Shown here: positions 1 through 64,000 of the stretch, in pieces
How the letters are laid out: each line of letters opens with the position of its first letter
Numbering within the stretch: the stretch's first letter is position 1
Origin: Hydrogenimonas sp. SS33
Lineage (GTDB): Bacteria > Campylobacterota > Campylobacteria > Campylobacterales > Hydrogenimonadaceae
Reading direction: 5' to 3'
DNA length: 64,000 nt
NCBI RefSeq assembly: GCF_040436365.1
Contig: NZ_AP026369.1
Coordinates: 1,055,501 to 1,119,500, forward strand
The notes under the pieces: model-generated
Seen by the model: only the letters and a program-made list of their open reading frames with translations
The model's database searches: none
Told to the model about the DNA's origin: nothing
Program-made: the position numbers and the translations under genes

Positions 1-353
<353 letters not shown>

Positions 354-364
354 TCACCCTCCTC

Positions 365-634
365 TTATTTCAAAATTCCAAGAATGTCGTCACTGTTAAG
401 AATCAGCAACTCTTTTCCGTCAATGGTGATTTCCGTTCCGCTGTATTTTCCGAAAACGACCTTGTCACCCACTTTGATGTGGCCTTCCTCTTCGACCTCG
501 GGGCCGATTGCGAGGACGGTCGCCTCCTGGGGTTTCTCTTTCGCGTTATCGGGAATGATGATCCCTGAAGCGGTTTTTTGGGGTTCGTCTACACGTTCTA
601 CCAAAACTCGGTTGGCAAGTGGTTGGAAACTCAT
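365..634 (-). CDS. groS: Co-chaperonin GroES (10 kDa)
   Basis: Heptameric lid of the GroEL chamber. The 89-residue product has normal family length, starts [19 protein letters not shown], and carries the mobile-loop segment ([17 protein letters not shown]) and the conserved [15 protein letters not shown] core. It is first in the operon with groEL. A sigma70-type promoter and a CIRCE-like operator sit directly upstream, so HrcA control is likely. Confidence 0.97.
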
Positions 635-658
635 GGACGCTCCTTTCTTGGTTTTTGT

Positions 659-685
659 TTGGCATTCACTTTTTTCAAGTGCCGA
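659..685 (-). promoter_or_regulatory. CIRCE-like operator (probable HrcA site)
   Basis: Reading the minus strand, TCGGCACTT, nine bases, then GAATGCCAA. Compared with the CIRCE consensus TTAGCACTC-N9-GAGTGCTAA, 13 of 18 arm positions agree and the 9-base spacer is exact. It starts just downstream of the -10 box, covering the predicted transcription start, the usual place for HrcA repression of groESL. The match is degenerate, so binding is an inference. Confidence 0.6.
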
Positions 686-686
686 A

Positions 687-715
687 ATTTTAACGCAAAA
701 AAATTTTCATGTCAA
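687..715 (-). promoter_or_regulatory. Sigma70-type promoter of groESL
   Basis: On the minus strand a perfect TTGACA (710-715) is followed by exactly 17 bases and TAAAAT (687-692). It is about 52 bases upstream of the groES start and has no competing gene around it. Confidence 0.8.
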
Positions 716-866
716 GAACTTTTTCAGATTTTTTAGTCTACTACTATCAACTTTCCTATTTTTACAAGCTTAACGATTAACATGGCCGCATCTTTTACCT
801 CTCTGTAAACATTGCATGATACAATTTGTGGTTAATAAACAGACCATTCCCTTTCAAAGGATCGCC

Positions 867-2366
867 ATGAAATATGTTGTCTCCATCGTTGTCATTCTGC
901 TGCTCCTTCTGGGTGCGGCCTACGGCCTGCTCTTCACTTCGCCGGGCAACAACATCCTCAAACCGATCATCGAAAAGAAGATCGCCGCCCAGGTGCCGCT
1001 TCCGACGAAGCTCGAAACCTTCCTGCTGCGTCCCGACCGTTTTGACGTCGCCCTTCAAATCGGCAAAGATACCCGCATCAAAGCCAAAGGTACCATGAAC
1101 CTTCTCTCCCGCTCCGTCGATGCCGACTACCTCGTCGACATTCACGAACTGGCCAACCTGCAGAAGCTCATCGGCCGCAAGCTCAACGGGCCGTTCCATA
1201 CAAAAGGAACTATCAAAGGCGACCAGAAACTCCTGCATATCGACGGGGTGAGCGACGTGGCGGGCAGCGCGGCCGACTACCACCTCGCCCTGCGTGACTT
1301 CGAACCCGAAAACCTGAAGGCCAAAGTGGCACATCTTCACATCGACAAGCTGCTCCATATGGTCGACCAGCCTGTCTATGCCCAGGGGCTGGTCGATGTC
1401 ACCGCGGATATTCCGAGCCTCGATATGGACCACCTGAAAGGGGATGTGGTCACCGTCATCTCCAAAGGCCTCGTCCATCCCGCACCCGTGAAAAAGGATT
1501 TCAACCTCTCTATTCCCGCCCATTTCGATTTCCACGGCAATGTCAAAACGCGGCTCGCCGGCACGAAAGCGGTCTCCAACGTCGACTTTGTCACCGCCGT
1601 CGCCTCGCTTAAAAGCAAAAGCCTGGTCTACAATCTCAAAGACGGCTCATTGGGAACCGATTACCGACTTCATGTCCCCAATCTCGACAAGCTCTATTTC
1701 GTCACCAACCAGCATATGAAAGGGAAGATCACCGTCACCGGCGATGTAAAAGTCGCCAAAAACGGGGTGATGGCCACCGCCCACTCCGACACCCTCGGCG
1801 GTGCAGTCGACGCTCTTTTCAAAAACGGCAAGCTCAATGCGACCATCAAAAACATCCAGACCGTCGCCCTGACCGATATGCTGCTCTACCCCCACATTTT
1901 CGACTCGAAAGCCAACATGAAACTGGACTACGATACGGTCAAACAGCTGGGTGAGATGCATGCGGAGCTGCTCAACGGACAGATACTCCCCAACAAGATG
2001 ACCTTTATGCTCCAGCAACTGGCCAACTTCGACATCACCAGAGAGGTTTACGAACGCACGACCCTCGACACCAAAATCGTCAAAAAAGTGCTCCACAGCG
2101 ACCTGCATATGAAAAGCAGACTGACGGAGCTCACTTCCAAAGACGGGCTGATCGACCTCAGCAAAAACTACATCGACACCACCATCAATGTCAAACTGAA
2201 AAAAATGGAGATCCCCGTCACCATCGTAGGCGACCTCAATGCGCCGAAAATCAAGATCGACAAAAACGCCCTTCTCAAAAGCAAAGCGAAAGAGGAGATA
2301 GAAAAGAGATTGCCGGAGAATATCAAAAATTCACCCGCCGGCGGCCTGATCAAAAAATTCTTCTGA
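867..2366 (+). CDS. AsmA-like membrane-anchored periplasmic protein
   Basis: 499 residues. One N-terminal membrane segment (about residues 4-22, VVSIVVILLLLLGAAYGLL) is followed by a long soluble stretch of alternating beta-strand character, the layout of AsmA/DUF748-type inner-membrane proteins linked to envelope lipid transport. There are no catalytic motifs. The start at ATG 867 is chosen over an in-frame upstream start at 816 because AAAGG lies 8 bases ahead and the signal-anchor begins right there. It stands alone between groESL (divergent) and tRNA-Met. Family assignment is by overall architecture, not by a diagnostic motif. Confidence 0.6.
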   Translation: MKYVVSIVVILLLLLGAAYGLLFTSPGNNILKPIIEKKIAAQVPLPTKLETFLLRPDRFDVALQIGKDTRIKAKGTMNLLSRSVDADYLVDIHELANLQKLIGRKLNGPFHTKGTIKGDQKLLHIDGVSDVAGSAADYHLALRDFEPENLKAKVAHLHIDKLLHMVDQPVYAQGLVDVTADIPSLDMDHLKGDVVTVISKGLVHPAPVKKDFNLSIPAHFDFHGNVKTRLAGTKAVSNVDFVTAVASLKSKSLVYNLKDGSLGTDYRLHVPNLDKLYFVTNQHMKGKITVTGDVKVAKNGVMATAHSDTLGGAVDALFKNGKLNATIKNIQTVALTDMLLYPHIFDSKANMKLDYDTVKQLGEMHAELLNGQILPNKMTFMLQQLANFDITREVYERTTLDTKIVKKVLHSDLHMKSRLTELTSKDGLIDLSKNYIDTTINVKLKKMEIPVTIVGDLNAPKIKIDKNALLKSKAKEEIEKRLPENIKNSPAGGLIKKFF

Positions 2367-2370
2367 TTTC

Positions 2371-2399
2371 TTGACAGCCCCTCTGATTTTGGTTAAAAT
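2371..2399 (+). promoter_or_regulatory. Sigma70-type promoter of tRNA-Met
   Basis: Perfect TTGACA (2371-2376), 17-base spacer, TAAAAT (2394-2399). The predicted start is about 14 bases before the tRNA. The -35 box sits directly after the stop codon of the AsmA-like gene. Confidence 0.8.
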
Positions 2400-2419
2400 A
2401 CCGCTCCACAATCAGAGGT

Positions 2420-2496
2420 GGCTGGGTAGCTCAGCTGGTTAGAGCGCTGGTCTCATAAGCCGGAGGTCGGGAGTTCAAGTCTCCCCCCCGCCACCA
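2420..2496 (+). tRNA. tRNA-Met (anticodon CAT), elongator type
   Basis: 77 bases with encoded CCA. D arm GCTC/GAGC, anticodon stem CTGGT/GCCGG with loop CTCATAA (CAT at 2454-2456), variable loop AGGTC, T arm GGGAG-TTCAAGT-CTCCC. The acceptor stem GGCTGGG/CCCCGCC has a T-C mismatch at the fourth pair. Elongator tRNA-Met is favoured over the tRNA-Ile2 (lysidine) type on overall resemblance, and the initiator is excluded by the normal first base pair. Confidence 0.88.
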
Positions 2497-2524
2497 TTTA
2501 CCGCAGAGCCAATCTTAAACTACA

Positions 2525-3643
2525 TCAACTCTTTCGATTTTCTTCTATCAGGTGCTTTTTTCCATGGTATAAAAAATAGCGCACCAGTGCCGCAGGGTAT
2601 TGTGCTTTCGATTGAAGGCCGTAAAACTCTTTCAGCTTCTCGTAACCGTAAATATCGGAAAAATCGGTATAGGCCGCGTAGAATTTATGCAGAGTCGTAT
2701 GCGGAGTCAAAGTTGATTCCCAAAGACATTTTTTCAAATGCAGCGCACCACGCAGATTATTGCACTTCAAAGGGGTTTTCAAGCCAAACAGGCGCTTTCC
2801 GAGATAAAGGTAGTCCCGTAGCTCCCTTTCATGGCCGTACCGGATCGACAACTTCTCAATTTTTTCCCAATCTATTTTTTCCCTGCAGGTATCTGCAATG
2901 ACAACAAAATCATAAAGATATCGAAGTGCAAGTTTCCAGCGACGATGGTTCCGGTCCACTACAGCTGAATGCAGAAAAGCATGATAAAGAAGCCACGTCG
3001 GTTTGAGTACTCTGGTATGGGTAAAACCGTTACGGGAAGTGGAAACAGAGGTGGTTTCATCGTAGGGAATATACTCAATTTCACGATCATAAATGATTCG
3101 GAAATGAGGTTCTACGGCAGCGGGGAACCCCTCTTTCCGTATACGCGGGGAATGATGATGCCATCGTCCCATCTCTCTGCCGAACTCAATGTATCCTTCC
3201 TCTTTCAGCAACCTACGTGCTTCATCAAATCTTGGTTCCCCGATCATGATATCGAGGTCATTCATAACACGCATACCGATGTCCGGATAAAGCTCCTCAA
3301 GCAAAACCGCGCCCCCCTTGAGAACCAGAGGAAAAATCTCTTTTCGGCCCAGAATCGAATCGATATCGCCTATTTGCTCCACTATCCCAAGGTTACGTTT
3401 TCGGTTGTTTCGATAAACCGCTTCCAAAAATCCCTGAAGTTCTTCGTCGGCAAGCAGCTTTGTCAAACCGTTTGCCTCTATTTTCGCATACAGAGCCGGT
3501 GTCAGCAAATGTTCATTGGAGACTGCAAGAAGCTTCATCCAATCGACATTTTCGTTTTTCAACTCATTGATGATGAATTCTTTGGATTTCTCATCCAAAG
3601 AGAGGAAAGCACAGAGTTGAAGAATCTCTTTTCTTCTATCCAT
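2525..3643 (-). CDS. Nucleotidyltransferase family protein (PF14907-like)
   Basis: About 372 residues. The core (roughly residues 100-135) reads LKGGAVLLEELYPD...RVMNDLDIMIG, matching the uncharacterised nucleotidyltransferase family in which a KG.A...YP motif precedes R..DLD metal-binding aspartates. Such proteins recur in peptide- and glycan-modification clusters. The start is set at ATG 3643, overlapping the stop of the kinase gene (8 bases); an in-frame ATG at 3676 would overlap it more deeply. Third gene of a secreted protein-kinase-nucleotidyltransferase set. DNA here is AT-richer than the housekeeping blocks, suggesting acquisition. The substrate is unknown. Confidence 0.72.
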   Translation of the reverse strand: MDRRKEILQLCAFLSLDEKSKEFIINELKNENVDWMKLLAVSNEHLLTPALYAKIEANGLTKLLADEELQGFLEAVYRNNRKRNLGIVEQIGDIDSILGRKEIFPLVLKGGAVLLEELYPDIGMRVMNDLDIMIGEPRFDEARRLLKEEGYIEFGREMGRWHHHSPRIRKEGFPAAVEPHFRIIYDREIEYIPYDETTSVSTSRNGFTHTRVLKPTWLLYHAFLHSAVVDRNHRRWKLALRYLYDFVVIADTCREKIDWEKIEKLSIRYGHERELRDYLYLGKRLFGLKTPLKCNNLRGALHLKKCLWESTLTPHTTLHKFYAAYTDFSDIYGYEKLKEFYGLQSKAQYPAALVRYFLYHGKKHLIEENRKS

Positions 3644-4733
3644 CCAGCAATGCATCCACTTTTGCGACAGCCTCATCCAAAGAGCCGTATTCCATGAGAT
3701 AGGCGGGTCTGTTAATTACTTTTTTCAGAACGGCATGAAAAGTTTCTGAAGTCAACGGCTTTTCCAACTGATACCCCGCTTCCTTGATACGATGCAGCGC
3801 TTCACACTGGGAAAGTTTCTTTATCACCGTTGTATTTCCCTCAATATATTTCGGAAAGAGCAATATGGCGGCTTCCCCCTCCTCTTTGGCGGGGTTTTTG
3901 GGAGGAATCATTTTGACTTTCTGGCCGTCGAAGCGAAGATATTCCGCCGAATGCCTCAATGATGCGTATCGATTCTCCAGCACGCTCCAGCTACCTTCTT
4001 TTATATTCATGCAAAAAGGCAGCGGCACGATCTTACCGTCGTAATCGAGCCGTGTTATCTCGTCAGAATAGAGACTGAATCCTGCATCTGCGAGTGCCGC
4101 CGTCAATGTTGATTTACCCGACCCGCTCTGTGCCGGCATGACAACACAACGACCTTTTTTGCCTACCGTTCCCGCATGCAGTGCGATCAAATAGGGGGTT
4201 GACTGATAGGATGCGATGATCATGTTTTCCTGCAAAACCAGCGGTAACGTCTCCGCTTTGACAGGATAGGCAACCTTCTTGCCGTTGAAAAGAATCTGCC
4301 ACAATCCTTCCGAAGTATCTTCAAAGTCGACATTGATTGTTCTTTCCGGAAAATACGAAGTTGAAAAATGAGAAAATATCGGATGAATGAGAGTATAGAG
4401 AGATCTGTCAGGGTAATGAACCGAAAAATTCAGAGGAAGCGGAGATACACTGTAAGTGATTCTCGTTTTTGTGTCTTTTGTGAAAAATCCAGTATCGAGA
4501 GGCTGTTCATAATCTTCGTCATCGGCAGAAACATTCCGGGACAGGAGTATGTCGACCAATGTATCTATATCGTTGACGGGAACATCCGGGAAAAGGTCCG
4601 GTAACCGTTCCTTTTTTATCCCCTGCGATAATTTTTCGTCGATCTGAAGCAGTAAAGCGGCCGCCTCTTTTTCGAAACCGAAAACATGACCGCTTTGTTT
4701 ATACAGAAAAAGTGAATCTTCTCCAAGGAACAA
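3636..4733 (-). CDS. HPr kinase-like protein with PqqD-like N-terminal region
   Basis: 365 residues. The first ~70 residues (LFLYKQSGHVFGFEKEAAAL then helices) resemble PqqD-type peptide-recognition domains. The C-terminal half is an HprK-type P-loop domain: LIALHAGTV, Walker A AQSGSGKST at 201-209, SDE at 223-225, then VPLPFCMNIKEGSW. True HPr kinases have different flanking motifs, and no HPr gene is nearby. Related HprK-like proteins phosphorylate ribosomal peptides in lasso-peptide clusters. The start is TTG at 4733, with GAGG 8 bases upstream; no ATG or GTG is available. It follows the small secreted protein by 29 bases and overlaps the nucleotidyltransferase. Confidence 0.75.
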   Translation of the reverse strand: MFLGEDSLFLYKQSGHVFGFEKEAAALLLQIDEKLSQGIKKERLPDLFPDVPVNDIDTLVDILLSRNVSADDEDYEQPLDTGFFTKDTKTRITYSVSPLPLNFSVHYPDRSLYTLIHPIFSHFSTSYFPERTINVDFEDTSEGLWQILFNGKKVAYPVKAETLPLVLQENMIIASYQSTPYLIALHAGTVGKKGRCVVMPAQSGSGKSTLTAALADAGFSLYSDEITRLDYDGKIVPLPFCMNIKEGSWSVLENRYASLRHSAEYLRFDGQKVKMIPPKNPAKEEGEAAILLFPKYIEGNTTVIKKLSQCEALHRIKEAGYQLEKPLTSETFHAVLKKVINRPAYLMEYGSLDEAVAKVDALLDG

Positions 4734-4762
4734 GGCATTTGCCTCATCCTTCCTGAGAAGTG

Positions 4763-5182
4763 TCAGGAAATCACTCCGATCTCTTTGAACACATCGTAGA
4801 TAGGCCAGTTCTTCAAATGTTTTTTAACATAATCCACAGTCAACTTGTCTGTCACAAGCTGATTGTTCTTGAAAATCTTGACTTTTTGATGATTTTCAAT
4901 TTCTATATGGATATGCCCATAATATTGGGTTTCCACTTCTATATGGCAGTTACCGTTCGGAGTTCCGTCCGCCACATAGGAGCCCAGTTTCGTTGCACCC
5001 CAATAGACGGTACCGTCTGCATGACAAGTCGAACCGGATGCCTGGGCGCGGGAAGCACCGGGTCCCATGAGCAGGTACATACCTACCGGTGCGGTCGCGG
5101 CATATTTCCCGAATTTTTTCATGAACTCACGTTTTGTTTCATCGACCTCTTGAGACTCCACCATCTCAGTTTCTGTCGTCAT
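4763..5182 (-). CDS. Small exported protein with Tat-like leader, unknown function
   Basis: 139 residues. An acidic N-terminus is followed by TKREFMKKFGKYAATAPVGM, like a twin-arginine signal with KR in place of RR, a weakly hydrophobic stretch, and a plausible cleavage after SRAQA near residue 48. The mature part (~90 residues) has two cysteines (STCHADG, NGNCHIEV) and an HIHIEIENHQKVKIF strand region. AGGAAAGG precedes the ATG. It heads a likely operon with the HprK-like kinase and the nucleotidyltransferase, so it may be their substrate; that is inference from position only. No family recognised. Confidence 0.7.
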   Translation of the reverse strand: MTTETEMVESQEVDETKREFMKKFGKYAATAPVGMYLLMGPGASRAQASGSTCHADGTVYWGATKLGSYVADGTPNGNCHIEVETQYYGHIHIEIENHQKVKIFKNNQLVTDKLTVDYVKKHLKNWPIYDVFKEIGVIS

Positions 5183-5286
5183 GGTATATCCTTTCCTGTT
5201 TCGTTAACAGCATTAAACCACAGATATTTTGAAAGTATACTTAATGTAAACAATTTTATTAACCATTGTGAATGATATATTTCACG

Positions 5287-6534
5287 TCAGTAACGAACAA
5301 AATCTCCCATCGGGATATAGTTTCCGTCCAGATGGCACGTGCGCGAAATCCAGCCGTACTCGGTATCCAGTTCGTAAAATTTGTGGTCGCAGTTCGCTAC
5401 GCTGTAGAAGTACCTGCCTGAATCGTCGAAATGGGAAGTGTGGGATTGGGCATTTTTTCCTGCTTCCCGCTCCTCGTCCGTCAGAGGTTTGGCGACTTCG
5501 ACATTTTCGATCACCTGCGGGTGTGTGGGGTCCTTTATATCGACGATGGTGACGAAAGTATCCTTGTGATTGGTGACGACGGCGATCTTTTTCTTGGGAG
5601 AGAAGGTGATGTGGCCCCCTCCCAGCCCTGCGGGAAATTCCGCCACTTTCTCCATCGTCTCTTTGTCAACGACATAGACCTTTTTGTTGTAGGTCGGAAG
5701 GAAGAGGTAGCGGTCCGCATAAAATCCTGCATGGTGGGCACCGCCGGAAGCGTGGTCAGCATGAAATATCTTAACAATCTGCATTCCGTTTTGCGCATCG
5801 ATGCGGAGTTTCATGATTCCCGCTGCCGGTATGGCACTGTCGTTGGCATCTTTCGGGCCTTCCAATACGACATAGTAGTCGCCGTTACCGTTCACATCGT
5901 ATTCGCTCTTTAGTGTCAGGACATGGTGGGCCGTCGTTTCGGTGTCGATACTGTTTAACGGCGTCTCGTCATCTTTGTCGAAAAGAAAGATCTTCCTATG
6001 GACCCGGTCGAGCAGCAGGAACCGGTGCCCGTCCGCCAGCCAGAAGGGGTGGCCTGTCGCGTTACCGCCGCCGAAATAGTGTAACTTGTCGACGCCTTCA
6101 TCAGTATCTATGCCGTAATATCGTCTGACCTTGTGGTCCCGTTTGCCTATGGTCACCGCCATCGGCTTGCTCTTTCCCGAAACCAGGACAAGGTCCAGGC
6201 CCGGAAGGGTCGCGGTGGAGCGGGGCTTGAAACGCAAAGGGATGACATCGACCACTTTGTTCGTTCTGAAGTTGATAACGGCGATCGATTCACCCCGCCT
6301 CGTCAGGGCAAAAGCTTCGGTTTTGGAATCGCACTCCACCCCATAGGGCCCCTGCGCCGGGCTGACATCCAAGGTCGCCACATCCTTCATCTCCCTCGTA
6401 TCGATTTTGAATACCTTCGTGGAACTGTAGTCACCGTAGAGCGCATAGAGCCGCGGGCCTTCCGTCTTGTCGTCGTTACATCCGCTCAACAAAAGAACGA
6501 CCGCCAAGGAACCCAGCAAATATTTCAGTTTCAT
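5287..6534 (-). CDS. Beta-propeller lipoprotein rich in histidine
   Basis: 415 residues. Signal peptide with lipobox LLSGC (Cys 19), so an exported lipoprotein. The rest shows repeated ~45-residue units typical of YVTN/NHL propellers (for example KVYVVDKETMEKVAEFPAG, FVTIVDIKDPTHP). Histidines recur at similar positions in successive units: GHPFW, TAHHV, GGAHHAG, GGGHITF, TNHKD, SHTSHF, NCDHKF. A ring of histidines near a propeller axis can bind metal, but no known metalloenzyme family is recognised. It lies 104 bases upstream of the small exported protein on the same strand. Confidence 0.7.
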   Translation of the reverse strand: MKLKYLLGSLAVVLLLSGCNDDKTEGPRLYALYGDYSSTKVFKIDTREMKDVATLDVSPAQGPYGVECDSKTEAFALTRRGESIAVINFRTNKVVDVIPLRFKPRSTATLPGLDLVLVSGKSKPMAVTIGKRDHKVRRYYGIDTDEGVDKLHYFGGGNATGHPFWLADGHRFLLLDRVHRKIFLFDKDDETPLNSIDTETTAHHVLTLKSEYDVNGNGDYYVVLEGPKDANDSAIPAAGIMKLRIDAQNGMQIVKIFHADHASGGAHHAGFYADRYLFLPTYNKKVYVVDKETMEKVAEFPAGLGGGHITFSPKKKIAVVTNHKDTFVTIVDIKDPTHPQVIENVEVAKPLTDEEREAGKNAQSHTSHFDDSGRYFYSVANCDHKFYELDTEYGWISRTCHLDGNYIPMGDFVRY

Positions 6535-6671
6535 CTACGATCCTTTCGAGTGCCGTTTATATTGCTTTCGAAATAGAGTATCGGTTATATTATAGAAGGG
6601 ATAAAGACCATAATAAGATCGTTAACCATATGTTTGCGATGATTAAAGAAGAGGCGGGGCAGCATCCCCTC

Positions 6672-7439
6672 TCAGGAGAGGGGCTGGAAAAGGGTTCCCC
6701 CTTCGTGCCGCTCCTCTATGAGAAAAGCGTAGGCGTCTTTCAGGTCGAAACCGCTGGCGAGGAACATGCTTCTGCCCCGTTTCAACAGAAAGTCGGCGGC
6801 TTTGAGTTTGGTGACGATGCCGCCCGTGGCGAAGGTGCCGTTGGGGGTGCATTCGGCTTCCAGCGCCTGGGGTGGAACGGCGTGGACCACTTTCTGCGGT
6901 TTGGCATCGTCGAAGCGGTGGGGGTCTTTGTCGTAGTAGCTGTCGATGTCGGAAAGGATCGCCAGCAGGTCGGCGTCGAAGTAGTAGGCGACATGGGCGG
7001 AGAGCTGGTCGTTGTCGCCGAAAACCAGCTCTTCGGTGGCGGTCACGTCGTTTTCGTTGATGATGGGTACGACATTCTGCGCCAGCAGGGTCTCGACGGC
7101 GCACTTGGCGTGGTGGGTACGGCGGCGGGAGTCGAAGTCGTCCGCCGTCAGCAGGATCTGGGAGACGATGATGCCGAATTTCTCGAACTTCTTCTGGTAC
7201 ATAGAGATGAGCTTGGGCTGGCCGATGGAGGCGAGGGCCTGGCGGTTCGCCAGCTCCTTCTTGTCCAGGCGGCAGAGGGTATACCCGGCGGCGACGGCGC
7301 CGGAGCTGACCAAAATCACCTCCGTCCCCTTCTCCTTGATCCTGGCGATCAGCTCCACCAGCGCCGCCATCCGCTCCCTGGCCACCCTGTTTCGCTCCGT
7401 CAAAACGGCGCTGCCGACTTTGATGACCAGCCGTTTCAC
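6672..7439 (-). CDS. proB: Glutamate 5-kinase, short form without PUA domain
   Basis: First step of proline synthesis: ATP-dependent phosphorylation of glutamate. 255 residues starting [15 protein letters not shown]; amino-acid-kinase motifs include [19 protein letters not shown] and FGDNDQLSA, plus the C-terminal [11 protein letters not shown]. The length matches the PUA-less form known in Campylobacter relatives (E. coli ProB is 367). It overlaps obg by 4 bases, so the two are translationally coupled. Confidence 0.95.
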
Positions 7440-8512
7440 TGCCGCTTCTCCAGTACGTCGGCCAGAGCGAAGACGAGAGGCTGCACGTTGATGCGCGCGA
7501 CGGCGGAGATGGGCATGACGAAGTGGGGGTTGCTCTTTTCCGCGCTGCCGTAGGAGATGACACTTTCATCGACCCCGTATTTTCGCAGCTCCTCGTTGGG
7601 GGCCAGATCCAGAGATTTGAGAAGGGCCCAGATTTTTTCGTTGACCGCCTCCTTCTCCAGGGCGTCGATTCGGGTGACGGCGATGGCGAAGGGGCGTGTG
7701 GAGAGCTCCCGGCTGTAACGCTTCACCTCTTCTCGCAATGCAGAGAACTGCTCCGTCACATCCCGGTAATTGGCCGCATCTATCATGTACAGAAGCGTCT
7801 TGGTCCGTTCGATGTGCCGCAGAAATTCGATCCCCAGCCCCCGGCCGTCGCTGGCCCCTTCGATAATGCCGGGAATGTCCGCCATGACGAAGGAGCGGTA
7901 CTCGTCGATGGCAACGACCCCAAGTTTGGGGGTGAGAGTCGTGAACTCATAGTTCGCCACTTCGGGATGGGCGTTGGAGACGGTGGAGATGAGGGTCGAC
8001 TTGCCCACGTTGGGAAAGCCCACCAGCCCCACGTCGGCGATGAGTTTGAGCTCCAGCCGCACCTCTCTCTCCTCACCCGGCTTTCCGGGCTGGGCGTAGG
8101 TGGGGCGCTGGTTGGTGGCCGACTTGAAGTGGACGTTGCCCAGCCCCCCTTTGCCCCCCTCGAGGAACTTCACCTTCTGGCCGTCCTCCGTCAGGTCCAG
8201 CAGCAGTTCTCCCGTCTCCTTGTCGATCACCTGGGTCCCGGGGGGGACTTTGACATAGAGGGATTCCCCCGTCTTGCCCGCGCACTTTCTGGGCATGCCG
8301 GGACGGCCGTTCTTGGCTTTGAGATGGGTTTTTCCCTTGAAATGCGAAAGCGTGTCGGTATTCTTGTCCACCACGAACCAGACGTCGCCGCCCCGTCCGC
8401 CGTCGCCGCCGTCCGGCCCGCCTTTGGCGACGAACTTCTCACGACGGAAAGAGGAGCACCCCTGGCCGCCTTTGCCGGAACTGAGTTTCAGTTCTACTCT
8501 ATCTACGAACAT
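7436..8512 (-). CDS. obg: GTPase Obg (CgtA), ribosome assembly
   Basis: 358 residues. Glycine-rich Obg fold at residues 1-157, then the G domain: G1 GFPNVGKS at 165-172, TT at 191-192 (G2), DIPG at 212-215 (G3). The G4 position reads TRID rather than the classical NKxD, and no OCT domain follows. It acts in 50S maturation and stress control. The start ATG 8512 has AAGGC upstream. Order rplU-rpmA-obg-proB is typical of the phylum; obg has its own promoter. Confidence 0.95.
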
Positions 8513-8550
8513 ATTGATTGCCTTGAATGATATAAAGATTTTCTGTTTTA

Positions 8551-8581
8551 AACTGATGTTGCGCAGTATATAGCATCAGTT
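8551..8581 (-). promoter_or_regulatory. Inverted repeat in the obg leader
   Basis: AACTGATG (8551-8558) and CATCAGTT (8574-8581) are perfect 8-base complements separated by 15 bases. They lie near the 5' end of the transcript predicted from the obg promoter. They could form a leader hairpin or an operator. Confidence 0.4.
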
Positions 8582-8594
8582 AAATTTTTGTTTT

Positions 8595-8623
8595 AAAATA
8601 GCAGATTGGCGACGATTTGTCAA
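8595..8623 (-). promoter_or_regulatory. Sigma70-type promoter of obg-proB
   Basis: Minus strand: perfect TTGACA (8618-8623), 17-base spacer, TATTTT (8595-8600). About 83 bases upstream of the obg start, separating obg-proB from the ribosomal protein genes. Confidence 0.65.
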
Positions 8624-8664
8624 AGAAAAAGGAGGGTGACCGGCGGCGGAAGCTGCCGGCCGGT
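8624..8664 (-). terminator. Probable terminator after rplU-rpmA
   Basis: Minus strand hairpin ACCGGC...GCCGGT with an inner GGC/GCC pair (8639-8664), followed after a short gap by CCTTTTTCTTT. It sits just downstream of the rpmA stop. The U tract is a few bases away from the stem, so strength is uncertain. Confidence 0.45.
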
Positions 8665-8673
8665 GCGGGAAAA

Positions 8674-8928
8674 TCAGGCGGGGTAGACGGAAACTTTTTT
8701 GCGATGCTTGTCTTTGCGCTCGTAGCGGACTACGCCGTCGATGAGTGCGAAGAGCGTATGGTCTTTGCCCATGCCGACATTGTTGCCGGGATGGATTTTC
8801 GTACCGCGCTGGCGGTAGATGATGTTCCCGGCTACGACCTTCTCGCCGCCGATCTTTTTGACGCCTAACCGGCGACCCGCGGAATCACGGTTATTCTGGG
8901 TTGAACCTTGACCTTTCTTATGAGCCAT
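8674..8928 (-). CDS. rpmA: 50S ribosomal protein L27
   Basis: 84 residues: [20 protein letters not shown] and [21 protein letters not shown] are diagnostic. It is located at the peptidyl-transferase centre of the 50S subunit. AAGGAGATAGAAG lies ahead of the ATG. 20 bases downstream of rplU. Confidence 0.97.
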
Positions 8929-8948
8929 CTTCTATCTCCTTGAAATGG

Positions 8949-9257
8949 TTACGCGATCTTGGTAATGCGAACGCGAGTGAAATCTCGGCGGAAGCCGCGC
9001 TTGAGTTTGCTGTCTTTACGACGCCGCTTTTTGAAGATGATGATCTTGCGCTCGCGACCTTCGTTGATGACTTCCGCTTCGACAACAGCGCCGTCGACGT
9101 AGGGAGTACCCACTTTCAGGTCTCCGTCGTTCTCGACAGCCAAAACCTCTTTGATCTCCACTTTGGCTTTCGGCTCCAGGCCCATATGGTCGAGGCAGAG
9201 GATATCGCCTTCCTGGACCTTGTACTGCTTTCCGCCATGCTTGATGATTGCTGTCAT
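8949..9257 (-). CDS. rplU: 50S ribosomal protein L21
   Basis: 102 residues, normal length. [20 protein letters not shown] and the basic C-terminus [19 protein letters not shown] are typical. It binds 23S rRNA. Start ATG with GAAGGAAAC upstream. First gene of the rplU-rpmA unit. Confidence 0.97.
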
Positions 9258-9305
9258 GCCGTTTCCTTCTTCGAATTGTTCATTGCCGAACGATTTTAGT
9301 GGCGA

Positions 9306-9311
9306 ATTATA
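9306..9311 (-). promoter_or_regulatory. -10 box of the rplU-rpmA promoter
   Basis: TATAAT on the minus strand, about 50 bases upstream of rplU, in an AT-rich stretch. No good -35 hexamer at the expected spacing, which is common in this phylum. Confidence 0.5.
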
Positions 9312-9347
9312 CTCAACCTTAAATTAAGATAACTTTAACCTAAAATA

Positions 9348-9722
9348 TCACTCCGCCAGAGCAATACACTCGATCTCCACCAGGGCGTTTTTGGGCAATG
9401 TCTTGACCGCCACGGTGCTTCTGGCGGGTTTGTGGCCGTCGAACCACTTTTCGTAGACGGCGTTGACCTTGGCGAAATCGTCCATGTCGGCCAGGAAGAT
9501 CGTCGTTTTGACCACCTTCTGCAACGAAGAGCCCGCCGCTTCCAGAACCGCCTTGAGGTTGCGCATCACCTGACCGGTCTGTTTTTCCACGTCGGCTTCC
9601 GTCATCTCCCCTTCGGGGGTGAGGGCGATCTGGCCGGAGGTGAAGACGAGGTTGCCGGTTTTCACGGCCTGGACATAGGGGCCGATGGCCTGGGGAGCTT
9701 TGTCGGTATGAACGCTTTGCAT
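9348..9722 (-). CDS. ridA: RidA/YjgF family reactive-imine deaminase
   Basis: 124 residues. Family features: KAPQAIGPYVQAVKTGNLVFTSGQ near the N-terminus, a conserved NLKAVLEAAGSSLQKVVKTT helix, and ARSTVAVKTLPKNALVEIE with the substrate-binding Arg near residue 105. RidA hydrolyses 2-aminoacrylate and related enamines produced by PLP enzymes. AAGGAGTCGCAG precedes the ATG. Monocistronic. Confidence 0.9.
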   Translation of the reverse strand: MQSVHTDKAPQAIGPYVQAVKTGNLVFTSGQIALTPEGEMTEADVEKQTGQVMRNLKAVLEAAGSSLQKVVKTTIFLADMDDFAKVNAVYEKWFDGHKPARSTVAVKTLPKNALVEIECIALAE

Positions 9723-9856
9723 CTGCGACTCCTTGTTTTTGAAGATACCCTCTGGGCAATAGTAAGTAATTATCAGACGTTACGCAAAAGGCGCAACGTC
9801 ATGATTTCGAAAACTTTGGTGGGGGCACAAGTCTCCCCGTGCCAAAACATGAGCGA

Positions 9857-10762
9857 TTATATCGAAATGAGGGGCCAGAGCACCAGAAAATAGAGGAGGA
9901 AAAAGAGGGAACTGACGAAGACCAGCGCCGCCACCTCTTTGGGGCGGCACTTGAAGAGGGCGGCGAAGTTGACATTGGCGATGGCCAGCGGGGTCATGAG
10001 TTCGAGCAGAAGGATCTTCGTCGCGTCGGGCGGAAAGTGGAAGAGCCGCATCACGACCCACCCTGCCAGAGGAAGCAGGAAAAACTTGACGCTCCCCACC
10101 GCCGCCACGAGCCTTTTTTCTATATGCTCCACCCGCACCTGGGAGAGGTATATGCCAAAGAGAAGCAGCTGCATGACGATGGAGGCGTAGGCACCCAGCC
10201 GCAGGACAGACTCCACGCTCTCGGGAAGCCGCCACCCCGCCGCATTCACCGCAAGGGCCGCGACGGCGCTCCAGAGAATAGGCATCTTGACTACGTTCAT
10301 CACCGACTGGCGCGGCGAAAAGCTCCCCGACGAGTAGATGTAGACCCCCAGAATGTTGACAAAAAAGACGTTGGCCAGGTTGATCATGGTGGTATAGGGG
10401 ACGCTCATGTCCCCGAAAATGGCGATGCCCAGGGGGATGCCCAGGTTGCCGGTGTTGCCGCACAGAGACGCCACCAGAAAAATGGCGCGCCTTTTTTTGT
10501 CCCCAAAGAGGCGGCGGGCAAAGGGAACCATCAGGAAAAAGAGGGCCATGACAATGCCCAGGTACCAGAACGAGAGGGTGAAAACCTCCATTTTAAGAGG
10601 CCGGGTCGTGAGCCCCCAGAAGGTCAGGAAGGGTTGCAGCAGGTAGACCGACACCAGAATCAGGGTACGGTCGTGGAGTTCCTCCCTGAAACGCCATTTG
10701 GCGAAAGCCCCGAGGGCTACGAAAAAGTAGATGCCGAGAATCGAAACGAGCAGCGCAACCAT
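9857..10762 (-). CDS. AEC-family permease (auxin efflux carrier type)
   Basis: 301 residues, about ten hydrophobic segments in two halves with the family's NTGNLGIPLG motif near residue 108 and a second-half LLELMTPLAIANVNFA segment. AEC transporters export small organic anions or amino acids in bacteria. The substrate cannot be predicted. Single gene, divergent from the small gene at 10807. Confidence 0.85.
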   Translation of the reverse strand: MVALLVSILGIYFFVALGAFAKWRFREELHDRTLILVSVYLLQPFLTFWGLTTRPLKMEVFTLSFWYLGIVMALFFLMVPFARRLFGDKKRRAIFLVASLCGNTGNLGIPLGIAIFGDMSVPYTTMINLANVFFVNILGVYIYSSGSFSPRQSVMNVVKMPILWSAVAALAVNAAGWRLPESVESVLRLGAYASIVMQLLLFGIYLSQVRVEHIEKRLVAAVGSVKFFLLPLAGWVVMRLFHFPPDATKILLLELMTPLAIANVNFAALFKCRPKEVAALVFVSSLFFLLYFLVLWPLISI

Positions 10763-10806
10763 GCGGGGAGTATAGTATAATGAGCCTCAAAAAAAGGAAT
10801 GCGACC

Positions 10807-11043
10807 ATGGATATCGAAGCCATCCGCAAAGAGCTCAAAGCCTACGAAGCGCGTCGGGACGAATTCTACCGCTTTCTCGACGAACACATTCCCCGTGACG
10901 CCAGCACCGGCCTCTACGACTTCAAGGACAAGGTGATGCTCGACGCGGAAAAAGTCTACGAACTTTTCCACAAACTCGACTACCAGGCCCGCAAGATCCG
11001 CGGCATCGTGGTCAACGAAATCATCGAGAAACAGGCGCAGTGA
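10807..11043 (+). CDS. Conserved small helical protein, unknown function
   Basis: 78 residues, charged and helical (IEAIRKELKAYEARRDEFYRF...), no recognised family. ATG 10807 is chosen over an upstream in-frame ATG (10780) because AAGGAA lies 7 bases ahead. Its TGA overlaps the GTG start of the next gene (GTGA), so the two are coupled. Confidence 0.75.
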   Translation: MDIEAIRKELKAYEARRDEFYRFLDEHIPRDASTGLYDFKDKVMLDAEKVYELFHKLDYQARKIRGIVVNEIIEKQAQ

Positions 11044-11408
11044 CCCTCCTTTTCCTGCTCATCGCCGCCGCCGGGGGCGTGGTGGTCCTGCTTTATGAAA
11101 AGCGGCTGAAAGAGGAGAACATCGCCAAACTCCAGGCCTATGTGACGAAGGTCGTCCATGACGACAAGCTTCTGGAGCGGGAGAAGATGACCCGCATCAT
11201 CGACCTCTTCAGCGAAAACCGCTACAAAATCGAGGAGTTGAAAGAGGGGACGCTCTTCGTCAGCCGCAGGGAGTTCAGCGTCGGCGCCGCCCTGCTCTGG
11301 TTTGCCCTGGGCGGTGTGGGCCTGCTGGTTTACCTCATCTACTATTTCCTCAAAGAGCCCGAAACCCTGCGGGTCTATCTCGACACAGGACACATCTATG
11401 CCCAATGA
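11040..11408 (+). CDS. Two-TM membrane protein, unknown function
   Basis: 122 residues: hydrophobic segments at about 2-18 and 82-105 flank a charged coiled-coil-like loop (EKRLKEENIAKLQAYVTKVV...). GTG start overlapping the previous stop by 4 bases. It overlaps the YchJ-like gene by 11 bases. No family recognised; the three-gene overlap suggests a small operon. Confidence 0.75.
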   Translation: MTLLFLLIAAAGGVVVLLYEKRLKEENIAKLQAYVTKVVHDDKLLEREKMTRIIDLFSENRYKIEELKEGTLFVSRREFSVGAALLWFALGGVGLLVYLIYYFLKEPETLRVYLDTGHIYAQ

Positions 11409-11787
11409 CCTCTGCCCCTGCGGTTCCGGGGAGCCCTACGAAGCCTGCTGCGGCCGGTACATCGATGGTAAAGCCCTTCCTCCCACCGCCGAGGCGCTGA
11501 TGCGTTCGCGTTACACCGCCTATGTACGCAAAAACCTGACGTACCTCATCGACACCGATATGCAGGAGGTAGACGTGGAGGCGACCCGGGCGTGGATGGA
11601 GGAGGCCACTTTTCATAAACTGGAGGTGCTGAAAACCTATCGGGGAAAAGCGCTGGACAAAAAGGGGCGGGTCGAGTTCAAAGCCTGGTTCACCCAAGAC
11701 GGCAAGGAGAGGGTCCACCACGAACTTTCCGATTTTGAAAAGTACAAAGGGCGGTGGTACTACAGCGGCGGGCTGGCGGCGGAGTGA
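11398..11787 (+). CDS. YchJ-like (UPF0225) SEC-C motif protein
   Basis: 129 residues. The N-terminal zinc-binding SEC-C motif is clear: PNDLCPCGSGEPYEACCG. It is followed by the YchJ core (LMRSRYTAYV, RWYYSGG). Function unknown; the SEC-C motif resembles the SecA zinc finger and may bind protein partners. The chosen ATG sits directly before PNDLCPC; earlier in-frame starts would only extend into the previous gene. Confidence 0.88.
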   Translation: MPNDLCPCGSGEPYEACCGRYIDGKALPPTAEALMRSRYTAYVRKNLTYLIDTDMQEVDVEATRAWMEEATFHKLEVLKTYRGKALDKKGRVEFKAWFTQDGKERVHHELSDFEKYKGRWYYSGGLAAE

Positions 11788-11800
11788 ACGCCGACTCGCC

Positions 11801-12283
11801 TCACACTTTGGCCAGGTCTTCGAAAGCCCTCGCGTTGCGGGGCCGGTTGACGAGCAGTTTGGAGTACCGGTCCAGGAAACGGAAGTAGGATTCCACCAGT
11901 GCCGGGTCCACATCTTTGGCGAAAATCTCCAGAACCTCCCGCCAGGTTCCCAGCCATTCGGTCCGGTGTTTTTCGTTGATGCTGAAAGGCTTGTGCATCT
12001 TTATCTGGTCCACATGTCCCATCTCTTCGCTGTAGCGCTTGGGCCCGCCGGCGATCTCCGCGAAATATTTTCCGTTGTGCTCTTTGATCTTCTCGATTTC
12101 CTCCTCTTCCTGGGGAAAGAAGAAGGCGATGTCGCTCTCGACGATCCGGTCGTAGAATTCGCTTATCAGCTTTCTGAATCCCGCATCGCCGCCGACCGCT
12201 TCGTAAAAACGGGGGTCGGGCAGGGGGATCTCCTCCTCTTTGGGGAGATGGTCCGGGTCGTAGGGGGTAATTTCCAGATGCAT
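11801..12283 (-). CDS. Truncated haemoglobin, group II-like
   Basis: 160 residues: ~30-residue N-terminal extension, then a 2-over-2 globin. Family signs are YEAVGGDAGFRKLISEFYDRI, AGGPKRYSEEMGH and the F-helix KMHKPFSI with the probable proximal His, then a G-helix Trp (TEWLGTW). Likely haem-bound O2 or NO chemistry in the cytoplasm. Group I and III globins are better known in Campylobacter. Single gene, convergent with the YchJ-like gene. Confidence 0.8.
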   Translation of the reverse strand: MHLEITPYDPDHLPKEEEIPLPDPRFYEAVGGDAGFRKLISEFYDRIVESDIAFFFPQEEEEIEKIKEHNGKYFAEIAGGPKRYSEEMGHVDQIKMHKPFSINEKHRTEWLGTWREVLEIFAKDVDPALVESYFRFLDRYSKLLVNRPRNARAFEDLAKV

Positions 12284-12305
12284 GGCGTTTCCTATTTTTT
12301 GTCAG

Positions 12306-12461
12306 GGTACTTCAATCTCAAGGTTTATTTCAGTTTCGCGCTCATTCTCGAAATCCCATCCAGGGATTTCTCCGAGGTTGAGGGCTGTTTGGCACATCCC
12401 GTGCCAAACGGCCGCCCTCAAAGCCGCTTAAAACCGAAACAAACCTTAAACTTGAAGTACC
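12306..12461. repeat. Palindromic MITE-like repeat, copy A
   Basis: A ~156 bp element with imperfect terminal inverted repeats (GGTACTTCAA... and ...TTGAAGTACC). It has internal hairpins GAAATCCC/GGGATTTC and GTTTGGCAC/GTGCCAAAC. A second copy at 17359-17516 lies in the opposite orientation; the central ~100 bases (CTCATTCTCGAAATCCC through AAGCCGCTTAAAACCGAAA) are nearly identical. It has no coding capacity. It fills most of the gap upstream of the exonuclease gene. Confidence 0.85.
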
Positions 12462-12462
12462 G

Positions 12463-12512
12463 TGCCTTTTGGTCGTAATTTACCATATCCAAAAGGCAAT
12501 TTCGGTAAATTA
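12463..12512 (+). promoter_or_regulatory. Interleaved inverted repeats ahead of the exonuclease gene
   Basis: Two perfect inverted repeats overlap: TGCCTTTTGG (12463-12472) with CCAAAAGGCA (12489-12498), and TAATTTACC (12476-12484) with GGTAAATTA (12504-12512). The order a-b-a'-b' is that of an H-type pseudoknot, of two alternative hairpins, or of two overlapping operators. It ends 28 bases before the start codon. It abuts repeat copy A but is absent beside copy B. Confidence 0.6.
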
Positions 12513-12540
12513 GGGCAAAAAATCAGCCCCAAAGTCGTAA

Positions 12541-13446
12541 GTGATGAAATTCGTAATACTCGATACCGAAACCACCGGCGCGGAAGAGAAAGACCGCATC
12601 TGCCAGCTTGCCTATCTCGTGGCGGCGCCCTCTCTGGTGGGCACTACCGTGGAGGAGATTCACGAAGACCTCTGCAAACCGCCCCTCCCCATCGGCTACG
12701 GCGCCATGGCGGTCCACCACATTACCAATGAAATGGTGGAAAGCAAGCCTCCCTGCACCGAAACCGAAAGCTACCGGCGGCTCGAATCGCTGAACACCCC
12801 CGACAATCTGCTGGTCATTCAGAATGCCCCATTCGATCTGGCAATGCTGGAAAAAGAGGGGTTCGTCTCGAAGATGCCCCTCATCGACACCCTGCGCTGC
12901 CTGCGCCACCTCTACCCCGACCTGGAAGCCCACGGCCTGCAGTATGTCCGCTACGCCTTCGGCCTCTACCGAAGCGAAACCAAAGAGGCGAAGCGCCACG
13001 GCATCAAGATCGCTGCCCACGACGCCCTGGGGGATGTGCTGGTCCTCAAGCTTCTGCTCGACTTTCTGCTCGAAGCGCATACCCCCGAAGAGCTGGTGAC
13101 ACTGACCCAAAAACCCATCATCTACACCACCTTCCGTTTCGGCAAATACAAGGGTGAGAATATCATCGACGTCGCCAAGAAGGACCCGGGCTACCTGGAG
13201 TGGATGCTAAGAGATAGAGCCGAAGGGGAGGAACCGCTGGACGAAGATTGGCGCCAGACCTTGGAGCGAGCCCTCAAAATCGCGGAGGAAGAGGCGGTCT
13301 GGCTCTTTCCTTTCGGCAAATACAAAGGCCAGAGTATCGAAGAGATCGCCAGCCACGACATCGGCTACCTGCGCTGGGCATTGGAAAATATGGACCGCCT
13401 GTCGGATGGGATGAAAAAGGCGATACGAAAGAGGATCGAGATTTGA
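12541..13446 (+). CDS. DnaQ-like 3'-5' exonuclease with two C-terminal FGKYKG repeats
   Basis: 301 residues. DEDDh nuclease core: ExoI LDTETTG (residues 6-12), ExoII NAPFDL (~96), ExoIII HDALGDVLVL (~160). The C-terminal part carries two related ~30-residue units, FRFGKYKGENI...DPGYLEWML and FPFGKYKGQSI...DIGYLRWAL, like the ExoX C-terminal domain but duplicated. Such enzymes trim single-stranded ends in repair. No clear Shine-Dalgarno; the leader holds the interleaved repeats. Confidence 0.85.
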   Translation: MMKFVILDTETTGAEEKDRICQLAYLVAAPSLVGTTVEEIHEDLCKPPLPIGYGAMAVHHITNEMVESKPPCTETESYRRLESLNTPDNLLVIQNAPFDLAMLEKEGFVSKMPLIDTLRCLRHLYPDLEAHGLQYVRYAFGLYRSETKEAKRHGIKIAAHDALGDVLVLKLLLDFLLEAHTPEELVTLTQKPIIYTTFRFGKYKGENIIDVAKKDPGYLEWMLRDRAEGEEPLDEDWRQTLERALKIAEEEAVWLFPFGKYKGQSIEEIASHDIGYLRWALENMDRLSDGMKKAIRKRIEI

Positions 13447-13507
13447 TTTGGCCAATAAAAATTAAACTCGGAGAGTGTGCGGCAAAAGAGAGGGAGAATT
13501 TCGGGCA

Positions 13508-13545
13508 TAAAAAAAAGCCGGGCCGCGCCTTTCGGCACGCCCGGC
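13508..13545 (-). terminator. Rho-independent terminator after cytochrome c gene
   Basis: Minus strand: GCCGGGCGTGCC-GAAA-GGCGCGGCCCGGC stem-loop (13517-13545) followed by eight T. It is 24 bases past the stop of the cytochrome gene at 13569. Confidence 0.9.
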
Positions 13546-13568
13546 ATCAAAGCTGTAAGCGCTGTCGT

Positions 13569-13868
13569 TTACTTCAGGCCGTGAATATACTCGGCCAGCT
13601 CTTTGATCTGTGCGTCGTTCAGGCCTGCGACCTGACCTTTCATCAGCATACCCATCCCGTGCTTGTTCAGCGTACCGGCTTTGTAACCATGAAGGTCTTT
13701 TTCGAGTGTCGCAACGTCCATGCCGCCGATGACGGCAGATTTACCCAGAGCTTTCTTTTCACCTTTGGCACCGTGGCATCCGGCACATTTTTTGAACAGA
13801 GCCGCTCCGTCAGCCATGACCAGGCTTGCCGCTCCGGCGAGCATCAGTGCGAGAGTTACTTTTTTCAT
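13569..13868 (-). CDS. Periplasmic monohaem cytochrome c (c553 type)
   Basis: 99 residues. Sec signal peptide (MKKVTLALMLAGAASLVMA), mature ADGAALFKKCAGCHG with the haem motif CAGCH at 28-32 and a Met-rich sixth-ligand region (GMGMLMKGQ). Likely soluble electron carrier to a terminal oxidase or reductase. AAAGGAGAT ahead of the ATG. Own promoter with an FNR-type site, and a strong terminator behind it. Confidence 0.92.
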   Translation of the reverse strand: MKKVTLALMLAGAASLVMADGAALFKKCAGCHGAKGEKKALGKSAVIGGMDVATLEKDLHGYKAGTLNKHGMGMLMKGQVAGLNDAQIKELAEYIHGLK

Positions 13869-13900
13869 TTTTATCTCCTTTTGTGGTTTTGATGATTCGT

Positions 13901-13942
13901 ATTATAGCAGATTGTCTCCGCTTTGAGTTGACCAATGTCAAC
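13901..13942 (-). promoter_or_regulatory. Cytochrome promoter with CRP/FNR-type site
   Basis: Minus strand: TATAAT at 13901-13906; upstream, the perfect palindrome GTTGAC-N4-GTCAAC (13927-13942). The inner form TTGAC-N4-GTCAA is one base per half from the FNR consensus TTGAT-N4-ATCAA. The palindrome centre lies near -40.5 relative to the expected start, the class II activator position, and there is no good -35 box. Confidence 0.6.
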
Positions 13943-13965
13943 CCTATCTTTAACGGACGTTGCCC

Positions 13966-14298
13966 TTAGCAGGCGGGAACGTTACCGCTGTCGTTGGCAT
14001 ACTCATATGAGAAATCGTAAAGATCTTTCAGGTATTTCTTGAATTTGTCGCTTTTGAAGACTTTCGCGCCTTTGGGGCAGAGTTTGCCCATTTCATCAGC
14101 GAATTTGCCCTCTTCGTAGATCTCTTCCCACTCGTCTTGAGAGTGTTTGGCGGCGAATTTCGCACCGTTGAATCCGCAGAGATTCTTGACTTTTTTCTGA
14201 TAGATCTTCTGACCTTTCGCAGCATCAGCGGAAGCTGTCGTGGCCATCAGACTCATTGCGACGAAACCCGCCGCTACCAGTGTAAGCAGTTTTTTCAT
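13966..14298 (-). CDS. Cytochrome c-like periplasmic protein lacking the haem motif
   Basis: 110 residues with Sec signal (cleavage near TASA, residue 24). The mature N-terminus AAKGQKIYQKKVKNLCGFNGAKF resembles a class I cytochrome c, but where CxxCHG would stand the sequence is VKNLCG (37-42). Three cysteines: 41, 74 and the C-terminal 110. It may be a haem-free electron-transfer partner or may use another cofactor. AGGAGGTACAC precedes the ATG. It lies between two true cytochrome genes on the same strand. Confidence 0.75.
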   Translation of the reverse strand: MKKLLTLVAAGFVAMSLMATTASADAAKGQKIYQKKVKNLCGFNGAKFAAKHSQDEWEEIYEEGKFADEMGKLCPKGAKVFKSDKFKKYLKDLYDFSYEYANDSGNVPAC

Positions 14299-14373
14299 GT
14301 GTACCTCCTAATTTTGATACTCACATTGTAGAACACAATCGTGAAGTAATCGTGGAAATGATTCTATCACAAA

Positions 14374-14721
14374 CTATTTAATTTTTCCAAATACTTTGTA
14401 CTTCTGCCAGTAAACGTCTATGGCACTGCGTAGATCCGTATCATTCAGCGTTGTTTTGGGCATCAAGCCGTATTGAGTTATAAGTTCTTCTGAAGCGAGC
14501 GCCTTCTTTTTCGTCGGATGTTTAAGGAATTTGAACAGCGCCCCCTTCACCTGCCGCTCACTGCTGTACTTGAGCAGATAGTTGAAGAAGAATTTGTCCA
14601 GAGTCACCGGCAGCTTCCTGTGGCACGCCACGCAGTTGCGCTCATACACTGCCACCCCGCCGTCCGCCAAGACTACTCCTGCCAACACAAATACGATGCA
14701 AAAGGCCGCAAATCTTCTCAC
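14374..14721 (-). CDS. Small cytochrome c (CVACH)
   Basis: About 115 residues from the GTG at 14721: signal peptide RRFAAFCIVFVLAGVVLA, then YERNCVACHRKLPV with the haem motif CVACH, and GLMPKT as the likely Met ligand. The open frame extends to 14787, but that extra part (NWLLVIGYWLLG) is encoded by a 7-base tandem repeat and is unlikely to be native. Which start is used is uncertain. Downstream of the sensor kinase gene. Confidence 0.8.
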   Translation of the reverse strand: MRRFAAFCIVFVLAGVVLADGGVAVYERNCVACHRKLPVTLDKFFFNYLLKYSSERQVKGALFKFLKHPTKKKALASEELITQYGLMPKTTLNDTDLRSAIDVYWQKYKVFGKIK

Positions 14722-14735
14722 TCCGTTCCGGCTTC

Positions 14736-14769
14736 CCAATAACCAATAACCAATAACCAATAACCAATT
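14736..14769. repeat. Heptamer tandem repeat (CCAATAA)x4.8
   Basis: CCAATAA occurs four times perfectly (14736-14763) followed by partial CCAATT. It lies between the sensor kinase stop and the cytochrome GTG start. Unit length 7 means copy changes would shift the frame of the upstream start at 14772. Confidence 0.9.
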
Positions 14770-14771
14770 CA

Positions 14772-15962
14772 TCACCACCTTACCCATACCTTCGTCCCCT
14801 TTCCCTTCTCCGACTCGATGTCGATGCGCAGGCCGTACTCCTTGGCGATCATCGCCACGATGTTGAGCCCGATGCCGAACCCTCCCGCGCTCTCATCGAA
14901 CCGTTTGTAGCGTTTGAAAGCCTCTTTCGCCGCCCCGCTCTCCATGCCGATGCCGCTGTCTTCCACCAGCAGCTCCCCGGGGCGCAGGCGGACGAAGATG
15001 GTACCCCCGCGCCGGTTGTATTTGATGGCGTTGGAGAGGAGGTTGTCCACCAGCCTCGCCGCCTTGTTTTCGTCGATGCGGCGTTCCACCCCCGGCTGGA
15101 TGTCGATTTCGATCCCGATGCGCTTCGACTCCGCCAGGATTCTGAAGTACTCCACCCGCTCCGCGACCAGGCGGCTCAGGTCTACCGAGGTATCCTGGGA
15201 GGCGATTTGGTGGTTGAGGACCAGATAGGTCAGGTCCTGATAGATGTTGCTGATGGTCCGCGCTCCGATCTCGATGCGCTTGATCTTCTTGGCCGTTCTG
15301 GCATCCAGTTTCCGGGGGTCGATCATTTCGATATTGCTCAAAATGGCGTTGACCGGGGTGTTGAGCTCGTGGGTGGTGTCCTTGATGAAACGGTCCAGCA
15401 GGCGAATGGCGTTGCGCATGGGGGCCAGAAAGAGGCGCACCAGCACCAGGCCCGCCGCGAGGAAAAGCGCCAACAGCGCCCCGCCGTAGAGGAAGATGTT
15501 TTTCCAGGTACGCACGAACCACCGGCCGTCGTCGTCGATCTCCACCACCACATATTTGGCCCCCAGGTAGTAGGAGTCGAGGACATGGACATACTGGATG
15601 ACATGGTCGGTGGTGTAGATCACTTTCTCCAACCGGACCCCTTTGGGATCCTTGAGGGTGGAGAAGATGCGCACTTTGTCGGCATCGTAGATGGCGGAAC
15701 GGTAGAGCGGGTTGCGGGGGTAGGTGCGGTAGCGGTCGAAATAGATGTGCAGAAGCTTCAAGCCGTCGATCAGCTCCTTGGAGTACTCCTCCAGCTCCAG
15801 ACGCTTGGTCTGGAGCATCAGGTCCTTCTGGAGTTTGTAGTAGATAGTGGAGCCGAGAACGAGAATGAGAAAAGCAAGAAAGGCATAGAGTCCCAGAAAC
15901 CGCAGGAGCGTGCGCCGCTCACTGCGGGAGATACTTGTAGCCGTACCGTTTGATGCTGACAA
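14772..15962 (-). CDS. Membrane sensor histidine kinase
   Basis: 396 residues. TM1 at about 23-42, a periplasmic sensor of ~110 residues, TM2 at about 156-178, then DHp and ATPase domains: H box HELNTPVNAI (phospho-His 198), N box DNLLSNAIKYN, G boxes EDSGIGM and GGFGIGLNI. No HAMP domain is obvious. The ATG overlaps the response regulator gene by 44 bases, with no nearer ATG or GTG. Signal unknown. Confidence 0.92.
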   Translation of the reverse strand: MSASNGTATSISRSERRTLLRFLGLYAFLAFLILVLGSTIYYKLQKDLMLQTKRLELEEYSKELIDGLKLLHIYFDRYRTYPRNPLYRSAIYDADKVRIFSTLKDPKGVRLEKVIYTTDHVIQYVHVLDSYYLGAKYVVVEIDDDGRWFVRTWKNIFLYGGALLALFLAAGLVLVRLFLAPMRNAIRLLDRFIKDTTHELNTPVNAILSNIEMIDPRKLDARTAKKIKRIEIGARTISNIYQDLTYLVLNHQIASQDTSVDLSRLVAERVEYFRILAESKRIGIEIDIQPGVERRIDENKAARLVDNLLSNAIKYNRRGGTIFVRLRPGELLVEDSGIGMESGAAKEAFKRYKRFDESAGGFGIGLNIVAMIAKEYGLRIDIESEKGKGTKVWVRW

Positions 15963-16602
15963 TGCGGTCTTTTCCTATGATTTTGCGCAGGTTTTTGATG
16001 TAGGTGCGAAGGGCCGACTCGCTGGGCTCCTCGTCGTACCCCCAGAGGGTGTCGTAGATCGTTTCGTGGGCAATCACCTCGTTGGGGCGGCTCAGAAAGA
16101 GTTTCAGGAGAGCCAGCTCCTTGGGCTGCAGGTTCACCGGCTCGTCGCCCACATAGAGGGTGTTGCCCACCGTATCGAAAGCGATCCCCTCCGCGACGGG
16201 CACTTTCGGGTTCTCCCGGTGGGAGAAGTTGCGCTTCAGAAGCGTCGTGATGCGAAGCAGCAGCTCTTTGAGGGCGAAAGGCTTGCGGATATAGTCGTCC
16301 GCCCCGCTTTCATACCCCTGTTCCAGGTTCTCGATGGCGTTGAGGGAGGTGATGAAGATGGCCGGCGTGCCGACGCCCCGCTCCCGCGCGCTTTTGAGGA
16401 GTTCGAAACCGTCGATGCCGGGGACGTTGACATCCAGCAGCAGAATGTCGTACCGGTTTTCATAGAGCTTCTCCTCCGCCTCCTCCCCGTCGAAGGCGGT
16501 ATCGACCTCGAACCCCTCCTCTTCCAGGAAGTCGACGATCGTATCGCTCAGGTTGGTGTCGTCTTCCAGAAGGAAGATCCGGGTCGCTTTACTTTCCGGC
16601 AT
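15919..16602 (-). CDS. OmpR-family response regulator
   Basis: 227 residues. Receiver domain: acidic pocket EDD (13-15), phospho-acceptor Asp 57 (LLLDVNVPG), Lys in IRKPF. C-terminal winged helix (RPNEVIAHETIYDTLWG... RTYIKNLRKIIG). It pairs with the adjacent sensor kinase. Targets unknown. Its start overlaps the DUF1104-like gene by 14 bases. Confidence 0.94.
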   Translation of the reverse strand: MPESKATRIFLLEDDTNLSDTIVDFLEEEGFEVDTAFDGEEAEEKLYENRYDILLLDVNVPGIDGFELLKSARERGVGTPAIFITSLNAIENLEQGYESGADDYIRKPFALKELLLRITTLLKRNFSHRENPKVPVAEGIAFDTVGNTLYVGDEPVNLQPKELALLKLFLSRPNEVIAHETIYDTLWGYDEEPSESALRTYIKNLRKIIGKDRIVSIKRYGYKYLPQ

Positions 16603-16810
16603 GTTGCAGCTTTTTAAGCGCTTTCATGTAGGCTTCCCGTTCTTTGGGGGTCATGGTGATCTCGCGTTTCTTGAGTTCCCTTAGAATCACCGCCGCATTC
16701 TGCGCCTTCGCATGGGCCAGCGCGGCGATGAGCTCCTGGGTACTGCGGTCACTGTAATCGATGGCCCAAAGCGTCGCCGCCAGCAGGGGAATCAGAAGAA
16801 AGGTTTTCAT
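16589..16810 (-). CDS. DUF1104-like periplasmic protein
   Basis: 73 residues. Signal peptide MKTFLLIPLLAATLWA, then IDYSDRSTQELIAAL and a charged helical tail with ITMTPKEREAYMKALKKL. This matches the small DUF1104 proteins found in Helicobacter and Campylobacter. Function unknown. First gene of the operon with the two-component system, so possibly linked to its signal. Confidence 0.65.
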   Translation of the reverse strand: MKTFLLIPLLAATLWAIDYSDRSTQELIAALAHAKAQNAAVILRELKKREITMTPKEREAYMKALKKLQHAGK

Positions 16811-16844
16811 GCCCTAATTTTACCCTAACCGGCGCCGGACGTGC

Positions 16845-17279
16845 CTACCCGATATGCCTGGCCACCAGCTGGGCGATCTGGGGCGCGGGCAGCGCACCGC
16901 TGACACGGTCGACCTCCCGGCCGTGCTTGAAGACGATGATGGTGGGAATACCCCGGATGCCGAAGGGGGCGGCCAGCTGCTGGTACTGCTCCGTATTGAC
17001 CTTGGCGAACTGGGCCTTGAGGGGGAACCGGGCCGCCGCCTCTTCGTAGGCCGGTGCCATCATGCGGCACGGCCCGCACCAGGGCGCCCAGAAATCGACG
17101 ACGACGGGAATGTCGCTCTTTTGGATATGGATGTTGAAGGTCTCCGGCGTCAGCTCCACCGGATGGGTGTCCAGCAGCGACTGCTTGCAGTAGCCGCAGT
17201 TGGCCTTGTTGTAGTGCTCCTTCAGAGGAATCCGGTTGACCTTGTGACAGTGGGGGCATACGACGTGAATGGTCGACAT
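16845..17279 (-). CDS. trxC: Thioredoxin 2 (zinc-ribbon type)
   Basis: 144 residues. N-terminal zinc ribbon with Cys 8, 11, 28 and 31, then a thioredoxin domain with DFWAPWCGPCRMM (redox Cys 68 and 71) and the cis-Pro loop IRGIPTIIVF. Cytosolic disulfide reductase. Preceded by CAAGGAGAGCGAG. Downstream of repeat copy B. Confidence 0.94.
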   Translation of the reverse strand: MSTIHVVCPHCHKVNRIPLKEHYNKANCGYCKQSLLDTHPVELTPETFNIHIQKSDIPVVVDFWAPWCGPCRMMAPAYEEAAARFPLKAQFAKVNTEQYQQLAAPFGIRGIPTIIVFKHGREVDRVSGALPAPQIAQLVARHIG

Positions 17280-17358
17280 CTCGCTCTCCTTGCAATCTTT
17301 TTGAAACTATTTTACCTCAAATTTTCCGGCGCTTTTGTACAATAGGTATCAAAAAACA

Positions 17359-17516
17359 CTCTCCTTCAAGTTTAAGACTCCTTTCGGTTTTAAGCGGCTT
17401 TGAGGGCGGCCGTTCGGCACGGGATGTGCCAAACAGCCCTCAACCTCGGAGAAATCCCACGGAGGGGATTTCGAGAATGAGCGAAAAACCGGAAGGAATC
17501 TTGAACTTGAAGCACC
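17359..17516. repeat. Palindromic MITE-like repeat, copy B
   Basis: Inverted copy of the element at 12306-12461. Shared blocks include CGGTTTTAAGCGGCTTTGAG, GGCGGCCG, GGCACGGGATGTGCCAAAC and GGATTTCGAGAATGAGCG. Ends carry CTTCAAG/CTTGAAG inverted repeats. It ends about 22 bases before the TTG start of the aminotransferase gene, so that gene's promoter is probably inside or affected by the element. Confidence 0.85.
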
Positions 17517-17538
17517 GTGAATCAAAAAAGGGACCTCC

Positions 17539-18657
17539 TTGCGATTTGAAACCTACCCTTTCGAAAAACTGACCCTGCTGCTGGAAGATGTGACGCCCAA
17601 CCCGGATCTGGACCCCATCGTCCTGACCATCGGCGAGCCCCAGTTCGACACGCCCGCCTTCATCGCCGAAGCCCTCTGCGAGCATGCGCCGCTTCTGAAA
17701 AAGTATCCCAAAACCGCCGGCGAAGCGGCGCTCAGAGAGGCGATGCGCGGTTTTGTGAAGCACCGCTTCCACATCGAGCTGGACGACTCCCAGATCATCC
17801 CCACCTTCGGGACCCGGGAGCTGCTTTTCAACTTCCCCCAGTTCCTGCTGGCCGACAAACCGTCACCGAAAATGGCCTATACCAACCCCTTCTACCAGAT
17901 CTACGAAGGGGCCGCCATCGCCGCGGGGGCCAGGGTACTGCACCTGAATCTGACGAAAGAGAACCGATTCCTGCCCGTCATGGACGAAAAGGCTTTGAGC
18001 GGGTGCGACCTGGTTATTCTCAACTTCCCAAACAACCCCACAGCCTCGGTCATGCCGATGGAGGAGCTTGTCAAGTGGGTCAAACTGGCCCTGAAACACG
18101 GTTTCGTCCTTCTCAACGACGAGTGCTACAGCGAAATCTACACCCACACGCCGCCGCCCTCCGTTTTGCAGGCGTCGGTGGAGGCGGGCAATCCCGCCTT
18201 CAAAAACGTTCTCGCCATCAACTCCGTCTCCAAACGCTCCAGCGCCCCGGGGCTACGCAGCGGGTTCATCGCAGGCGACGACACGATTTTGCGCGACTAT
18301 ATGCGTTACCGCACCTACGTGGGATGCGCCTCCCCCCTGCCCCTGCAGATGGCGGCCGCCGCCGCCTGGCGGGACAACGACCACGTCGCCGCTTTCCGTG
18401 AAAAGTACCGGGAGAATTTCGCCGTCGCCCGGGAGGTCCTGGGCATCGCCCCCCCCGAGGCGACCTTCTATATCTGGCTCGAAGTGGGGGACGAACTCGC
18501 CTTCACCCGGCGGCTCTACGAAGAAAAAAACGTCAAAGTTCTGCCCGGCAGCTTCCTCGGGCGCGAAGGTATCGGCCAGGGGTATGTGCGCATCGCCCTC
18601 GTCGAAAACGTCGAAAAAACACTGGAAGCGTGCCGGAGGATCGCAGCGGTGTTATAA
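17539..18657 (+). CDS. dapC: PLP aminotransferase, probable succinyldiaminopimelate aminotransferase
   Basis: 372 residues, fold type I: TIGEPQFDTPAFI near the N-terminus, LNFPNNPTASVM (PLP/substrate), NDECYSEIY, and the Schiff-base Lys in INSVSKRSSAPGLRSG. DapC converts N-succinyl-2-amino-6-ketopimelate in lysine and peptidoglycan synthesis; the N-terminus and length resemble Campylobacterota DapC, but the exact substrate is inferred. TTG start with AAGGGA 5 bases upstream. Confidence 0.72.
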   Translation: MRFETYPFEKLTLLLEDVTPNPDLDPIVLTIGEPQFDTPAFIAEALCEHAPLLKKYPKTAGEAALREAMRGFVKHRFHIELDDSQIIPTFGTRELLFNFPQFLLADKPSPKMAYTNPFYQIYEGAAIAAGARVLHLNLTKENRFLPVMDEKALSGCDLVILNFPNNPTASVMPMEELVKWVKLALKHGFVLLNDECYSEIYTHTPPPSVLQASVEAGNPAFKNVLAINSVSKRSSAPGLRSGFIAGDDTILRDYMRYRTYVGCASPLPLQMAAAAAWRDNDHVAAFREKYRENFAVAREVLGIAPPEATFYIWLEVGDELAFTRRLYEEKNVKVLPGSFLGREGIGQGYVRIALVENVEKTLEACRRIAAVL

Positions 18658-18684
18658 ATTGCCGTAAAATGCTACAATAATGTC

Positions 18685-19158
18685 ATGAATGAAATCATCC
18701 GTAAAAATCCGCGTCTCAAAGTGATGCTGAGACAGGTCAAACCGCTCATCATGAATTACATCGATATGGCGATGTACGATTACGAGCGGTACGGATTGCC
18801 CTCCAGCGCCCTGCTGATCCAGGCGCCGCTGCAGATGCTTCTCTCTCTCGAAAGAAACACCCGGAAAACCGACATGGTCATGGCGCTCGACCAGAATCTC
18901 TTCTTCGTCATCTACCCCAACACTTCCATCGAAAAAGGCAAAATCGCTTTCCAGCACATTCTCAAACCTTTTCTGAAAGATGTGAAGGACGGGAAAGTCT
19001 CCGCCGCCATCATGGAGATCGGCTCGGAGGAGATGGAGCCCGAGGAGATCATCGAACGGCTCATCATCGCCCTGCATCATCCCGTCAAAGAGAAAGAGGC
19101 GAAAAACATCCTCGTCGACGCGACGAAGATTCCCTACGAGACCGCCGAAAAAAAGTAG
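18685..19158 (+). CDS. Hypothetical protein, possibly degenerate GGDEF-like
   Basis: 157 residues, soluble. The segment GKIAFQHILKPFLKDVKDGKVSAAIMEIG...PEEIIERLIIALHHPV has the strand-helix pattern and spacing of the C-terminal half of a GGDEF domain, but no GGDEF signature is present. It is convergent with a GGDEF-EAL gene. The family call is weak; otherwise unknown. Confidence 0.6.
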   Translation: MNEIIRKNPRLKVMLRQVKPLIMNYIDMAMYDYERYGLPSSALLIQAPLQMLLSLERNTRKTDMVMALDQNLFFVIYPNTSIEKGKIAFQHILKPFLKDVKDGKVSAAIMEIGSEEMEPEEIIERLIIALHHPVKEKEAKNILVDATKIPYETAEKK

Positions 19159-19172
19159 AACCCCCTTCTACT
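19154..19172. terminator. Hairpin spanning the stop codons of convergent genes
   Basis: AGTAGAA-CCCCC-TTCTACT. The perfect 7-base stem contains the TAG stops of both flanking genes. No U tract on either side; it may act as a weak bidirectional terminator or block exonucleases. Confidence 0.4.
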
Positions 19173-21489
19173 CCGAAACGATTTTCAAAAACTCCTCTTC
19201 CGGTACCGGCGGACTGAAAAAGAATCCCTGGCAGAGTATCGACGGTTCGATCTGACGAAGCTTCTCCACCTGTTCTCTTGTTTCGACCCCTTCGGCCACG
19301 ATGGTATATCCGAACTGTTTGGCAATATCGACAATGGCCCGGACAAGCGCTACATCATCTTCGTCCGTCAGAATGTCCCGAATAAAGGACCGGTCGATTT
19401 TGATCGTTTCAAAATCAAATCGCTTCAGATAAGAGAGTGAGGAGTATCCCGTGCCGAAATCGTCGATCATGAAGCCGATCCCCACCCGGTTGAATCCGGA
19501 AATGATCTCTCTGGCTTTTTCACTCTCTTCCATCAAGACACTTTCGGTGATTTCGAATTTCAACATTCTCGGATCGATCCCGTACCGCTTTACCAGCAGC
19601 ATTACCTCATCGAAAAAATTCTGATGTCGGAACTGTTTGGAACTGAGGTTGACACTGACATAATAGAAATTCAGTTTGCCCTCCTCTTCCCATTTCCTGA
19701 TATGCCGGCATACCTCTTCGATAACCCAGTGCCCGATTTGATGTATGAGCTTCGACTCTTCCGCCACGGGAATAAATTCCGCCGGCGAAACCGTGGTCCC
19801 GTCATCAAGCCGCCAGCGCAACAGCGCTTCGGCTCCGTAAATCCTTTCCCTCTCCATTTCGACAATGGGCTGAAACTCCAGACGAAGCTGATCCCTGTCG
19901 ATGGCATGGCGCAGCTGATGCTCCAGCCAGATGATACGTCTGAGCCGCTTGTCCATCTCCTCTTCATAGAAGGAGGTGTTCCCCTGCCCTTTCCGCTTGG
20001 CGTTGTACATGGCGATATCCGCTTTTCGCAGAATTTCGTCCAGCGGCTGGCTGTCGCCTTTGACGATCACCGCACCGATACTGGTGGTGATATAGAGCTT
20101 TTTCCCTTCAATTTCGATCGGTTCGGACATGGCATCGTGAATCTTTCGGCAGATGTGAAAAGTATGTTCCAGGCTTTCCGTCCGGTCTTTGGAGAGCATC
20201 GGCAGAAAGATGATGAATTCGTCGCCCCCCAGCCGGCAGACTGTATCGCCCTGCCGCAGCAGGGTACGGAGCCTTTTTGCCGTAATCACCAGAAGTTCGT
20301 CCCCGATCCCGTGGCCGTAGGTGTCGTTGATATGTTTGAAACGGTCCAGGTCGAGAAAGAGAATGGCGGAGTAGTACCCTTCGCGGGCCGCCTGGGCGAT
20401 CTGAAGCCGAAATCTGTCTTCAAGAAGTTTCCGGTTGGGCAGCCCGGTCAAACCGTCATGGTAGGCGAGAAATTCGGCTTTCTGCTGTGCTTTGTGTTCC
20501 GACGACTTGTCCTGGACCACCGCAATCCCGCCGATGACGTTGCCGTCGTAGTCCATCAGCGGAGAAAAGACCGTGGAGACCCATATCTCCGAACCGTTTG
20601 CGGTGATGACATAGGGGCCCTCGTAATGTACGACCCGTTTCTCTTCGATCACTTTCCGGACGTTGGCAAAAGGCCTGCGGTCTTTGAGCTGCAGCAAATT
20701 GCTTCCGAGAATGTTTTCTCTCGGAATCCGCAAGAAACGGGAAAGCGCGATATTGCAGTCGACTACATTATAGTCCCTGTCGAAATAGAAGATCCCCACC
20801 GGAGCCTGCTCCGCTATCTGGTCGAGGCGCTGACGGAGAAGTCCGAGTTCCCGATACTGCCGGATCCCCTTTTTCAGAATCTTTCCCAGAATGTCGGTGC
20901 TCATGATAAACGTGGCGATGTAGATGAGAGAAAGAAGGGCCAGGATGTAATGGATCGCATCCCCGCACAGCAAAAAGCGGATGACAAGCGCCGACATGAC
21001 CAAAACCACGTAGGTACGTGACAGGTTCCTGTCGATGGCCAGATTGACGGTTCCGCCGCCGGCCATCCCCACAATGATCAGTGCCAGGATCAGCTCCTGG
21101 AGGGGATGCCCCTCCGGGTAGAGGAAGAGAGCGGCAGCCGCCCACAACAGAACCGTCACCGTCACTTCATAGCGGAATCGGCGGTACCGCTTTTCCAGGT
21201 TTTTGGATGCGCCGTAATGACAATGCTGTACCGCATGGTATATCCGTACCGCCACGGTTCCGGTAATGGCAGAAAGCCAGATTAAAATCAGCGTATGATC
21301 GACGACGGGCCACAAAAAATAGGAGAGAGCAGCAGCGATGAAGAGGGTGAACACCATCGTCGTCGGTACTTTGTCGCATACGGTTTCGACGACCTGTTCC
21401 CGAAGAAAGGATTCATAGACTTCGGAAGCTCCTTTCTCTCTTCCCCTCCATCGGCCGACATATCCCGCTATCTTATCCCATATCTTCAT
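19168..21489 (-). CDS. Membrane-bound PAS-GGDEF-EAL protein (c-di-GMP turnover)
   Basis: 773 residues. Five to six N-terminal membrane segments (to ~residue 210), a PAS domain (~225-340), GGDEF (~345-510) with intact RLGGDEF and an RxGD inhibitory site five residues before it, and EAL (~520-773) with GAEALLRW, VNLSSKQF, ITESVLM, IDDFGTGYSSL and VAEGVET. All key catalytic residues of both domains are present, so it could make or degrade c-di-GMP. The window also holds a c-di-GMP-type riboswitch. Confidence 0.93.
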   Translation of the reverse strand: MKIWDKIAGYVGRWRGREKGASEVYESFLREQVVETVCDKVPTTMVFTLFIAAALSYFLWPVVDHTLILIWLSAITGTVAVRIYHAVQHCHYGASKNLEKRYRRFRYEVTVTVLLWAAAALFLYPEGHPLQELILALIIVGMAGGGTVNLAIDRNLSRTYVVLVMSALVIRFLLCGDAIHYILALLSLIYIATFIMSTDILGKILKKGIRQYRELGLLRQRLDQIAEQAPVGIFYFDRDYNVVDCNIALSRFLRIPRENILGSNLLQLKDRRPFANVRKVIEEKRVVHYEGPYVITANGSEIWVSTVFSPLMDYDGNVIGGIAVVQDKSSEHKAQQKAEFLAYHDGLTGLPNRKLLEDRFRLQIAQAAREGYYSAILFLDLDRFKHINDTYGHGIGDELLVITAKRLRTLLRQGDTVCRLGGDEFIIFLPMLSKDRTESLEHTFHICRKIHDAMSEPIEIEGKKLYITTSIGAVIVKGDSQPLDEILRKADIAMYNAKRKGQGNTSFYEEEMDKRLRRIIWLEHQLRHAIDRDQLRLEFQPIVEMERERIYGAEALLRWRLDDGTTVSPAEFIPVAEESKLIHQIGHWVIEEVCRHIRKWEEEGKLNFYYVSVNLSSKQFRHQNFFDEVMLLVKRYGIDPRMLKFEITESVLMEESEKAREIISGFNRVGIGFMIDDFGTGYSSLSYLKRFDFETIKIDRSFIRDILTDEDDVALVRAIVDIAKQFGYTIVAEGVETREQVEKLRQIEPSILCQGFFFSPPVPEEEFLKIVSE

Positions 21490-21593
21490 TTTGCCTCGTT
21501 CTTCATACCGATCCGTCAGACGAACTCTTCCGGTTGTCGCTTACAGGTTTTTTATAAGTGTACGATGATTGCACTTTCATTCCGATAAGAGGA

Positions 21594-23801
21594 TCAGAGC
21601 CGCACCACCGTCGCGCCGAAACCGCCCATGTGCTGCGGGGCGTCGGAGAAGCCTTTGACGCTCGGGTGCTCTTTCAGAAACTCCCGAACCGCCCTCGCCA
21701 ATCTTCCCGTACCGATGCCGTGGTAGACCAGCACTTCGTCAAAACCCGCCAACAAAGCGTCGGAAAGGAATTTGTCCAACTTCTCGACCGCTTCTTCGGA
21801 GCGCAGGCCGTGGAGGTCCAGCTTCACCGACGCGGTGGCGTTCTCTCTTTGCAGCTTCACCTCCACTTTCTTCTTTTTGGGTGCTTTGGGAGGGTTGCCG
21901 GCGCGCTTGAGCTCGCTTAAGGGAACCCGCAGTTTGATGCCGTCCACGTCGATGGTCGCCTCCTTGGCCTTGAGCGCGACGATTATGCCCCGGTTTTTGC
22001 GGTATTTGACCCTGTCTCCGACGGCGAAAACCTCCTGGCGTTTCGGCGCTTCGATTTTGGCTTTTTGGGTGATTTTGTGGGCTTTGTTCAACTGCCGGTG
22101 CACGGCGCGCTCGTCCTTGGCTTTGAGCGCCTCCCTGGCGGCCCTGGTCGCTTCGGCGTAGATCGCCTCCAGCTCCCGTTTCTTGGCCGTCAATTCGCTC
22201 TCGATGGCGTCGCTGAGTTCCCGGTAGCGCGTTTTTTCCCGCGCCAGCGCCTCGATCTCTTGCTCCAGTTGCGCCCTCTTCTGCCGCAGCTCCTTCTCCA
22301 GGGTGCTGGAGCGCTCGATGAGTTCGTTGAGCCGCTCCTTGTCCTCGCCGTAGACCTCCCGGGCTTTGGCGACGATGTTCCGGGGGACGCCGTAACGCTC
22401 GGCGGTTTCGAAGGCGTAACTCTTGCCGATGATCCCCTGCAAAAAGGTATAGGTCGGCGTCTGGCTCTTTTCGTCGTAGACCGCCGCCACCAGCTCCACC
22501 CGCGGATCTGCCGCCATCATCGCCGCCAGCCGTTTGTGGTGGGTCGTGATGACGATCTTCACCCGACGGCGTACCAACGCCTCGATCATCACTTTAAAGA
22601 GGCTCGCCGCCTCGTCGCTGTCGGTGCCCAGCTCGATCTCGTCAACCCCAACCAGCACGTCGTTTTCGCCAAAAAGGCGGGAGAACTGGCGCATCCGCCC
22701 GGCGAAGGTGGAGATGTCGTTCTTGACATTCTGCGGGTCTTCGATGATCGCCTCGATCTGCTTGAAACTGCCGATGCGGCTCTTTTGGGGGTGGCAGCGC
22801 ATCGGCAGCAGGTATTTGGCGAGCCACGCGGCGCTGAGCACCGATTTGAGCAGCATCGTCTTTCCCCCGGCGTTGACGCCGGTGATCATCAGAACCGGCT
22901 TGGAGAAGTCGATGCTGACGGGTTTGGGATGGGCGAGCGCCGGGTGGGCGAAGTCGTGCAGCACGATGGCGTCGCCTTTTTGGGGGAGGACGAAGGAGAG
23001 GTTCTCCAGACGCGCCATCTGCATCCTTGCCTGGTAGTGGTCGAAGCGGTCGAAGGCGGCGTCGATGAAGCGCAGGAACTTCAGCCACTCCCGCAGGCTC
23101 GCCGACACCTTTTTCGCCACCTCGTAGTAGACCTCCTCCAGCCGGCTGGCGATGCCCGACTCCTTCTCCTTGAGCTTCGCCACGTTTTCGGGAATGACAT
23201 AGAAGAAGCCGCCGGTGGTGCGGCCGATGACGGTCGCCTTGAGGACATGGTTGAAGCCGCCCCTGACCAGCAGCGCCTCTTCGTCGTTGACGTAGTGGAT
23301 CTGCCGATCCACCAGGTAGGGGCCGAGTTTTGCGCTGTTAAGCAGCCGGGAAAGGCTCTGGCGGATCGCCTCGCGGTTCTGCTGCCGCGCCGCTTTTAAA
23401 GAGGCCAGCCGCTCGTCGACTTCGTCGCGCACCTCCCCCTTCTCGTCGAACATCTCGCAAATATCAAGCACCGGCGCCGGAATGACGATCTCCGCCAGCC
23501 ACGCCCCCAGCACATTCTCGGGGGCGATCTGCTTCAGATAGAGAAAATAGCGGACGATTTTGACGATGTCGAAAATCTCGTCCAGCCCCAACACCCCCTG
23601 CTTGGCAAGGCGCATCCATCGCTCCTGCATCTCGGGCACCTTCGGCGGCGCCTTGAACTCCAGCGCTTCCAGCGCCTTGATAAAGCGAAAATGCAGCGCC
23701 CTATCACCCTCCATCGAGAGCGGTTTAGGCCGCGCCAGCAGCCCCTCGAAACGTTCGAGGTAGGCGGTCAGGTCAAGTTGGTCGGTCAAATGTCGTTGCA
23801 T
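21594..23801 (-). CDS. mutS2: Endonuclease MutS2 with Smr domain
   Basis: 735 residues from ATG 23801 (a TTG three codons upstream is also possible). MutS core with Walker A TGVNAGGKTMLLKS, Walker B VGVDEIELGTDSDEAA and ITTHHKRLA; a long coiled coil; a C-terminal Smr nuclease domain LDLHGLRSEEAVEKL...YHGIGTGRL. MutS2 limits homologous recombination and can act on stalled ribosomes. It lies directly downstream of the HepT/MntA pair. Confidence 0.95.
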   Translation of the reverse strand: MQRHLTDQLDLTAYLERFEGLLARPKPLSMEGDRALHFRFIKALEALEFKAPPKVPEMQERWMRLAKQGVLGLDEIFDIVKIVRYFLYLKQIAPENVLGAWLAEIVIPAPVLDICEMFDEKGEVRDEVDERLASLKAARQQNREAIRQSLSRLLNSAKLGPYLVDRQIHYVNDEEALLVRGGFNHVLKATVIGRTTGGFFYVIPENVAKLKEKESGIASRLEEVYYEVAKKVSASLREWLKFLRFIDAAFDRFDHYQARMQMARLENLSFVLPQKGDAIVLHDFAHPALAHPKPVSIDFSKPVLMITGVNAGGKTMLLKSVLSAAWLAKYLLPMRCHPQKSRIGSFKQIEAIIEDPQNVKNDISTFAGRMRQFSRLFGENDVLVGVDEIELGTDSDEAASLFKVMIEALVRRRVKIVITTHHKRLAAMMAADPRVELVAAVYDEKSQTPTYTFLQGIIGKSYAFETAERYGVPRNIVAKAREVYGEDKERLNELIERSSTLEKELRQKRAQLEQEIEALAREKTRYRELSDAIESELTAKKRELEAIYAEATRAAREALKAKDERAVHRQLNKAHKITQKAKIEAPKRQEVFAVGDRVKYRKNRGIIVALKAKEATIDVDGIKLRVPLSELKRAGNPPKAPKKKKVEVKLQRENATASVKLDLHGLRSEEAVEKLDKFLSDALLAGFDEVLVYHGIGTGRLARAVREFLKEHPSVKGFSDAPQHMGGFGATVVRL

Positions 23802-23821
23802 GAATTTCAAAATTTCTATTG

Positions 23822-24181
23822 TCAGTTGTCTGCACCGCTTTGAAAAGCGGCCAGTTTGTGTTTCAGCACAGGAAGGTGATTGACAAGAATGTCTTCGACG
23901 ATATAAAGGTCGATTCCTTCGTAATCGTGCACAATATAGTTGCGCGTGAAATAGGCGCCCTCCTTTTCACGCGCAAGTTCCGCTTTTTCTATGAATGTAT
24001 CATCCAACTTTTTCAATGTCTCCCCAATCTGCGCCAATCCCATGAGTATCGCCATTTTTCCTTCGAAATCTTCCAATGCCGATACCACACCGCCGTGGCG
24101 ATCTTCTATCCGCTCGATATTTTCGATCATCTCCAGGATGAAATCGATTTTCGCCCGCTCGCTTTTATAAGACATTGACAA
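23822..24181 (-). CDS. hepT: HepT-type ribonuclease toxin (DUF86)
   Basis: 119 residues, all helical. The HEPN nuclease motif RX4HXY is intact: RNYIVHDY, Arg 80, His 85, Tyr 87. It overlaps the upstream mntA gene by 17 bases. In this family the MNT partner AMPylates the Tyr of the motif to silence the RNase. A second start at 24175 is possible. Confidence 0.9.
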   Translation of the reverse strand: MSMSYKSERAKIDFILEMIENIERIEDRHGGVVSALEDFEGKMAILMGLAQIGETLKKLDDTFIEKAELAREKEGAYFTRNYIVHDYEGIDLYIVEDILVNHLPVLKHKLAAFQSGADN

Positions 24182-24500
24182 CGCTTTCTTGAATATATCG
24201 CCTGGCTGTTCGAGAAAGGTTGTTGGAAGGGGCCAGATCGACTTTGCGATGCAGTTTTTTCTCCAAAAACTGTTTGATCTCCTCGATCCGCTTCATGGCG
24301 TAAAATCCGCCGAATTTTTGCAAAAACGTAGGCTCCACGTGATATAACAGATCGAGATCGCTATCTTCCCTCAACTCTCCCGATGTAAATGACCCGAATA
24401 TCCCATCGATGACAAAGCCATCTTCCTGCAACATTTTTTTGCATTCGCGGAGCGTTTGCAATATGAAAGGCTCTAAAATTGTCGTTCGTTTTTCAAGCAT
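24165..24500 (-). CDS. mntA: MntA-type nucleotidyltransferase antitoxin
   Basis: 111 residues with the minimal nucleotidyltransferase motif GSX10DXD (GS at 36-37, D48 and D50) in IFGSFTSGELREDSDLD. First gene of a two-gene toxin-antitoxin unit with HepT. Upstream neighbour is the large 5-oxoprolinase-like gene, 24 bases away. Confidence 0.9.
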   Translation of the reverse strand: MLEKRTTILEPFILQTLRECKKMLQEDGFVIDGIFGSFTSGELREDSDLDLLYHVEPTFLQKFGGFYAMKRIEEIKQFLEKKLHRKVDLAPSNNLSRTARRYIQESVVNVL

Positions 24501-24524
24501 ATTCGGATTATTCCATAACCAGCT

Positions 24525-27500
24525 TCAATCTTCCCTTATCGGCCCATAACCGCCCCCGCCCGGCGTCTCGATGCGCACCACGTCGCCGGGAAAGACCTGC
24601 AGCCGGGCCTTGGCCCCCAGGTCGCGGATGACGCCCTCCCTGATGAGGAGGTTGCGCCCCTTTTCGCCCGGTTCGCCTCCCGCCATGCCGAAGGGGGCGA
24701 AGACGCGCCGTTCGCTGAGGATGGCAAACGCCATAGGCTCAAGAAAGCGGTAGTGGCGGATGAGACTGTCCCCTCCGGCGTGCGCTCCCATGCCGCCCGA
24801 GCCGTGCCGCAGGGCGAAGGATTCGACGACGACCGGATAGCGTCGCTCCAGAATCTCCACGTCGGTGATGCGGGTGTTGGTCATGTGGGTATGGACCCCG
24901 TCGCAGCCGTCGGCCTGGGCGGTCGCCCCCGCGCCGCCGGCGATCGTCTCGTAATAGCCGAAGGCATCGTTGCCGAACGTGACGTTGTTCATGCACCCCT
25001 GGCTCGCCGCCGCTTCCCCGAACGCCCCCAGCACCACATCGACGATGCGCTGGCTGGTGGTGACGTTACCGCCCACCACCGCCGCGTCGGCGGAGGGGTT
25101 GAGCAGCGACCCTTCGGGCAGCACCAGCCGCACCGGGGCCAGCAGGCCGTCGTTGAGCGGCAGGGGACGGCGCAGCATCGCCCGCAGGGCGTAGAGCACC
25201 GCCGAACGCACGACGGAGGGCGGGGTGTTCTGGTTGCCGAAGAGCTGCGGCGACGTGCCGGTAAAATCGAAGAGCGCCTCTCCGTTGTCGTCCACGCTGA
25301 TCGCCAGCCGAATCTCCGCCCCGCCGTCGAGCCGGTCGGCAAAGGCGTAGCGCCCCGCCCGCCGGGCCAGCCACCGGCGCATCGCATTTTCGCTGACGGC
25401 CAGGATCTCGGCCATGTAGCTTCGCACACTCTCTTCGCCGCTTTGCCCCATCAGCGCCAGTACACCCTCCAGGCCCGCCCTGTTGGCGGCCAGCTGCGCC
25501 CGCAGGTCGCTGAGGTTGTCGGCGATGTTTCTGGCCCCCGCCTTTTGTAAAAGGGCGACGACCTTCTCTTCCGCCATTCGCCCCTCTTGCACCAGCGCAA
25601 AGGCTTCGATGAGCGCCCCCTCTTCGCCGATAGTCGCGGAAAAGGGGGGCATGGAGCCCGGCACCTTGCCGCCGATGTCGGCGTGATGGCCCCGGCTGGC
25701 GACCCAGAAAAGCACTTCGCCCTCCCTGACGAAGGGGGTGGCGACGGTGATGTCGGGCAGGTGGGAGCCCCCTTCGTGCGGGGCGTTGGTGATGAAACTC
25801 ACCCCCTCTTCGAAAGTGCCGAACTTTTCGATGAGCGCGCGCACGACGCTGCTCATGGAGCCCAGATGCACGGGAATGTGCGGCGCGTTGCTCACAAGCC
25901 GCCCATCAGCGTCGAAAATGGCGCAGGAGAAATCGAGGCGCTCCTTGATGTTGGTCGACACCGCGCTTTTTTGCAGCATCTGCCCCATCCTCTCGGCGAT
26001 GAAATGGAAGCGGTTTTGCATCAGCGCCAGCCGGACGCCGTCGATACCGCTCTCCGGCTCTTTCGCCCGGGGCACATCGATGTAGAGGTCGCCGAAACCG
26101 TCCACCCGCGCCCGGCAGCCGGGCTCCAGAACGATGGTGGAGGTCTCCTGCATCACAAGTGCCGGCCCGGCGATTTCGGCGCCGCTGCCCAGTGCCGCCA
26201 TTTCGTAGACCGGCGCGTCGTGCCACTCTCCCGCGAGGTAGAGGCGCTGGAAATGGATGGGGGAAGGTTTGCCCGCTTGGGGGGCGATGGTAGGGCGCGC
26301 CCATCCGTCGGTCTCGTAGGTCGCCACCAGGCGCACCGACTCGGCGATGAGCCCGCGCTCGGGCATCAAAAACCCGAACTGCCGCCGGTAGGCTTCTTCG
26401 AAAGCCGCTTTCGCCTTTTTGTATGGGACTTCGATACGGTTTTCGGCCCCCTCGTAGCGCACCGTCACCAGATAATCAAGCAAGGCCCCAGCCAGCGGCT
26501 CCTCCTCTTCAAGCCTTTCGCGCAGCGGTTCGTAGGCGGCGATGCCAAGCTTCTTTAACGGCAGTTCCACCAGCATAGAGGCGTCCCGCCGCCGTTTGGC
26601 CAGCGCCATGCCGTAGGCCGACAAAATCCCCGCGTAACGGTGGATGACGACCGTTCTTATGCCCAGCTTCTTCGCCACCGCCACCGCATGCTGCCCGCCG
26701 GCGCCGCCGAAGGCGCAGAGGCGGTGCGACGCCGCGTCGAACCCCCGCTTTTCGGTAATCTCGCGAATGGCGGCGGCCATCTGTTCGTTGGCCACTTCCA
26801 GGAATCCCTCGGCGACCGCTTCGATACTTTGGTTGAGGCGTTTCGCGATGGGTTCGAAACCCTCCCGTGCCGCCGCCACGTCAAGCGGCGCATCGCCGCC
26901 GGGGCCGAAAATGGCGGGAAAGAGGCGCGCATCGAGGCGCCCGGTGACGAGATTGGCGTCGGTAATGCTCAAAAAACCCCGCCGGCCGTAACAGAGCGGC
27001 CCCGGGTCCGCCCCGCTGCTTTCGGGCCCTACGACAAAAAGGCCGTCACGCAGGAAAAGACGGCTCCCGCCGCCGCTGGCCACCGTATGCAGATCCACCT
27101 GGGGAGCGCGGACTCTCATCCCCTCCACGGCGCTTTCGTGCCGCAGGGCGACCTGCCCGTCGTAGCGGCAGACATCGGTACTGGTTCCTCCCATGTCAAA
27201 ACCGATGAGCGGCGTGCCCTCATAAATCGACGCCAGGGCCGTCACACCCCCCGCCGGGCCGCTGAGCAGCGCCCTGGAACCGCGAAAGGCCGCCATGGCG
27301 CACAGGTCGCCGCTGCTTTGCATCATCAAGGTTTTGGCGGCGATGTTACCGTCGAAAGCCGCGCGAAACGTGTCGAGGTAGTGTTGGAGTTTCGGCGTCA
27401 GGTAGGCGTCGCACAGCGTCGTCTGCGCCCTGGCCAGGTAACCCGGCATCGGGTCCACTCCGTGGCTGCAGGTCGTTCGCATGCCCCTTCGTTCCGCTTC

Positions 27501-28043
27501 CTCTGCCACGGCCTTTTCATGCGTGTCAAAGGCGTAAGCGTGCTTGAGGCAGATGGCGATGTTTTTCGTTTTGGCGTTTTTCAGGCGCGCCTGCAGTGCG
27601 GGCAGGTCGACTGCCTTTTCAACCTCCGCCCGCCCCCGGCGCCAAAGCACCCGTTCGGGCACTTCCACGATCTCTTCATAGAGCGGTTCGGGCTTTTCAA
27701 TCTCCAGGGCGAAGAGGTCGGGGCGGCTCTGGTCACCGATGCGAAGCAGGTCTTTAAACCCCTCCGTCACCACCAGCGTCACCGGCTCGCCCTTGCGCTC
27801 CAGCAGCGCATTGGTGGCGATGGTGGTCCCCATACGGACCCAGCCGATCTTCTCGACCGGTATCTTTCGCACCTCCACGCCCAGTTCGCGAAAAACTTCG
27901 CCGATGGCGTGGCTGCACGCTTCCGGGTAGAACGGGCTTTGGCTGAGCACTTTTTTGACGATGAACCGCTCCCCCACCCGGGCGATGAGGTCGGTGAAGG
28001 TGCCGCCCCGGTCGATGGCGAATTGGATAGTTTCACCGCTCAT
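24525..28043 (-). CDS. 5-oxoprolinase-like protein (hydantoinase A-B fusion)
   Basis: 1172 residues, slightly shorter than eukaryotic-type ATP-dependent 5-oxoprolinase (~1280). N-terminal HyuA half: [38 protein letters not shown]-terminal HyuB half from about residue 650 ([44 protein letters not shown]). It opens 5-oxoproline or related lactams such as hydantoins using ATP. DNA is clearly GC-richer than the glycan region, and the gene is isolated between murC and a toxin-antitoxin pair, hinting at acquisition. Confidence 0.88.
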
Positions 28044-28064
28044 TGCAAAAGCGAAACAGCTCCG

Positions 28065-29381
28065 TCATTTCAATCCCCTGATCTGGTAGGTGATATCGCC
28101 CGCGCCGAAAGCGACGATGAGTTCTTTATCGAAGGTTTTGAGCAGATTGCCCTCCTCGTCCAAAGCCTGGACACGGGGGCCTTCGCGATGGATGCGCGCG
28201 GCCATGGTCAGGTCGTAGCCGCCGAAAGCCCCCTGCAGGTCAATGGGCACTTCGACCTCTCCCGCCGCCCAGATGGGCAGGATGACCAGCTCGTCCACCC
28301 CGTCGAAGCAGTCGACGAAACCGGGCAGGTTGTCCATGGTACGGCTGTATTTGTGGGGCTGCCAAATGGCGCGGATCTTTCTGAACCCCCGCATATCGGC
28401 ATAGGTACGCAGCGCCTTCATCGTCGCGGCGATCTCGGTGGGATGGTGGCCGTAATCGTCGAAAATGACCGTCTCGTCGTCGTTGTAGACAATATCAAAG
28501 CGCTTCTTGATTCCTTTGTAGTTCAGCAGATTGCGCCGGATCGTCTCCACATCCATGCCTTCGTGCAGCGCCGCCAGAATCACCAGCGACGCATCCAGGG
28601 CGATATGCTCCCCAAGGCCGTAGACGTCGAAGCTCCCGAACTCCTTGAAGCGGAAGCGGGTATGGGGCTCGTCGCCGATGAGAACGTATTCGATGTTTTG
28701 AATATCCCTGCTCGGGTAGAGCCGCACCGCCTCCAGGTCGAGCTTCGAGAGAAAGGGGTCTTCGGCGTTGACGACCCGCACCTCCGCCAGCTTTAGAAAC
28801 TGCCGGTAGGCGCCGTAGAAACGCTCCAGGTCGTAGTCGTAATACTCCATGTGCTCGGGCTCGACATTGGTGACGATGGCCATATAGGGATGGCAGTTGA
28901 GAAAACTGGCGTCGCTCTCGTCCGCTTCGAAAACCACGTCATCGTTGGGCGCCGTGCGGACATTGGAATGGAACCGCTTGGAGATGGCGCCGATGACGGC
29001 GTTGGCATCTTCGAAAACCTCCGCCAGCATGGCGGAAGTGGTGCTTTTGCCGTGGGCCCCCGCCACGGCGTAGACCTTTTTCTCTTTTAAAATGAATTTC
29101 AGCGCCTCCTTGCGGGCATAGAGGGGAATGCCCAGTTCTTTGGCGCGTATGTATTCCGGATTGTTTTTGCGCACCGCCGCCGAGTGGATCACCATATCCG
29201 CCCCCTCCACCGCCTCGCCGTGGTGGGGAATGGTGATTTTCGCCCCAAATTTAAGCGCCAGTTCGTCGGTGATTTCGCTCTGGCGAATATCCGACCCGCT
29301 GATCGTATGCCCCTCTCCGGCCATGAATTTGGACAGCGCAGAAATGCCGATGCCGCCGATGCCGATGAAATGGATTTTCAT
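28065..29381 (-). CDS. murC: UDP-N-acetylmuramate-L-alanine ligase
   Basis: 438 residues. Rossmann start HFIGIGGIGISALSKF, ATP-binding AGAHGKSTTSAML, central VTNVEPEHMEYY, and DDYGHHPTEI in the C-terminal domain. It adds the first amino acid of the peptidoglycan stem peptide in the cytoplasm. The related ligase Mpl was considered, but length and the KSTTSAML motif fit MurC of this phylum. Confidence 0.92.
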   Translation of the reverse strand: MKIHFIGIGGIGISALSKFMAGEGHTISGSDIRQSEITDELALKFGAKITIPHHGEAVEGADMVIHSAAVRKNNPEYIRAKELGIPLYARKEALKFILKEKKVYAVAGAHGKSTTSAMLAEVFEDANAVIGAISKRFHSNVRTAPNDDVVFEADESDASFLNCHPYMAIVTNVEPEHMEYYDYDLERFYGAYRQFLKLAEVRVVNAEDPFLSKLDLEAVRLYPSRDIQNIEYVLIGDEPHTRFRFKEFGSFDVYGLGEHIALDASLVILAALHEGMDVETIRRNLLNYKGIKKRFDIVYNDDETVIFDDYGHHPTEIAATMKALRTYADMRGFRKIRAIWQPHKYSRTMDNLPGFVDCFDGVDELVILPIWAAGEVEVPIDLQGAFGGYDLTMAARIHREGPRVQALDEEGNLLKTFDKELIVAFGAGDITYQIRGLK

Positions 29382-29396
29382 AAGCCGATCCCAAGG

Positions 29397-29824
29397 GGTG
29401 AGAAGGTGGGAGAGTGAGAAGGTGGGAAGGTAAGAGAAAATAGAGGTCTCATGATTGGAAACTCTTTTTAAGGCTTTTGATCATTATGTGTATTCTATCG
29501 GTTTCGTCGGCCCATTGTCTCCCTCTTTCTCTTGGGATATAACCGATTTTCATGCCAATAAATATTTGGGTTTTCAATTCGGCTGCAGATGCCTGGGCCA
29601 TATCCAAAAAACGCCAACTCTCTTTTTGGGAATCTCTTTCAACACCTTCGGCAATGTTACTGGCGATGGAGAGTCCTGACCGTGTGATTTGGTCTTTAAA
29701 ACCAAAATCTTTACAATCTCGTAATCCAACGTAGATATCCGAACTCAATGCACATGCTTTTTTCCAGACATCCAAAGTTTCACATTTCATGAGGGCTTCT
29801 TTCTCACCTTCTAACTTTCTCACC
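29397..29824. mobile_element. Possible mini-cassette: four-helix-bundle gene between inverted repeats
   Basis: Left end GGTGAGAAGGTGGGAGAGTG (29397 on) and right end, read inward, GGTGAGAAAGTTAGAAGGTG (29824 down) are imperfect inverted repeats, about 20 of 27 bases matching. They bound a single gene for an S23-type four-helix-bundle protein, inserted between murC and a conserved gene on the same strand. No transposase. Calling it mobile is inference from the boundaries. Confidence 0.45.
29449..29790 (-). CDS. Four-helix-bundle protein (23S rRNA intervening-sequence type)
   Basis: About 113 residues from the ATG at 29790. The family pattern is clear: MKCETLDVWKKACALSSDIY, KDQITRSGLSIASNIAEGVER, FLDMAQASAAELKTQI. 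The family was first seen inside 23S rRNA intervening sequences and now occurs widely in isolated insertions; its function is unknown. The open frame reaches 29832, but the extra residues come from the repeat flank. Confidence 0.88.
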   Translation of the reverse strand: MKCETLDVWKKACALSSDIYVGLRDCKDFGFKDQITRSGLSIASNIAEGVERDSQKESWRFLDMAQASAAELKTQIFIGMKIGYIPRERGRQWADETDRIHIMIKSLKKSFQS

Positions 29825-29842
29825 AGCCGCAAAGCGGCGATC

Positions 29843-30424
29843 TCACCTTTTTAAAGATTCCAACTCTTTGAGAGCGCTTTCGAGGGCCTCTTTTTTCTCC
29901 TCCATGAACCCTTCGACGGAGGGTTTGAAGTTGGTCAGAAAAAAGCCGTAGGTTTCGCTGTCGTTGGGGTTTTGCGTATCGACCACCTCGTCGATGAAAT
30001 CGTCCAGGGAGGTCTGCGATGCCGCGGCGGCGATGTGGGGCATCATGGCCCGGCTGATGGTTTCGTCGTTCGCGATGTGGTGCAGCACCAGAAAGATCTC
30101 CTTGGCCCCTTTGAAATCGTTCTCGCTCCAGCGTTCGATGCCGTGTTCGTAGATGCCCCGCAGGGTGTAGAGGTCCTGTTTGTCGGAGACGTCGAAAAAA
30201 CGTTCCTGTGTCAGGTAGTCCGAGAGCCGGTCGAAGACCGTCTCCAGAATGGAGGTATAGAGTCTGTCCAGCCGCTCCGCGCCAAGGTCCAGGACAACGG
30301 CGGTATCGAGCACTTCATACATTCCGGCCACATCCTTGGCCTTGACGGCCGCCTCTTCCCTGTTGGCCAGGTCCATCATAAAAGAGGGGTCGTTCTTCAA
30401 ATCTTCGAATTCGTTTTTCTGCAT
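29843..30424 (-). CDS. Conserved hypothetical protein
   Basis: 193 residues, soluble, acidic and mostly helical (MQKNEFEDLKNDPSFMMDLANREEAAV... AKEIFLVLHHIANDE). No recognised domain; the tetratricopeptide-like spacing of helices is suggestive only. AAGCGAGGCGAAT precedes the ATG. It may have been in one unit with murC before the cassette inserted between them. Confidence 0.7.
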   Translation of the reverse strand: MQKNEFEDLKNDPSFMMDLANREEAAVKAKDVAGMYEVLDTAVVLDLGAERLDRLYTSILETVFDRLSDYLTQERFFDVSDKQDLYTLRGIYEHGIERWSENDFKGAKEIFLVLHHIANDETISRAMMPHIAAAASQTSLDDFIDEVVDTQNPNDSETYGFFLTNFKPSVEGFMEEKKEALESALKELESLKR

Positions 30425-30546
30425 ATTCGCCTCGCTTTAAAAAGTATGACATTTTACCACATACCCCCGCTTCTCCTTAGTTTGTTCAAATCAAAGTTTT
30501 GTTATTATTTATATATTCAATAACTTTCAATAAACGGCAGTAATTC

Positions 30547-31575
30547 ATGATCTTTCTTTTAATGACCATCACTTTTCTATTGACGGCAGGATGTATCCTC
30601 CTTTTTCTTCGTTTTGCACAAAAATGGGGTTTTATTGATATCCCGAATGAACGAAGTATGCATACGAACCCGATTCCCCGGGGAGCCGGCCTCTGTTTCG
30701 GCGGTATCGCGCTGACGGTTTCCCTGATCAGCGTTTTCGCCGACCTGAATCACCTTCAGCGCTATGTTTTTGTCTATACCGCCGTGGCTGTTGTCTTTGC
30801 CGCGGGCTTCATAGACGACAGATATACGGTATCGCATAAACTGAAATTTCTTTTCATCATTGCCGCTGCGTCACTGGTCGCCTTTTACGGCATCGATATC
30901 GATTCCCTGGGTCACTTCCTCGGCTACGAGATCACCTTGCCCGCTATTGTCGCCATTCCTTTTACCATTTTCGCCATTACCGGTTTCACCAATGCATTGA
31001 ATCTCACCGACGGGCTGGACGGTCTTGCGGGCATGATCTCCCTGGTCATGATGGGGGCGTTTCTCTGGATCGGCTACGTCAACCACGACGAATTGATGGT
31101 GATGCTCTCCTCCATCTTCATGGCCGCCACGGCCGCCTTCCTGCTTTTCAATTGGTATCCGGCCAAAGTCTTCATGGGTGACAGCGGCTCTCTGACCCTG
31201 GGATTCGTCATCGCCGTACTCGCCGTACGGGCCACCCATTTCATCGAACCGACCGCGGTCCTTTTCATCGTCGTACTGCCGGTTCTGGATACCTTCATCG
31301 TCATGACCCGGCGTATCCAGCGCGGCCTTTCACCCTTCGCCGCCGACAAAACCCATATGCACCACATCCTCTACAACCGCTACGAAGATGTAGCCTATAC
31401 CACCATTCTGCTCGTCTATATCCAGATCGCCTTCACCATCATCGGCGTACAACTCAGACACTCCGACGGTTTTCTCTCTCTCATCCTCTTCGGCATTCTC
31501 TTTTTCATCATGCTCAACCTTTTCGACCAGCGCATCAAACGAAGACCGAAACAGAAAAAGAGAAGATTTCTCTGA
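30547..31575 (+). CDS. wecA: WecA/TagO-like undecaprenyl-phosphate GlcNAc-1-P transferase
   Basis: 342 residues, about ten membrane segments. PNPT-family motifs: AAGFIDDRY (Mg binding), NALNLTDGLDGLAG, NWYPAKVFMGDSGSL, and the HIP-type loop THMHHIL. It starts lipid-linked glycan synthesis by moving a HexNAc-1-P onto undecaprenyl phosphate at the inner membrane. It lies 4 kb before the glycan locus and is the natural first enzyme for it. Substrate GlcNAc is inferred. Confidence 0.85.
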   Translation: MIFLLMTITFLLTAGCILLFLRFAQKWGFIDIPNERSMHTNPIPRGAGLCFGGIALTVSLISVFADLNHLQRYVFVYTAVAVVFAAGFIDDRYTVSHKLKFLFIIAAASLVAFYGIDIDSLGHFLGYEITLPAIVAIPFTIFAITGFTNALNLTDGLDGLAGMISLVMMGAFLWIGYVNHDELMVMLSSIFMAATAAFLLFNWYPAKVFMGDSGSLTLGFVIAVLAVRATHFIEPTAVLFIVVLPVLDTFIVMTRRIQRGLSPFAADKTHMHHILYNRYEDVAYTTILLVYIQIAFTIIGVQLRHSDGFLSLILFGILFFIMLNLFDQRIKRRPKQKKRRFL

Positions 31576-31597
31576 GGTAGGTTTTGTTAAAGGCAAA

Positions 31598-31615
31598 CCG
31601 CTCCGAAAGGAGCGG
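31598..31615. terminator. GAAA-tetraloop hairpin between convergent genes
   Basis: CCGCTCC-GAAA-GGAGCGG, a perfect 7-base stem between the wecA-like stop and the DUF1501 stop. On the minus strand it is followed by TTTGCCTTT; on the plus strand there is no U tract. Confidence 0.55.
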
Positions 31616-31619
31616 ATAA

Positions 31620-33005
31620 TCAGGCTTTGATAAAAGAGGGGGAATCGGTGTAGACGGTGGAGGGGTCGATGACGCCGTATCCGCCTGTGAGGACTTCCGG
31701 ATTGGTAATGCCGTAGAGAGCGTAAATCGTCGCCGCGATACTGTATGCCGGAAACTGGAACGAATCGCGTGTGGGCCTGTTGTACAGCCGGGCTTTTGGA
31801 AGCCAGTTGTGCAACTCCGTCTCACCCACAATGCCGAGAGTATTCAGATATTTTTTTCCTCCAAACCAGTAGACCGCCTGGTTGTTCCCATGATCCCACC
31901 CTTTTGAACGGTTCAGATTGAGATTGCGGCCGAAATCTCCGTAGAGGACAATATTGATATTGTCCCGTCCCTCCGCTTTCGCATGCGCCATGGCGACTTC
32001 GATCGCTTCGAACATCTCTCTGGCGCGGCTTCTGTGCAGAGGAAGTGCATCGGAATGGTCATCCCATCCACTGTGCCCTCCGGAAATGGTCACCACTTTC
32101 GTATCGGGGTTGGTCGTCAAAATCCGCATCGCCGTTTCAAATTTTTTCCCGTCTATCGTTTTGGGATACTCTACCGGGATCTCTTTCGTTCTCGCCTCTT
32201 CGATAAAATCACTGATCTCATGGCGTTGTTTGAAAACCGTATTCAATGCATCGTAATGGTTGTGCCTAAGCATCAAAGCATCCAGGCGCTCACTGTAATG
32301 CACTTCGTTGAAAAGTTTGTTGGTGGAGTAGTCACCCAGATCTACCTGCCCCTGATCATCGACTTTGTATTTGTACGGGTTGTCAAAGTTCCTGTTAAAG
32401 GAAATGGGGCGCATAAAGGTCGGCAACGGCTCCTTTGTCGCGAAATCCTGGAGCAGTTTGTAGAATCCGCCGTCGATGCAGACATTCGGGAACAGGCTTT
32501 TTTCATTGACCGCCCCATGTTGCAGCAGCACATGCATGAGCGTCGTGACGATTCCCGACTCATACCCTTTGTCGTTCCCGTGGCAGTAACGTTTCTGATT
32601 GATGCCGTGGGCGACACTGGCATGGTCGCGGTAACAGGTTCTAAAAAGTGTCAGATCTCCGTTTTCAACCATTTTCTCCAGAATATCGCCGCCCGCTTCC
32701 TGCCAGAACCCGTTTTTCGTTACGGTAAAGTCATTTTCTCCGTAGGGAATCTGTGACAGGTCGTTTTCCCTGATTTCGGGAAGATGATTCAAATTGGAGA
32801 CGGCATCGCTCATACCGCCGCCCAGGTAGACTACTATAGTCTGGGCATCGTTTTTTGCGAAAATTTCGGCATCGAAGGCTACATTTTCCAGAGGCAGGGC
32901 CGATGTGCCGTCATCGGGAATGATATCTGCCCGCAGCATGCCGGGCGCAACGGCCGCGGCAGCCGCGATTCCAATGGCACTTTTCAAAAATTCCCTTCGT
33001 TTCAT
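31620..33005 (-). CDS. DUF1501 protein with Tat signal
   Basis: 461 residues. N-terminal MKRREFLKSAIGIAAAAAVA is a classical twin-arginine signal. The body matches DUF1501 (TIVVYLGGGMSDAVSNLNHL, RDHASVAHGINQKRYCHG, TISGGHSGWDDHSDALPLH, NIVLYGDFGRN), a sulfatase/phosphatase-like fold of unknown function usually paired with DUF1800. The ATG overlaps the stop of the upstream DUF1800-like gene (ATGA). Exported folded, so it may carry a metal. Expression probably depends on the riboswitch upstream. Confidence 0.9.
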   Translation of the reverse strand: MKRREFLKSAIGIAAAAAVAPGMLRADIIPDDGTSALPLENVAFDAEIFAKNDAQTIVVYLGGGMSDAVSNLNHLPEIRENDLSQIPYGENDFTVTKNGFWQEAGGDILEKMVENGDLTLFRTCYRDHASVAHGINQKRYCHGNDKGYESGIVTTLMHVLLQHGAVNEKSLFPNVCIDGGFYKLLQDFATKEPLPTFMRPISFNRNFDNPYKYKVDDQGQVDLGDYSTNKLFNEVHYSERLDALMLRHNHYDALNTVFKQRHEISDFIEEARTKEIPVEYPKTIDGKKFETAMRILTTNPDTKVVTISGGHSGWDDHSDALPLHRSRAREMFEAIEVAMAHAKAEGRDNINIVLYGDFGRNLNLNRSKGWDHGNNQAVYWFGGKKYLNTLGIVGETELHNWLPKARLYNRPTRDSFQFPAYSIAATIYALYGITNPEVLTGGYGVIDPSTVYTDSPSFIKA

Positions 33006-35068
33006 GATGCATCTCCTCTCGTTACTTTCGTGTATGTATAAATCTCACTCTGGCGGGAAAAGTAGTCAAATGCCAACAACATGACGGCGAATTTGTCCCA
33101 CTCGCTCATCTGCTCGGTATCGATTCCCGCCTCCTTCACGATCTCCGTCAATGTTTCGGTTTCATCCCCGGTCATTTTTCTACCCACGATATCTTCAAAC
33201 ATCTCGTTGAGATAACTTTTCAGGTCCTTTCCGGGATATCGCTTTTTCAAGTCCGCCGGATTCCAGCCGTCGCCTTTTCTGTTGAGGAAAACGTTGCTTC
33301 TGATGTATTGATGCAGGCGGATGACACTGTCTGTATCCGACACACCTTCGTCCAGCCGTCCCAGCTTGTAGGTAAAAGGGGCCTGACTGCTGGGAATCAG
33401 ACAAGCTGTCAGCAGATTGCGGAATGTGGTGCCTGAGGGCTTCATATCCAACAGATGCGCCAGTCCGAAATAGAGCTCCTCTCCACTTTTGAGACGATCG
33501 GACTCCAGCAGAAATTTGTCGGAAAAGAGGATCTGTTCGAAAATATCCTGAAAGGTTTTCGGATTGGACGCCAAAATGGCAGCGGCGGCTTTTTTCTTCT
33601 CATCGCTGGAGAATGTCGGGAAAAAGAGCCCCACCAACCGGTCGACCACTGTCGGGACAAGACGCGGACTGCCTGCCACCATTTTGTAGAAATCCGTACC
33701 CGTCGTTATACCTTTGTTGAAAATCTCCACAGTTTCGCTGTTGATTTCCGCGGGATTGTTCGTATCATTGTAGAAGCGGAAGATATCTCCGTAATCTCCT
33801 TTCCCGTTCTCTTTCTCCCGCCGGACTTCCCATCTCCAGTTCCTGAGTGCTTTCGCCGCCAGAGGGACATGGGAGTCGTCATAGTCATAAAGCCAGATCT
33901 CCAGCATCTCCCTGCCGTTGTCCTCAGGGCTTCTGAAGCGTGCCCAGTTCTCTTTGGAAACCATGTGTTCATAGACGATCTGACGAATCGTCTTTTTGTC
34001 GGCCAGTGCCTTTTCAAGCCGTTCATAGTTGCTCGCAATCAGTTCCGGGAACTTGACGACACTGTCCACTTCGTAGGCGGGAGAGAACATGATCGTCTGA
34101 TCGAGCACGTAGGCGATCCATTCGTTGAAATAGGATTCACTCAGCCTCGTATAGTAGAGCGTGGAAGCGATATGGGCGAAAATTCTCCAGCGTTTTTCAA
34201 ACAGACTGTTTCCTGCTCGCGCATTGTAGGGGATTTCATATGTATCCTGATAGATCTTGTCGAGATCCGGCTGTGCTACCCCGGTCGCATGAAGTTTGTT
34301 GCGGAAATCGCTGATGAAGTGACCGCTTGCGATCTCTTTTTTGATGGTTGCTATGTCTCTTGCTTTGTAGAGAGTATTGTAGAGTTTTTTGGCGACATAG
34401 ATGCGCTGCTCTTCGCTCAACCGGTTGAACGCATTGTCGTCGAGCTGAACAAATGCAAACCGATCGGATCCGCCGCTTTTTTTCGTCTCCTCGGAGGTGA
34501 CGACCTTCTGAGGTGATTTTTCCGCCTCTTTCGCAAGGGTTTCGGCGACATGTTCTTTCGCCTCTTCCCGTGTCACGGGCCTGATCCCCTCGATTCCATA
34601 CTCCTCTTTCAGGCTTTGCACAAGCGAAGCGATCTCGTCGTCGTTTTCGGGAATTTTCTCGATTCCTTTCGCTTTCAACGCATCCGCAACCCGGGCGTCG
34701 ATGCGGATCTTTCCGCCGTCGGGATCACTGTCCAGCGACTGCAGCAGTGCCGCAACCGCAGGGTCCGTCTCCACAAAAACGACGCCGTTCTCCAGCTTGT
34801 CGGCAGGAATGGTGCGAAGGAGAATACCCCCCAGATAGAAACTGCATGCGGATCCTTTTTCAAAACGGAAGCTTCCGTCACTGTCCGTGACTCCGCTGTT
34901 GTTTCCGCACCGATAGGAGATGCCGGCCACCGCTTCATCTACATAATATCCCGTCCCGCTTGAGCGTGTCTGTTCGGTGGCACTGTTGCTGCCGTTGCTG
35001 CCGCCGCAGCCGGTCAGAAACAGCACCGCCAATGCGGGGATGACAACTGTCAGCCAAAATTTCTTCAT
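33002..35068 (-). CDS. DUF1800-like lipoprotein
   Basis: 688 residues. Start ATG 35068 has a strong GGAGGAAAACG ahead and begins a lipoprotein signal (MKKFWLTVVIPALAVLFLTGC, lipobox Cys 21). After a ~190-residue region like a surface carbohydrate- or adhesion-type module, the DUF1800-type helical body starts (SEEQRIYVAKKLYNTLY, RFRSPEDNGREMLEIWLYDY). DUF1800/DUF1501 pairs occur in many Gram-negatives and are exported; roles are not established. This copy is divergent from typical DUF1800. Preceded by a ~300-base leader with a c-di-GMP-type aptamer. Confidence 0.78.
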   Translation of the reverse strand: MKKFWLTVVIPALAVLFLTGCGGSNGSNSATEQTRSSGTGYYVDEAVAGISYRCGNNSGVTDSDGSFRFEKGSACSFYLGGILLRTIPADKLENGVVFVETDPAVAALLQSLDSDPDGGKIRIDARVADALKAKGIEKIPENDDEIASLVQSLKEEYGIEGIRPVTREEAKEHVAETLAKEAEKSPQKVVTSEETKKSGGSDRFAFVQLDDNAFNRLSEEQRIYVAKKLYNTLYKARDIATIKKEIASGHFISDFRNKLHATGVAQPDLDKIYQDTYEIPYNARAGNSLFEKRWRIFAHIASTLYYTRLSESYFNEWIAYVLDQTIMFSPAYEVDSVVKFPELIASNYERLEKALADKKTIRQIVYEHMVSKENWARFRSPEDNGREMLEIWLYDYDDSHVPLAAKALRNWRWEVRREKENGKGDYGDIFRFYNDTNNPAEINSETVEIFNKGITTGTDFYKMVAGSPRLVPTVVDRLVGLFFPTFSSDEKKKAAAAILASNPKTFQDIFEQILFSDKFLLESDRLKSGEELYFGLAHLLDMKPSGTTFRNLLTACLIPSSQAPFTYKLGRLDEGVSDTDSVIRLHQYIRSNVFLNRKGDGWNPADLKKRYPGKDLKSYLNEMFEDIVGRKMTGDETETLTEIVKEAGIDTEQMSEWDKFAVMLLAFDYFSRQSEIYTYTKVTRGDAS

Positions 35069-35219
35069 CGTTTTCCTCCGTTTTTCAGCCTCTATGGGCA
35101 ATTCCGTGAGTATTATAGTACACACGGTGCGCAGAAAGAGTGAATTTTCATTTTCGTTAATGAAAGATCACTCACATTCACATTGTCAACCGTTTTGTAA
35201 ATCGGGAAGGATGTTCGGG

Positions 35220-35262
35220 AAAAGAGATGTTTCTCCGAAACACTCTTCATGGGCATGAAGAG
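35220..35262 (-). terminator. Riboswitch expression platform: two hairpins and U-rich tail
   Basis: Directly after the aptamer on the minus strand: CTCTTCATG/CATGAAGAG (35262-35243, 9-base complementary arms), then TGTTTC-GGA-GAAACA (35242-35228), then TCTCTTTT. The first arm shares two bases with the aptamer end. This looks like a conditional terminator; which ligand state terminates is unknown. Confidence 0.6.
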
Positions 35263-35332
35263 GCAACCCGGCTGTCTTCTTCCGTCAAAGACCCGTGGCT
35301 TTCCGTCCCTGCTTCACAACAGGTTTGGCAAT
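35261..35332 (-). ncRNA. GEMM-I (c-di-GMP-I type) riboswitch aptamer
   Basis: Read on the minus strand: GCCAAACC, then helix CCTGTT-GTGA-AGCAGG with a GNRA tetraloop (35323-35308), GGGACGGAAAGCC, ACGGGTCTT (tetraloop-receptor side), a second helix GTCTT/AAGAC (35292-35288 and 35278-35274), then ACAGCCGGGTTGCC. Order, loop type and the conserved AAAGCC-ACGGGTC and AGCCGGGTTGCC blocks are those of GEMM-I. It lies ~190 bases before the DUF1800-like gene in the same direction. The base aligned to the ligand-selective position appears to be G, as in c-di-GMP rather than cGAMP sensors, but alignment by eye is uncertain. Confidence 0.85.
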
Positions 35333-35391
35333 AGGCAGATTTACCTGCAAAAGAGCTTGCCGGACATAGATCCGACATTTCGTTCACATCA

Positions 35392-35397
35392 ATTATA
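35392..35397 (-). promoter_or_regulatory. -10 box upstream of the riboswitch
   Basis: TATAAT on the minus strand about 60 bases before the aptamer, with no good -35 hexamer. A second TATAAT at 35112-35117, downstream of the riboswitch, could give riboswitch-independent transcription of the operon. Confidence 0.45.
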
Positions 35398-35399
35398 TC

Positions 35400-35631
35400 G
35401 GTATATCTTCGATTTATTTCATTCCTGTCGTCTCTCTTTTTTTGAATGACTGTTAACACATTGCCGGGAATCCCGGAAACAGTACACCATTCCGATTTCA
35501 TGAAACCTGATACGACTGCAACTCTACGATTCAATCCTTTTCGCCGTGAAATGCCGGCATCCTAATTTAAATCGGTTCGAAGTCGATATTTAATAAAATA
35601 ATATTGATACAAACAAGGGGGGAACGGTTTT
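35400..35631. other. AT-rich intergenic region before rfbA
   Basis: No convincing gene. It must hold the start of the plus-strand glycan operon. The AT-rich TTTAATAAAATAATATTGAT segment (about 35589-35609) and the GGGGGGAACGG Shine-Dalgarno region lie just before the rfbA ATG. No clear -35/-10 pair was found. Confidence 0.5.
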
Positions 35632-36504
35632 ATGATGAAAGGCATCATTCTCGCAGGCGGGAGCGGAACGAGACTCTATCCCGCGACACAGGTGATCAGT
35701 AAGCAACTGCTTCCCGTATATGACAAGCCGATGATCTATTATCCACTCTCCGTTCTGATGCTTGCGGGCATCAGGGAGGTATTGATTATCTCCACCCCCG
35801 AGGACCTCCCCCGGTTCGAGCAGCTTCTGGGTGACGGAAGCCACCTGGGTATGAAGTTCGAATACGCCGTTCAGGAACACCCCAACGGGCTTGCCGAAGC
35901 TTTCATTATCGGCGAAAAGTTTATAGGTGACGATGGGGTCTCCCTGATACTCGGCGACAACATTTTTTACGGTCCGGGACTGACCCCTTTGGTCGAAGCG
36001 GCGGCACATAGAAAAGACGGTGCGACCATTTTCGGCTACCAGGTCAAGGACCCCGAACGCTACGGTGTCGTTGAATTCGACGAAAAGATGAATGTCATTT
36101 CCATCGAGGAGAAACCGGCAAAACCCAAAAGCAATTTCGCGGTCACAGGCCTCTATTTTTACGACAATGACGTCATAGACATCGCAAAAAACACCCAGCC
36201 CTCCGCACGCGGTGAACTGGAGATCACCTCCGTCAACAAGGAGTATCTGCGGCGCGGAAAACTTCGGGTAGAATTGCTGCGGCGCGGATATGCCTGGCTC
36301 GACACGGGTACCCATGAAAGTATGGCCGAAGCGGGCACTTTCATTCGTACCATCGAACACCGCCAGGGATACAAAGTCGCCTGTATCGAGGAGATCGCCC
36401 ACTACAAGGGATGGATCTCCGACGAAGAGCTCATCGCTCTGGCGGAGCCCTATAAACAGACCGAATACGGCCGATACATGATTGAGATGGCGAAATCCCG
36501 ATGA
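35632..36504 (+). CDS. rfbA: Glucose-1-phosphate thymidylyltransferase
   Basis: 290 residues. [18 protein letters not shown] signature, [21 protein letters not shown], and [13 protein letters not shown]. Makes dTDP-glucose from glucose-1-P and dTTP, the first step to dTDP-deoxysugars. ATG 35632 or 35635. The last codons overlap rfbB (ATGA). First gene of the plus-strand glycan operon. Confidence 0.96.
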
Positions 36505-37571
36505 AACATCTTCTTGTCACCGGAGGAGCCGGCTTCATCGGCAGCAACTTCGTTCCCTATTTTCTGGAAAAACATCCCGACTACCACCTGGTCAATCTCG
36601 ACCTGCTTACCTATGCCGGCAACCCCGACAACCTCAAAGAGGTGGAAGGTCATCCCCGTTACAGTTTCATCCGGGGGAATATCTGCAACCGGGAACTGGT
36701 CGAATATATATTCGATACCTTTGACATCGAAGGGGTCATCCACTTCGCCGCCGAAAGCCATGTGGACAACTCCATCGCCGATCCGGGCATCTTCATGGAG
36801 ACCAACATCAACGGCACTTTCACCCTGCTTGACGTCGCCTACAGACACTGGATGGAAGCCCCTTTCAAATACAAAGAGAAATATCTGAAAAATTCAGAAC
36901 ACAGAGCCCTCCCCCGCTTCCACCACATCAGTACGGACGAAGTCTACGGCACCCTGGGCGAGACGGGACTGTTTACCGAAGAGACCCCCTACGTCCCCAA
37001 CTCACCCTACTCCGCATCGAAAGCGGGCAGCGACATGGTCGTGCGAAGTTACCACCACACCTACGGCATGAACACGGTCATCACCAACTGCTCCAACAAC
37101 TACGGCCCCAAACAGCACGACGAAAAGCTCATACCCACCATCATACGAAACGCCGTCCGGGGCAACCCCATCCCCATTTACGGCGACGGTAAAAACATCC
37201 GCGACTGGCTCTATGTGCTCGACCACTGCAAAGGCATCGACCTGGCCTACCACAAAGGCAGCGCGGGCGAAACCTACAACATCGGCGGCCGCAACGAGCG
37301 GGACAACCTCTACATCGCCGACAAGATATGTGAAATTCTCGACGAATTGCACCCCATAGAAAAAAACACCGAGTTTTCGCCCGAAAGCCGAAACCCGAAA
37401 CCCGGAACCTACAAAGACCTCATAACTTTTGTGCCAGACCGCCCGGGCCATGACCGGCGATACGCCATCGACGCCACGAAGATCGAAACCGAACTCGGCT
37501 GGAGAGCCGACGAAAATTTCGAGAGCGGCATACTGAAAACCGTCCGATGGTATCTGGAGAAGTATCTATGA
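36501..37571 (+). CDS. rfbB: dTDP-glucose 4,6-dehydratase
   Basis: 356 residues, SDR fold: [27 protein letters not shown] (catalytic Asp-Glu), [16 protein letters not shown], and [12 protein letters not shown]. Makes dTDP-4-keto-6-deoxyglucose. Near residues 293-305 it has an unusual insert ([11 protein letters not shown]) encoded by a 7-base tandem repeat, just before the conserved YKDLITFV. Overlaps rfbA and the next gene by 4 bases each. Confidence 0.95.
37382..37409 (+). repeat. Degenerate heptamer repeat inside rfbB
   Basis: CGAAAGC, CGAAACC, CGAAACC, CGGAACC: four 7-base units in tandem within the coding sequence. Only the middle two are identical. A gain or loss of one unit would frameshift rfbB ~50 codons before its end. 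Confidence 0.75.
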
Positions 37572-38650
37572 TCAGCATTCCCTCAGAATACAGAAAGTTT
37601 TTTTACAAGGAGAATCTCTACTTTACGGCAAGTGCATCCACTGCTCTCTATCTGTTTCTCAAAGCCCGTGGAATTTTCCGGAAAAAAGTTATTGTTCCTT
37701 CCAATATCTGCTATACCGTTCCCTACACGATTCTTGGTTCCGGAAACACACCCCTCTTTTGCGATATTGACCCCGAAAGCGGAAATCCTTCCCGCAACGG
37801 AATCGAAAAGTTATTGGAAACAGATGAAAACATCGGGGCTCTCGTACTTCCGCATATGTTTGGGAATCCTGTCCGGGAAAGAACCGGAATCCGTCGCCTT
37901 TGCAGAGAACACGAAATTGCCTTCATCGATGACTGCGCAGGCGCTCTGGGCCTGGAAGACCTCGACGGCGGCATCGCCGAAAACGCCGATGCGGTGATAT
38001 TCAGTTTCAACTACAACAAGCATATTGCGCTGGGGATGGGCGGTTTGCTGGCAACCGATGAAACAATCGATATATCCGCCCTCTCTTCATCCATCAAAAA
38101 CGATGTATCGGTCTATCTTTACAAAAGCAGGATGATCGACAGGCTCTACAAACCTCTTCTCTATTCCGATGATTATGATTTGCTCGTCGGAAAACTTCAC
38201 GGGTTCAACGATTTTTTCGCCGATTCGTTCATCTACCGGTTTACTCCCGATGAAACCTACAAACGGGAGTTCAACCGCTGCCTCGGTCGTATTTCCGAAA
38301 ACAGAGAGTACCGCAGAAGTATCGTCAGTCAACTGGATCAAAAAATCCTTTTCGACGAAAACGGGCCTTTACAGCGCTACCGATTCGAAGAGGGAGCGAA
38401 TCCGTGGCGGTACAATCTGCTTGTCAAATACCCCGATATCAGAAAAAAACTGATCGATGCACTCCTGAAAGCGGAACTTCCCGTCAGTATCTGGTATCCG
38501 CCGGTCGATCCCATCTACGGATACGACATGCAAAAAGAGAGCCTGCTCTTTTCAAAGAAAATTCTCAATTTCGACTTCATCAATGCATCGAAAACGGAAA
38601 TTGACCGGTTTGTAGACATCGTCAATTCCGTCGCGGGGGAGGGAACATGA
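37568..38650 (+). CDS. DegT/DnrJ/EryC1-type PLP sugar aminotransferase, divergent
   Basis: 360 residues. Fold type I features: ASASTALYLFL (PLP phosphate), DIDPESGNP, FIDDCAGALG (PLP Asp), and SFNYNKHIALGMGG with the Schiff-base Lys. More divergent than the WecE- or PseC-like proteins also encoded here; the substrate is not predictable. ATG overlaps the rfbB stop (ATGA), so it is in the same operon as the dTDP-sugar genes. Confidence 0.8.
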   Translation: MISIPSEYRKFFYKENLYFTASASTALYLFLKARGIFRKKVIVPSNICYTVPYTILGSGNTPLFCDIDPESGNPSRNGIEKLLETDENIGALVLPHMFGNPVRERTGIRRLCREHEIAFIDDCAGALGLEDLDGGIAENADAVIFSFNYNKHIALGMGGLLATDETIDISALSSSIKNDVSVYLYKSRMIDRLYKPLLYSDDYDLLVGKLHGFNDFFADSFIYRFTPDETYKREFNRCLGRISENREYRRSIVSQLDQKILFDENGPLQRYRFEEGANPWRYNLLVKYPDIRKKLIDALLKAELPVSIWYPPVDPIYGYDMQKESLLFSKKILNFDFINASKTEIDRFVDIVNSVAGEGT

Positions 38651-40536
38651 AAAATCCCCCCTATATTTCGGTCATTACGCCGGTTTACGGATGTGCGGAA
38701 AACCTGAGAGAGCTCTATCATCGACTAGTCAAAACCCTCTCCGCCATCACGGAGAATTTCGAAATTATCATGGTCTACGACAGGAGTCCCGATGATGCAT
38801 GGCAGATCATCCGGAAGCTTGCTTCCGGGGACCCCAGGGTCAAAGGGATCAAACTTTCCAAAAATTTCGGACAGCACAAAGCGATCACGGCGGGACTGGA
38901 TTATGCCGAAGGAGAGTGGGTGGTAGTCATGGACTGCGACCTCCAGGACCTTCCGGAAGAGATCCCCAAACTTTACCGGACCGCCATGGAAGGCTACGAC
39001 GTGGTTTTCGGCCGCAGAGTCCGCCGGAAAGACAATATATTAAAACGGATTTCATCAAAAATAAACTATTTTATTTTCAACCGTTTGAGCGGCATTCCTT
39101 TTGACGAGTCCATTGCCAATTTCAGTATCATTTCCGGAAAAGTGGTTCAAGCCCATCGAAAGATTCGTGAGCAAAACCGCTCCTACTCCATATTCACTTA
39201 TTGGATGGGATTTCGCAGAAAGGATATTGAAATTGAACATGCACCGAGGAAGCATGGACGAAGCACCTACTCGTTCAAAAAACTTGTCAAACTGGCACTC
39301 GACGGCATTGTCGCCCACTCCAACAAGCCTCTTCAGATTTCGACATATTTCGGCTTCGCTCTCTCGCTGTTCAGCCTTCTGTATGCGATGTGGCTCGTTT
39401 TACAATATTTCCTCTTCGAAATCACGGTGCCCGGTTGGACCAGTGTCATGGTTTCCCTCTATTTTATCGGCGGGCTTCTCTTTGCAAACATCGGTATCAT
39501 CGGGGTCTACGTGGGGAAAATTTTCCACGAAACCAAAAACAGACCGCTCTATCTGATCCAGGAAACGACATTCCGCCCCGACGAACAGCTCTCTGTTTTT
39601 CCGTCCCCTGCGGTCTCCGTTGTCGTTCCTGTGCGCAATTGTGCTTCCGAAATCGAATCACTCTGCCGAGAAACAGTCAAGACACTCCGCAAACTGACGG
39701 AAAATTTCGAGCTCATTCTTGTCGATGACGCCAGCAAAGACAGTACATGGGATGCAATTTCCGAAATGGCACGCATCGAACCGAGAATCAAGGGTATTGA
39801 GCTCTCCAGGGAGTTCGGCCTTTGCTGGGCACTGACCGCCGGTCTCGATTTCGCAGAAGGGGAACGGGTCGTGGTCATGGATTGCAACGGCATAGACAAC
39901 CCCGCCGAGATTCCCGAACTTTACAGGAAAGCCGAAGAGGGGTACGACGTAGTATTTGGAACCTACCGTCATCCGGGAGATGGGAAGGAGAAATTTTTCA
40001 GAAAATATTTTTCAAAAATACTGGAATCGGCAAGCGGTATCGAAATCGAACCTGAAATGACGAATTTCAGTATCGTATCAAAAAGAGTTTTGGAGAATTA
40101 CAGAAAGCTGAGAGAGCATTATCGCAGCTATATCCCCTTTATCCGGTGGCTTGGTTTCGAAACGGTTCAAATTCCGCTCAAAGGGAGGGAAGAGAAAAAC
40201 CTTCAAAACCGAAAAACTTTCAAGAAGCTTCTTTTCCATCAGCTTCACTCGGTTATCACACTTTCCAACAAGCCTCTGCGGCTTTCCATGGAATTCGGTT
40301 TCATCATGACTGCTGCAAGCCTGATTTACGGTTCATGGCTGATCCTCAAATATTTTCTCTATGGCATCCCCGTTCCCGGATGGACGAGTGTCATGGTCTC
40401 CATTTACTTTATAGGAGGAATGCTTTTCGCCAACCTCGGTGTTCTCGGACTCTATATCGGAAAAATCTTCAATGAAACCAAAAAGAGGCCCATCTATATT
40501 GTCGAAGAGACCACATTCGGAAACGGTGAAAAATGA
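38647..40536 (+). CDS. Tandem fusion of two GT2 polyprenyl-phosphate glycosyltransferases
   Basis: 629 residues made of two DPM/GtrB-type units (1-~312 and ~318-629), each a GT2 domain plus a pair of C-terminal membrane helices (about 235-257 and 268-293; 548-570 and 582-605). Unit 1 keeps the DxD (Asp 96-Cys-Asp 98) and R..G.S.Y loop (201-208) but has VYDRS (43-47) where VDDGS is expected. Unit 2 keeps VDDAS (359-363), but DxD reads DCN (412-414) and the R..G.S loop is lost. It would transfer a sugar to undecaprenyl phosphate. ATG overlaps the previous stop. Confidence 0.88.
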   Translation: MKNPPYISVITPVYGCAENLRELYHRLVKTLSAITENFEIIMVYDRSPDDAWQIIRKLASGDPRVKGIKLSKNFGQHKAITAGLDYAEGEWVVVMDCDLQDLPEEIPKLYRTAMEGYDVVFGRRVRRKDNILKRISSKINYFIFNRLSGIPFDESIANFSIISGKVVQAHRKIREQNRSYSIFTYWMGFRRKDIEIEHAPRKHGRSTYSFKKLVKLALDGIVAHSNKPLQISTYFGFALSLFSLLYAMWLVLQYFLFEITVPGWTSVMVSLYFIGGLLFANIGIIGVYVGKIFHETKNRPLYLIQETTFRPDEQLSVFPSPAVSVVVPVRNCASEIESLCRETVKTLRKLTENFELILVDDASKDSTWDAISEMARIEPRIKGIELSREFGLCWALTAGLDFAEGERVVVMDCNGIDNPAEIPELYRKAEEGYDVVFGTYRHPGDGKEKFFRKYFSKILESASGIEIEPEMTNFSIVSKRVLENYRKLREHYRSYIPFIRWLGFETVQIPLKGREEKNLQNRKTFKKLLFHQLHSVITLSNKPLRLSMEFGFIMTAASLIYGSWLILKYFLYGIPVPGWTSVMVSIYFIGGMLFANLGVLGLYIGKIFNETKKRPIYIVEETTFGNGEK

Positions 40537-41438
40537 AAAAGAGAGAACGTCGGAAAAGCAACCGGCTGAAATTTGTTCTCAAAATCGGCGTCTCCGTTTC
40601 GGTTATCGCCTATCTGCTTTACCAAATCGACTTCGATGCGCTTCGCGCCCTCACCGCCGAGGTGCTGCTTTACATTTTTTTGGCACTGCTTACCATGTTC
40701 GGAGCTCTCGTTTTCATGACTCTGAGGTGGAAGTATGTCCTGAACCTCATGAAACCCGGCAGATATGAGTGGCACAGACTCTTCGAATATTACCTGATCG
40801 GCTCTTTTTTCAACAACATCATTCCCGGTTCACTCGGCGGAGATGCCGTGAGACTCTACTATGCGAGCGAGACTTTCCATATTTCGAAAAAACTCTCCTT
40901 TTCGGCTGTCCTGATCGAAAGAGTGGCCGGTCTTTTCGCATTGTCACTGATTCTGATGGTCTCTCTTTTCTTTAACGAAACGATCAGGGAAAAACTTCAC
41001 TTCGGATATCCCACCATTATGGCCGGTATTGCCGCAACTCTTCTGATCCTCATCGCTGCCCGATATTACATAGGCAAAACCCTGCCCCTCAGGGGCATGG
41101 ATCTGCCTGTTATTCTGCTGCTTTCCGTACTGGGGCAGATGGGAGACATTCTCGTAAGCTATCAATATGCTCTCTATTATCATCTAGATTTGACGGTTGT
41201 CAATCTGATGTCGATTATGCCTCTGGTCTATATCGCTACCGTCATCCCCATATCTCTCGGCGGCGTCGGGGTCCGGGAAGGGGTGATGACTGCGGGCATG
41301 GCCCTGTACGGCATTGATGTCCCCGATGCCGTCATGGTCTCTTTTCTGTTATACTTCACAAAAATCCTGATGGGAATGTCCGGCTGGGTTCTTTATGTCA
41401 AAACAGGAAAAATCCATGTCAAAGAGCGTGTGGAATGA
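40533..41438 (+). CDS. UPF0104/LPG-synthase-TM type membrane protein
   Basis: 301 residues, about eight membrane segments. Family pattern GSFFNNIIPGSLGGDAVRLYY, VLIERVAGLFAL and PISLGGVGVREGVM. Such proteins are flippase-like or lipid-modifying and often sit in glycan clusters. Function here is unknown. ATG overlaps the stop of the fusion glycosyltransferase (ATGA). Confidence 0.85.
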   Translation: MKKRERRKSNRLKFVLKIGVSVSVIAYLLYQIDFDALRALTAEVLLYIFLALLTMFGALVFMTLRWKYVLNLMKPGRYEWHRLFEYYLIGSFFNNIIPGSLGGDAVRLYYASETFHISKKLSFSAVLIERVAGLFALSLILMVSLFFNETIREKLHFGYPTIMAGIAATLLILIAARYYIGKTLPLRGMDLPVILLLSVLGQMGDILVSYQYALYYHLDLTVVNLMSIMPLVYIATVIPISLGGVGVREGVMTAGMALYGIDVPDAVMVSFLLYFTKILMGMSGWVLYVKTGKIHVKERVE

Positions 41439-42594
41439 AACGGGTAGAATGCGAATAATCGATTTCAACAGGCCCGCAGTGGCAGGCAACGAAACCCGAT
41501 ACATCACCGATGTGATAGAAAGTCGGCGACTTTCGGGCAACGGAGATTTCACCCGCAAATGCCATGCATGGTTCGAAGAGAGACTCGCTTGCAAGAGGGC
41601 GCTTCTCACCCCATCCTGTACAGATGCCCTCGAAATGGCATCCATCCTGACCGATATAGGCCCTGGCGATGAGGTCATCATGCCCAGCTATACTTTTGTA
41701 TCCACCGCCAACGCTTTTGTACTGCGTGGAGCAAAAATCGTTTTCGTCGACATACGTCCCGATACGATGAATATCGACGAGACACTTATCGAGAATGCCC
41801 TGACCGACAAAACCAGGGCAATCGTTCCGGTCCACTATGCCGGAGTCGGATGTGAAATGGAAACAATTTTGAGAATCGCTTCCGAAAACGGTCTTTACGT
41901 CGTTGAAGATGCCGCCCAGGGCATGATGGCGACCTACCGCGGCCGCCCCCTGGGAACCCTGGGGCATCTTGGAACCTACAGTTTTCATGAAACGAAAAAT
42001 TACACCAGCGGAGGCGAGGGGGGACTTTTGATCGTGAACGATCAACGATTTTCCGAAAGAGCGGAAATCATTCGGGAAAAAGGGACCGACAGAAGTCTGT
42101 TTCTTCGCGGAATGGTGGACAAATATACATGGGTAGACAAAGGAAGCAGTTTTTTGCCGGGAGAACTCTCGGCGGCGTATCTGTACGCCCAACTCGAAAA
42201 GGCGGAAGAGATCCTGGAGAAGAGAATGCGTCTTTGGCGGATCTACCGGCACTCTCTCTCTTCTCTCCGTGACAAAGGGTGGATAGAACTCCCCCACATT
42301 CCCGCAGAATGCAACCACAACGCCCATATGTTCTACATCAAAACCGATTCGTCAAAGACAAGATCCCGCCTGATCCGTCACCTTCGGAACAGGGGAATCG
42401 AAGCTGTTTTTCACTACATTCCGCTACATTCCAGCAAGGCCGGTCAAAGATTCGGCAGATTTTCCGGTGAGGACCGGTTCACGACGCGGGAAAGTGAAAG
42501 ATTGCTTCGGCTTCCTCTCTTCTACGATCTTTCGGAAGATGGAGTGGAAAGAGTCTGCGATGAGATCAAGGATTTCTATGTTCGGAATCGATAG
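41416..42594 (+). CDS. wecE: dTDP-4-amino-4,6-dideoxygalactose transaminase (WecE/RffA-like)
   Basis: About 392 residues. DegT-family aminotransferase: PSCTDALEMASIL, VEDAAQGMMATY, YSFHETKNYTSGGEGG with the Schiff-base Lys, and the WecE-like tail FHYIPLHSSKAGQRFG. It would convert dTDP-4-keto-6-deoxyglucose (from RfbAB) to dTDP-Fuc4N. Start ATG 41416 with AGGA 7 bases ahead overlaps the previous gene; ATG 41449 is an alternative. Confidence 0.82.
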   Translation: MSKSVWNETGRMRIIDFNRPAVAGNETRYITDVIESRRLSGNGDFTRKCHAWFEERLACKRALLTPSCTDALEMASILTDIGPGDEVIMPSYTFVSTANAFVLRGAKIVFVDIRPDTMNIDETLIENALTDKTRAIVPVHYAGVGCEMETILRIASENGLYVVEDAAQGMMATYRGRPLGTLGHLGTYSFHETKNYTSGGEGGLLIVNDQRFSERAEIIREKGTDRSLFLRGMVDKYTWVDKGSSFLPGELSAAYLYAQLEKAEEILEKRMRLWRIYRHSLSSLRDKGWIELPHIPAECNHNAHMFYIKTDSSKTRSRLIRHLRNRGIEAVFHYIPLHSSKAGQRFGRFSGEDRFTTRESERLLRLPLFYDLSEDGVERVCDEIKDFYVRNR

Positions 42595-43996
42595 AAAAAT
42601 TTTTTTTCTTTTCCTCCTCTTTACCACACTCCTCATTGCCCTCGTCTGGACGAGGGAGGCGTGGATCGACGAATCCTGGTTTGCGGCCTATGCCGTCAAT
42701 TTCATTCGCCACGGTACCATTGCGGACCTGAACATGGCCCGCTTTACGGACAACCTACCCCACAGTTTCTTTTTCTATGCCTATGCCCTGCTTCAGGCAC
42801 CTTTTTACGCCCTGTTCGGCGAACATCTTTCCGTAGGACGGCTGATCACCGTATTTTTCGCACTTACGGGACTATACGGTATCTATCTCAATTTTGTTTT
42901 CTACCTGGATTTGAAGAGAAAAGAGGCCATGTACTGGGTGTGGCCTGTGGCTTTTACCTATTATTACGTAATTGCGGCCACCCAGATTCGTCCCGATTTG
43001 ATCAGTGTCACACTGGTTCTCTTCGCACTCGCAGCCTTTCATATGTGGCAAAAGGAACAGAGATACCGGTGGCTTTTTCTTACCCATACCCTCTTTGTTT
43101 ACGCTCTTCTCCTCCATCTTCAGACCGCCTATGCCCTGCTCGCTTTCTGGGTCTATTTCGTCATATATCACTACCGGAAGCGGGATCGCGGCCGAATCCT
43201 CTTCTACTCTCTTCTCCCCTATCTGCTGGTGTTGCTTTTTTTCGTTACAAATACCCATTTTAAAGAAAATTTGCATATTTTCTACGACACGCTGCTGGGA
43301 GAACACAACAGAGTCGAAAACCGTTCCATGCTCCACAGCATTCTGGTCAAAATAGAGGAAGGGCAATATCTCAGAGCGGGTGTAAGAGCGGGGATACTGG
43401 TACTGATTCTCTGCAATTTTCTCCGCTTTGTCCGGCTTCGTGGCTTCAAGACCGCATTGTCGAATCCGTTCTTTGTGACGGCTGCGGGCTCATTCGCCTC
43501 CTGGATTCTGGCAGTCAACTCCATCGGCTCCTATCATGCCGTCTGGCTCGTACCCTCCTTTATGGTAATGTCCGCCGTAACGGCCCGGTCGGGAGTGCGC
43601 TTGCTGCGCTTGTTCAACCTGCTGTTCTTCGCGATACTTGTTGCGGCTTCCCTGAAATTCGCTTTTACCAATATCACCGAGAACCCCCTGAGGCAACAAC
43701 GTCAGGAGATCAAATATCTCGATACAAAATATGGGTTGTCCCACTCCACTCTTTTCGTCCAGCGGGACCTTATGTGGTTCTACCGGTTCGGCCCGAATGT
43801 CACATATCGGCTCCATTCATCCCGGCGCATGCCGGAATTTCTTGTTTTCCGCAAATCTACGCATAAGAAAAAGAGAGTCTACCTCTCCGGTGATGAACCG
43901 GGTATTCGCCTAGACGGCAAAGATGTACCCTACAGGTACATTGATGAAACCAAACACCTTTTGCTCTACCGACGATGTACAGACGATTGCAGATAG
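42578..43996 (+). CDS. GT-C-like (GT39-type) membrane glycosyltransferase
   Basis: 472 residues, ten or more membrane helices. The first periplasmic loop has TREAWIDESWFAAYAVN, like the acidic D-E motif of GT39/ArnT-type enzymes that use polyprenyl-phosphate sugars on the periplasmic side. ATG 42578 with AAGGA upstream is preferred over the far upstream frame opening. Likely partner of the polyprenyl-phosphate transferases nearby. Confidence 0.7.
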   Translation: MFGIDRKIFFLFLLFTTLLIALVWTREAWIDESWFAAYAVNFIRHGTIADLNMARFTDNLPHSFFFYAYALLQAPFYALFGEHLSVGRLITVFFALTGLYGIYLNFVFYLDLKRKEAMYWVWPVAFTYYYVIAATQIRPDLISVTLVLFALAAFHMWQKEQRYRWLFLTHTLFVYALLLHLQTAYALLAFWVYFVIYHYRKRDRGRILFYSLLPYLLVLLFFVTNTHFKENLHIFYDTLLGEHNRVENRSMLHSILVKIEEGQYLRAGVRAGILVLILCNFLRFVRLRGFKTALSNPFFVTAAGSFASWILAVNSIGSYHAVWLVPSFMVMSAVTARSGVRLLRLFNLLFFAILVAASLKFAFTNITENPLRQQRQEIKYLDTKYGLSHSTLFVQRDLMWFYRFGPNVTYRLHSSRRMPEFLVFRKSTHKKKRVYLSGDEPGIRLDGKDVPYRYIDETKHLLLYRRCTDDCR

Positions 43997-44697
43997 TTTT
44001 CAACACCCTGCTTTTTTTCACTCTCTTTTCCATGGCGGCGGGATACCTTCTCTATCGCAATCTCGGCTATCTGCTTGATGTCAGCCAGAAACCCAGAAAA
44101 GCGGACATCATCGTCGTTCTGGGGGGGGACTGGTCGGGAAACCGGGTCAAGAAAGCCTACCGTCTCTACAAAGAGGGGTATTCCGAGAGCGGCTACATCG
44201 GTATCAACGAACGCAGCGGTATCTATCTAAAAGAGAAAAACGGCAAACTCTATCGCAGTGACAGAGAGTATCTGAGAGGCCGGGGGGTTCCCGAAAATAA
44301 AATTCTTTCCCTGAAAATACCGGGCACTACCATTGAAGAGGTCAGAAGCATCAAAGAGTTGATGCTTTCACACGGTTTCCGTTCAGTGCTCATTGTTACG
44401 GACCCTCCCCACACCCGAAGGGTTGAAATTCTGGCGAATGACGTGGAAAATTTCAGAGAAAAAGGGCTCGAAGCGATACTGGTCAGCAGTGATCCGCCCT
44501 GGTGGAAAAAGGAGACATACTTCCAAAACAGGCAGGCAAAAAAATACGCGTTGAATGAAGCCGTCAAGATCCCCTTGAACTATATTGCCTACGGAATCCT
44601 GGACAAACTTCATCTACTCGGCATTTTCAGAAGATATTTCAACTGGCTGATCCACGGTATAAGAGATCTTTACGAACGTTTCCTCATTCATTACTGA
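43975..44697 (+). CDS. YdcF/ElyC-like DUF218 protein
   Basis: 240 residues. One N-terminal membrane segment, then a DUF218 domain (ADIIVVLGGDWSGNRVKKAYRLYKEG, SVLIVTDPPHTRR). ElyC-type members affect undecaprenyl-phosphate use and envelope glycan assembly; the exact reaction is not established. Overlaps the GT-C-like gene by 22 bases. Confidence 0.85.
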   Translation: MYRRLQIVFNTLLFFTLFSMAAGYLLYRNLGYLLDVSQKPRKADIIVVLGGDWSGNRVKKAYRLYKEGYSESGYIGINERSGIYLKEKNGKLYRSDREYLRGRGVPENKILSLKIPGTTIEEVRSIKELMLSHGFRSVLIVTDPPHTRRVEILANDVENFREKGLEAILVSSDPPWWKKETYFQNRQAKKYALNEAVKIPLNYIAYGILDKLHLLGIFRRYFNWLIHGIRDLYERFLIHY

Positions 44698-44785
44698 TGC
44701 CGTTATACGGTCATTGCCGATATGATAAAATGTTTCATAAAAGGGAAAAAATCCTTTCAAATCCGCCGAAAAAGATGAAAACGTG

Positions 44786-45718
44786 ATGAAGAACCCGATG
44801 ATTTCAATTGTCTCCCCCGCCTACAACGAAGAAGAGAACATACCGGTTTTTTTGAAAAAACTGCTGCCGGTTCTTGAAAATCTGCATATGCCCTACGAAA
44901 TCATATTCATCAGTGACGGCAGCACGGACGGCACACTGGATATGATGCTCAAAATGAAAAACAAATATGCGGACAAGGAGATACGCGTTCTCAACTTCTC
45001 CAGAAATTTCGGAAAAGAGGCCGCCATCACGGCGGGACTGGATAAAAGCCGGGGAGACCTCATCATCCCTATAGATGCTGACCTGCAACACCCTCCGCAA
45101 CTGATTGAAAAGTTTATCGACAAGTGGAGAGAAGGGTATGATGTCGTACTCGCCAAAAGAAAAAACCGGTTCAGGGAAGGTTATCTCAAAAGAACGGGAG
45201 CCTCTTTCTTCTACAAAATCATCACTAAAATTTCGGATATCACCGTGCCAGAAGATGTGGGAGACTACCGCCTGATGACAAGGAAGGTTGTCGACGCTAT
45301 CAAAGGACTTCCCGAAAATCAGAGATTCATGAAAGGCCTTTTCGCCTGGATCGGTTTCAAAACCGCCACAGTGGAGTATGATGTCAGAGAACGCCACAGC
45401 GGTTCGACGGGCTTCAACATCTGGAAACTGTGGAATCTGGCAATCGACGGTATCACCAGTTTCAGTACATGGCCCCTGCGCATCTGGACCTATATCGGAA
45501 TGGCAATCTCATCCATGTCGCTTGTATACGCGACATTCATTATCATCAAAACACTCGTTTTCGGTGTAGACACGCCCGGTTTCGCTTCTTTGATGGTAGG
45601 TATTCTCATGCTCGGAGGCATCCAACTGATCGGCATCGGGATTCTCGGTGAGTACATCGGGCGCATCTATATGGAATCGAAACGCCGTCCCACCTATATT
45701 ATCGACCGGGAATATTGA
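44786..45718 (+). CDS. GT2 polyprenyl-phosphate glycosyltransferase (GtrB/DPM type)
   Basis: 310 residues. Complete motifs: SPAYNEEENI, FISDGSTDGT, RNFGKEAAITAGL, DADLQHPPQ, ERHSGSTGFN, and two C-terminal membrane helices ending in GEYIGRIYMESKRRP. It charges undecaprenyl phosphate with a sugar for use by a GT-C enzyme. ATG 44786 is chosen over GTG 44783. Last gene of this plus-strand run. Confidence 0.9.
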   Translation: MKNPMISIVSPAYNEEENIPVFLKKLLPVLENLHMPYEIIFISDGSTDGTLDMMLKMKNKYADKEIRVLNFSRNFGKEAAITAGLDKSRGDLIIPIDADLQHPPQLIEKFIDKWREGYDVVLAKRKNRFREGYLKRTGASFFYKIITKISDITVPEDVGDYRLMTRKVVDAIKGLPENQRFMKGLFAWIGFKTATVEYDVRERHSGSTGFNIWKLWNLAIDGITSFSTWPLRIWTYIGMAISSMSLVYATFIIIKTLVFGVDTPGFASLMVGILMLGGIQLIGIGILGEYIGRIYMESKRRPTYIIDREY

Positions 45719-45750
45719 ACCTCACCTTGGAAACGGCAGCATTGCCGCCA

Positions 45751-47364
45751 TCACTCTTTTCCGCATTCCGGTAGAACACGCACGATACTGAAATGTTCGG
45801 ATTCGTCAATAATTTTGACGACATGGCGGCAATTGCGCCCTTTCGGATGCAACCGGTCCATCATCTTCAAAATTTCGGTATTGAATTCGTCGTTGATCTC
45901 CTTTGAACCTATGAATGCCGTATTCCTGTCTGTTAAAAACTCATAATAATTTTTGAATTTTCGTTTTTTGTTTTTTGTCGAAATATGGTGGGAGGCATAA
46001 AAATAGGGATGCCGGGAAATCCAGCCGGCGGGAAGAATATAGTTTGCAATCCACTCTTTTTCGTCGAAAAGCCGGTTTTGTGTCATCGCCGTTCCGATAT
46101 ATCCGTTGTAGGCCCGGGGGAATGTGATGGCAGGTTCATACCTTATATACTCCGGATGTTTTTTCATCAGTTGCACCGCCTCGTCCCGAAGCATCAGGTC
46201 CTCTTTTCGATGTTCGCCGTGAAGCGGCAGGTCAATAAGAAGTGTCACGAACACCGCTCCCAATATCAGTTTCAAATGTTTCTCTTTCAGACGGGACTCC
46301 ATATGCCGCATCAACATAATCAGCCAGAGAAACAGCAGGGGAAAGGTTACCCTCGGTGCATCACGGACATATATGAGTATGAAGAACCCCGTGACAAAAA
46401 CTAAAAGCAGCGCCGTATCGACCTTTCCCATTGCACGCCAATAGACCAGGAGCCCCGTACAGAAAAGCAGTACAAGGATCATTTTGTGGTGGTAGATACG
46501 CCCTGCAATCCTGCGCAATACGGGATGGGAAAGTCTTGTCAGGACAACATCCAGGTGCGATCCGGCAGCTTTGACGACTTTTTCCGATGAGATCAGTTCT
46601 TCATCCTGGTTGTACCATGAACGGACGAATGTTTTCTCATCGCCCCGGAGAACCCCTTTGAGGTCTTTGCCTCCCAGATCGGTAAAATAGACGCGTGCTT
46701 CATGATAGGTAAGCCACTTACTGTACTCGGTATCGAGTCTGGGACTGTAATGGATAGCCGCCAGAGTTCCCAGGGCAAGCACAACCGTCGCAATCCGTCC
46801 CGGATTCCATCCGGTTCTGTCTGAAAGAAAAAGATAGGCCGTGAGAAAAAGCGGCATCACTCCGAAAACAATCTCATCCCTCAAAAGAGTCGCCGTGACC
46901 AACCCTCCCCAGAACATCGCCTCCCGGCGGGGAAGAAAAACAAAAGAGAATACTGCCAGAAACATCGTCAAAAGGGTGATCGAGAAGTGATACCACAGGA
47001 AAAGATCGGCCAACGTCAAAATTGCGGCCATGAGCCATCGTACGCTTTTGGCCCCCAAAGAGGTGATATATACGGCAAAAAAGTAATTGAGTATGACACC
47101 GCCGCCTACCATTATCCAGCTAAACCACTGGATATCGGGAAATATTTCATAAAGCCGCACCGCCAAAGTTGAGAGCGGGTAACTCATTATCAGCGTCCGG
47201 TTTTCTCCGTGCACCAGAAAATCCCACAGGTAGGGGTCATCGTTCAGAGCCAGATAGGCATGTCCCGAAAATGTCATGACAAAAGTGACCAGGACAAACC
47301 ACCCCCAATAGGGCAGAACGCCGGATATACCTGAAACTGCCTGCTTTTGTAAAACCTTATCCAA
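45751..47364 (-). CDS. Polytopic membrane protein, possible GT-C glycosyltransferase
   Basis: 537 residues from a TTG at 47364 that has GGAGG 7 bases upstream. About ten membrane helices and an early periplasmic-loop acidic motif (LALNDDPYLWDF). Soluble C-terminal ~200 residues. Likely uses a polyprenyl-phosphate sugar; partner GT2 is adjacent upstream. No family motif beyond architecture. Confidence 0.6.
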   Translation of the reverse strand: MDKVLQKQAVSGISGVLPYWGWFVLVTFVMTFSGHAYLALNDDPYLWDFLVHGENRTLIMSYPLSTLAVRLYEIFPDIQWFSWIMVGGGVILNYFFAVYITSLGAKSVRWLMAAILTLADLFLWYHFSITLLTMFLAVFSFVFLPRREAMFWGGLVTATLLRDEIVFGVMPLFLTAYLFLSDRTGWNPGRIATVVLALGTLAAIHYSPRLDTEYSKWLTYHEARVYFTDLGGKDLKGVLRGDEKTFVRSWYNQDEELISSEKVVKAAGSHLDVVLTRLSHPVLRRIAGRIYHHKMILVLLFCTGLLVYWRAMGKVDTALLLVFVTGFFILIYVRDAPRVTFPLLFLWLIMLMRHMESRLKEKHLKLILGAVFVTLLIDLPLHGEHRKEDLMLRDEAVQLMKKHPEYIRYEPAITFPRAYNGYIGTAMTQNRLFDEKEWIANYILPAGWISRHPYFYASHHISTKNKKRKFKNYYEFLTDRNTAFIGSKEINDEFNTEILKMMDRLHPKGRNCRHVVKIIDESEHFSIVRVLPECGKE

Positions 47365-47441
47365 AACAGATCCTCCCGATCGCGCAAATATACCCCGGCA
47401 CCGCAATCGATCCGGCGGCCACAGGCACATGTAACGTCACT

Positions 47442-48377
47442 TTACTCAACTTTTTTTTCTATGATAAATCTCGGACGGGATTTGGTTTCCATATATATTT
47501 TCCCGATATACTCACCGATTATTCCGAGAGCGAGAACTTCTATTCCCCCGATAAAATAGATCGGAAGGACCGTGGAAGCCCATCCCGGCACCGCATCATC
47601 CGTACAATATTTTACCCAGAATGCCCAGCCGGTCATAAAGAGCGTAGCGACAAATATCAGAAAACCGATATAGGTTATGAGTCGCAGAGGAAATACCGAA
47701 AATGAAGTGATGCCGTTGAGTGCGAAGCCGATTATTTTTCTCAAGGTGAATTTGGATCTTCCTTTCTCCCGCTCTTTCAGGTCGTATTCGACGGTCGTGG
47801 CGGGAAAGCCTATGAGAGGAATGATACCCCGGAGAAAGAGATTGACTTCGTTGAAATCTTTCAAATGCTCCAAAACCTCTTTGGAAATCAGTCTGAAGTC
47901 CGCATGGTTGTAGATGATTTTGACGCCCATGAAAATCATAAACCGGTAGAAAGCTTCCGCTGTCACTCTTTTGAATCTACTGTCGGCCCGGCGGCTCTTT
48001 TTGACACCGTAGACCACTTTAAAACCTTCCCGATATTTGTCTATCATCGTATCGATGACTGAAATATCGTCCTGCAGATCGGCATCTATGGTGATGACTG
48101 CATCGGCATCAACGGAAAAAAGCCCTGCCAAAAGTGCATTCTGATGCCCGAAGTTCCGGGAAAGTTTGATACCGCAGATTTCCGGATACCTCCTATGCAG
48201 TGTCTCTATGATATCCCACGTTCCGTCACTGCTGCCGTCATCGACAAAACAGATTCTGCTGTCGGCATCGATTTTTCCCGAAAGAATTAGCTTTTGCATG
48301 ACAGAACGCAATTTTCCGGCACTCTCTTCCAGGATTTCTTCTTCATTGTAACAAGGCAGGACTACGGCAAGTTTCAT
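47442..48377 (-). CDS. GT2 polyprenyl-phosphate glycosyltransferase (GtrB/ArnC type)
   Basis: 311 residues. LPCYNEEEILEES, CFVDDGSSDGTWD, RNFGHQNALLAGL, TIDADLQDD, KEREKGRSKFTL, two C-terminal helices, GEYIGKIYMETKSRP. All catalytic motifs are present. ATGA overlap with the upstream YdjC-like gene. Followed by a GT-C-like membrane protein, so the two probably work as a donor-maker/transferase pair. Confidence 0.92.
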   Translation of the reverse strand: MKLAVVLPCYNEEEILEESAGKLRSVMQKLILSGKIDADSRICFVDDGSSDGTWDIIETLHRRYPEICGIKLSRNFGHQNALLAGLFSVDADAVITIDADLQDDISVIDTMIDKYREGFKVVYGVKKSRRADSRFKRVTAEAFYRFMIFMGVKIIYNHADFRLISKEVLEHLKDFNEVNLFLRGIIPLIGFPATTVEYDLKEREKGRSKFTLRKIIGFALNGITSFSVFPLRLITYIGFLIFVATLFMTGWAFWVKYCTDDAVPGWASTVLPIYFIGGIEVLALGIIGEYIGKIYMETKSRPRFIIEKKVE

Positions 48378-49219
48378 TGAAAATCTCCCGATGCAAGTGA
48401 AGAGTTCAGGAGGGCTTCTAGCTCTCCGGCTCTCTGTGGAGAGGTTCTGTAGGCTTTTTCATTTTTGTCATGGAATTCTATGGGAAAATCCATCTCCGGT
48501 ACTCCCGGATGTACCATGATTTCGTAATTTTCCATACTTCCACGAATTTTTTCTATCGCTTCTTCCGTGACGGCTCCGGTGAAAAGAATAGAATAAAACT
48601 TCAGCGTTTTGTCTGTTTCATCCCTTTGTCCATTATAGGCGGAAAGAGTTTTCAAAAGCAGGAATTTGACAAGCCCGCCGTTTCTGAAAAACCCGGTAAT
48701 GCCGCCTATCTTCAAAGAATCCGTCAATTTTTCATTGATATGCCTGATTCTCGGAATGCCATATTTCCGGGCAAGTCCGACAACTATGGAATAGACAGCG
48801 GGGATCATATGAACATGACGATGACTGTCGAGATGGGTGATTTCAAAACCGCTGTTTTTGACCTTCACAATCTGGGCCTCCAGCTCCCGTTCGATATCGG
48901 CCGAAATTTTTCTGTCTGCCACTGTCTTTAGAAACAGCGAAACGAACCCGTTGTTCAGCAGTCCGTTTCTGTCCTGCAGAGAGGGGGAGGCGGTCAACGC
49001 TTTTCCGTAGGTGAGGTTCAGATGGACCCCGATTTTTCCGATACCGCGTTTCTTCAATCCCGCTTCCGCTTCGTCGAAGTAATCCCCGTTGCCCATCATG
49101 CTCGCATGGCTGATCCTGCCGGCATCGAAGCACCGGAAGATGGCGCTGTTCGCCCCGGGACTCATCCCGAGGTCATCGGCATTGACGATGAGTCTACCCG
49201 TTTTCTCTGCGTACGACAC
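48374..49219 (-). CDS. YdjC/ChbG-type carbohydrate deacetylase
   Basis: 281 residues. Metal-site motifs LIVNADDLGMSPGANSAI and HLDSHRHVHM, plus GVHLNLTYG. This family removes N-acetyl groups from sugars, including polyprenyl-linked HexNAc in glycan loci. Start GTG 49219 with GGAAGGG upstream, overlapping the carbamoyltransferase by 26 bases; the frame further upstream is only open by chance. Confidence 0.88.
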   Translation of the reverse strand: MSYAEKTGRLIVNADDLGMSPGANSAIFRCFDAGRISHASMMGNGDYFDEAEAGLKKRGIGKIGVHLNLTYGKALTASPSLQDRNGLLNNGFVSLFLKTVADRKISADIERELEAQIVKVKNSGFEITHLDSHRHVHMIPAVYSIVVGLARKYGIPRIRHINEKLTDSLKIGGITGFFRNGGLVKFLLLKTLSAYNGQRDETDKTLKFYSILFTGAVTEEAIEKIRGSMENYEIMVHPGVPEMDFPIEFHDKNEKAYRTSPQRAGELEALLNSSLASGDFQ

Positions 49220-51056
49220 GGTACCCTTCCAGATAGAGTTCGTCGATATTGCAGTCGATGAAATCGAGCAGTGCATCTTCCGCCGTATGGACGATGGTAC
49301 GGCCATGCAGGTTGAAGGAGGTGTTGATGACGACCCCGAAACCCGTCCGCCTCTTCACCTCTTTGAGTATTCTGTAGTAGTCGGGGTTGTCCCTCTCTTC
49401 GACAAACTGGGGACGGGCCGTACCGTCCACATGGATGGCCGAGGGAATTTTGTCGTAAAACTCCTCTTTCACACGGAAACCTATCGCCATGTGCTTGTGG
49501 GGGAAGCTCCGTTGAAACAGTCTCTCTCTTTCCTCCTCCAGGATGGAGGGGCAGAACGGCTGGTATTTGGGGCGCCTTTTGACTGTCAGGTTTATGCGGT
49601 CCTTGATCGCCGGGTCCGTCGGATTGGCAAGGATCGACCGGTTCCCCAGAGCCCGCGGCCCGAACTCCATACGCCCCTGCACGACGGCGACAATTCTCTT
49701 TTCGGCTATGGATTCGGCCGCCCTTTCGGGCCACCGATCCCCCATATATTCGAACGCGACTCTTTCTTTGAAAGTTTCAAGCGCCTTTTCGATCTCCTCT
49801 TTTTCCAGCCTGTTCCCCCAGTAGGGCATATACCGCTCTTTCAGCCACCGCAGATCCTCTCCCGCTTCCAGCGCTTTGAGCAGTGCCGCCCCGGCGGCGA
49901 CACCTTCGTCGCCCATAGGCGGGAAGATATAGAGCCTTTGAAACCTCGTGCGTTCGTAAATATTGAGATTCATGATGATATTCGCCGCGACACCGCCGGA
50001 GAGGCAGAGCGCATCGACATCCGGGAACTTCTCTCCCAGCAATGTCACATAGCGGACCACCGCATCCTCCAGGTAGCTCTGTATCGTCGCGGCGAATTTC
50101 TCTTTGCCCATTTTTTCAGCCGTTTCACGAAGGTATTTGCGGTCGTAGAAAGGCTTGATGGCCTCCGGGTCGTAATCCATTCCCTCAGGGGTAATGCGTG
50201 TGGCCCGCATCATCGCATCGTACATGGCACCGTCTTTCTCCCCGAATGCCGCCAGCGCTTCCACTTTGCCTTCGTCACTGTACCTGCGAAGTCCCAGCGC
50301 TTCGGTGAAATTGCCGTAGAGAATGCCTATCGACGTGAGGTCGTGGGTCGGGTTGATGTCGATCCCTTCCCCACTCACGACACGAATGGGAGAGGCGGAG
50401 ACCAATTCGTAATCTTTCCCCTCAAAAAGGAACGCTTTGCCGAAATACCCGTCGCCCCAGCCGTCCAGCGTCAGGCTGATGCATTTGCGTTCATAGGCGA
50501 AAGGAGAGAAGAAATAGGCCCCCGCCGCATGACTGAGATGGTGGTCGTAAAACTCTATCGTCTTTGGAGAAACGCCGTGATCTTCAAACACGTCACGAAT
50601 GTAGCTTTCCGCCACCTCTCTGTCCGTCTTTCCCTTTTGGGCGGCGACGAAACGCTCCACAAAATCCGGTTTGATGAGGTCGAGGTCTTCGAGCGTCTTG
50701 AGGGGATGCCTGAGGAAGGAGCGAAGATAGGCAAGATATTTGCTCTTTTTGTCCGGGAACAGGTCGGATATGTACCTGGGCCGGATCAGGTCGCAATAGG
50801 CTTTTTTCTGAATGGCGGAAGCGACTCTCTCCGGCCCCAGGTCTGTGCGCACCTTCTCCTCGAAGTTGCCGTAACCCTGACAGACAAAATCGACATCTTC
50901 GAATCTGTACTTTTCCAGTATGGGAGAGACATCCTTGCTATCGTGTTTGATACGCGTGACCCGCTCCGTACTCATGGCGAAGATCTCTTTCGCTTCCGTA
51001 TCGATGTAAAAAAGGGCACTGTCGTGCCCCATGAAATTGGTTCCGATGATTCTCAT
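49194..51056 (-). CDS. Carbamoyltransferase (NodU/CmcH family)
   Basis: 620 residues. Starts RIIGTNFMGHDSALFYID, with YDHHLSHAAGAYFFSPF (Kae1-like metal and adenylate site), GGVAANIIMNL, QGRMEFGPRALGNRSIL and INTSFNLHGRTIVHT. It transfers carbamoyl from carbamoyl phosphate to a sugar hydroxyl. Flanked by a WbqC-like gene (overlap 4) and the deacetylase gene, suggesting one sugar-decoration unit. Confidence 0.93.
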   Translation of the reverse strand: MRIIGTNFMGHDSALFYIDTEAKEIFAMSTERVTRIKHDSKDVSPILEKYRFEDVDFVCQGYGNFEEKVRTDLGPERVASAIQKKAYCDLIRPRYISDLFPDKKSKYLAYLRSFLRHPLKTLEDLDLIKPDFVERFVAAQKGKTDREVAESYIRDVFEDHGVSPKTIEFYDHHLSHAAGAYFFSPFAYERKCISLTLDGWGDGYFGKAFLFEGKDYELVSASPIRVVSGEGIDINPTHDLTSIGILYGNFTEALGLRRYSDEGKVEALAAFGEKDGAMYDAMMRATRITPEGMDYDPEAIKPFYDRKYLRETAEKMGKEKFAATIQSYLEDAVVRYVTLLGEKFPDVDALCLSGGVAANIIMNLNIYERTRFQRLYIFPPMGDEGVAAGAALLKALEAGEDLRWLKERYMPYWGNRLEKEEIEKALETFKERVAFEYMGDRWPERAAESIAEKRIVAVVQGRMEFGPRALGNRSILANPTDPAIKDRINLTVKRRPKYQPFCPSILEEERERLFQRSFPHKHMAIGFRVKEEFYDKIPSAIHVDGTARPQFVEERDNPDYYRILKEVKRRTGFGVVINTSFNLHGRTIVHTAEDALLDFIDCNIDELYLEGYRVVRRENG

Positions 51057-51757
51057 TTTTCCTCTTTGAATGTCAGCATATACTTTTTCATATCGGGGCC
51101 CGTATTGAAAATCAGATCGAGAATACTCACCCGGTGTTCGAAAGGGGGATGGAGCTGGGGATATTCCGGATACCCTTCATAACTCATCCACTCAAGCCGT
51201 ATCGACTCTTTTGCCATCATCTCCTCGGTCAGGTAGCTTTTGGCGGAAGGCCCGCTGACGAATGTGGTACATCCCACCCTTTTCAAAAGGGGTATGTAAC
51301 GCTCCGCCTTTCGGCCGGTCAATCCAAACGGCCTCGAATCACCGAACTTCGTCCCGATCCCGAGCAGTTCGACCGCGATTTTTTTGATAATGGTCTGGTT
51401 CATCTCTGAAAGATTTGTCCAGCGCCTGCCAAGGTAGATCTCTTCGAAAAACTCCCGGTAGGTTTTGAAGTGGGGTGCATCTTTGTAATAGTATTTGATT
51501 TTGTCCCAGTGGCTTCTCTGCCATCCGGTATCACGGATTTCTACGTCGCAGATCAGCCGGTCGCGCCCGGATCCGACCGGTACGGTGAGCCACTCCGTCC
51601 CTTTGGGAGTTTTGATAAGATTGCGGTTGCGCCAATCCTGTTTCGTGTATTGGACATCATCGTAAAAGTAGAATTCATCCACACTGTTGATATAGTCGAA
51701 ATATCCTTTCCACGGAATATAGTTCGACTGCGTCATTCCCACTCTTTTTTCTTTCAT
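51053..51757 (-). CDS. WbqC-like family protein
   Basis: 234 residues. Family N-terminus GMTQSNYIPWKGYFDYINSVD, FYDDVQYTKQDWRNRN, and C-terminal FEHRVSILDLIFNTG. WbqC-like proteins occur in O-antigen loci; the reaction is not established. GGAGG is close to the ATG. First gene of the minus-strand decoration operon, divergent from pseB. A second paralogue lies inside the pse cluster. Confidence 0.85.
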   Translation of the reverse strand: MKEKRVGMTQSNYIPWKGYFDYINSVDEFYFYDDVQYTKQDWRNRNLIKTPKGTEWLTVPVGSGRDRLICDVEIRDTGWQRSHWDKIKYYYKDAPHFKTYREFFEEIYLGRRWTNLSEMNQTIIKKIAVELLGIGTKFGDSRPFGLTGRKAERYIPLLKRVGCTTFVSGPSAKSYLTEEMMAKESIRLEWMSYEGYPEYPQLHPPFEHRVSILDLIFNTGPDMKKYMLTFKEEK

Positions 51758-51887
51758 CGGCCTCCGCTTTCTTCAATAATTGTCCCGGCTCTCCGGCAAA
51801 CGGCAGATTGTCGGTCCGAAATCGCGTTCGTACGGAGATTCCGCAAACAGATAGATGATATGCTACTCAAAGTTTTATAAAGTTGTC

Positions 51888-52930
<1,043 letters not shown>

Positions 52931-52933
52931 AGT

Positions 52934-54064
52934 ATGAATTTCATCCCGTACGGCAGGCAGAGCATCGACCGCTCGGACATAGAAGCCGTTGAAAAGACCC
53001 TTTTATCCGATTTTCTCACGACGGGGCCGGAGATCGAAGCCTTCGAAAGAGAGATGGCGGCTTACTGCGGTGCCGGATATGCGGTAGCGGTGAGCAGCGG
53101 GACGGCCGCGCTGCATCTTGCATCGCTGGCACTTTTGGAGCCCGGAAGTACCGTCATCACGACGCCCAACTCGTTCGTGGCGACGTCAAACGCCCTTTTG
53201 TATGCCGGCGCCCGCCCCCTCTTCGCAGATATCGGGCGAGACGGCAACATCGACCTCGATCTATGCGAAAAACTCTTGCGGGAAAACCCGGAAATCCGTG
53301 TTCTGTACGCAGTACATTTTTCAGGCAACCCCGTCGATCAGGAGAGACTCGCCGGAATCAGAGAGAAATACGCCGTCACCGTACTTGAAGACTGCGCCCA
53401 CAGCCTTGGCGCTTCCGACGGTGATATCAGAGCGGGAAGCTGTCAGAACTCGGATGTTTCGATTTTCTCTTTCCACCCCGTCAAAAACATGACGACGGGT
53501 GAAGGCGGTATGGTCACCACCAACGATCCGGAAATTGCCGAAAAGATCCGCTTACTGCGCAACCACGGGATTGTCAAAACCCCGGAAATGAAGCCCTGGG
53601 AATATGAAATGCGGGAACTGGGATTCAACTACCGCATTACCGATCTTCAATGCTCCCTTGGGCGTTCCCAGCTGAAAAAGCTCGATTCCTTCACCGGCAG
53701 AAGAAGAGAACTGGCACGCCGCTACGACGATGCTTTTTCCGGCCATCCCTACATCCGTCCCCTCTACCGTTACGACGGGCGCTCTTCCTATCATCTCTAT
53801 GTCGTGCTTGTCGATTTTCAAAAGATCGGCATAAAAAGAGAGGCGCTCTTCGGGGAGATGAAAAAAAGAGGAATCGGACTACAGGTTCACTATATCCCCA
53901 TCAACAAGCAGCCGTATTACCGTAAACTCGGCTATGGAGGGGAATATACCCCCGTCATGGACGACTATTACCGACAGTGCGTCTCCCTCCCTCTCTATCC
54001 GGCATTGCGGAATGATGAGCAGGAGTATGTCATCCGCTCCCTCATGGAAGTACTCAATGGATAG
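52934..54064 (+). CDS. pseC: UDP-4-amino-4,6-dideoxy-N-acetyl-L-altrosamine transaminase
   Basis: 376 residues. NFIPYGRQSIDRSDIEAV, SSGTAALHLASLA, LEDCAHSLGAS, FSFHPVKNMTTGEGG with the Schiff-base Lys, HYIPINKQPYYRKLGY. Transaminates the PseB product. Overlaps pseF by 8 bases. Confidence 0.94.
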   Translation: MNFIPYGRQSIDRSDIEAVEKTLLSDFLTTGPEIEAFEREMAAYCGAGYAVAVSSGTAALHLASLALLEPGSTVITTPNSFVATSNALLYAGARPLFADIGRDGNIDLDLCEKLLRENPEIRVLYAVHFSGNPVDQERLAGIREKYAVTVLEDCAHSLGASDGDIRAGSCQNSDVSIFSFHPVKNMTTGEGGMVTTNDPEIAEKIRLLRNHGIVKTPEMKPWEYEMRELGFNYRITDLQCSLGRSQLKKLDSFTGRRRELARRYDDAFSGHPYIRPLYRYDGRSSYHLYVVLVDFQKIGIKREALFGEMKKRGIGLQVHYIPINKQPYYRKLGYGGEYTPVMDDYYRQCVSLPLYPALRNDEQEYVIRSLMEVLNG

Positions 54065-54752
54065 AGCGGTCGCCGTCATCCCGGCCAGGGGCGGAAGCAA
54101 ACGTATTCCCCGAAAAAACATCAGACCTTTCCATGGGAAACCGCTGATCGCATACTCCATCGAGACGGCGCGCGAAAGCGGCCTTTTCGAGAGAGTCATC
54201 GTCTCCACCGACGATCCGGAAATTGCGGAAACAGCACGCTCATTCGGTGCGGAAACACCGTTTCTGCGGCCTTCTTCCCTTTCGGATGATTTCACTTCGA
54301 CCGATGCAGTCGTCGACCATGCCGTCAATTGGCTTAAAAGAGAGGGGATGACGTTCGATTACGTATGCACCGTTTACGCGACGGCGCCTTTTCTCGAACC
54401 GGCCTATCTGAAAGAGGGGCTTGAGAGGCTGAAAAACTCCGACGCGGTCTACACCTTCGCGGCGACTTCGATGCCCTTCCCCATACAACGGACTTTCACC
54501 CTCGATGCGAAAGGGCGCTGCCGAATGTTTTTCCCGGAACACTACAACACCCGGAGCCAGGATCTTGAACCGGCCTATCAGGATGCGGGCCAGTTTTACT
54601 GGCGGCATATGAAGAGGCACACCGAAGAGAATATGTTCGGAAAGGATTCCATCCCCATCATCATTCCCCGCCACCTTGTCCAGGACATCGACACCGAAGA
54701 GGATTGGAAAAGAGCGGAAATCATGTATCGCGTTTTGAAAGAGAGCCGTTGA
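54057..54752 (+). CDS. pseF: Pseudaminic acid cytidylyltransferase
   Basis: 231 residues. CMP-sialate synthase fold: VIPARGGSKRIPRKNIRPF, GKPLIAYSIE, STDDPEIAE. Activates Pse as CMP-Pse. ATG 54057 lies within the end of pseC. Product length matches PseF in Campylobacter and Helicobacter. Confidence 0.93.
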   Translation: MDRAVAVIPARGGSKRIPRKNIRPFHGKPLIAYSIETARESGLFERVIVSTDDPEIAETARSFGAETPFLRPSSLSDDFTSTDAVVDHAVNWLKREGMTFDYVCTVYATAPFLEPAYLKEGLERLKNSDAVYTFAATSMPFPIQRTFTLDAKGRCRMFFPEHYNTRSQDLEPAYQDAGQFYWRHMKRHTEENMFGKDSIPIIIPRHLVQDIDTEEDWKRAEIMYRVLKESR

Positions 54753-55675
54753 AAACCGTCATTATACGCGCAGACAGTTCCTACCGTATCGGTACAGGCC
54801 ATATTATGCGGGATCTCGTTCTGGCGGAGAGGGAATTTTCCGGCTCCCGCGTCATTTTCGCAGTCCGCGATCTGCCGGGAAATATCAACCACAGGATCAA
54901 AGCCGCGGGTTTTGATACCGTTTTACTTCACAGTGACAGTATCGAAGAACTGATCTCTCTGGTGATTGAAAAAAATGCCGAAACCGTGGTCCTGGATCAT
55001 TACGGTATCGGCATAGAGGAGGAGAAAAAGCTCAAAAAGGCTGCCGACACGACTCTTTTCGTCCTTGACGACCTTTACGAACCCCACTATTGTGACACTC
55101 TTTTGAACCACAACATCTACGCGGTCCCGGAAAGATACCGGGGGCTGGTTCCTCCCGGCTGCATTGTACGCTGCGGTCCGGCCCATACGCTCGTGCGAAA
55201 AGAGTTTGACGCCGTCTTGCAGAAAAACTTCCCCGCTTCGACAAAGAGCGGAACCGTTTTTGTAGCCATGGGAGGCTCCGACCACAGCGGTATCTCCCTC
55301 TCCGTCCTGAAAGTACTGGAGCGTTTCGGGAATCTCGACATCGACATCGTCACCACTTCCGCCAACACAAAGATCGGTGAACTCCGCAGAGGCATCGAAA
55401 CCCTGCATAACCGCGTCAGACTCCATATCGATTCCGATTCTGTCGCGCAGCTCATGGGACGATGCCGTTTCGGAATCGTTACGCCCAGCGTTGTATTGAA
55501 TGAAATGTTCTACCTGAAAAAACCCTTCATCGCCATACAAACGGTTGAAAACCAACGGGAAATGGTCGATTTTCTCGAGAAAGAGAAGCTTCCCGTTCTG
55601 CGGAAATTTGATGCGGATGCTCTCGAATCGGAGGTGAAAGCGATGTTCAAAACCCTGGAGAGGGAAAAAAAATGA
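54749..55675 (+). CDS. pseG: UDP-sugar hydrolase PseG
   Basis: 308 residues. VIIRADSSYRIGTGHIMR (nucleotide site), LDDLYEPHYCD, FVAMGGSDHSG, and VVLNEMFYLKKPFIAIQT. Releases UDP to give 2,4-diacetamido-2,4,6-trideoxy-altrose. TTG start overlapping the pseF stop (TTGA). In some genomes PseG is fused to PseH; here no acetyltransferase domain follows. Confidence 0.9.
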   Translation: MKTVIIRADSSYRIGTGHIMRDLVLAEREFSGSRVIFAVRDLPGNINHRIKAAGFDTVLLHSDSIEELISLVIEKNAETVVLDHYGIGIEEEKKLKKAADTTLFVLDDLYEPHYCDTLLNHNIYAVPERYRGLVPPGCIVRCGPAHTLVRKEFDAVLQKNFPASTKSGTVFVAMGGSDHSGISLSVLKVLERFGNLDIDIVTTSANTKIGELRRGIETLHNRVRLHIDSDSVAQLMGRCRFGIVTPSVVLNEMFYLKKPFIAIQTVENQREMVDFLEKEKLPVLRKFDADALESEVKAMFKTLEREKK

Positions 55676-56394
55676 GACTCGCTCTCATGCAACCGACATT
55701 CGATCCGTGGCTCGGCTATTTCGACCTCATAGATTATGCGGACATTTTCGTCTTTCTTGACACCGTCCAACTCAATCGCCAAAGCTGGCAGACGAGAAAC
55801 CGTCTTCTGCTGGGAGGGAAAGAACATCTCTTCCCGTTACCGGTTATCAACGACCGCTCTTCGGGAAAAACTCTCATAAAAGAAGCCAGACTGGACTTTC
55901 GACGTTTCGATTTTCGGAAGAAACTGATTCGGACACTGGAACAGTATTACAGAAAATCTCCCTATTTTGATGAGGTTCACCCCTTTCTCCGCTCCCTCAT
56001 CATGTACGAAACCCCCTTTCTGAGCGAATACAATACCCATATGATCGGGAAAATATGTGAAAAAACGGGCATTGCCACACCCCTTGTTCGACTCTCCGAA
56101 ACCTCTTTCTCTTCCGATGCGCAAAAAGGTGCCCTCGTTTTCGATGTATGCCGCTATTTCGATGCCGACATCTATGTCTCGCCGATCGGTGCCAAAGAGT
56201 ATCTTCAGCAGAGCGCCGGACTCTTCGAAGAGTCCGGCATCACCGTCGAGTTTCAGTACTATCAACATCCGCAATACCGCCAACAAAGCGAAGTTTTCGT
56301 CCCCTATATCGGGATATTCGATATCCTGTACAATGAAGGAACCCAAAAAGCTCTCGAAATTATAAGAACAGGGAGAAAATATGAAAATAGGTAA
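55672..56394 (+). CDS. WbqC-like family protein, second copy, in the pse operon
   Basis: 240 residues. LMQPTFDPWLGYFDLIDYADIF-type N-terminus, FLDTVQLNRQSWQTRN, and C-terminal SEVFVPYIGIFDILYNEG. Overlaps pseG by 4 bases and pseI by 14, so it is embedded in the pathway at the place where the PseH acetyltransferase might be expected. It has no GNAT motif. Reaction unknown. Confidence 0.83.
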   Translation: MRLALMQPTFDPWLGYFDLIDYADIFVFLDTVQLNRQSWQTRNRLLLGGKEHLFPLPVINDRSSGKTLIKEARLDFRRFDFRKKLIRTLEQYYRKSPYFDEVHPFLRSLIMYETPFLSEYNTHMIGKICEKTGIATPLVRLSETSFSSDAQKGALVFDVCRYFDADIYVSPIGAKEYLQQSAGLFEESGITVEFQYYQHPQYRQQSEVFVPYIGIFDILYNEGTQKALEIIRTGRKYENR

Positions 56395-57436
56395 TTTCGA
56401 CCTGAACGGACCGGCTACTTTCATCATCGCCGAGTTGAGTGCGAATCATGGGGGAGACATCGATATTGCAAAACGGACCATCGACGCCGCGAAAGAGGCG
56501 GGAGCCGATGCCGTCAAACTTCAAACCTACCGAGCCGATACGATCACACTTGACTGCAACCGGAAAGATTTTATTATCGGGGGGGAAACCCTGTGGGACG
56601 GACAGAGACTTTATGACCTGTACAAAGAGGCATCGCTCCCGTGGGAATGGCATGCGGAACTTTTCGAACATGCCAGAGAGAGAGGACTTGAAATTTTTTC
56701 TTCCCCTTTTGACAAAAGTGCCGTCGATTTTCTCGAAACATTCTCTCCCTGCGCATACAAAATCGCCTCGTTTGAAATCACCGACTATGGGCTCATCCGT
56801 TACGCCGCCGCGAAAGGCCGTCCGATGATCATCTCGACCGGCATCGCAACAATCCAGGAGATCCAGGATGCGGTCGACATCTGCAGAGAAGAAGGGAATA
56901 CCAATATCGCGCTGCTGCAATGCACGAGCTCCTACCCCGCCCCTCTGGAAGAAGCCAACCTCAATACCATTCCGAACATGAGGGACTCTTTCGGGGTGGT
57001 CGCCGGCTTTTCAGACCACACTCTTGGAATTTCCGCCCCGGTCGCGGCAGTGGCACTGGGTGCCAAAATCATAGAGAAACATTTCATTCTGGACAAGAGT
57101 ATCGGCGGCCCCGATGCCGGATTCTCCCTGGACAGGGAGGAGTTCGGCGCAATGGTGCGCGCCGTCAGAGAAACGGAAAAACTTCTCGGAAACGTCAACT
57201 ATTCACTGACCGAAAGAAAGCGCCGCAACCGACGTTTCGCCAGAAGCCTCTATGTTGCGGAGGAGATTCGGAAAGGGGAGATCTTCACGGAAAACAACCT
57301 CCGTTCCGTCAGGCCCGGGTACGGCCTGCACCCGAAGTATCTGCCGGAGATACTCGGGAAACGGGCCCGCTGCGACCTGCAAAAAGGCACTCCCATGAAA
57401 TTTTCCTATGTGGAAGAAACGTGTGAAACCGGGTAA
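56381..57436 (+). CDS. pseI: Pseudaminic acid synthase
   Basis: 351 residues. NeuB-type TIM barrel plus C-terminal antifreeze-like SAF domain: FIIAELSANHGGDIDIAKRT, DAVKLQTYRADTIT, ALLQCTSSYPA, FSDHTLGI, KHFILDKSIGGPDAGFSLD, RSLYVAEEIRKGE. Condenses the altrose derivative with PEP. GGGAGAAAAT precedes the ATG. Confidence 0.95.
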   Translation: MKIGNFDLNGPATFIIAELSANHGGDIDIAKRTIDAAKEAGADAVKLQTYRADTITLDCNRKDFIIGGETLWDGQRLYDLYKEASLPWEWHAELFEHARERGLEIFSSPFDKSAVDFLETFSPCAYKIASFEITDYGLIRYAAAKGRPMIISTGIATIQEIQDAVDICREEGNTNIALLQCTSSYPAPLEEANLNTIPNMRDSFGVVAGFSDHTLGISAPVAAVALGAKIIEKHFILDKSIGGPDAGFSLDREEFGAMVRAVRETEKLLGNVNYSLTERKRRNRRFARSLYVAEEIRKGEIFTENNLRSVRPGYGLHPKYLPEILGKRARCDLQKGTPMKFSYVEETCETG

Positions 57437-58670
57437 TCACCGAATCCGCCTGCGGATGCTTTTCAGATCGATCCGTTTCTTTTTAACCGGTATCACAAAA
57501 GAACGGAAGTACGACGTGATCTTTTTCTATCCCTCACACTTCAATCGGGAGGGGAAAGGACAAAACCTTCTCTTCGAAGCTTTTTACCGAAGCTGCCGCA
57601 AAGAGGGTTTGAGGTACCTCGTCCTGGAGGAACCTACATTCGATGAAACGGAAATCAGAAATTCTGATGCCGTCCCGTTTGATTTTATATTTCTTCTTAT
57701 TGTTCTGATGCGCAAAATCTTTCCGGAGGGACGTTTCAACCATTTTTCCGCCAGGGAATGGCATATCGCCGCTCTTTTGCGCCCCTTTTTCTTCCAAAAA
57801 TTCCACTTCGACAATGTTGTCGTGCTCTCCAACAGTATGGTCGCTTTTTTTCGCGGTCTCAATAAAGAGGCCCGTATTTACGATTATCAGCACGGAATCA
57901 TCTACCCCTTCCACCCGGGCTATGTGAACGAAGACGGTTCGGTTTCCGGACTTGTTCAGCGCAATAGGGTGGATATATTGATCTATGGGCGTAATTTTCT
58001 GAATCTTCTCCTCAAAAGAGAAAATGAACCCTACTACAGGCGGCATGCCCATGTCATCGGGTTCACCAAAGATCAATATTTGCGCGTTTCATCCAATGAG
58101 CGTCGGGCCGAAACCCGCTCCAGAACCATTCTCTTTACATCCACCATCGTAGATGACTCCCCCGACAACCATATGGCCCATATAGAAACCATCGGTAAGT
58201 TTTTCAGAAACAACAGTGACTTCTTTCTCCGAAACGACATTACCGTCCAATTCAAACTCCATCCCAGACACGACAGCAGGCTCGACATCAATGAAATTCT
58301 GGCTCTGCCTTTTGTCCGATTGAGTGAGGGCGATATCATTGAGGCACTCAAAAACAGTTTTCTTCACATGACCCTTGTTTCTACAAGCACATTCGAGGCT
58401 TCGGCATTGAAAATCCCCACACTTTTATGGAACACTTTCTATGATGATATCGGAAAAATCTTCATTGACCTTTTCCATTATCCTCTCGGCATTCGTGAAA
58501 CGGAAGAGATTACCGGCAGCATAGAAAAATACCTCAATGACAGGGAAAAATGGAGTCAGGACGGGGAGAAGGCATATGCGTGGTACAAAACATTCTATGA
58601 GCCGTACAACGAACAGAAATTTATCTCACTTTTGAGGAGAGACAAATTGAAATCAAGGAACGAATTTTGA
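57408..58670 (+). CDS. Putative GT-B-like glycosyltransferase, unknown specificity
   Basis: 420 residues, soluble to peripheral. [19 protein letters not shown] in the middle and [15 protein letters not shown]...[21 protein letters not shown] near the C-terminus have the look of capsule or polysialyl-type GT-B enzymes. Following pseI, it is a candidate pseudaminic acid transferase; that is positional inference. A GTG at 57423 with GGAAG ahead is an alternative start. Overlaps pseI by 29 bases. Confidence 0.55.
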
Positions 58671-59821
58671 AAAAGACCCTCATCGTTTTCGGAACCCGGC
58701 CCGAAGCCATCAAGATGGCGCCTTTGGTAAAAAAACTGCAGGAGCGCAAAACCGTATTCCAGACGGCCGTCTGCGTGACCGCCCAACACAGGGAGATGCT
58801 CGACCAGGTTCTCGAAATTTTCGACATAGAGCCCGATTACGACCTCGACATCATGAAACCCGGCCAGGACCTCTACGACGTCACGGCCAATGTCCTGACC
58901 GGCATGAAGCGGGTTCTTGAAGAGTATCGACCCGACATGGTGCTGGTTCACGGCGACACCACGACCACTTTCGCCACCGCCCTGGCGGCTTTCTACGACA
59001 AAAGAGCCGTGGGGCATGTCGAAGCCGGCCTCAGGACAAACGACATCTACAGCCCCTGGCCCGAAGAAGCCAATCGGCAGCTGGCTTCACGCCTGAGCAG
59101 GCTCCACTTCGCTCCGACGGCAAAAAGCCGTGAAAACCTGCTCAAAGAGAATATTCCTCAAACCCATGTCACCGTTACGGGCAATACCGTGATAGACGCT
59201 TTGTACATGGTTCTCGAAAGAATCAAAAACGACCCTGTCCTGGAAAGAAAAATGATCCAAAAGATCCAATCGTCCATCCGTGAGCCGATTCTCGAAACGG
59301 AAAAGGGCAGACTCATTCTGGTCACCGGCCACCGCCGCGAAAACTTCGGTCAGGGTTTCATTGACATCTGCGAAGCACTGAAATCGGTCGCCCTGAAAAA
59401 TCCCGACGTCCATATCGTCTACCCGGTCCACCTCAACCCCAACGTACAGAAACCGGTCAATGAAATCCTCGGCGATCTCCCCAACATTCACCTCATTCCG
59501 CCCCTGGAATACGAGCCTTTTGTCTATCTGATGAGCAGGTCCTACATCATCGTGACCGACAGCGGAGGCATCCAGGAGGAGGCGCCAAGTCTCGGAAAAC
59601 CGGTGCTTGTCATGCGGGAGACCACGGAGCGTCCCGAAGCGGTCGAAGCGGGTACGGTCAAACTGGTGGGTACGGACAGGGAGCTGATTCAAAAAAGCAT
59701 CCAGGAGCTTCTGCAGAACCCGGCCCTCTACAACTCCATGGCCAGGGCCCACAACCCCTACGGCGACGGCAAGGCCTGTGAACGCATCGCAGAGACGCTC
59801 GAAAACTTCTTCAAAGCATGA
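58667..59821 (+). CDS. wecB: UDP-GlcNAc 2-epimerase (non-hydrolysing)
   Basis: 384 residues. [81 protein letters not shown]. Makes UDP-ManNAc. TTG start with AAGGA 8 bases upstream, overlapping the previous stop. Forms a pair with wecC. Confidence 0.96.
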
Positions 59822-59859
59822 AAAAAGTATAATTTTTCACATTTTTCAGGAGTTTGCAG

Positions 59860-61116
59860 ATGGCAGAAAATATCCAAAAAATCTGTGTGATGGGTCTGGG
59901 CTATATCGGCCTTCCCACCGCCGCCCTGTTGGCGAACCGGGGATTCGAGATCCACGGCGTGGATGTCGTACAGAGTACGGTGGACACCATCAATGCGGGG
60001 AAAATCCACATCGTCGAACCGGAGCTCGACGTTTTCGTCCAGTCCGCGGTCAACTCCGGTCGCCTCAAAGCCGACACGAAGCCCGCCGAAGCCGATGTTT
60101 TCATCATCGCCGTTCCGACCCCTTTCCACGAAGGGCACGTTCCCAACGTCGATTACGTCAAGAGTGCCACAGAGGCCATAGCGCCGTTTGTCAAACCCGG
60201 AAACATCGTCATACTGGAATCGACCTCCCCCGTCGGAACCACGCATATGGTGGAAGAGGTTCTGAAGGAGAACGGCGTCGATACGTCCCGTGTCCATATC
60301 GCCCACTGCCCCGAGCGGGTGCTTCCGGGAAAAATCATGCTCGAACTGGTCCAGAATGACCGTATCGTAGGAGGATTGACGCCGGAGGCCACCGAAAAAA
60401 CGGCACGCTTCTACGAAACCTTCGTCAACGGTACCGTCCTGCGTACCGACGCCAAAACGGCGGAAATGGCCAAACTCACCGAAAACAGTTTCCGCGACGT
60501 CAATATCGCTTTCGCCAACGAACTCTCCATTCTCTGCGACAAATTCGGCATCAACGTCTGGGAGCTCATCGAACTGGCGAACCGCCACCCCCGGGTCAAT
60601 ATTCTTCAACCCGGCGCGGGAGTGGGAGGCCACTGCATCGCCGTCGACCCCTGGTTCATTGTCGATGCCGGCGGAGACGACGCCAAGCTCATCCGTACCG
60701 CCAGGGAACGCAACGACTACAAAAGCGAGTGGGTCATCGGAAAGATCGAAAAAGAGGCCAAAAAACTCGAAAAAAAGCTGAAGAGGAAACCGGTCATCGC
60801 CTGCATGGGGCTCGCTTTCAAGCCCGACATCGACGACCTGAGGGAATCCCCCGCCCTCTATATCACGCAGCGCCTCTCCGCATCCATGGATTCCGTTACC
60901 GCCGTCGAGCCGAACATACCCCTGGAGACGGACCCGAAGAAAAAACTGGGAATCGACAATCCCCGTTTCCGGCTTATAGACGTCTTCGACGCCCTGGAAG
61001 ATGCCGACCTTCTTGTCTTCCTGGTCGCCCACAAGCAGTTCAAACATCTGGATGTCTCAGATCTCAACTACCTCGACTTTTGCGGGGTTATGAACAAACA
61101 TAAAAAGACGATATGA
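59860..61116 (+). CDS. wecC: UDP-ManNAc dehydrogenase
   Basis: 418 residues. VMGLGYIGLPTAALLANRG, STSPVGTTHMVEEV, AHCPERVLPG, KLTENSFRDVNIAFANEL, and the catalytic-Cys segment GAGVGGHCIAVDPWF. Oxidises UDP-ManNAc to UDP-ManNAcA with NAD+. ATG 59860 with AGGAG 7 bases ahead. Overlaps the acyltransferase gene by 4 bases. Confidence 0.96.
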   Translation: MAENIQKICVMGLGYIGLPTAALLANRGFEIHGVDVVQSTVDTINAGKIHIVEPELDVFVQSAVNSGRLKADTKPAEADVFIIAVPTPFHEGHVPNVDYVKSATEAIAPFVKPGNIVILESTSPVGTTHMVEEVLKENGVDTSRVHIAHCPERVLPGKIMLELVQNDRIVGGLTPEATEKTARFYETFVNGTVLRTDAKTAEMAKLTENSFRDVNIAFANELSILCDKFGINVWELIELANRHPRVNILQPGAGVGGHCIAVDPWFIVDAGGDDAKLIRTARERNDYKSEWVIGKIEKEAKKLEKKLKRKPVIACMGLAFKPDIDDLRESPALYITQRLSASMDSVTAVEPNIPLETDPKKKLGIDNPRFRLIDVFDALEDADLLVFLVAHKQFKHLDVSDLNYLDFCGVMNKHKKTI

Positions 61117-62189
61117 AAAGACGCATCGATTTTCTCGATGGGATGAGAGGGTTGGCCATACTTCTCGTCGTTGCTTTTCACGCTTATGCGAGATGGCCGG
61201 AAATCGTACCCTATGCTCACAGATTTGAAGAGATCGCACTCTTCAAATACGGATGGATGGGAGTACAGCTCTTTTTTATGATCTCCGGCTTTGTCATATT
61301 TATGAGCCTGGACAACAGCAAAGGTATTCTCAATTTCGTAAAGAAAAGATGGCTCCGGCTCTTCCCCGCCATGCTCACCGTCACTCTTCTGGTCTACATG
61401 ACGCTTCCCCTCTTTCCAGAAGGGCCCACAAAACATGCCGATCCCGTCGATCTCATTCCCGGCCTTACCTTCATTTCCCATACGATCTGGTCGGCATGGC
61501 TGCATATCCCCGTAAAAAGTCTGGAAGGACCTTTTTGGTCACTCTATGTCGAATTTGAATTTTATGTCATTGCGGCTCTGACCTATTTCCTTATCGGCAG
61601 AAACTTTCTCATTCCCATCCTTGTAACATTCTATACGCTTGCGCTCTTCTCTTCCTTTTCTCATCATCTGCCTCACAGTGAAGTGCTCGCTACGGTGAAA
61701 AACATCTCCGAAACCCTCTCTTTTGAGCACTTCGGGTGGTTTGCTACCGGTGCCGCCTTTTATCTTTTCTATACCGAAAGAAAGAAAAAATGGTTTTATA
61801 TCGGTTGGGCCATCGGCCTTCTCTCCGTTTTGATACTCCGAGACGCCGCAACTCCTGTTCCTCTGCTGTTCGGTTTGTCTCTCCTCTTGATTTTCAGCTT
61901 TTCACTGATTACACCGTTCATTCAAAAATTTCTGAACAGAAAACTTCTCCTCTTTTTCGGTTTTGTAAGCTACCCGCTCTATCTCATGCACGAAAATGCC
62001 ATGGTCGCGCTGATCGTCAAATCCGGCAAACACTTTCCGTGGCTGCCGGATTTTCTCCATCCTTTTGTCGCCGTCGCTTTACTGCTGCCGATTGCCTATG
62101 TTATCGCTCGCTATATCGAACCGAAACTCAAAAATCTGTTAAACAATCAGTTCCAAAAAATCGAAATCGGCGCAACCGGCTCTCTCTGA
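61113..62189 (+). CDS. Acyltransferase 3 family protein (OafA-like)
   Basis: 358 residues, about ten membrane helices. RRIDFLDGMRGLAILLVVAFHAYARWPE with the family His, GVQLFFMISGFVIFMSL, KRWLRLFPAM, PFWSLYVEFEFY. These enzymes O-acetylate surface polysaccharides. Overlaps wecC (ATGA), so it probably decorates the same glycan. Convergent with the CapK-like gene. Confidence 0.92.
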   Translation: MKRRIDFLDGMRGLAILLVVAFHAYARWPEIVPYAHRFEEIALFKYGWMGVQLFFMISGFVIFMSLDNSKGILNFVKKRWLRLFPAMLTVTLLVYMTLPLFPEGPTKHADPVDLIPGLTFISHTIWSAWLHIPVKSLEGPFWSLYVEFEFYVIAALTYFLIGRNFLIPILVTFYTLALFSSFSHHLPHSEVLATVKNISETLSFEHFGWFATGAAFYLFYTERKKKWFYIGWAIGLLSVLILRDAATPVPLLFGLSLLLIFSFSLITPFIQKFLNRKLLLFFGFVSYPLYLMHENAMVALIVKSGKHFPWLPDFLHPFVAVALLLPIAYVIARYIEPKLKNLLNNQFQKIEIGATGSL

Positions 62190-62193
62190 TTTT

Positions 62194-63588
62194 TCAGTTT
62201 TGACGGGACTCCTTTTCCAACCTGATCTTTTCCACATCCAGAGCCTGCTTGCATATGACCCGTTTCCCCCGGAAAGTTTTCTCTATTTTGTCTACAACTT
62301 TGACACGGAAATCGATCCCGTCCCGTACAAGTTTATGCATCCCCTCCTTCACTTTGGCTATATCGACCCGGTGGTTGGGATCTTCGACAAGAACCGTAAC
62401 GACCCCCGGTTCCTCCTGGATATACTGGATCGCGTCGATATCCTCCAGAGGAAGGTGCTGTCCGCCGCACATTGTGGTAATGGAGACCAGTCGGTTGTCT
62501 TCTGAAACCAGAAAATCTTTCGTCCGTCCCTCTATGTTGCCTACCGTCTTGGCTATGTCGCTCTTTCCGTAGGTTTCAATCTCTCCTGTCGCAAAATCCC
62601 CGCTCTTTCTGTTGATGAAAGGCATAACGAAATTGTCGAAAGATGTCGTGACGATCTCCCCGTCCACGACACGCATCGCGGCATAGGAACCGAGAAGGTT
62701 GTACCTCTCGCCCACTCTGTACCCGATGACATCCCGTTCACTGTTTCCGTAAAGGCTCAAAACTTTCGCATTTTTGAAAAACCCTTTGATGATCTCTATC
62801 TCGTCAGGGTAACAGGTTTCGGACGCAAGTATAATACCCTCTATCCCGATGGGCTCCAATCCGTACCGTTTGCTCATTTTCACGAAACTCAGTACGGCAC
62901 TCGGATATCCGAAGAAAAATTTCGGCCTGAACGCTTTGGCCTTTTCGTACATCAAAGGGAATTTGTCCGAATTGAGGTAATTGTTGGATAGAAGAAAGTA
63001 GTTGTCGATGGGTTCATATTCCCAATAGATCTCTTTTTCCGGAATGGAAATCTCCCTGCCCTTCAACAGCACGGTAGGCGTTCGGTATTTGTAACCGATT
63101 TTTGTAAAAATGTAATTGTTGTAGACTTTCTCTTTTGCCCTGCTGTTGGCCGCCAAATAGAATTTCGTCGGCGTCGACAGAGAACCGCCCGTATAGTGGG
63201 CCACCGGTTTGTACCTTACATCCGTATAGAGCGAGTCGAGATTTTTCTTGATATCCGCCTTGCTCAACGTCGGAAATTTCGCGATATCTTCGATCGCTTT
63301 GAAATCTTTCGACGAAACCCCGTGTTCCGCAAAAGTTTTTTGGTAATAGGGAATATGTTTTTCCGCAAAAATCAATGTTTCGAGAATCTTGTTGTAGATG
63401 TAGTCCTGCTTGTACTGTTCACTGCCGTTTTCAAATTTTTCCAGCAGCGCCTTATGGATGCCAAACTGCCTGCCGAAGCGGATTTCAAGAGGAATGGAAC
63501 CGTACAGTTCCCCCAAAAAAGTTTTCAAGGGCTGAGGAAATCCATAATATATATTTCTATATTTGTGCAAAATTTCTTCAAATGTCAT
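62194..63588 (-). CDS. CapK/PaaK-like adenylate-forming enzyme
   Basis: 464 residues. ANL-superfamily shape: LYTDVRYKPVAHYTGGSLSTPTKFY (P-loop), GYPSAVLSFVK, SLYGNSERDVIGY, and the C-terminal domain KTFRGKRVICKQ. CapK-type proteins of capsule loci resemble phenylacetate-CoA ligase and may activate an acid for glycan decoration; the substrate is unknown. Single gene on the minus strand. Confidence 0.85.
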   Translation of the reverse strand: MTFEEILHKYRNIYYGFPQPLKTFLGELYGSIPLEIRFGRQFGIHKALLEKFENGSEQYKQDYIYNKILETLIFAEKHIPYYQKTFAEHGVSSKDFKAIEDIAKFPTLSKADIKKNLDSLYTDVRYKPVAHYTGGSLSTPTKFYLAANSRAKEKVYNNYIFTKIGYKYRTPTVLLKGREISIPEKEIYWEYEPIDNYFLLSNNYLNSDKFPLMYEKAKAFRPKFFFGYPSAVLSFVKMSKRYGLEPIGIEGIILASETCYPDEIEIIKGFFKNAKVLSLYGNSERDVIGYRVGERYNLLGSYAAMRVVDGEIVTTSFDNFVMPFINRKSGDFATGEIETYGKSDIAKTVGNIEGRTKDFLVSEDNRLVSITTMCGGQHLPLEDIDAIQYIQEEPGVVTVLVEDPNHRVDIAKVKEGMHKLVRDGIDFRVKVVDKIEKTFRGKRVICKQALDVEKIRLEKESRQN

Positions 63589-63845
63589 TAGACAATCCTT
63601 TTCAATTCAATATATTTTTGCAAACACTATTTATTTTTATTTTATATAAATCAAGATTAATACAGGTTTATTTGGAGACTCTCGTTTGAGAAAAGTTCAT
63701 CTTTCGTTTCATATGATTCATATAAACAAAATGTTCGCATTTGTCATCCGCTTACCTCGGGGCATTGCAGCTTCCCCTTGGCAATTCACAGATTTACTCG
63801 ATTTCCGGTCCGATTTCACTTATTAGTATTTAATGCTATAAAAGA

Positions 63846-63851
63846 TATAAT
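63846..63851 (+). promoter_or_regulatory. -10 box before the dehydratase-like gene
   Basis: TATAAT 25 bases before the ATG at 63876, with a weak -35 candidate (TTAGTA, 63823-63828) at 17 bases. The rest of the 287-base gap back to 63589 is AT-rich with no gene. Confidence 0.45.
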
Positions 63852-63875
63852 TTTTATTATTGCCGAAAGGTTCGC

Positions 63876-64000
63876 ATGGTGAATGATATATTGCATTTGA
63901 TAGGTAGAAATGAAGCACTGTTTTGTGATGACATTCAAAAGTTTGGCAAGGAGCTGCAGAACATTGTCTCATCATCTACTTTCCTTGTAATCGGAGGGGC
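63876..64000 (+). CDS. Nucleotide-sugar dehydratase/epimerase-like protein, 5' part
   Basis: First 41 codons only: MVNDILHLIGRNEALFCDDI... then SSSTFLVIGGA, the start of a Rossmann NAD(P)-binding loop after a ~32-residue N-terminal extension. This fits FlaA1/CapD-type SDR enzymes of glycan loci. AAGG lies ahead of the ATG. Cut off by the window edge, so the family is tentative. Confidence 0.6.
   Translation, partial: MVNDILHLIGRNEALFCDDIQKFGKELQNIVSSSTFLVIGG

Follow-up and report, generated by a model that had tools for sequence, protein, structure and literature searches.

A canonical c-di-GMP-I (GEMM-I) riboswitch aptamer stands on the minus strand of the window (the whole 64,000-nucleotide stretch analysed), upstream of and co-directional with a gene pair encoding a lipoprotein (ATG at 35068) and a DUF1501 protein, the features of which are collected in Table 1. 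The genome, a 2.25-Mb single contig, is that of a vent-dwelling Hydrogenimonas, in keeping with the preliminary description, which had assigned it to the Campylobacterota and had seen the RNA as running with this operon. Our reading, to which we attach a probability of about 45%, is of a P1-less c-di-GMP-I riboswitch in an operon with two transcripts, the longer of which would carry it in its 5′ leader; in this RNA a downstream ‘anti-core’ strand would compete with ligand for the aptamer core and c-di-GMP is slightly likelier to turn expression on than off.

Table 1. Positions of the riboswitch, its expression platform and the genes behind it, in window coordinates
Feature	Positions	Strand	Remarks
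Probable -10 box TATAAT, promoter of the riboswitch transcript	35392..35397	minus	from sequence
c-di-GMP-I (GEMM-I) aptamer	35259..35339	minus	RF01051 62.3 bits, RF03167 60.9 bits
Core strand GGGACGGAAAGC, invariant; comprises the 3′ side of P2, the A47-bearing junction and the 5′ side of P3	35298..35309	minus	
Hairpin h1, 8 bp, 5′ strand starting exactly at Vc2 position 93	35243..35262	minus	-7.8 kcal/mol
Terminator-like hairpin UCUCUUUU, weak, tail UUUUCCC	35221..35248	minus	-10.3 kcal/mol
Anti-core (switch) strand UCCUUCCC	35204..35211	minus	complementary to 35309-35302 except C44
Imperfect palindrome TTTCATTAACGAAAATGAA	35146..35164	minus	conserved in close relatives
-10 box TATAAT, probable second, internal promoter	35112..35117	minus	between riboswitch and gene
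688-aa lipoprotein, lipobox LTGC, extra N-terminal domain	33002..35068	minus	remote DUF1800 relative
DUF1501 protein, twin-arginine signal MKRREFLK	31620..33005	minus	PF07394 E 1.8e-9

The GEMM-I class had been proposed from the letters alone, and an Infernal search with the Rfam covariance model RF01051 (c-di-GMP-I) bears it out, with a significant match well above the cut-off (62.3 bits, GA 35); the motifs AAAGCC-ACGGGTC and AGCCGGGTTGCC and the GNRA-capped helix are likewise present as quoted. When the whole window was scanned with cmscan, this element was the sole riboswitch recovered, at 35338-35258 on the minus strand, and Rfam clan competition gave it the label c-di-GMP-I-GGC (RF03167, 60.9 bits, GA 59, E 6e-12), by a margin over the cut-off so narrow that the choice is a borderline tie. 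The ligand contacts of the Vibrio aptamer Vc2 are G20, A47 and C92 (PMC4744006); in our own alignment to Vc2 numbering these fall at 35329, 35302 and 35263, and they are identical in 24/24 copies of the genus. The interhelical C44-G83 pair described in the same work (PMC4744006) is present (C 35305, G 35272), and P2 is capped by a GNRA loop (GUGA, 35317-35314). Because contact residues, interhelical pair and loop are all in place, we regard this as an ordinary c-di-GMP aptamer.

We take an A at position 20 to mark cGAMP-type GEMM-I RNAs and, as we ourselves understand the name GGC and the consensus of the model, G47 to be the hallmark of c-di-GMP-I-GGC. Position 20 is a selectivity factor according to the literature. 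That the ligand is cGAMP, or whatever the GGC variant binds, is very improbable: clan competition does name the variant, but RF01051 scores higher than RF03167, and position 20 is G and position 47 is A, not G, in the window and all 24 genus copies, on which grounds both the cGAMP and the GGC readings were rejected. As the preliminary description had also held, the contact residues argue against cGAMP and point to c-di-GMP.

The aptamer has no recognisable P1 helix, complementarity between its 5′ and 3′ flanks in the genus copies being no higher than in shuffles (3.9 vs 4.3). P1 is not obligatory for the family, Cd1 lacking it and yet binding c-di-GMP (PMC9262584). Some 14 relatives have a TATAAT-like box only 12–17 nt 5′ of G20, so that in many copies little transcript is left for a P1 strand; in the window the distance is 62 nt, and the leader is therefore longer.

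What follows the aptamer is partly conserved. The h1 stem occurs at the position-93 register in 12/24 copies, against a mean of 0.64 and a maximum of 4 in dinucleotide shuffles. Its 3′ strand is overlapped by the terminator-like hairpin, the strand AAGAG being common to both in the window, and the tail after the two hairpins reads UCUCUUUUCC. The two hairpins and U-rich tail noticed earlier were thus found, the first non-random across relatives and the second at chance level, its pairing scoring 73.0 against 71.8 in shuffles. This comparison went against a three-strand terminator/antiterminator switch, appealing though one is in the window. Such a switch would be of the Cd1 type, with h1 as antiterminator and ligand favouring the terminator, so that read-through is shut off. 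We consider it unlikely, if a serious contender: the shared strand, the similar energies of the two hairpins, the non-random register of h1 and the precedent of P1-less Cd1, which works in this way (PMC9262584), speak for it, but the terminator pairing is not distinguished from shuffles across relatives, and the conserved anti-core, made after the terminator, would be left without a role.

The anti-core strand, which is CU-rich, G-poor and about 40–60 nt 3′ of the aptamer, lies outside the span covered by the preliminary description. Its predicted pairing partner is the core strand, and across the genus this pairing was equalled by 0/200 shuffled platforms and was stronger than with 193/200 shuffled cores. 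Where the core carries A45, U stands opposite in the anti-core (L218 and L232 of Sulfurovum, and L130 of genome G147), and in L130 the two strands form 11 uninterrupted pairs (z -5.3). Such compensation was seen at three loci and partly at a fourth, L204, and suggests that in a few cases from other genera the anti-core covaries with the ligand-binding core. No anti-core was detectable in 7/10 scanned loci of the lipoprotein family from outside the genus, and other platforms therefore exist. U-rich tracts follow the anti-core in L130 and L015; a proper U-tract is missing after most anti-core helices, that of the window included (then GAUUUAC).

Exposure of the anti-core might act in another way, if, once freed by ligand, it served as a Rho loading site or paired with the purine-rich ribosome-binding site. 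The composition of the strand would suit the former, and pairing between platform and ribosome-binding site was equalled by only 2/200 shuffles; a locus-specific pairing of this kind nevertheless failed the permutation test (p 0.22), and genus members have their start codon some 100–330 nt away, with a probable promoter in between. We think this quite unlikely.

On the favoured reading, then, c-di-GMP would keep the core strand within P2, the ligand pocket and P3, h1 stacking in the place of P1. Without ligand, the later-made anti-core would invade the core, pair with it and so break up the pocket; the two folds would be mutually exclusive, and the choice between them would set read-through into the operon. 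The aptamer class, its context, the register of h1 and the conservation of the anti-core are established; a contest between ligand and anti-core for the core strand is inferred. Which fold is the productive one is close to evenly balanced. We slightly favour the anti-core fold as the down state, with c-di-GMP turning read-through on, because the anti-core is transcribed too late to prevent the putative terminator, which precedes it, and some loci have U-rich sequence after the anti-core. The Vc1/gbpA riboswitch, a c-di-GMP ON switch, counts on the same side; Cd1 of Clostridioides difficile, P1-less and an OFF switch (PMC9262584), counts against it, and the second hairpin of the window could, contrary to our reading, be a simple terminator.

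The riboswitch is probably not the only input. Across 21 relatives, TATAAT-like boxes close upstream of the start codon scored a total of 111, compared with 99.4 +/- 2.6 in shuffles (0/200 as high); the evidence for -10 boxes is comparative, and a simple sigma-70 scan returned no -35/-10 promoter in the region. With an internal promoter 3′ of the riboswitch part of expression would escape the switch, and c-di-GMP control is probably partial: transcription initiated there would bypass the aptamer, and c-di-GMP would add to a basal level rather than gate the operon fully. The preliminary description had tied export of the pair to c-di-GMP; a riboswitch does precede the pair, but because of the probable internal promoter the tie would not be a simple one. 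Just upstream of that promoter lies the palindrome, faintly Fur-box-like and a possible operator; a search of its own genome found no excess over a reversed-pattern control.

Taken further, the internal promoter might drive nearly all expression and leave the riboswitch a relic or a minor input. The aptamer is indeed missing in front of a sister DUF1800-like/DUF1501 pair in the same genome (L178, G000:C1:574500-581500, behind a BatD-like gene) and in front of some relatives’ pairs, the promoter-like region remaining in aptamer-less loci. Relics, however, would not keep contact residues and core invariant in 24 copies, nor would the repeated association across genera be expected of them, and we judge this distinctly improbable. 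Several relatives keep an aptamer in the gap where L178 has none, and from the sister pair it follows that c-di-GMP control is dispensable.

The association extends well beyond one locus. Within the Hydrogenimonas group (one genus) the aptamer was found in 15/18 genomes, nearly all copies preceding a gene for a lipoprotein akin to that of the window; behind the second aptamer of the window’s own genome (C1:681717) comes a lipoprotein, part of which is beta-propeller-like. Rfam scans of 80 loci of the lipoprotein family in named records, 63 of them testable upstream, placed an aptamer before the pair in 20/63. Ten of the 20 lie beyond the Hydrogenimonas group, in Sulfurovum, Sulfuricurvum and other Campylobacterales; no Desulfobacterota member among the scanned loci had one. 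Along well-supported branches of the gene tree its presence changes at least 9 times (gains or losses). On these sequence comparisons, the aptamer has been repeatedly gained or lost before the same pair, and is no oddity of a single genome. A true DUF1800/DUF1501 pair also carries one, 47 bp upstream, in genome G049. Order-wide, c-di-GMP-I RNAs were present in 51/299 genomes, and also stand before other surface and signalling genes. Three genomes (G049, G137 and G283) have 7–14 such aptamers each, a number of which precede signalling genes and genes for very large surface proteins, and tandem aptamers precede one lipoprotein gene at L006 (G017:C1:966510-966742), with further tandems in G116 and G233.

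The lipobox and the twin-arginine signal agree with the earlier placement of the RNA before a lipoprotein/Tat pair. The accompanying label, DUF1800/DUF1501, holds for its second half: the DUF1501 protein passes the gathering score of PF07394 (37.7 bits vs 27), and the lipoprotein has no Pfam match, the gathering score of PF08811 (DUF1800) being unmet even by the best among 20 homologues (E 0.09). When a profile of those 20 homologues was aligned with bona fide DUF1800 proteins from the same order using hhalign, the probability was 95.7% (E 9.3e-9), the motif EDNGREMLEIW lying opposite NENYARELMELF (also given as RSPEDNGREMLEIW facing PNENYARELMELF). By profile comparison the lipoprotein is a remote homologue of DUF1800 only, not a member of the Pfam family. 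Its AF2 model is confident (pLDDT 84.8) with a mostly helical body, for which Foldseek found no fold match in the PDB (best E 0.07), recognising only an N-terminal domain similar to the SusC NTE domain. This domain (the N-terminus of 33002-35068) is common to other surface lipoproteins, one of them an MtrC-like multihaem cytochrome encoded in the same genome (L177, G000:C1:105046-107257). The two genes of the window overlap by 4 bases, and a DUF1501 homologue was directly next in 75/75 relatives with enough downstream sequence; relatives of the pair belong mainly to Campylobacterota and Desulfobulbaceae-type bacteria.

To our knowledge, DUF1800/DUF1501 pairs have no known function. Elsewhere in the window, the GGDEF-EAL protein at 19168-21489 (minus strand) is complete, as had been stated (Pfam EAL 1e-73, GGDEF 2e-48). 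A divergent run of sugar-nucleotide and glycosyltransferase genes adjoins the riboswitch (35632-42594; named by sequence reading, rfbA by Pfam), and in relatives, again by sequence reading, polysaccharide genes (kinase/phosphatase, UDP-sugar dehydrogenase, APS kinase) are frequent upstream neighbours. The window also encodes a complete 1172-aa 5-oxoprolinase-type protein (Hydantoinase A/B; 24525-28043, minus). The sole functional hint for the pair in the literature is the conserved position of DUF1800-DUF1501 operons beside bacterial chitin synthase genes (PMC5122149); no chitin synthase was found among the neighbouring genes examined. By guilt by association, the likely site of action of the pair is the cell surface, with matrix polysaccharide perhaps its target.

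Our survey of the open-access literature (subscription papers and preprints were outside its scope) returned nothing joining DUF1800 or DUF1501 with c-di-GMP or riboswitches, and no report of GEMM-I/c-di-GMP-I in Campylobacterota, in agreement with the preliminary remark that no description of the arrangement was known. Provisionally, therefore, the riboswitch class is a known one, and its target is new and recurrent. An RNA sensor placed repeatedly before the pair offers a first, testable physiological lead, surface life under c-di-GMP, and links uncharacterised exported proteins, often encoded beside polysaccharide genes, to the attach-or-swim signal. More tentatively, and with the odds somewhat against it, vent Campylobacterota may possess a P1-less c-di-GMP-I architecture in which a position-93 hairpin replaces P1 and a dedicated anti-core dismantles the pocket, repeatedly recruited to one surface module of DUF1800-like lipoprotein and DUF1501 protein.

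Compared with known systems, the aptamer resembles Vc2 and Vc1 (RF01051) in score, in G20, A47 and C92, in the C44-G83 pair and in the GNRA-capped P2, and like Vc1, which precedes gbpA, it stands before a surface-protein gene. It differs from them in having no P1 helix, in possessing an anti-core switch strand, in its new target gene and in a C21-G46 pair where G21-C46, as in Vc2 and in the consensus of the model, is usual. Overall sequence is also close to c-di-GMP-I-GGC (RF03167), whose cut-off is narrowly reached, but the window has A47 where that consensus has G47. With Cd1 (PMC9262584) it shares a P1-less GEMM-I aptamer and a pairing directly 3′ of the ligand-contacting C; a Cd1-type terminator, however, is unsupported by comparison within the window’s family, and the target is the lipoprotein/DUF1501 pair rather than flagellar genes. 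Like the DUF1800-DUF1501 operons described previously (PMC5122149), the target is a pair of neighbouring genes in which the DUF1501 protein bears a twin-arginine signal, but here the lipoprotein falls below the Pfam cut-off for DUF1800 and a riboswitch stands in front.
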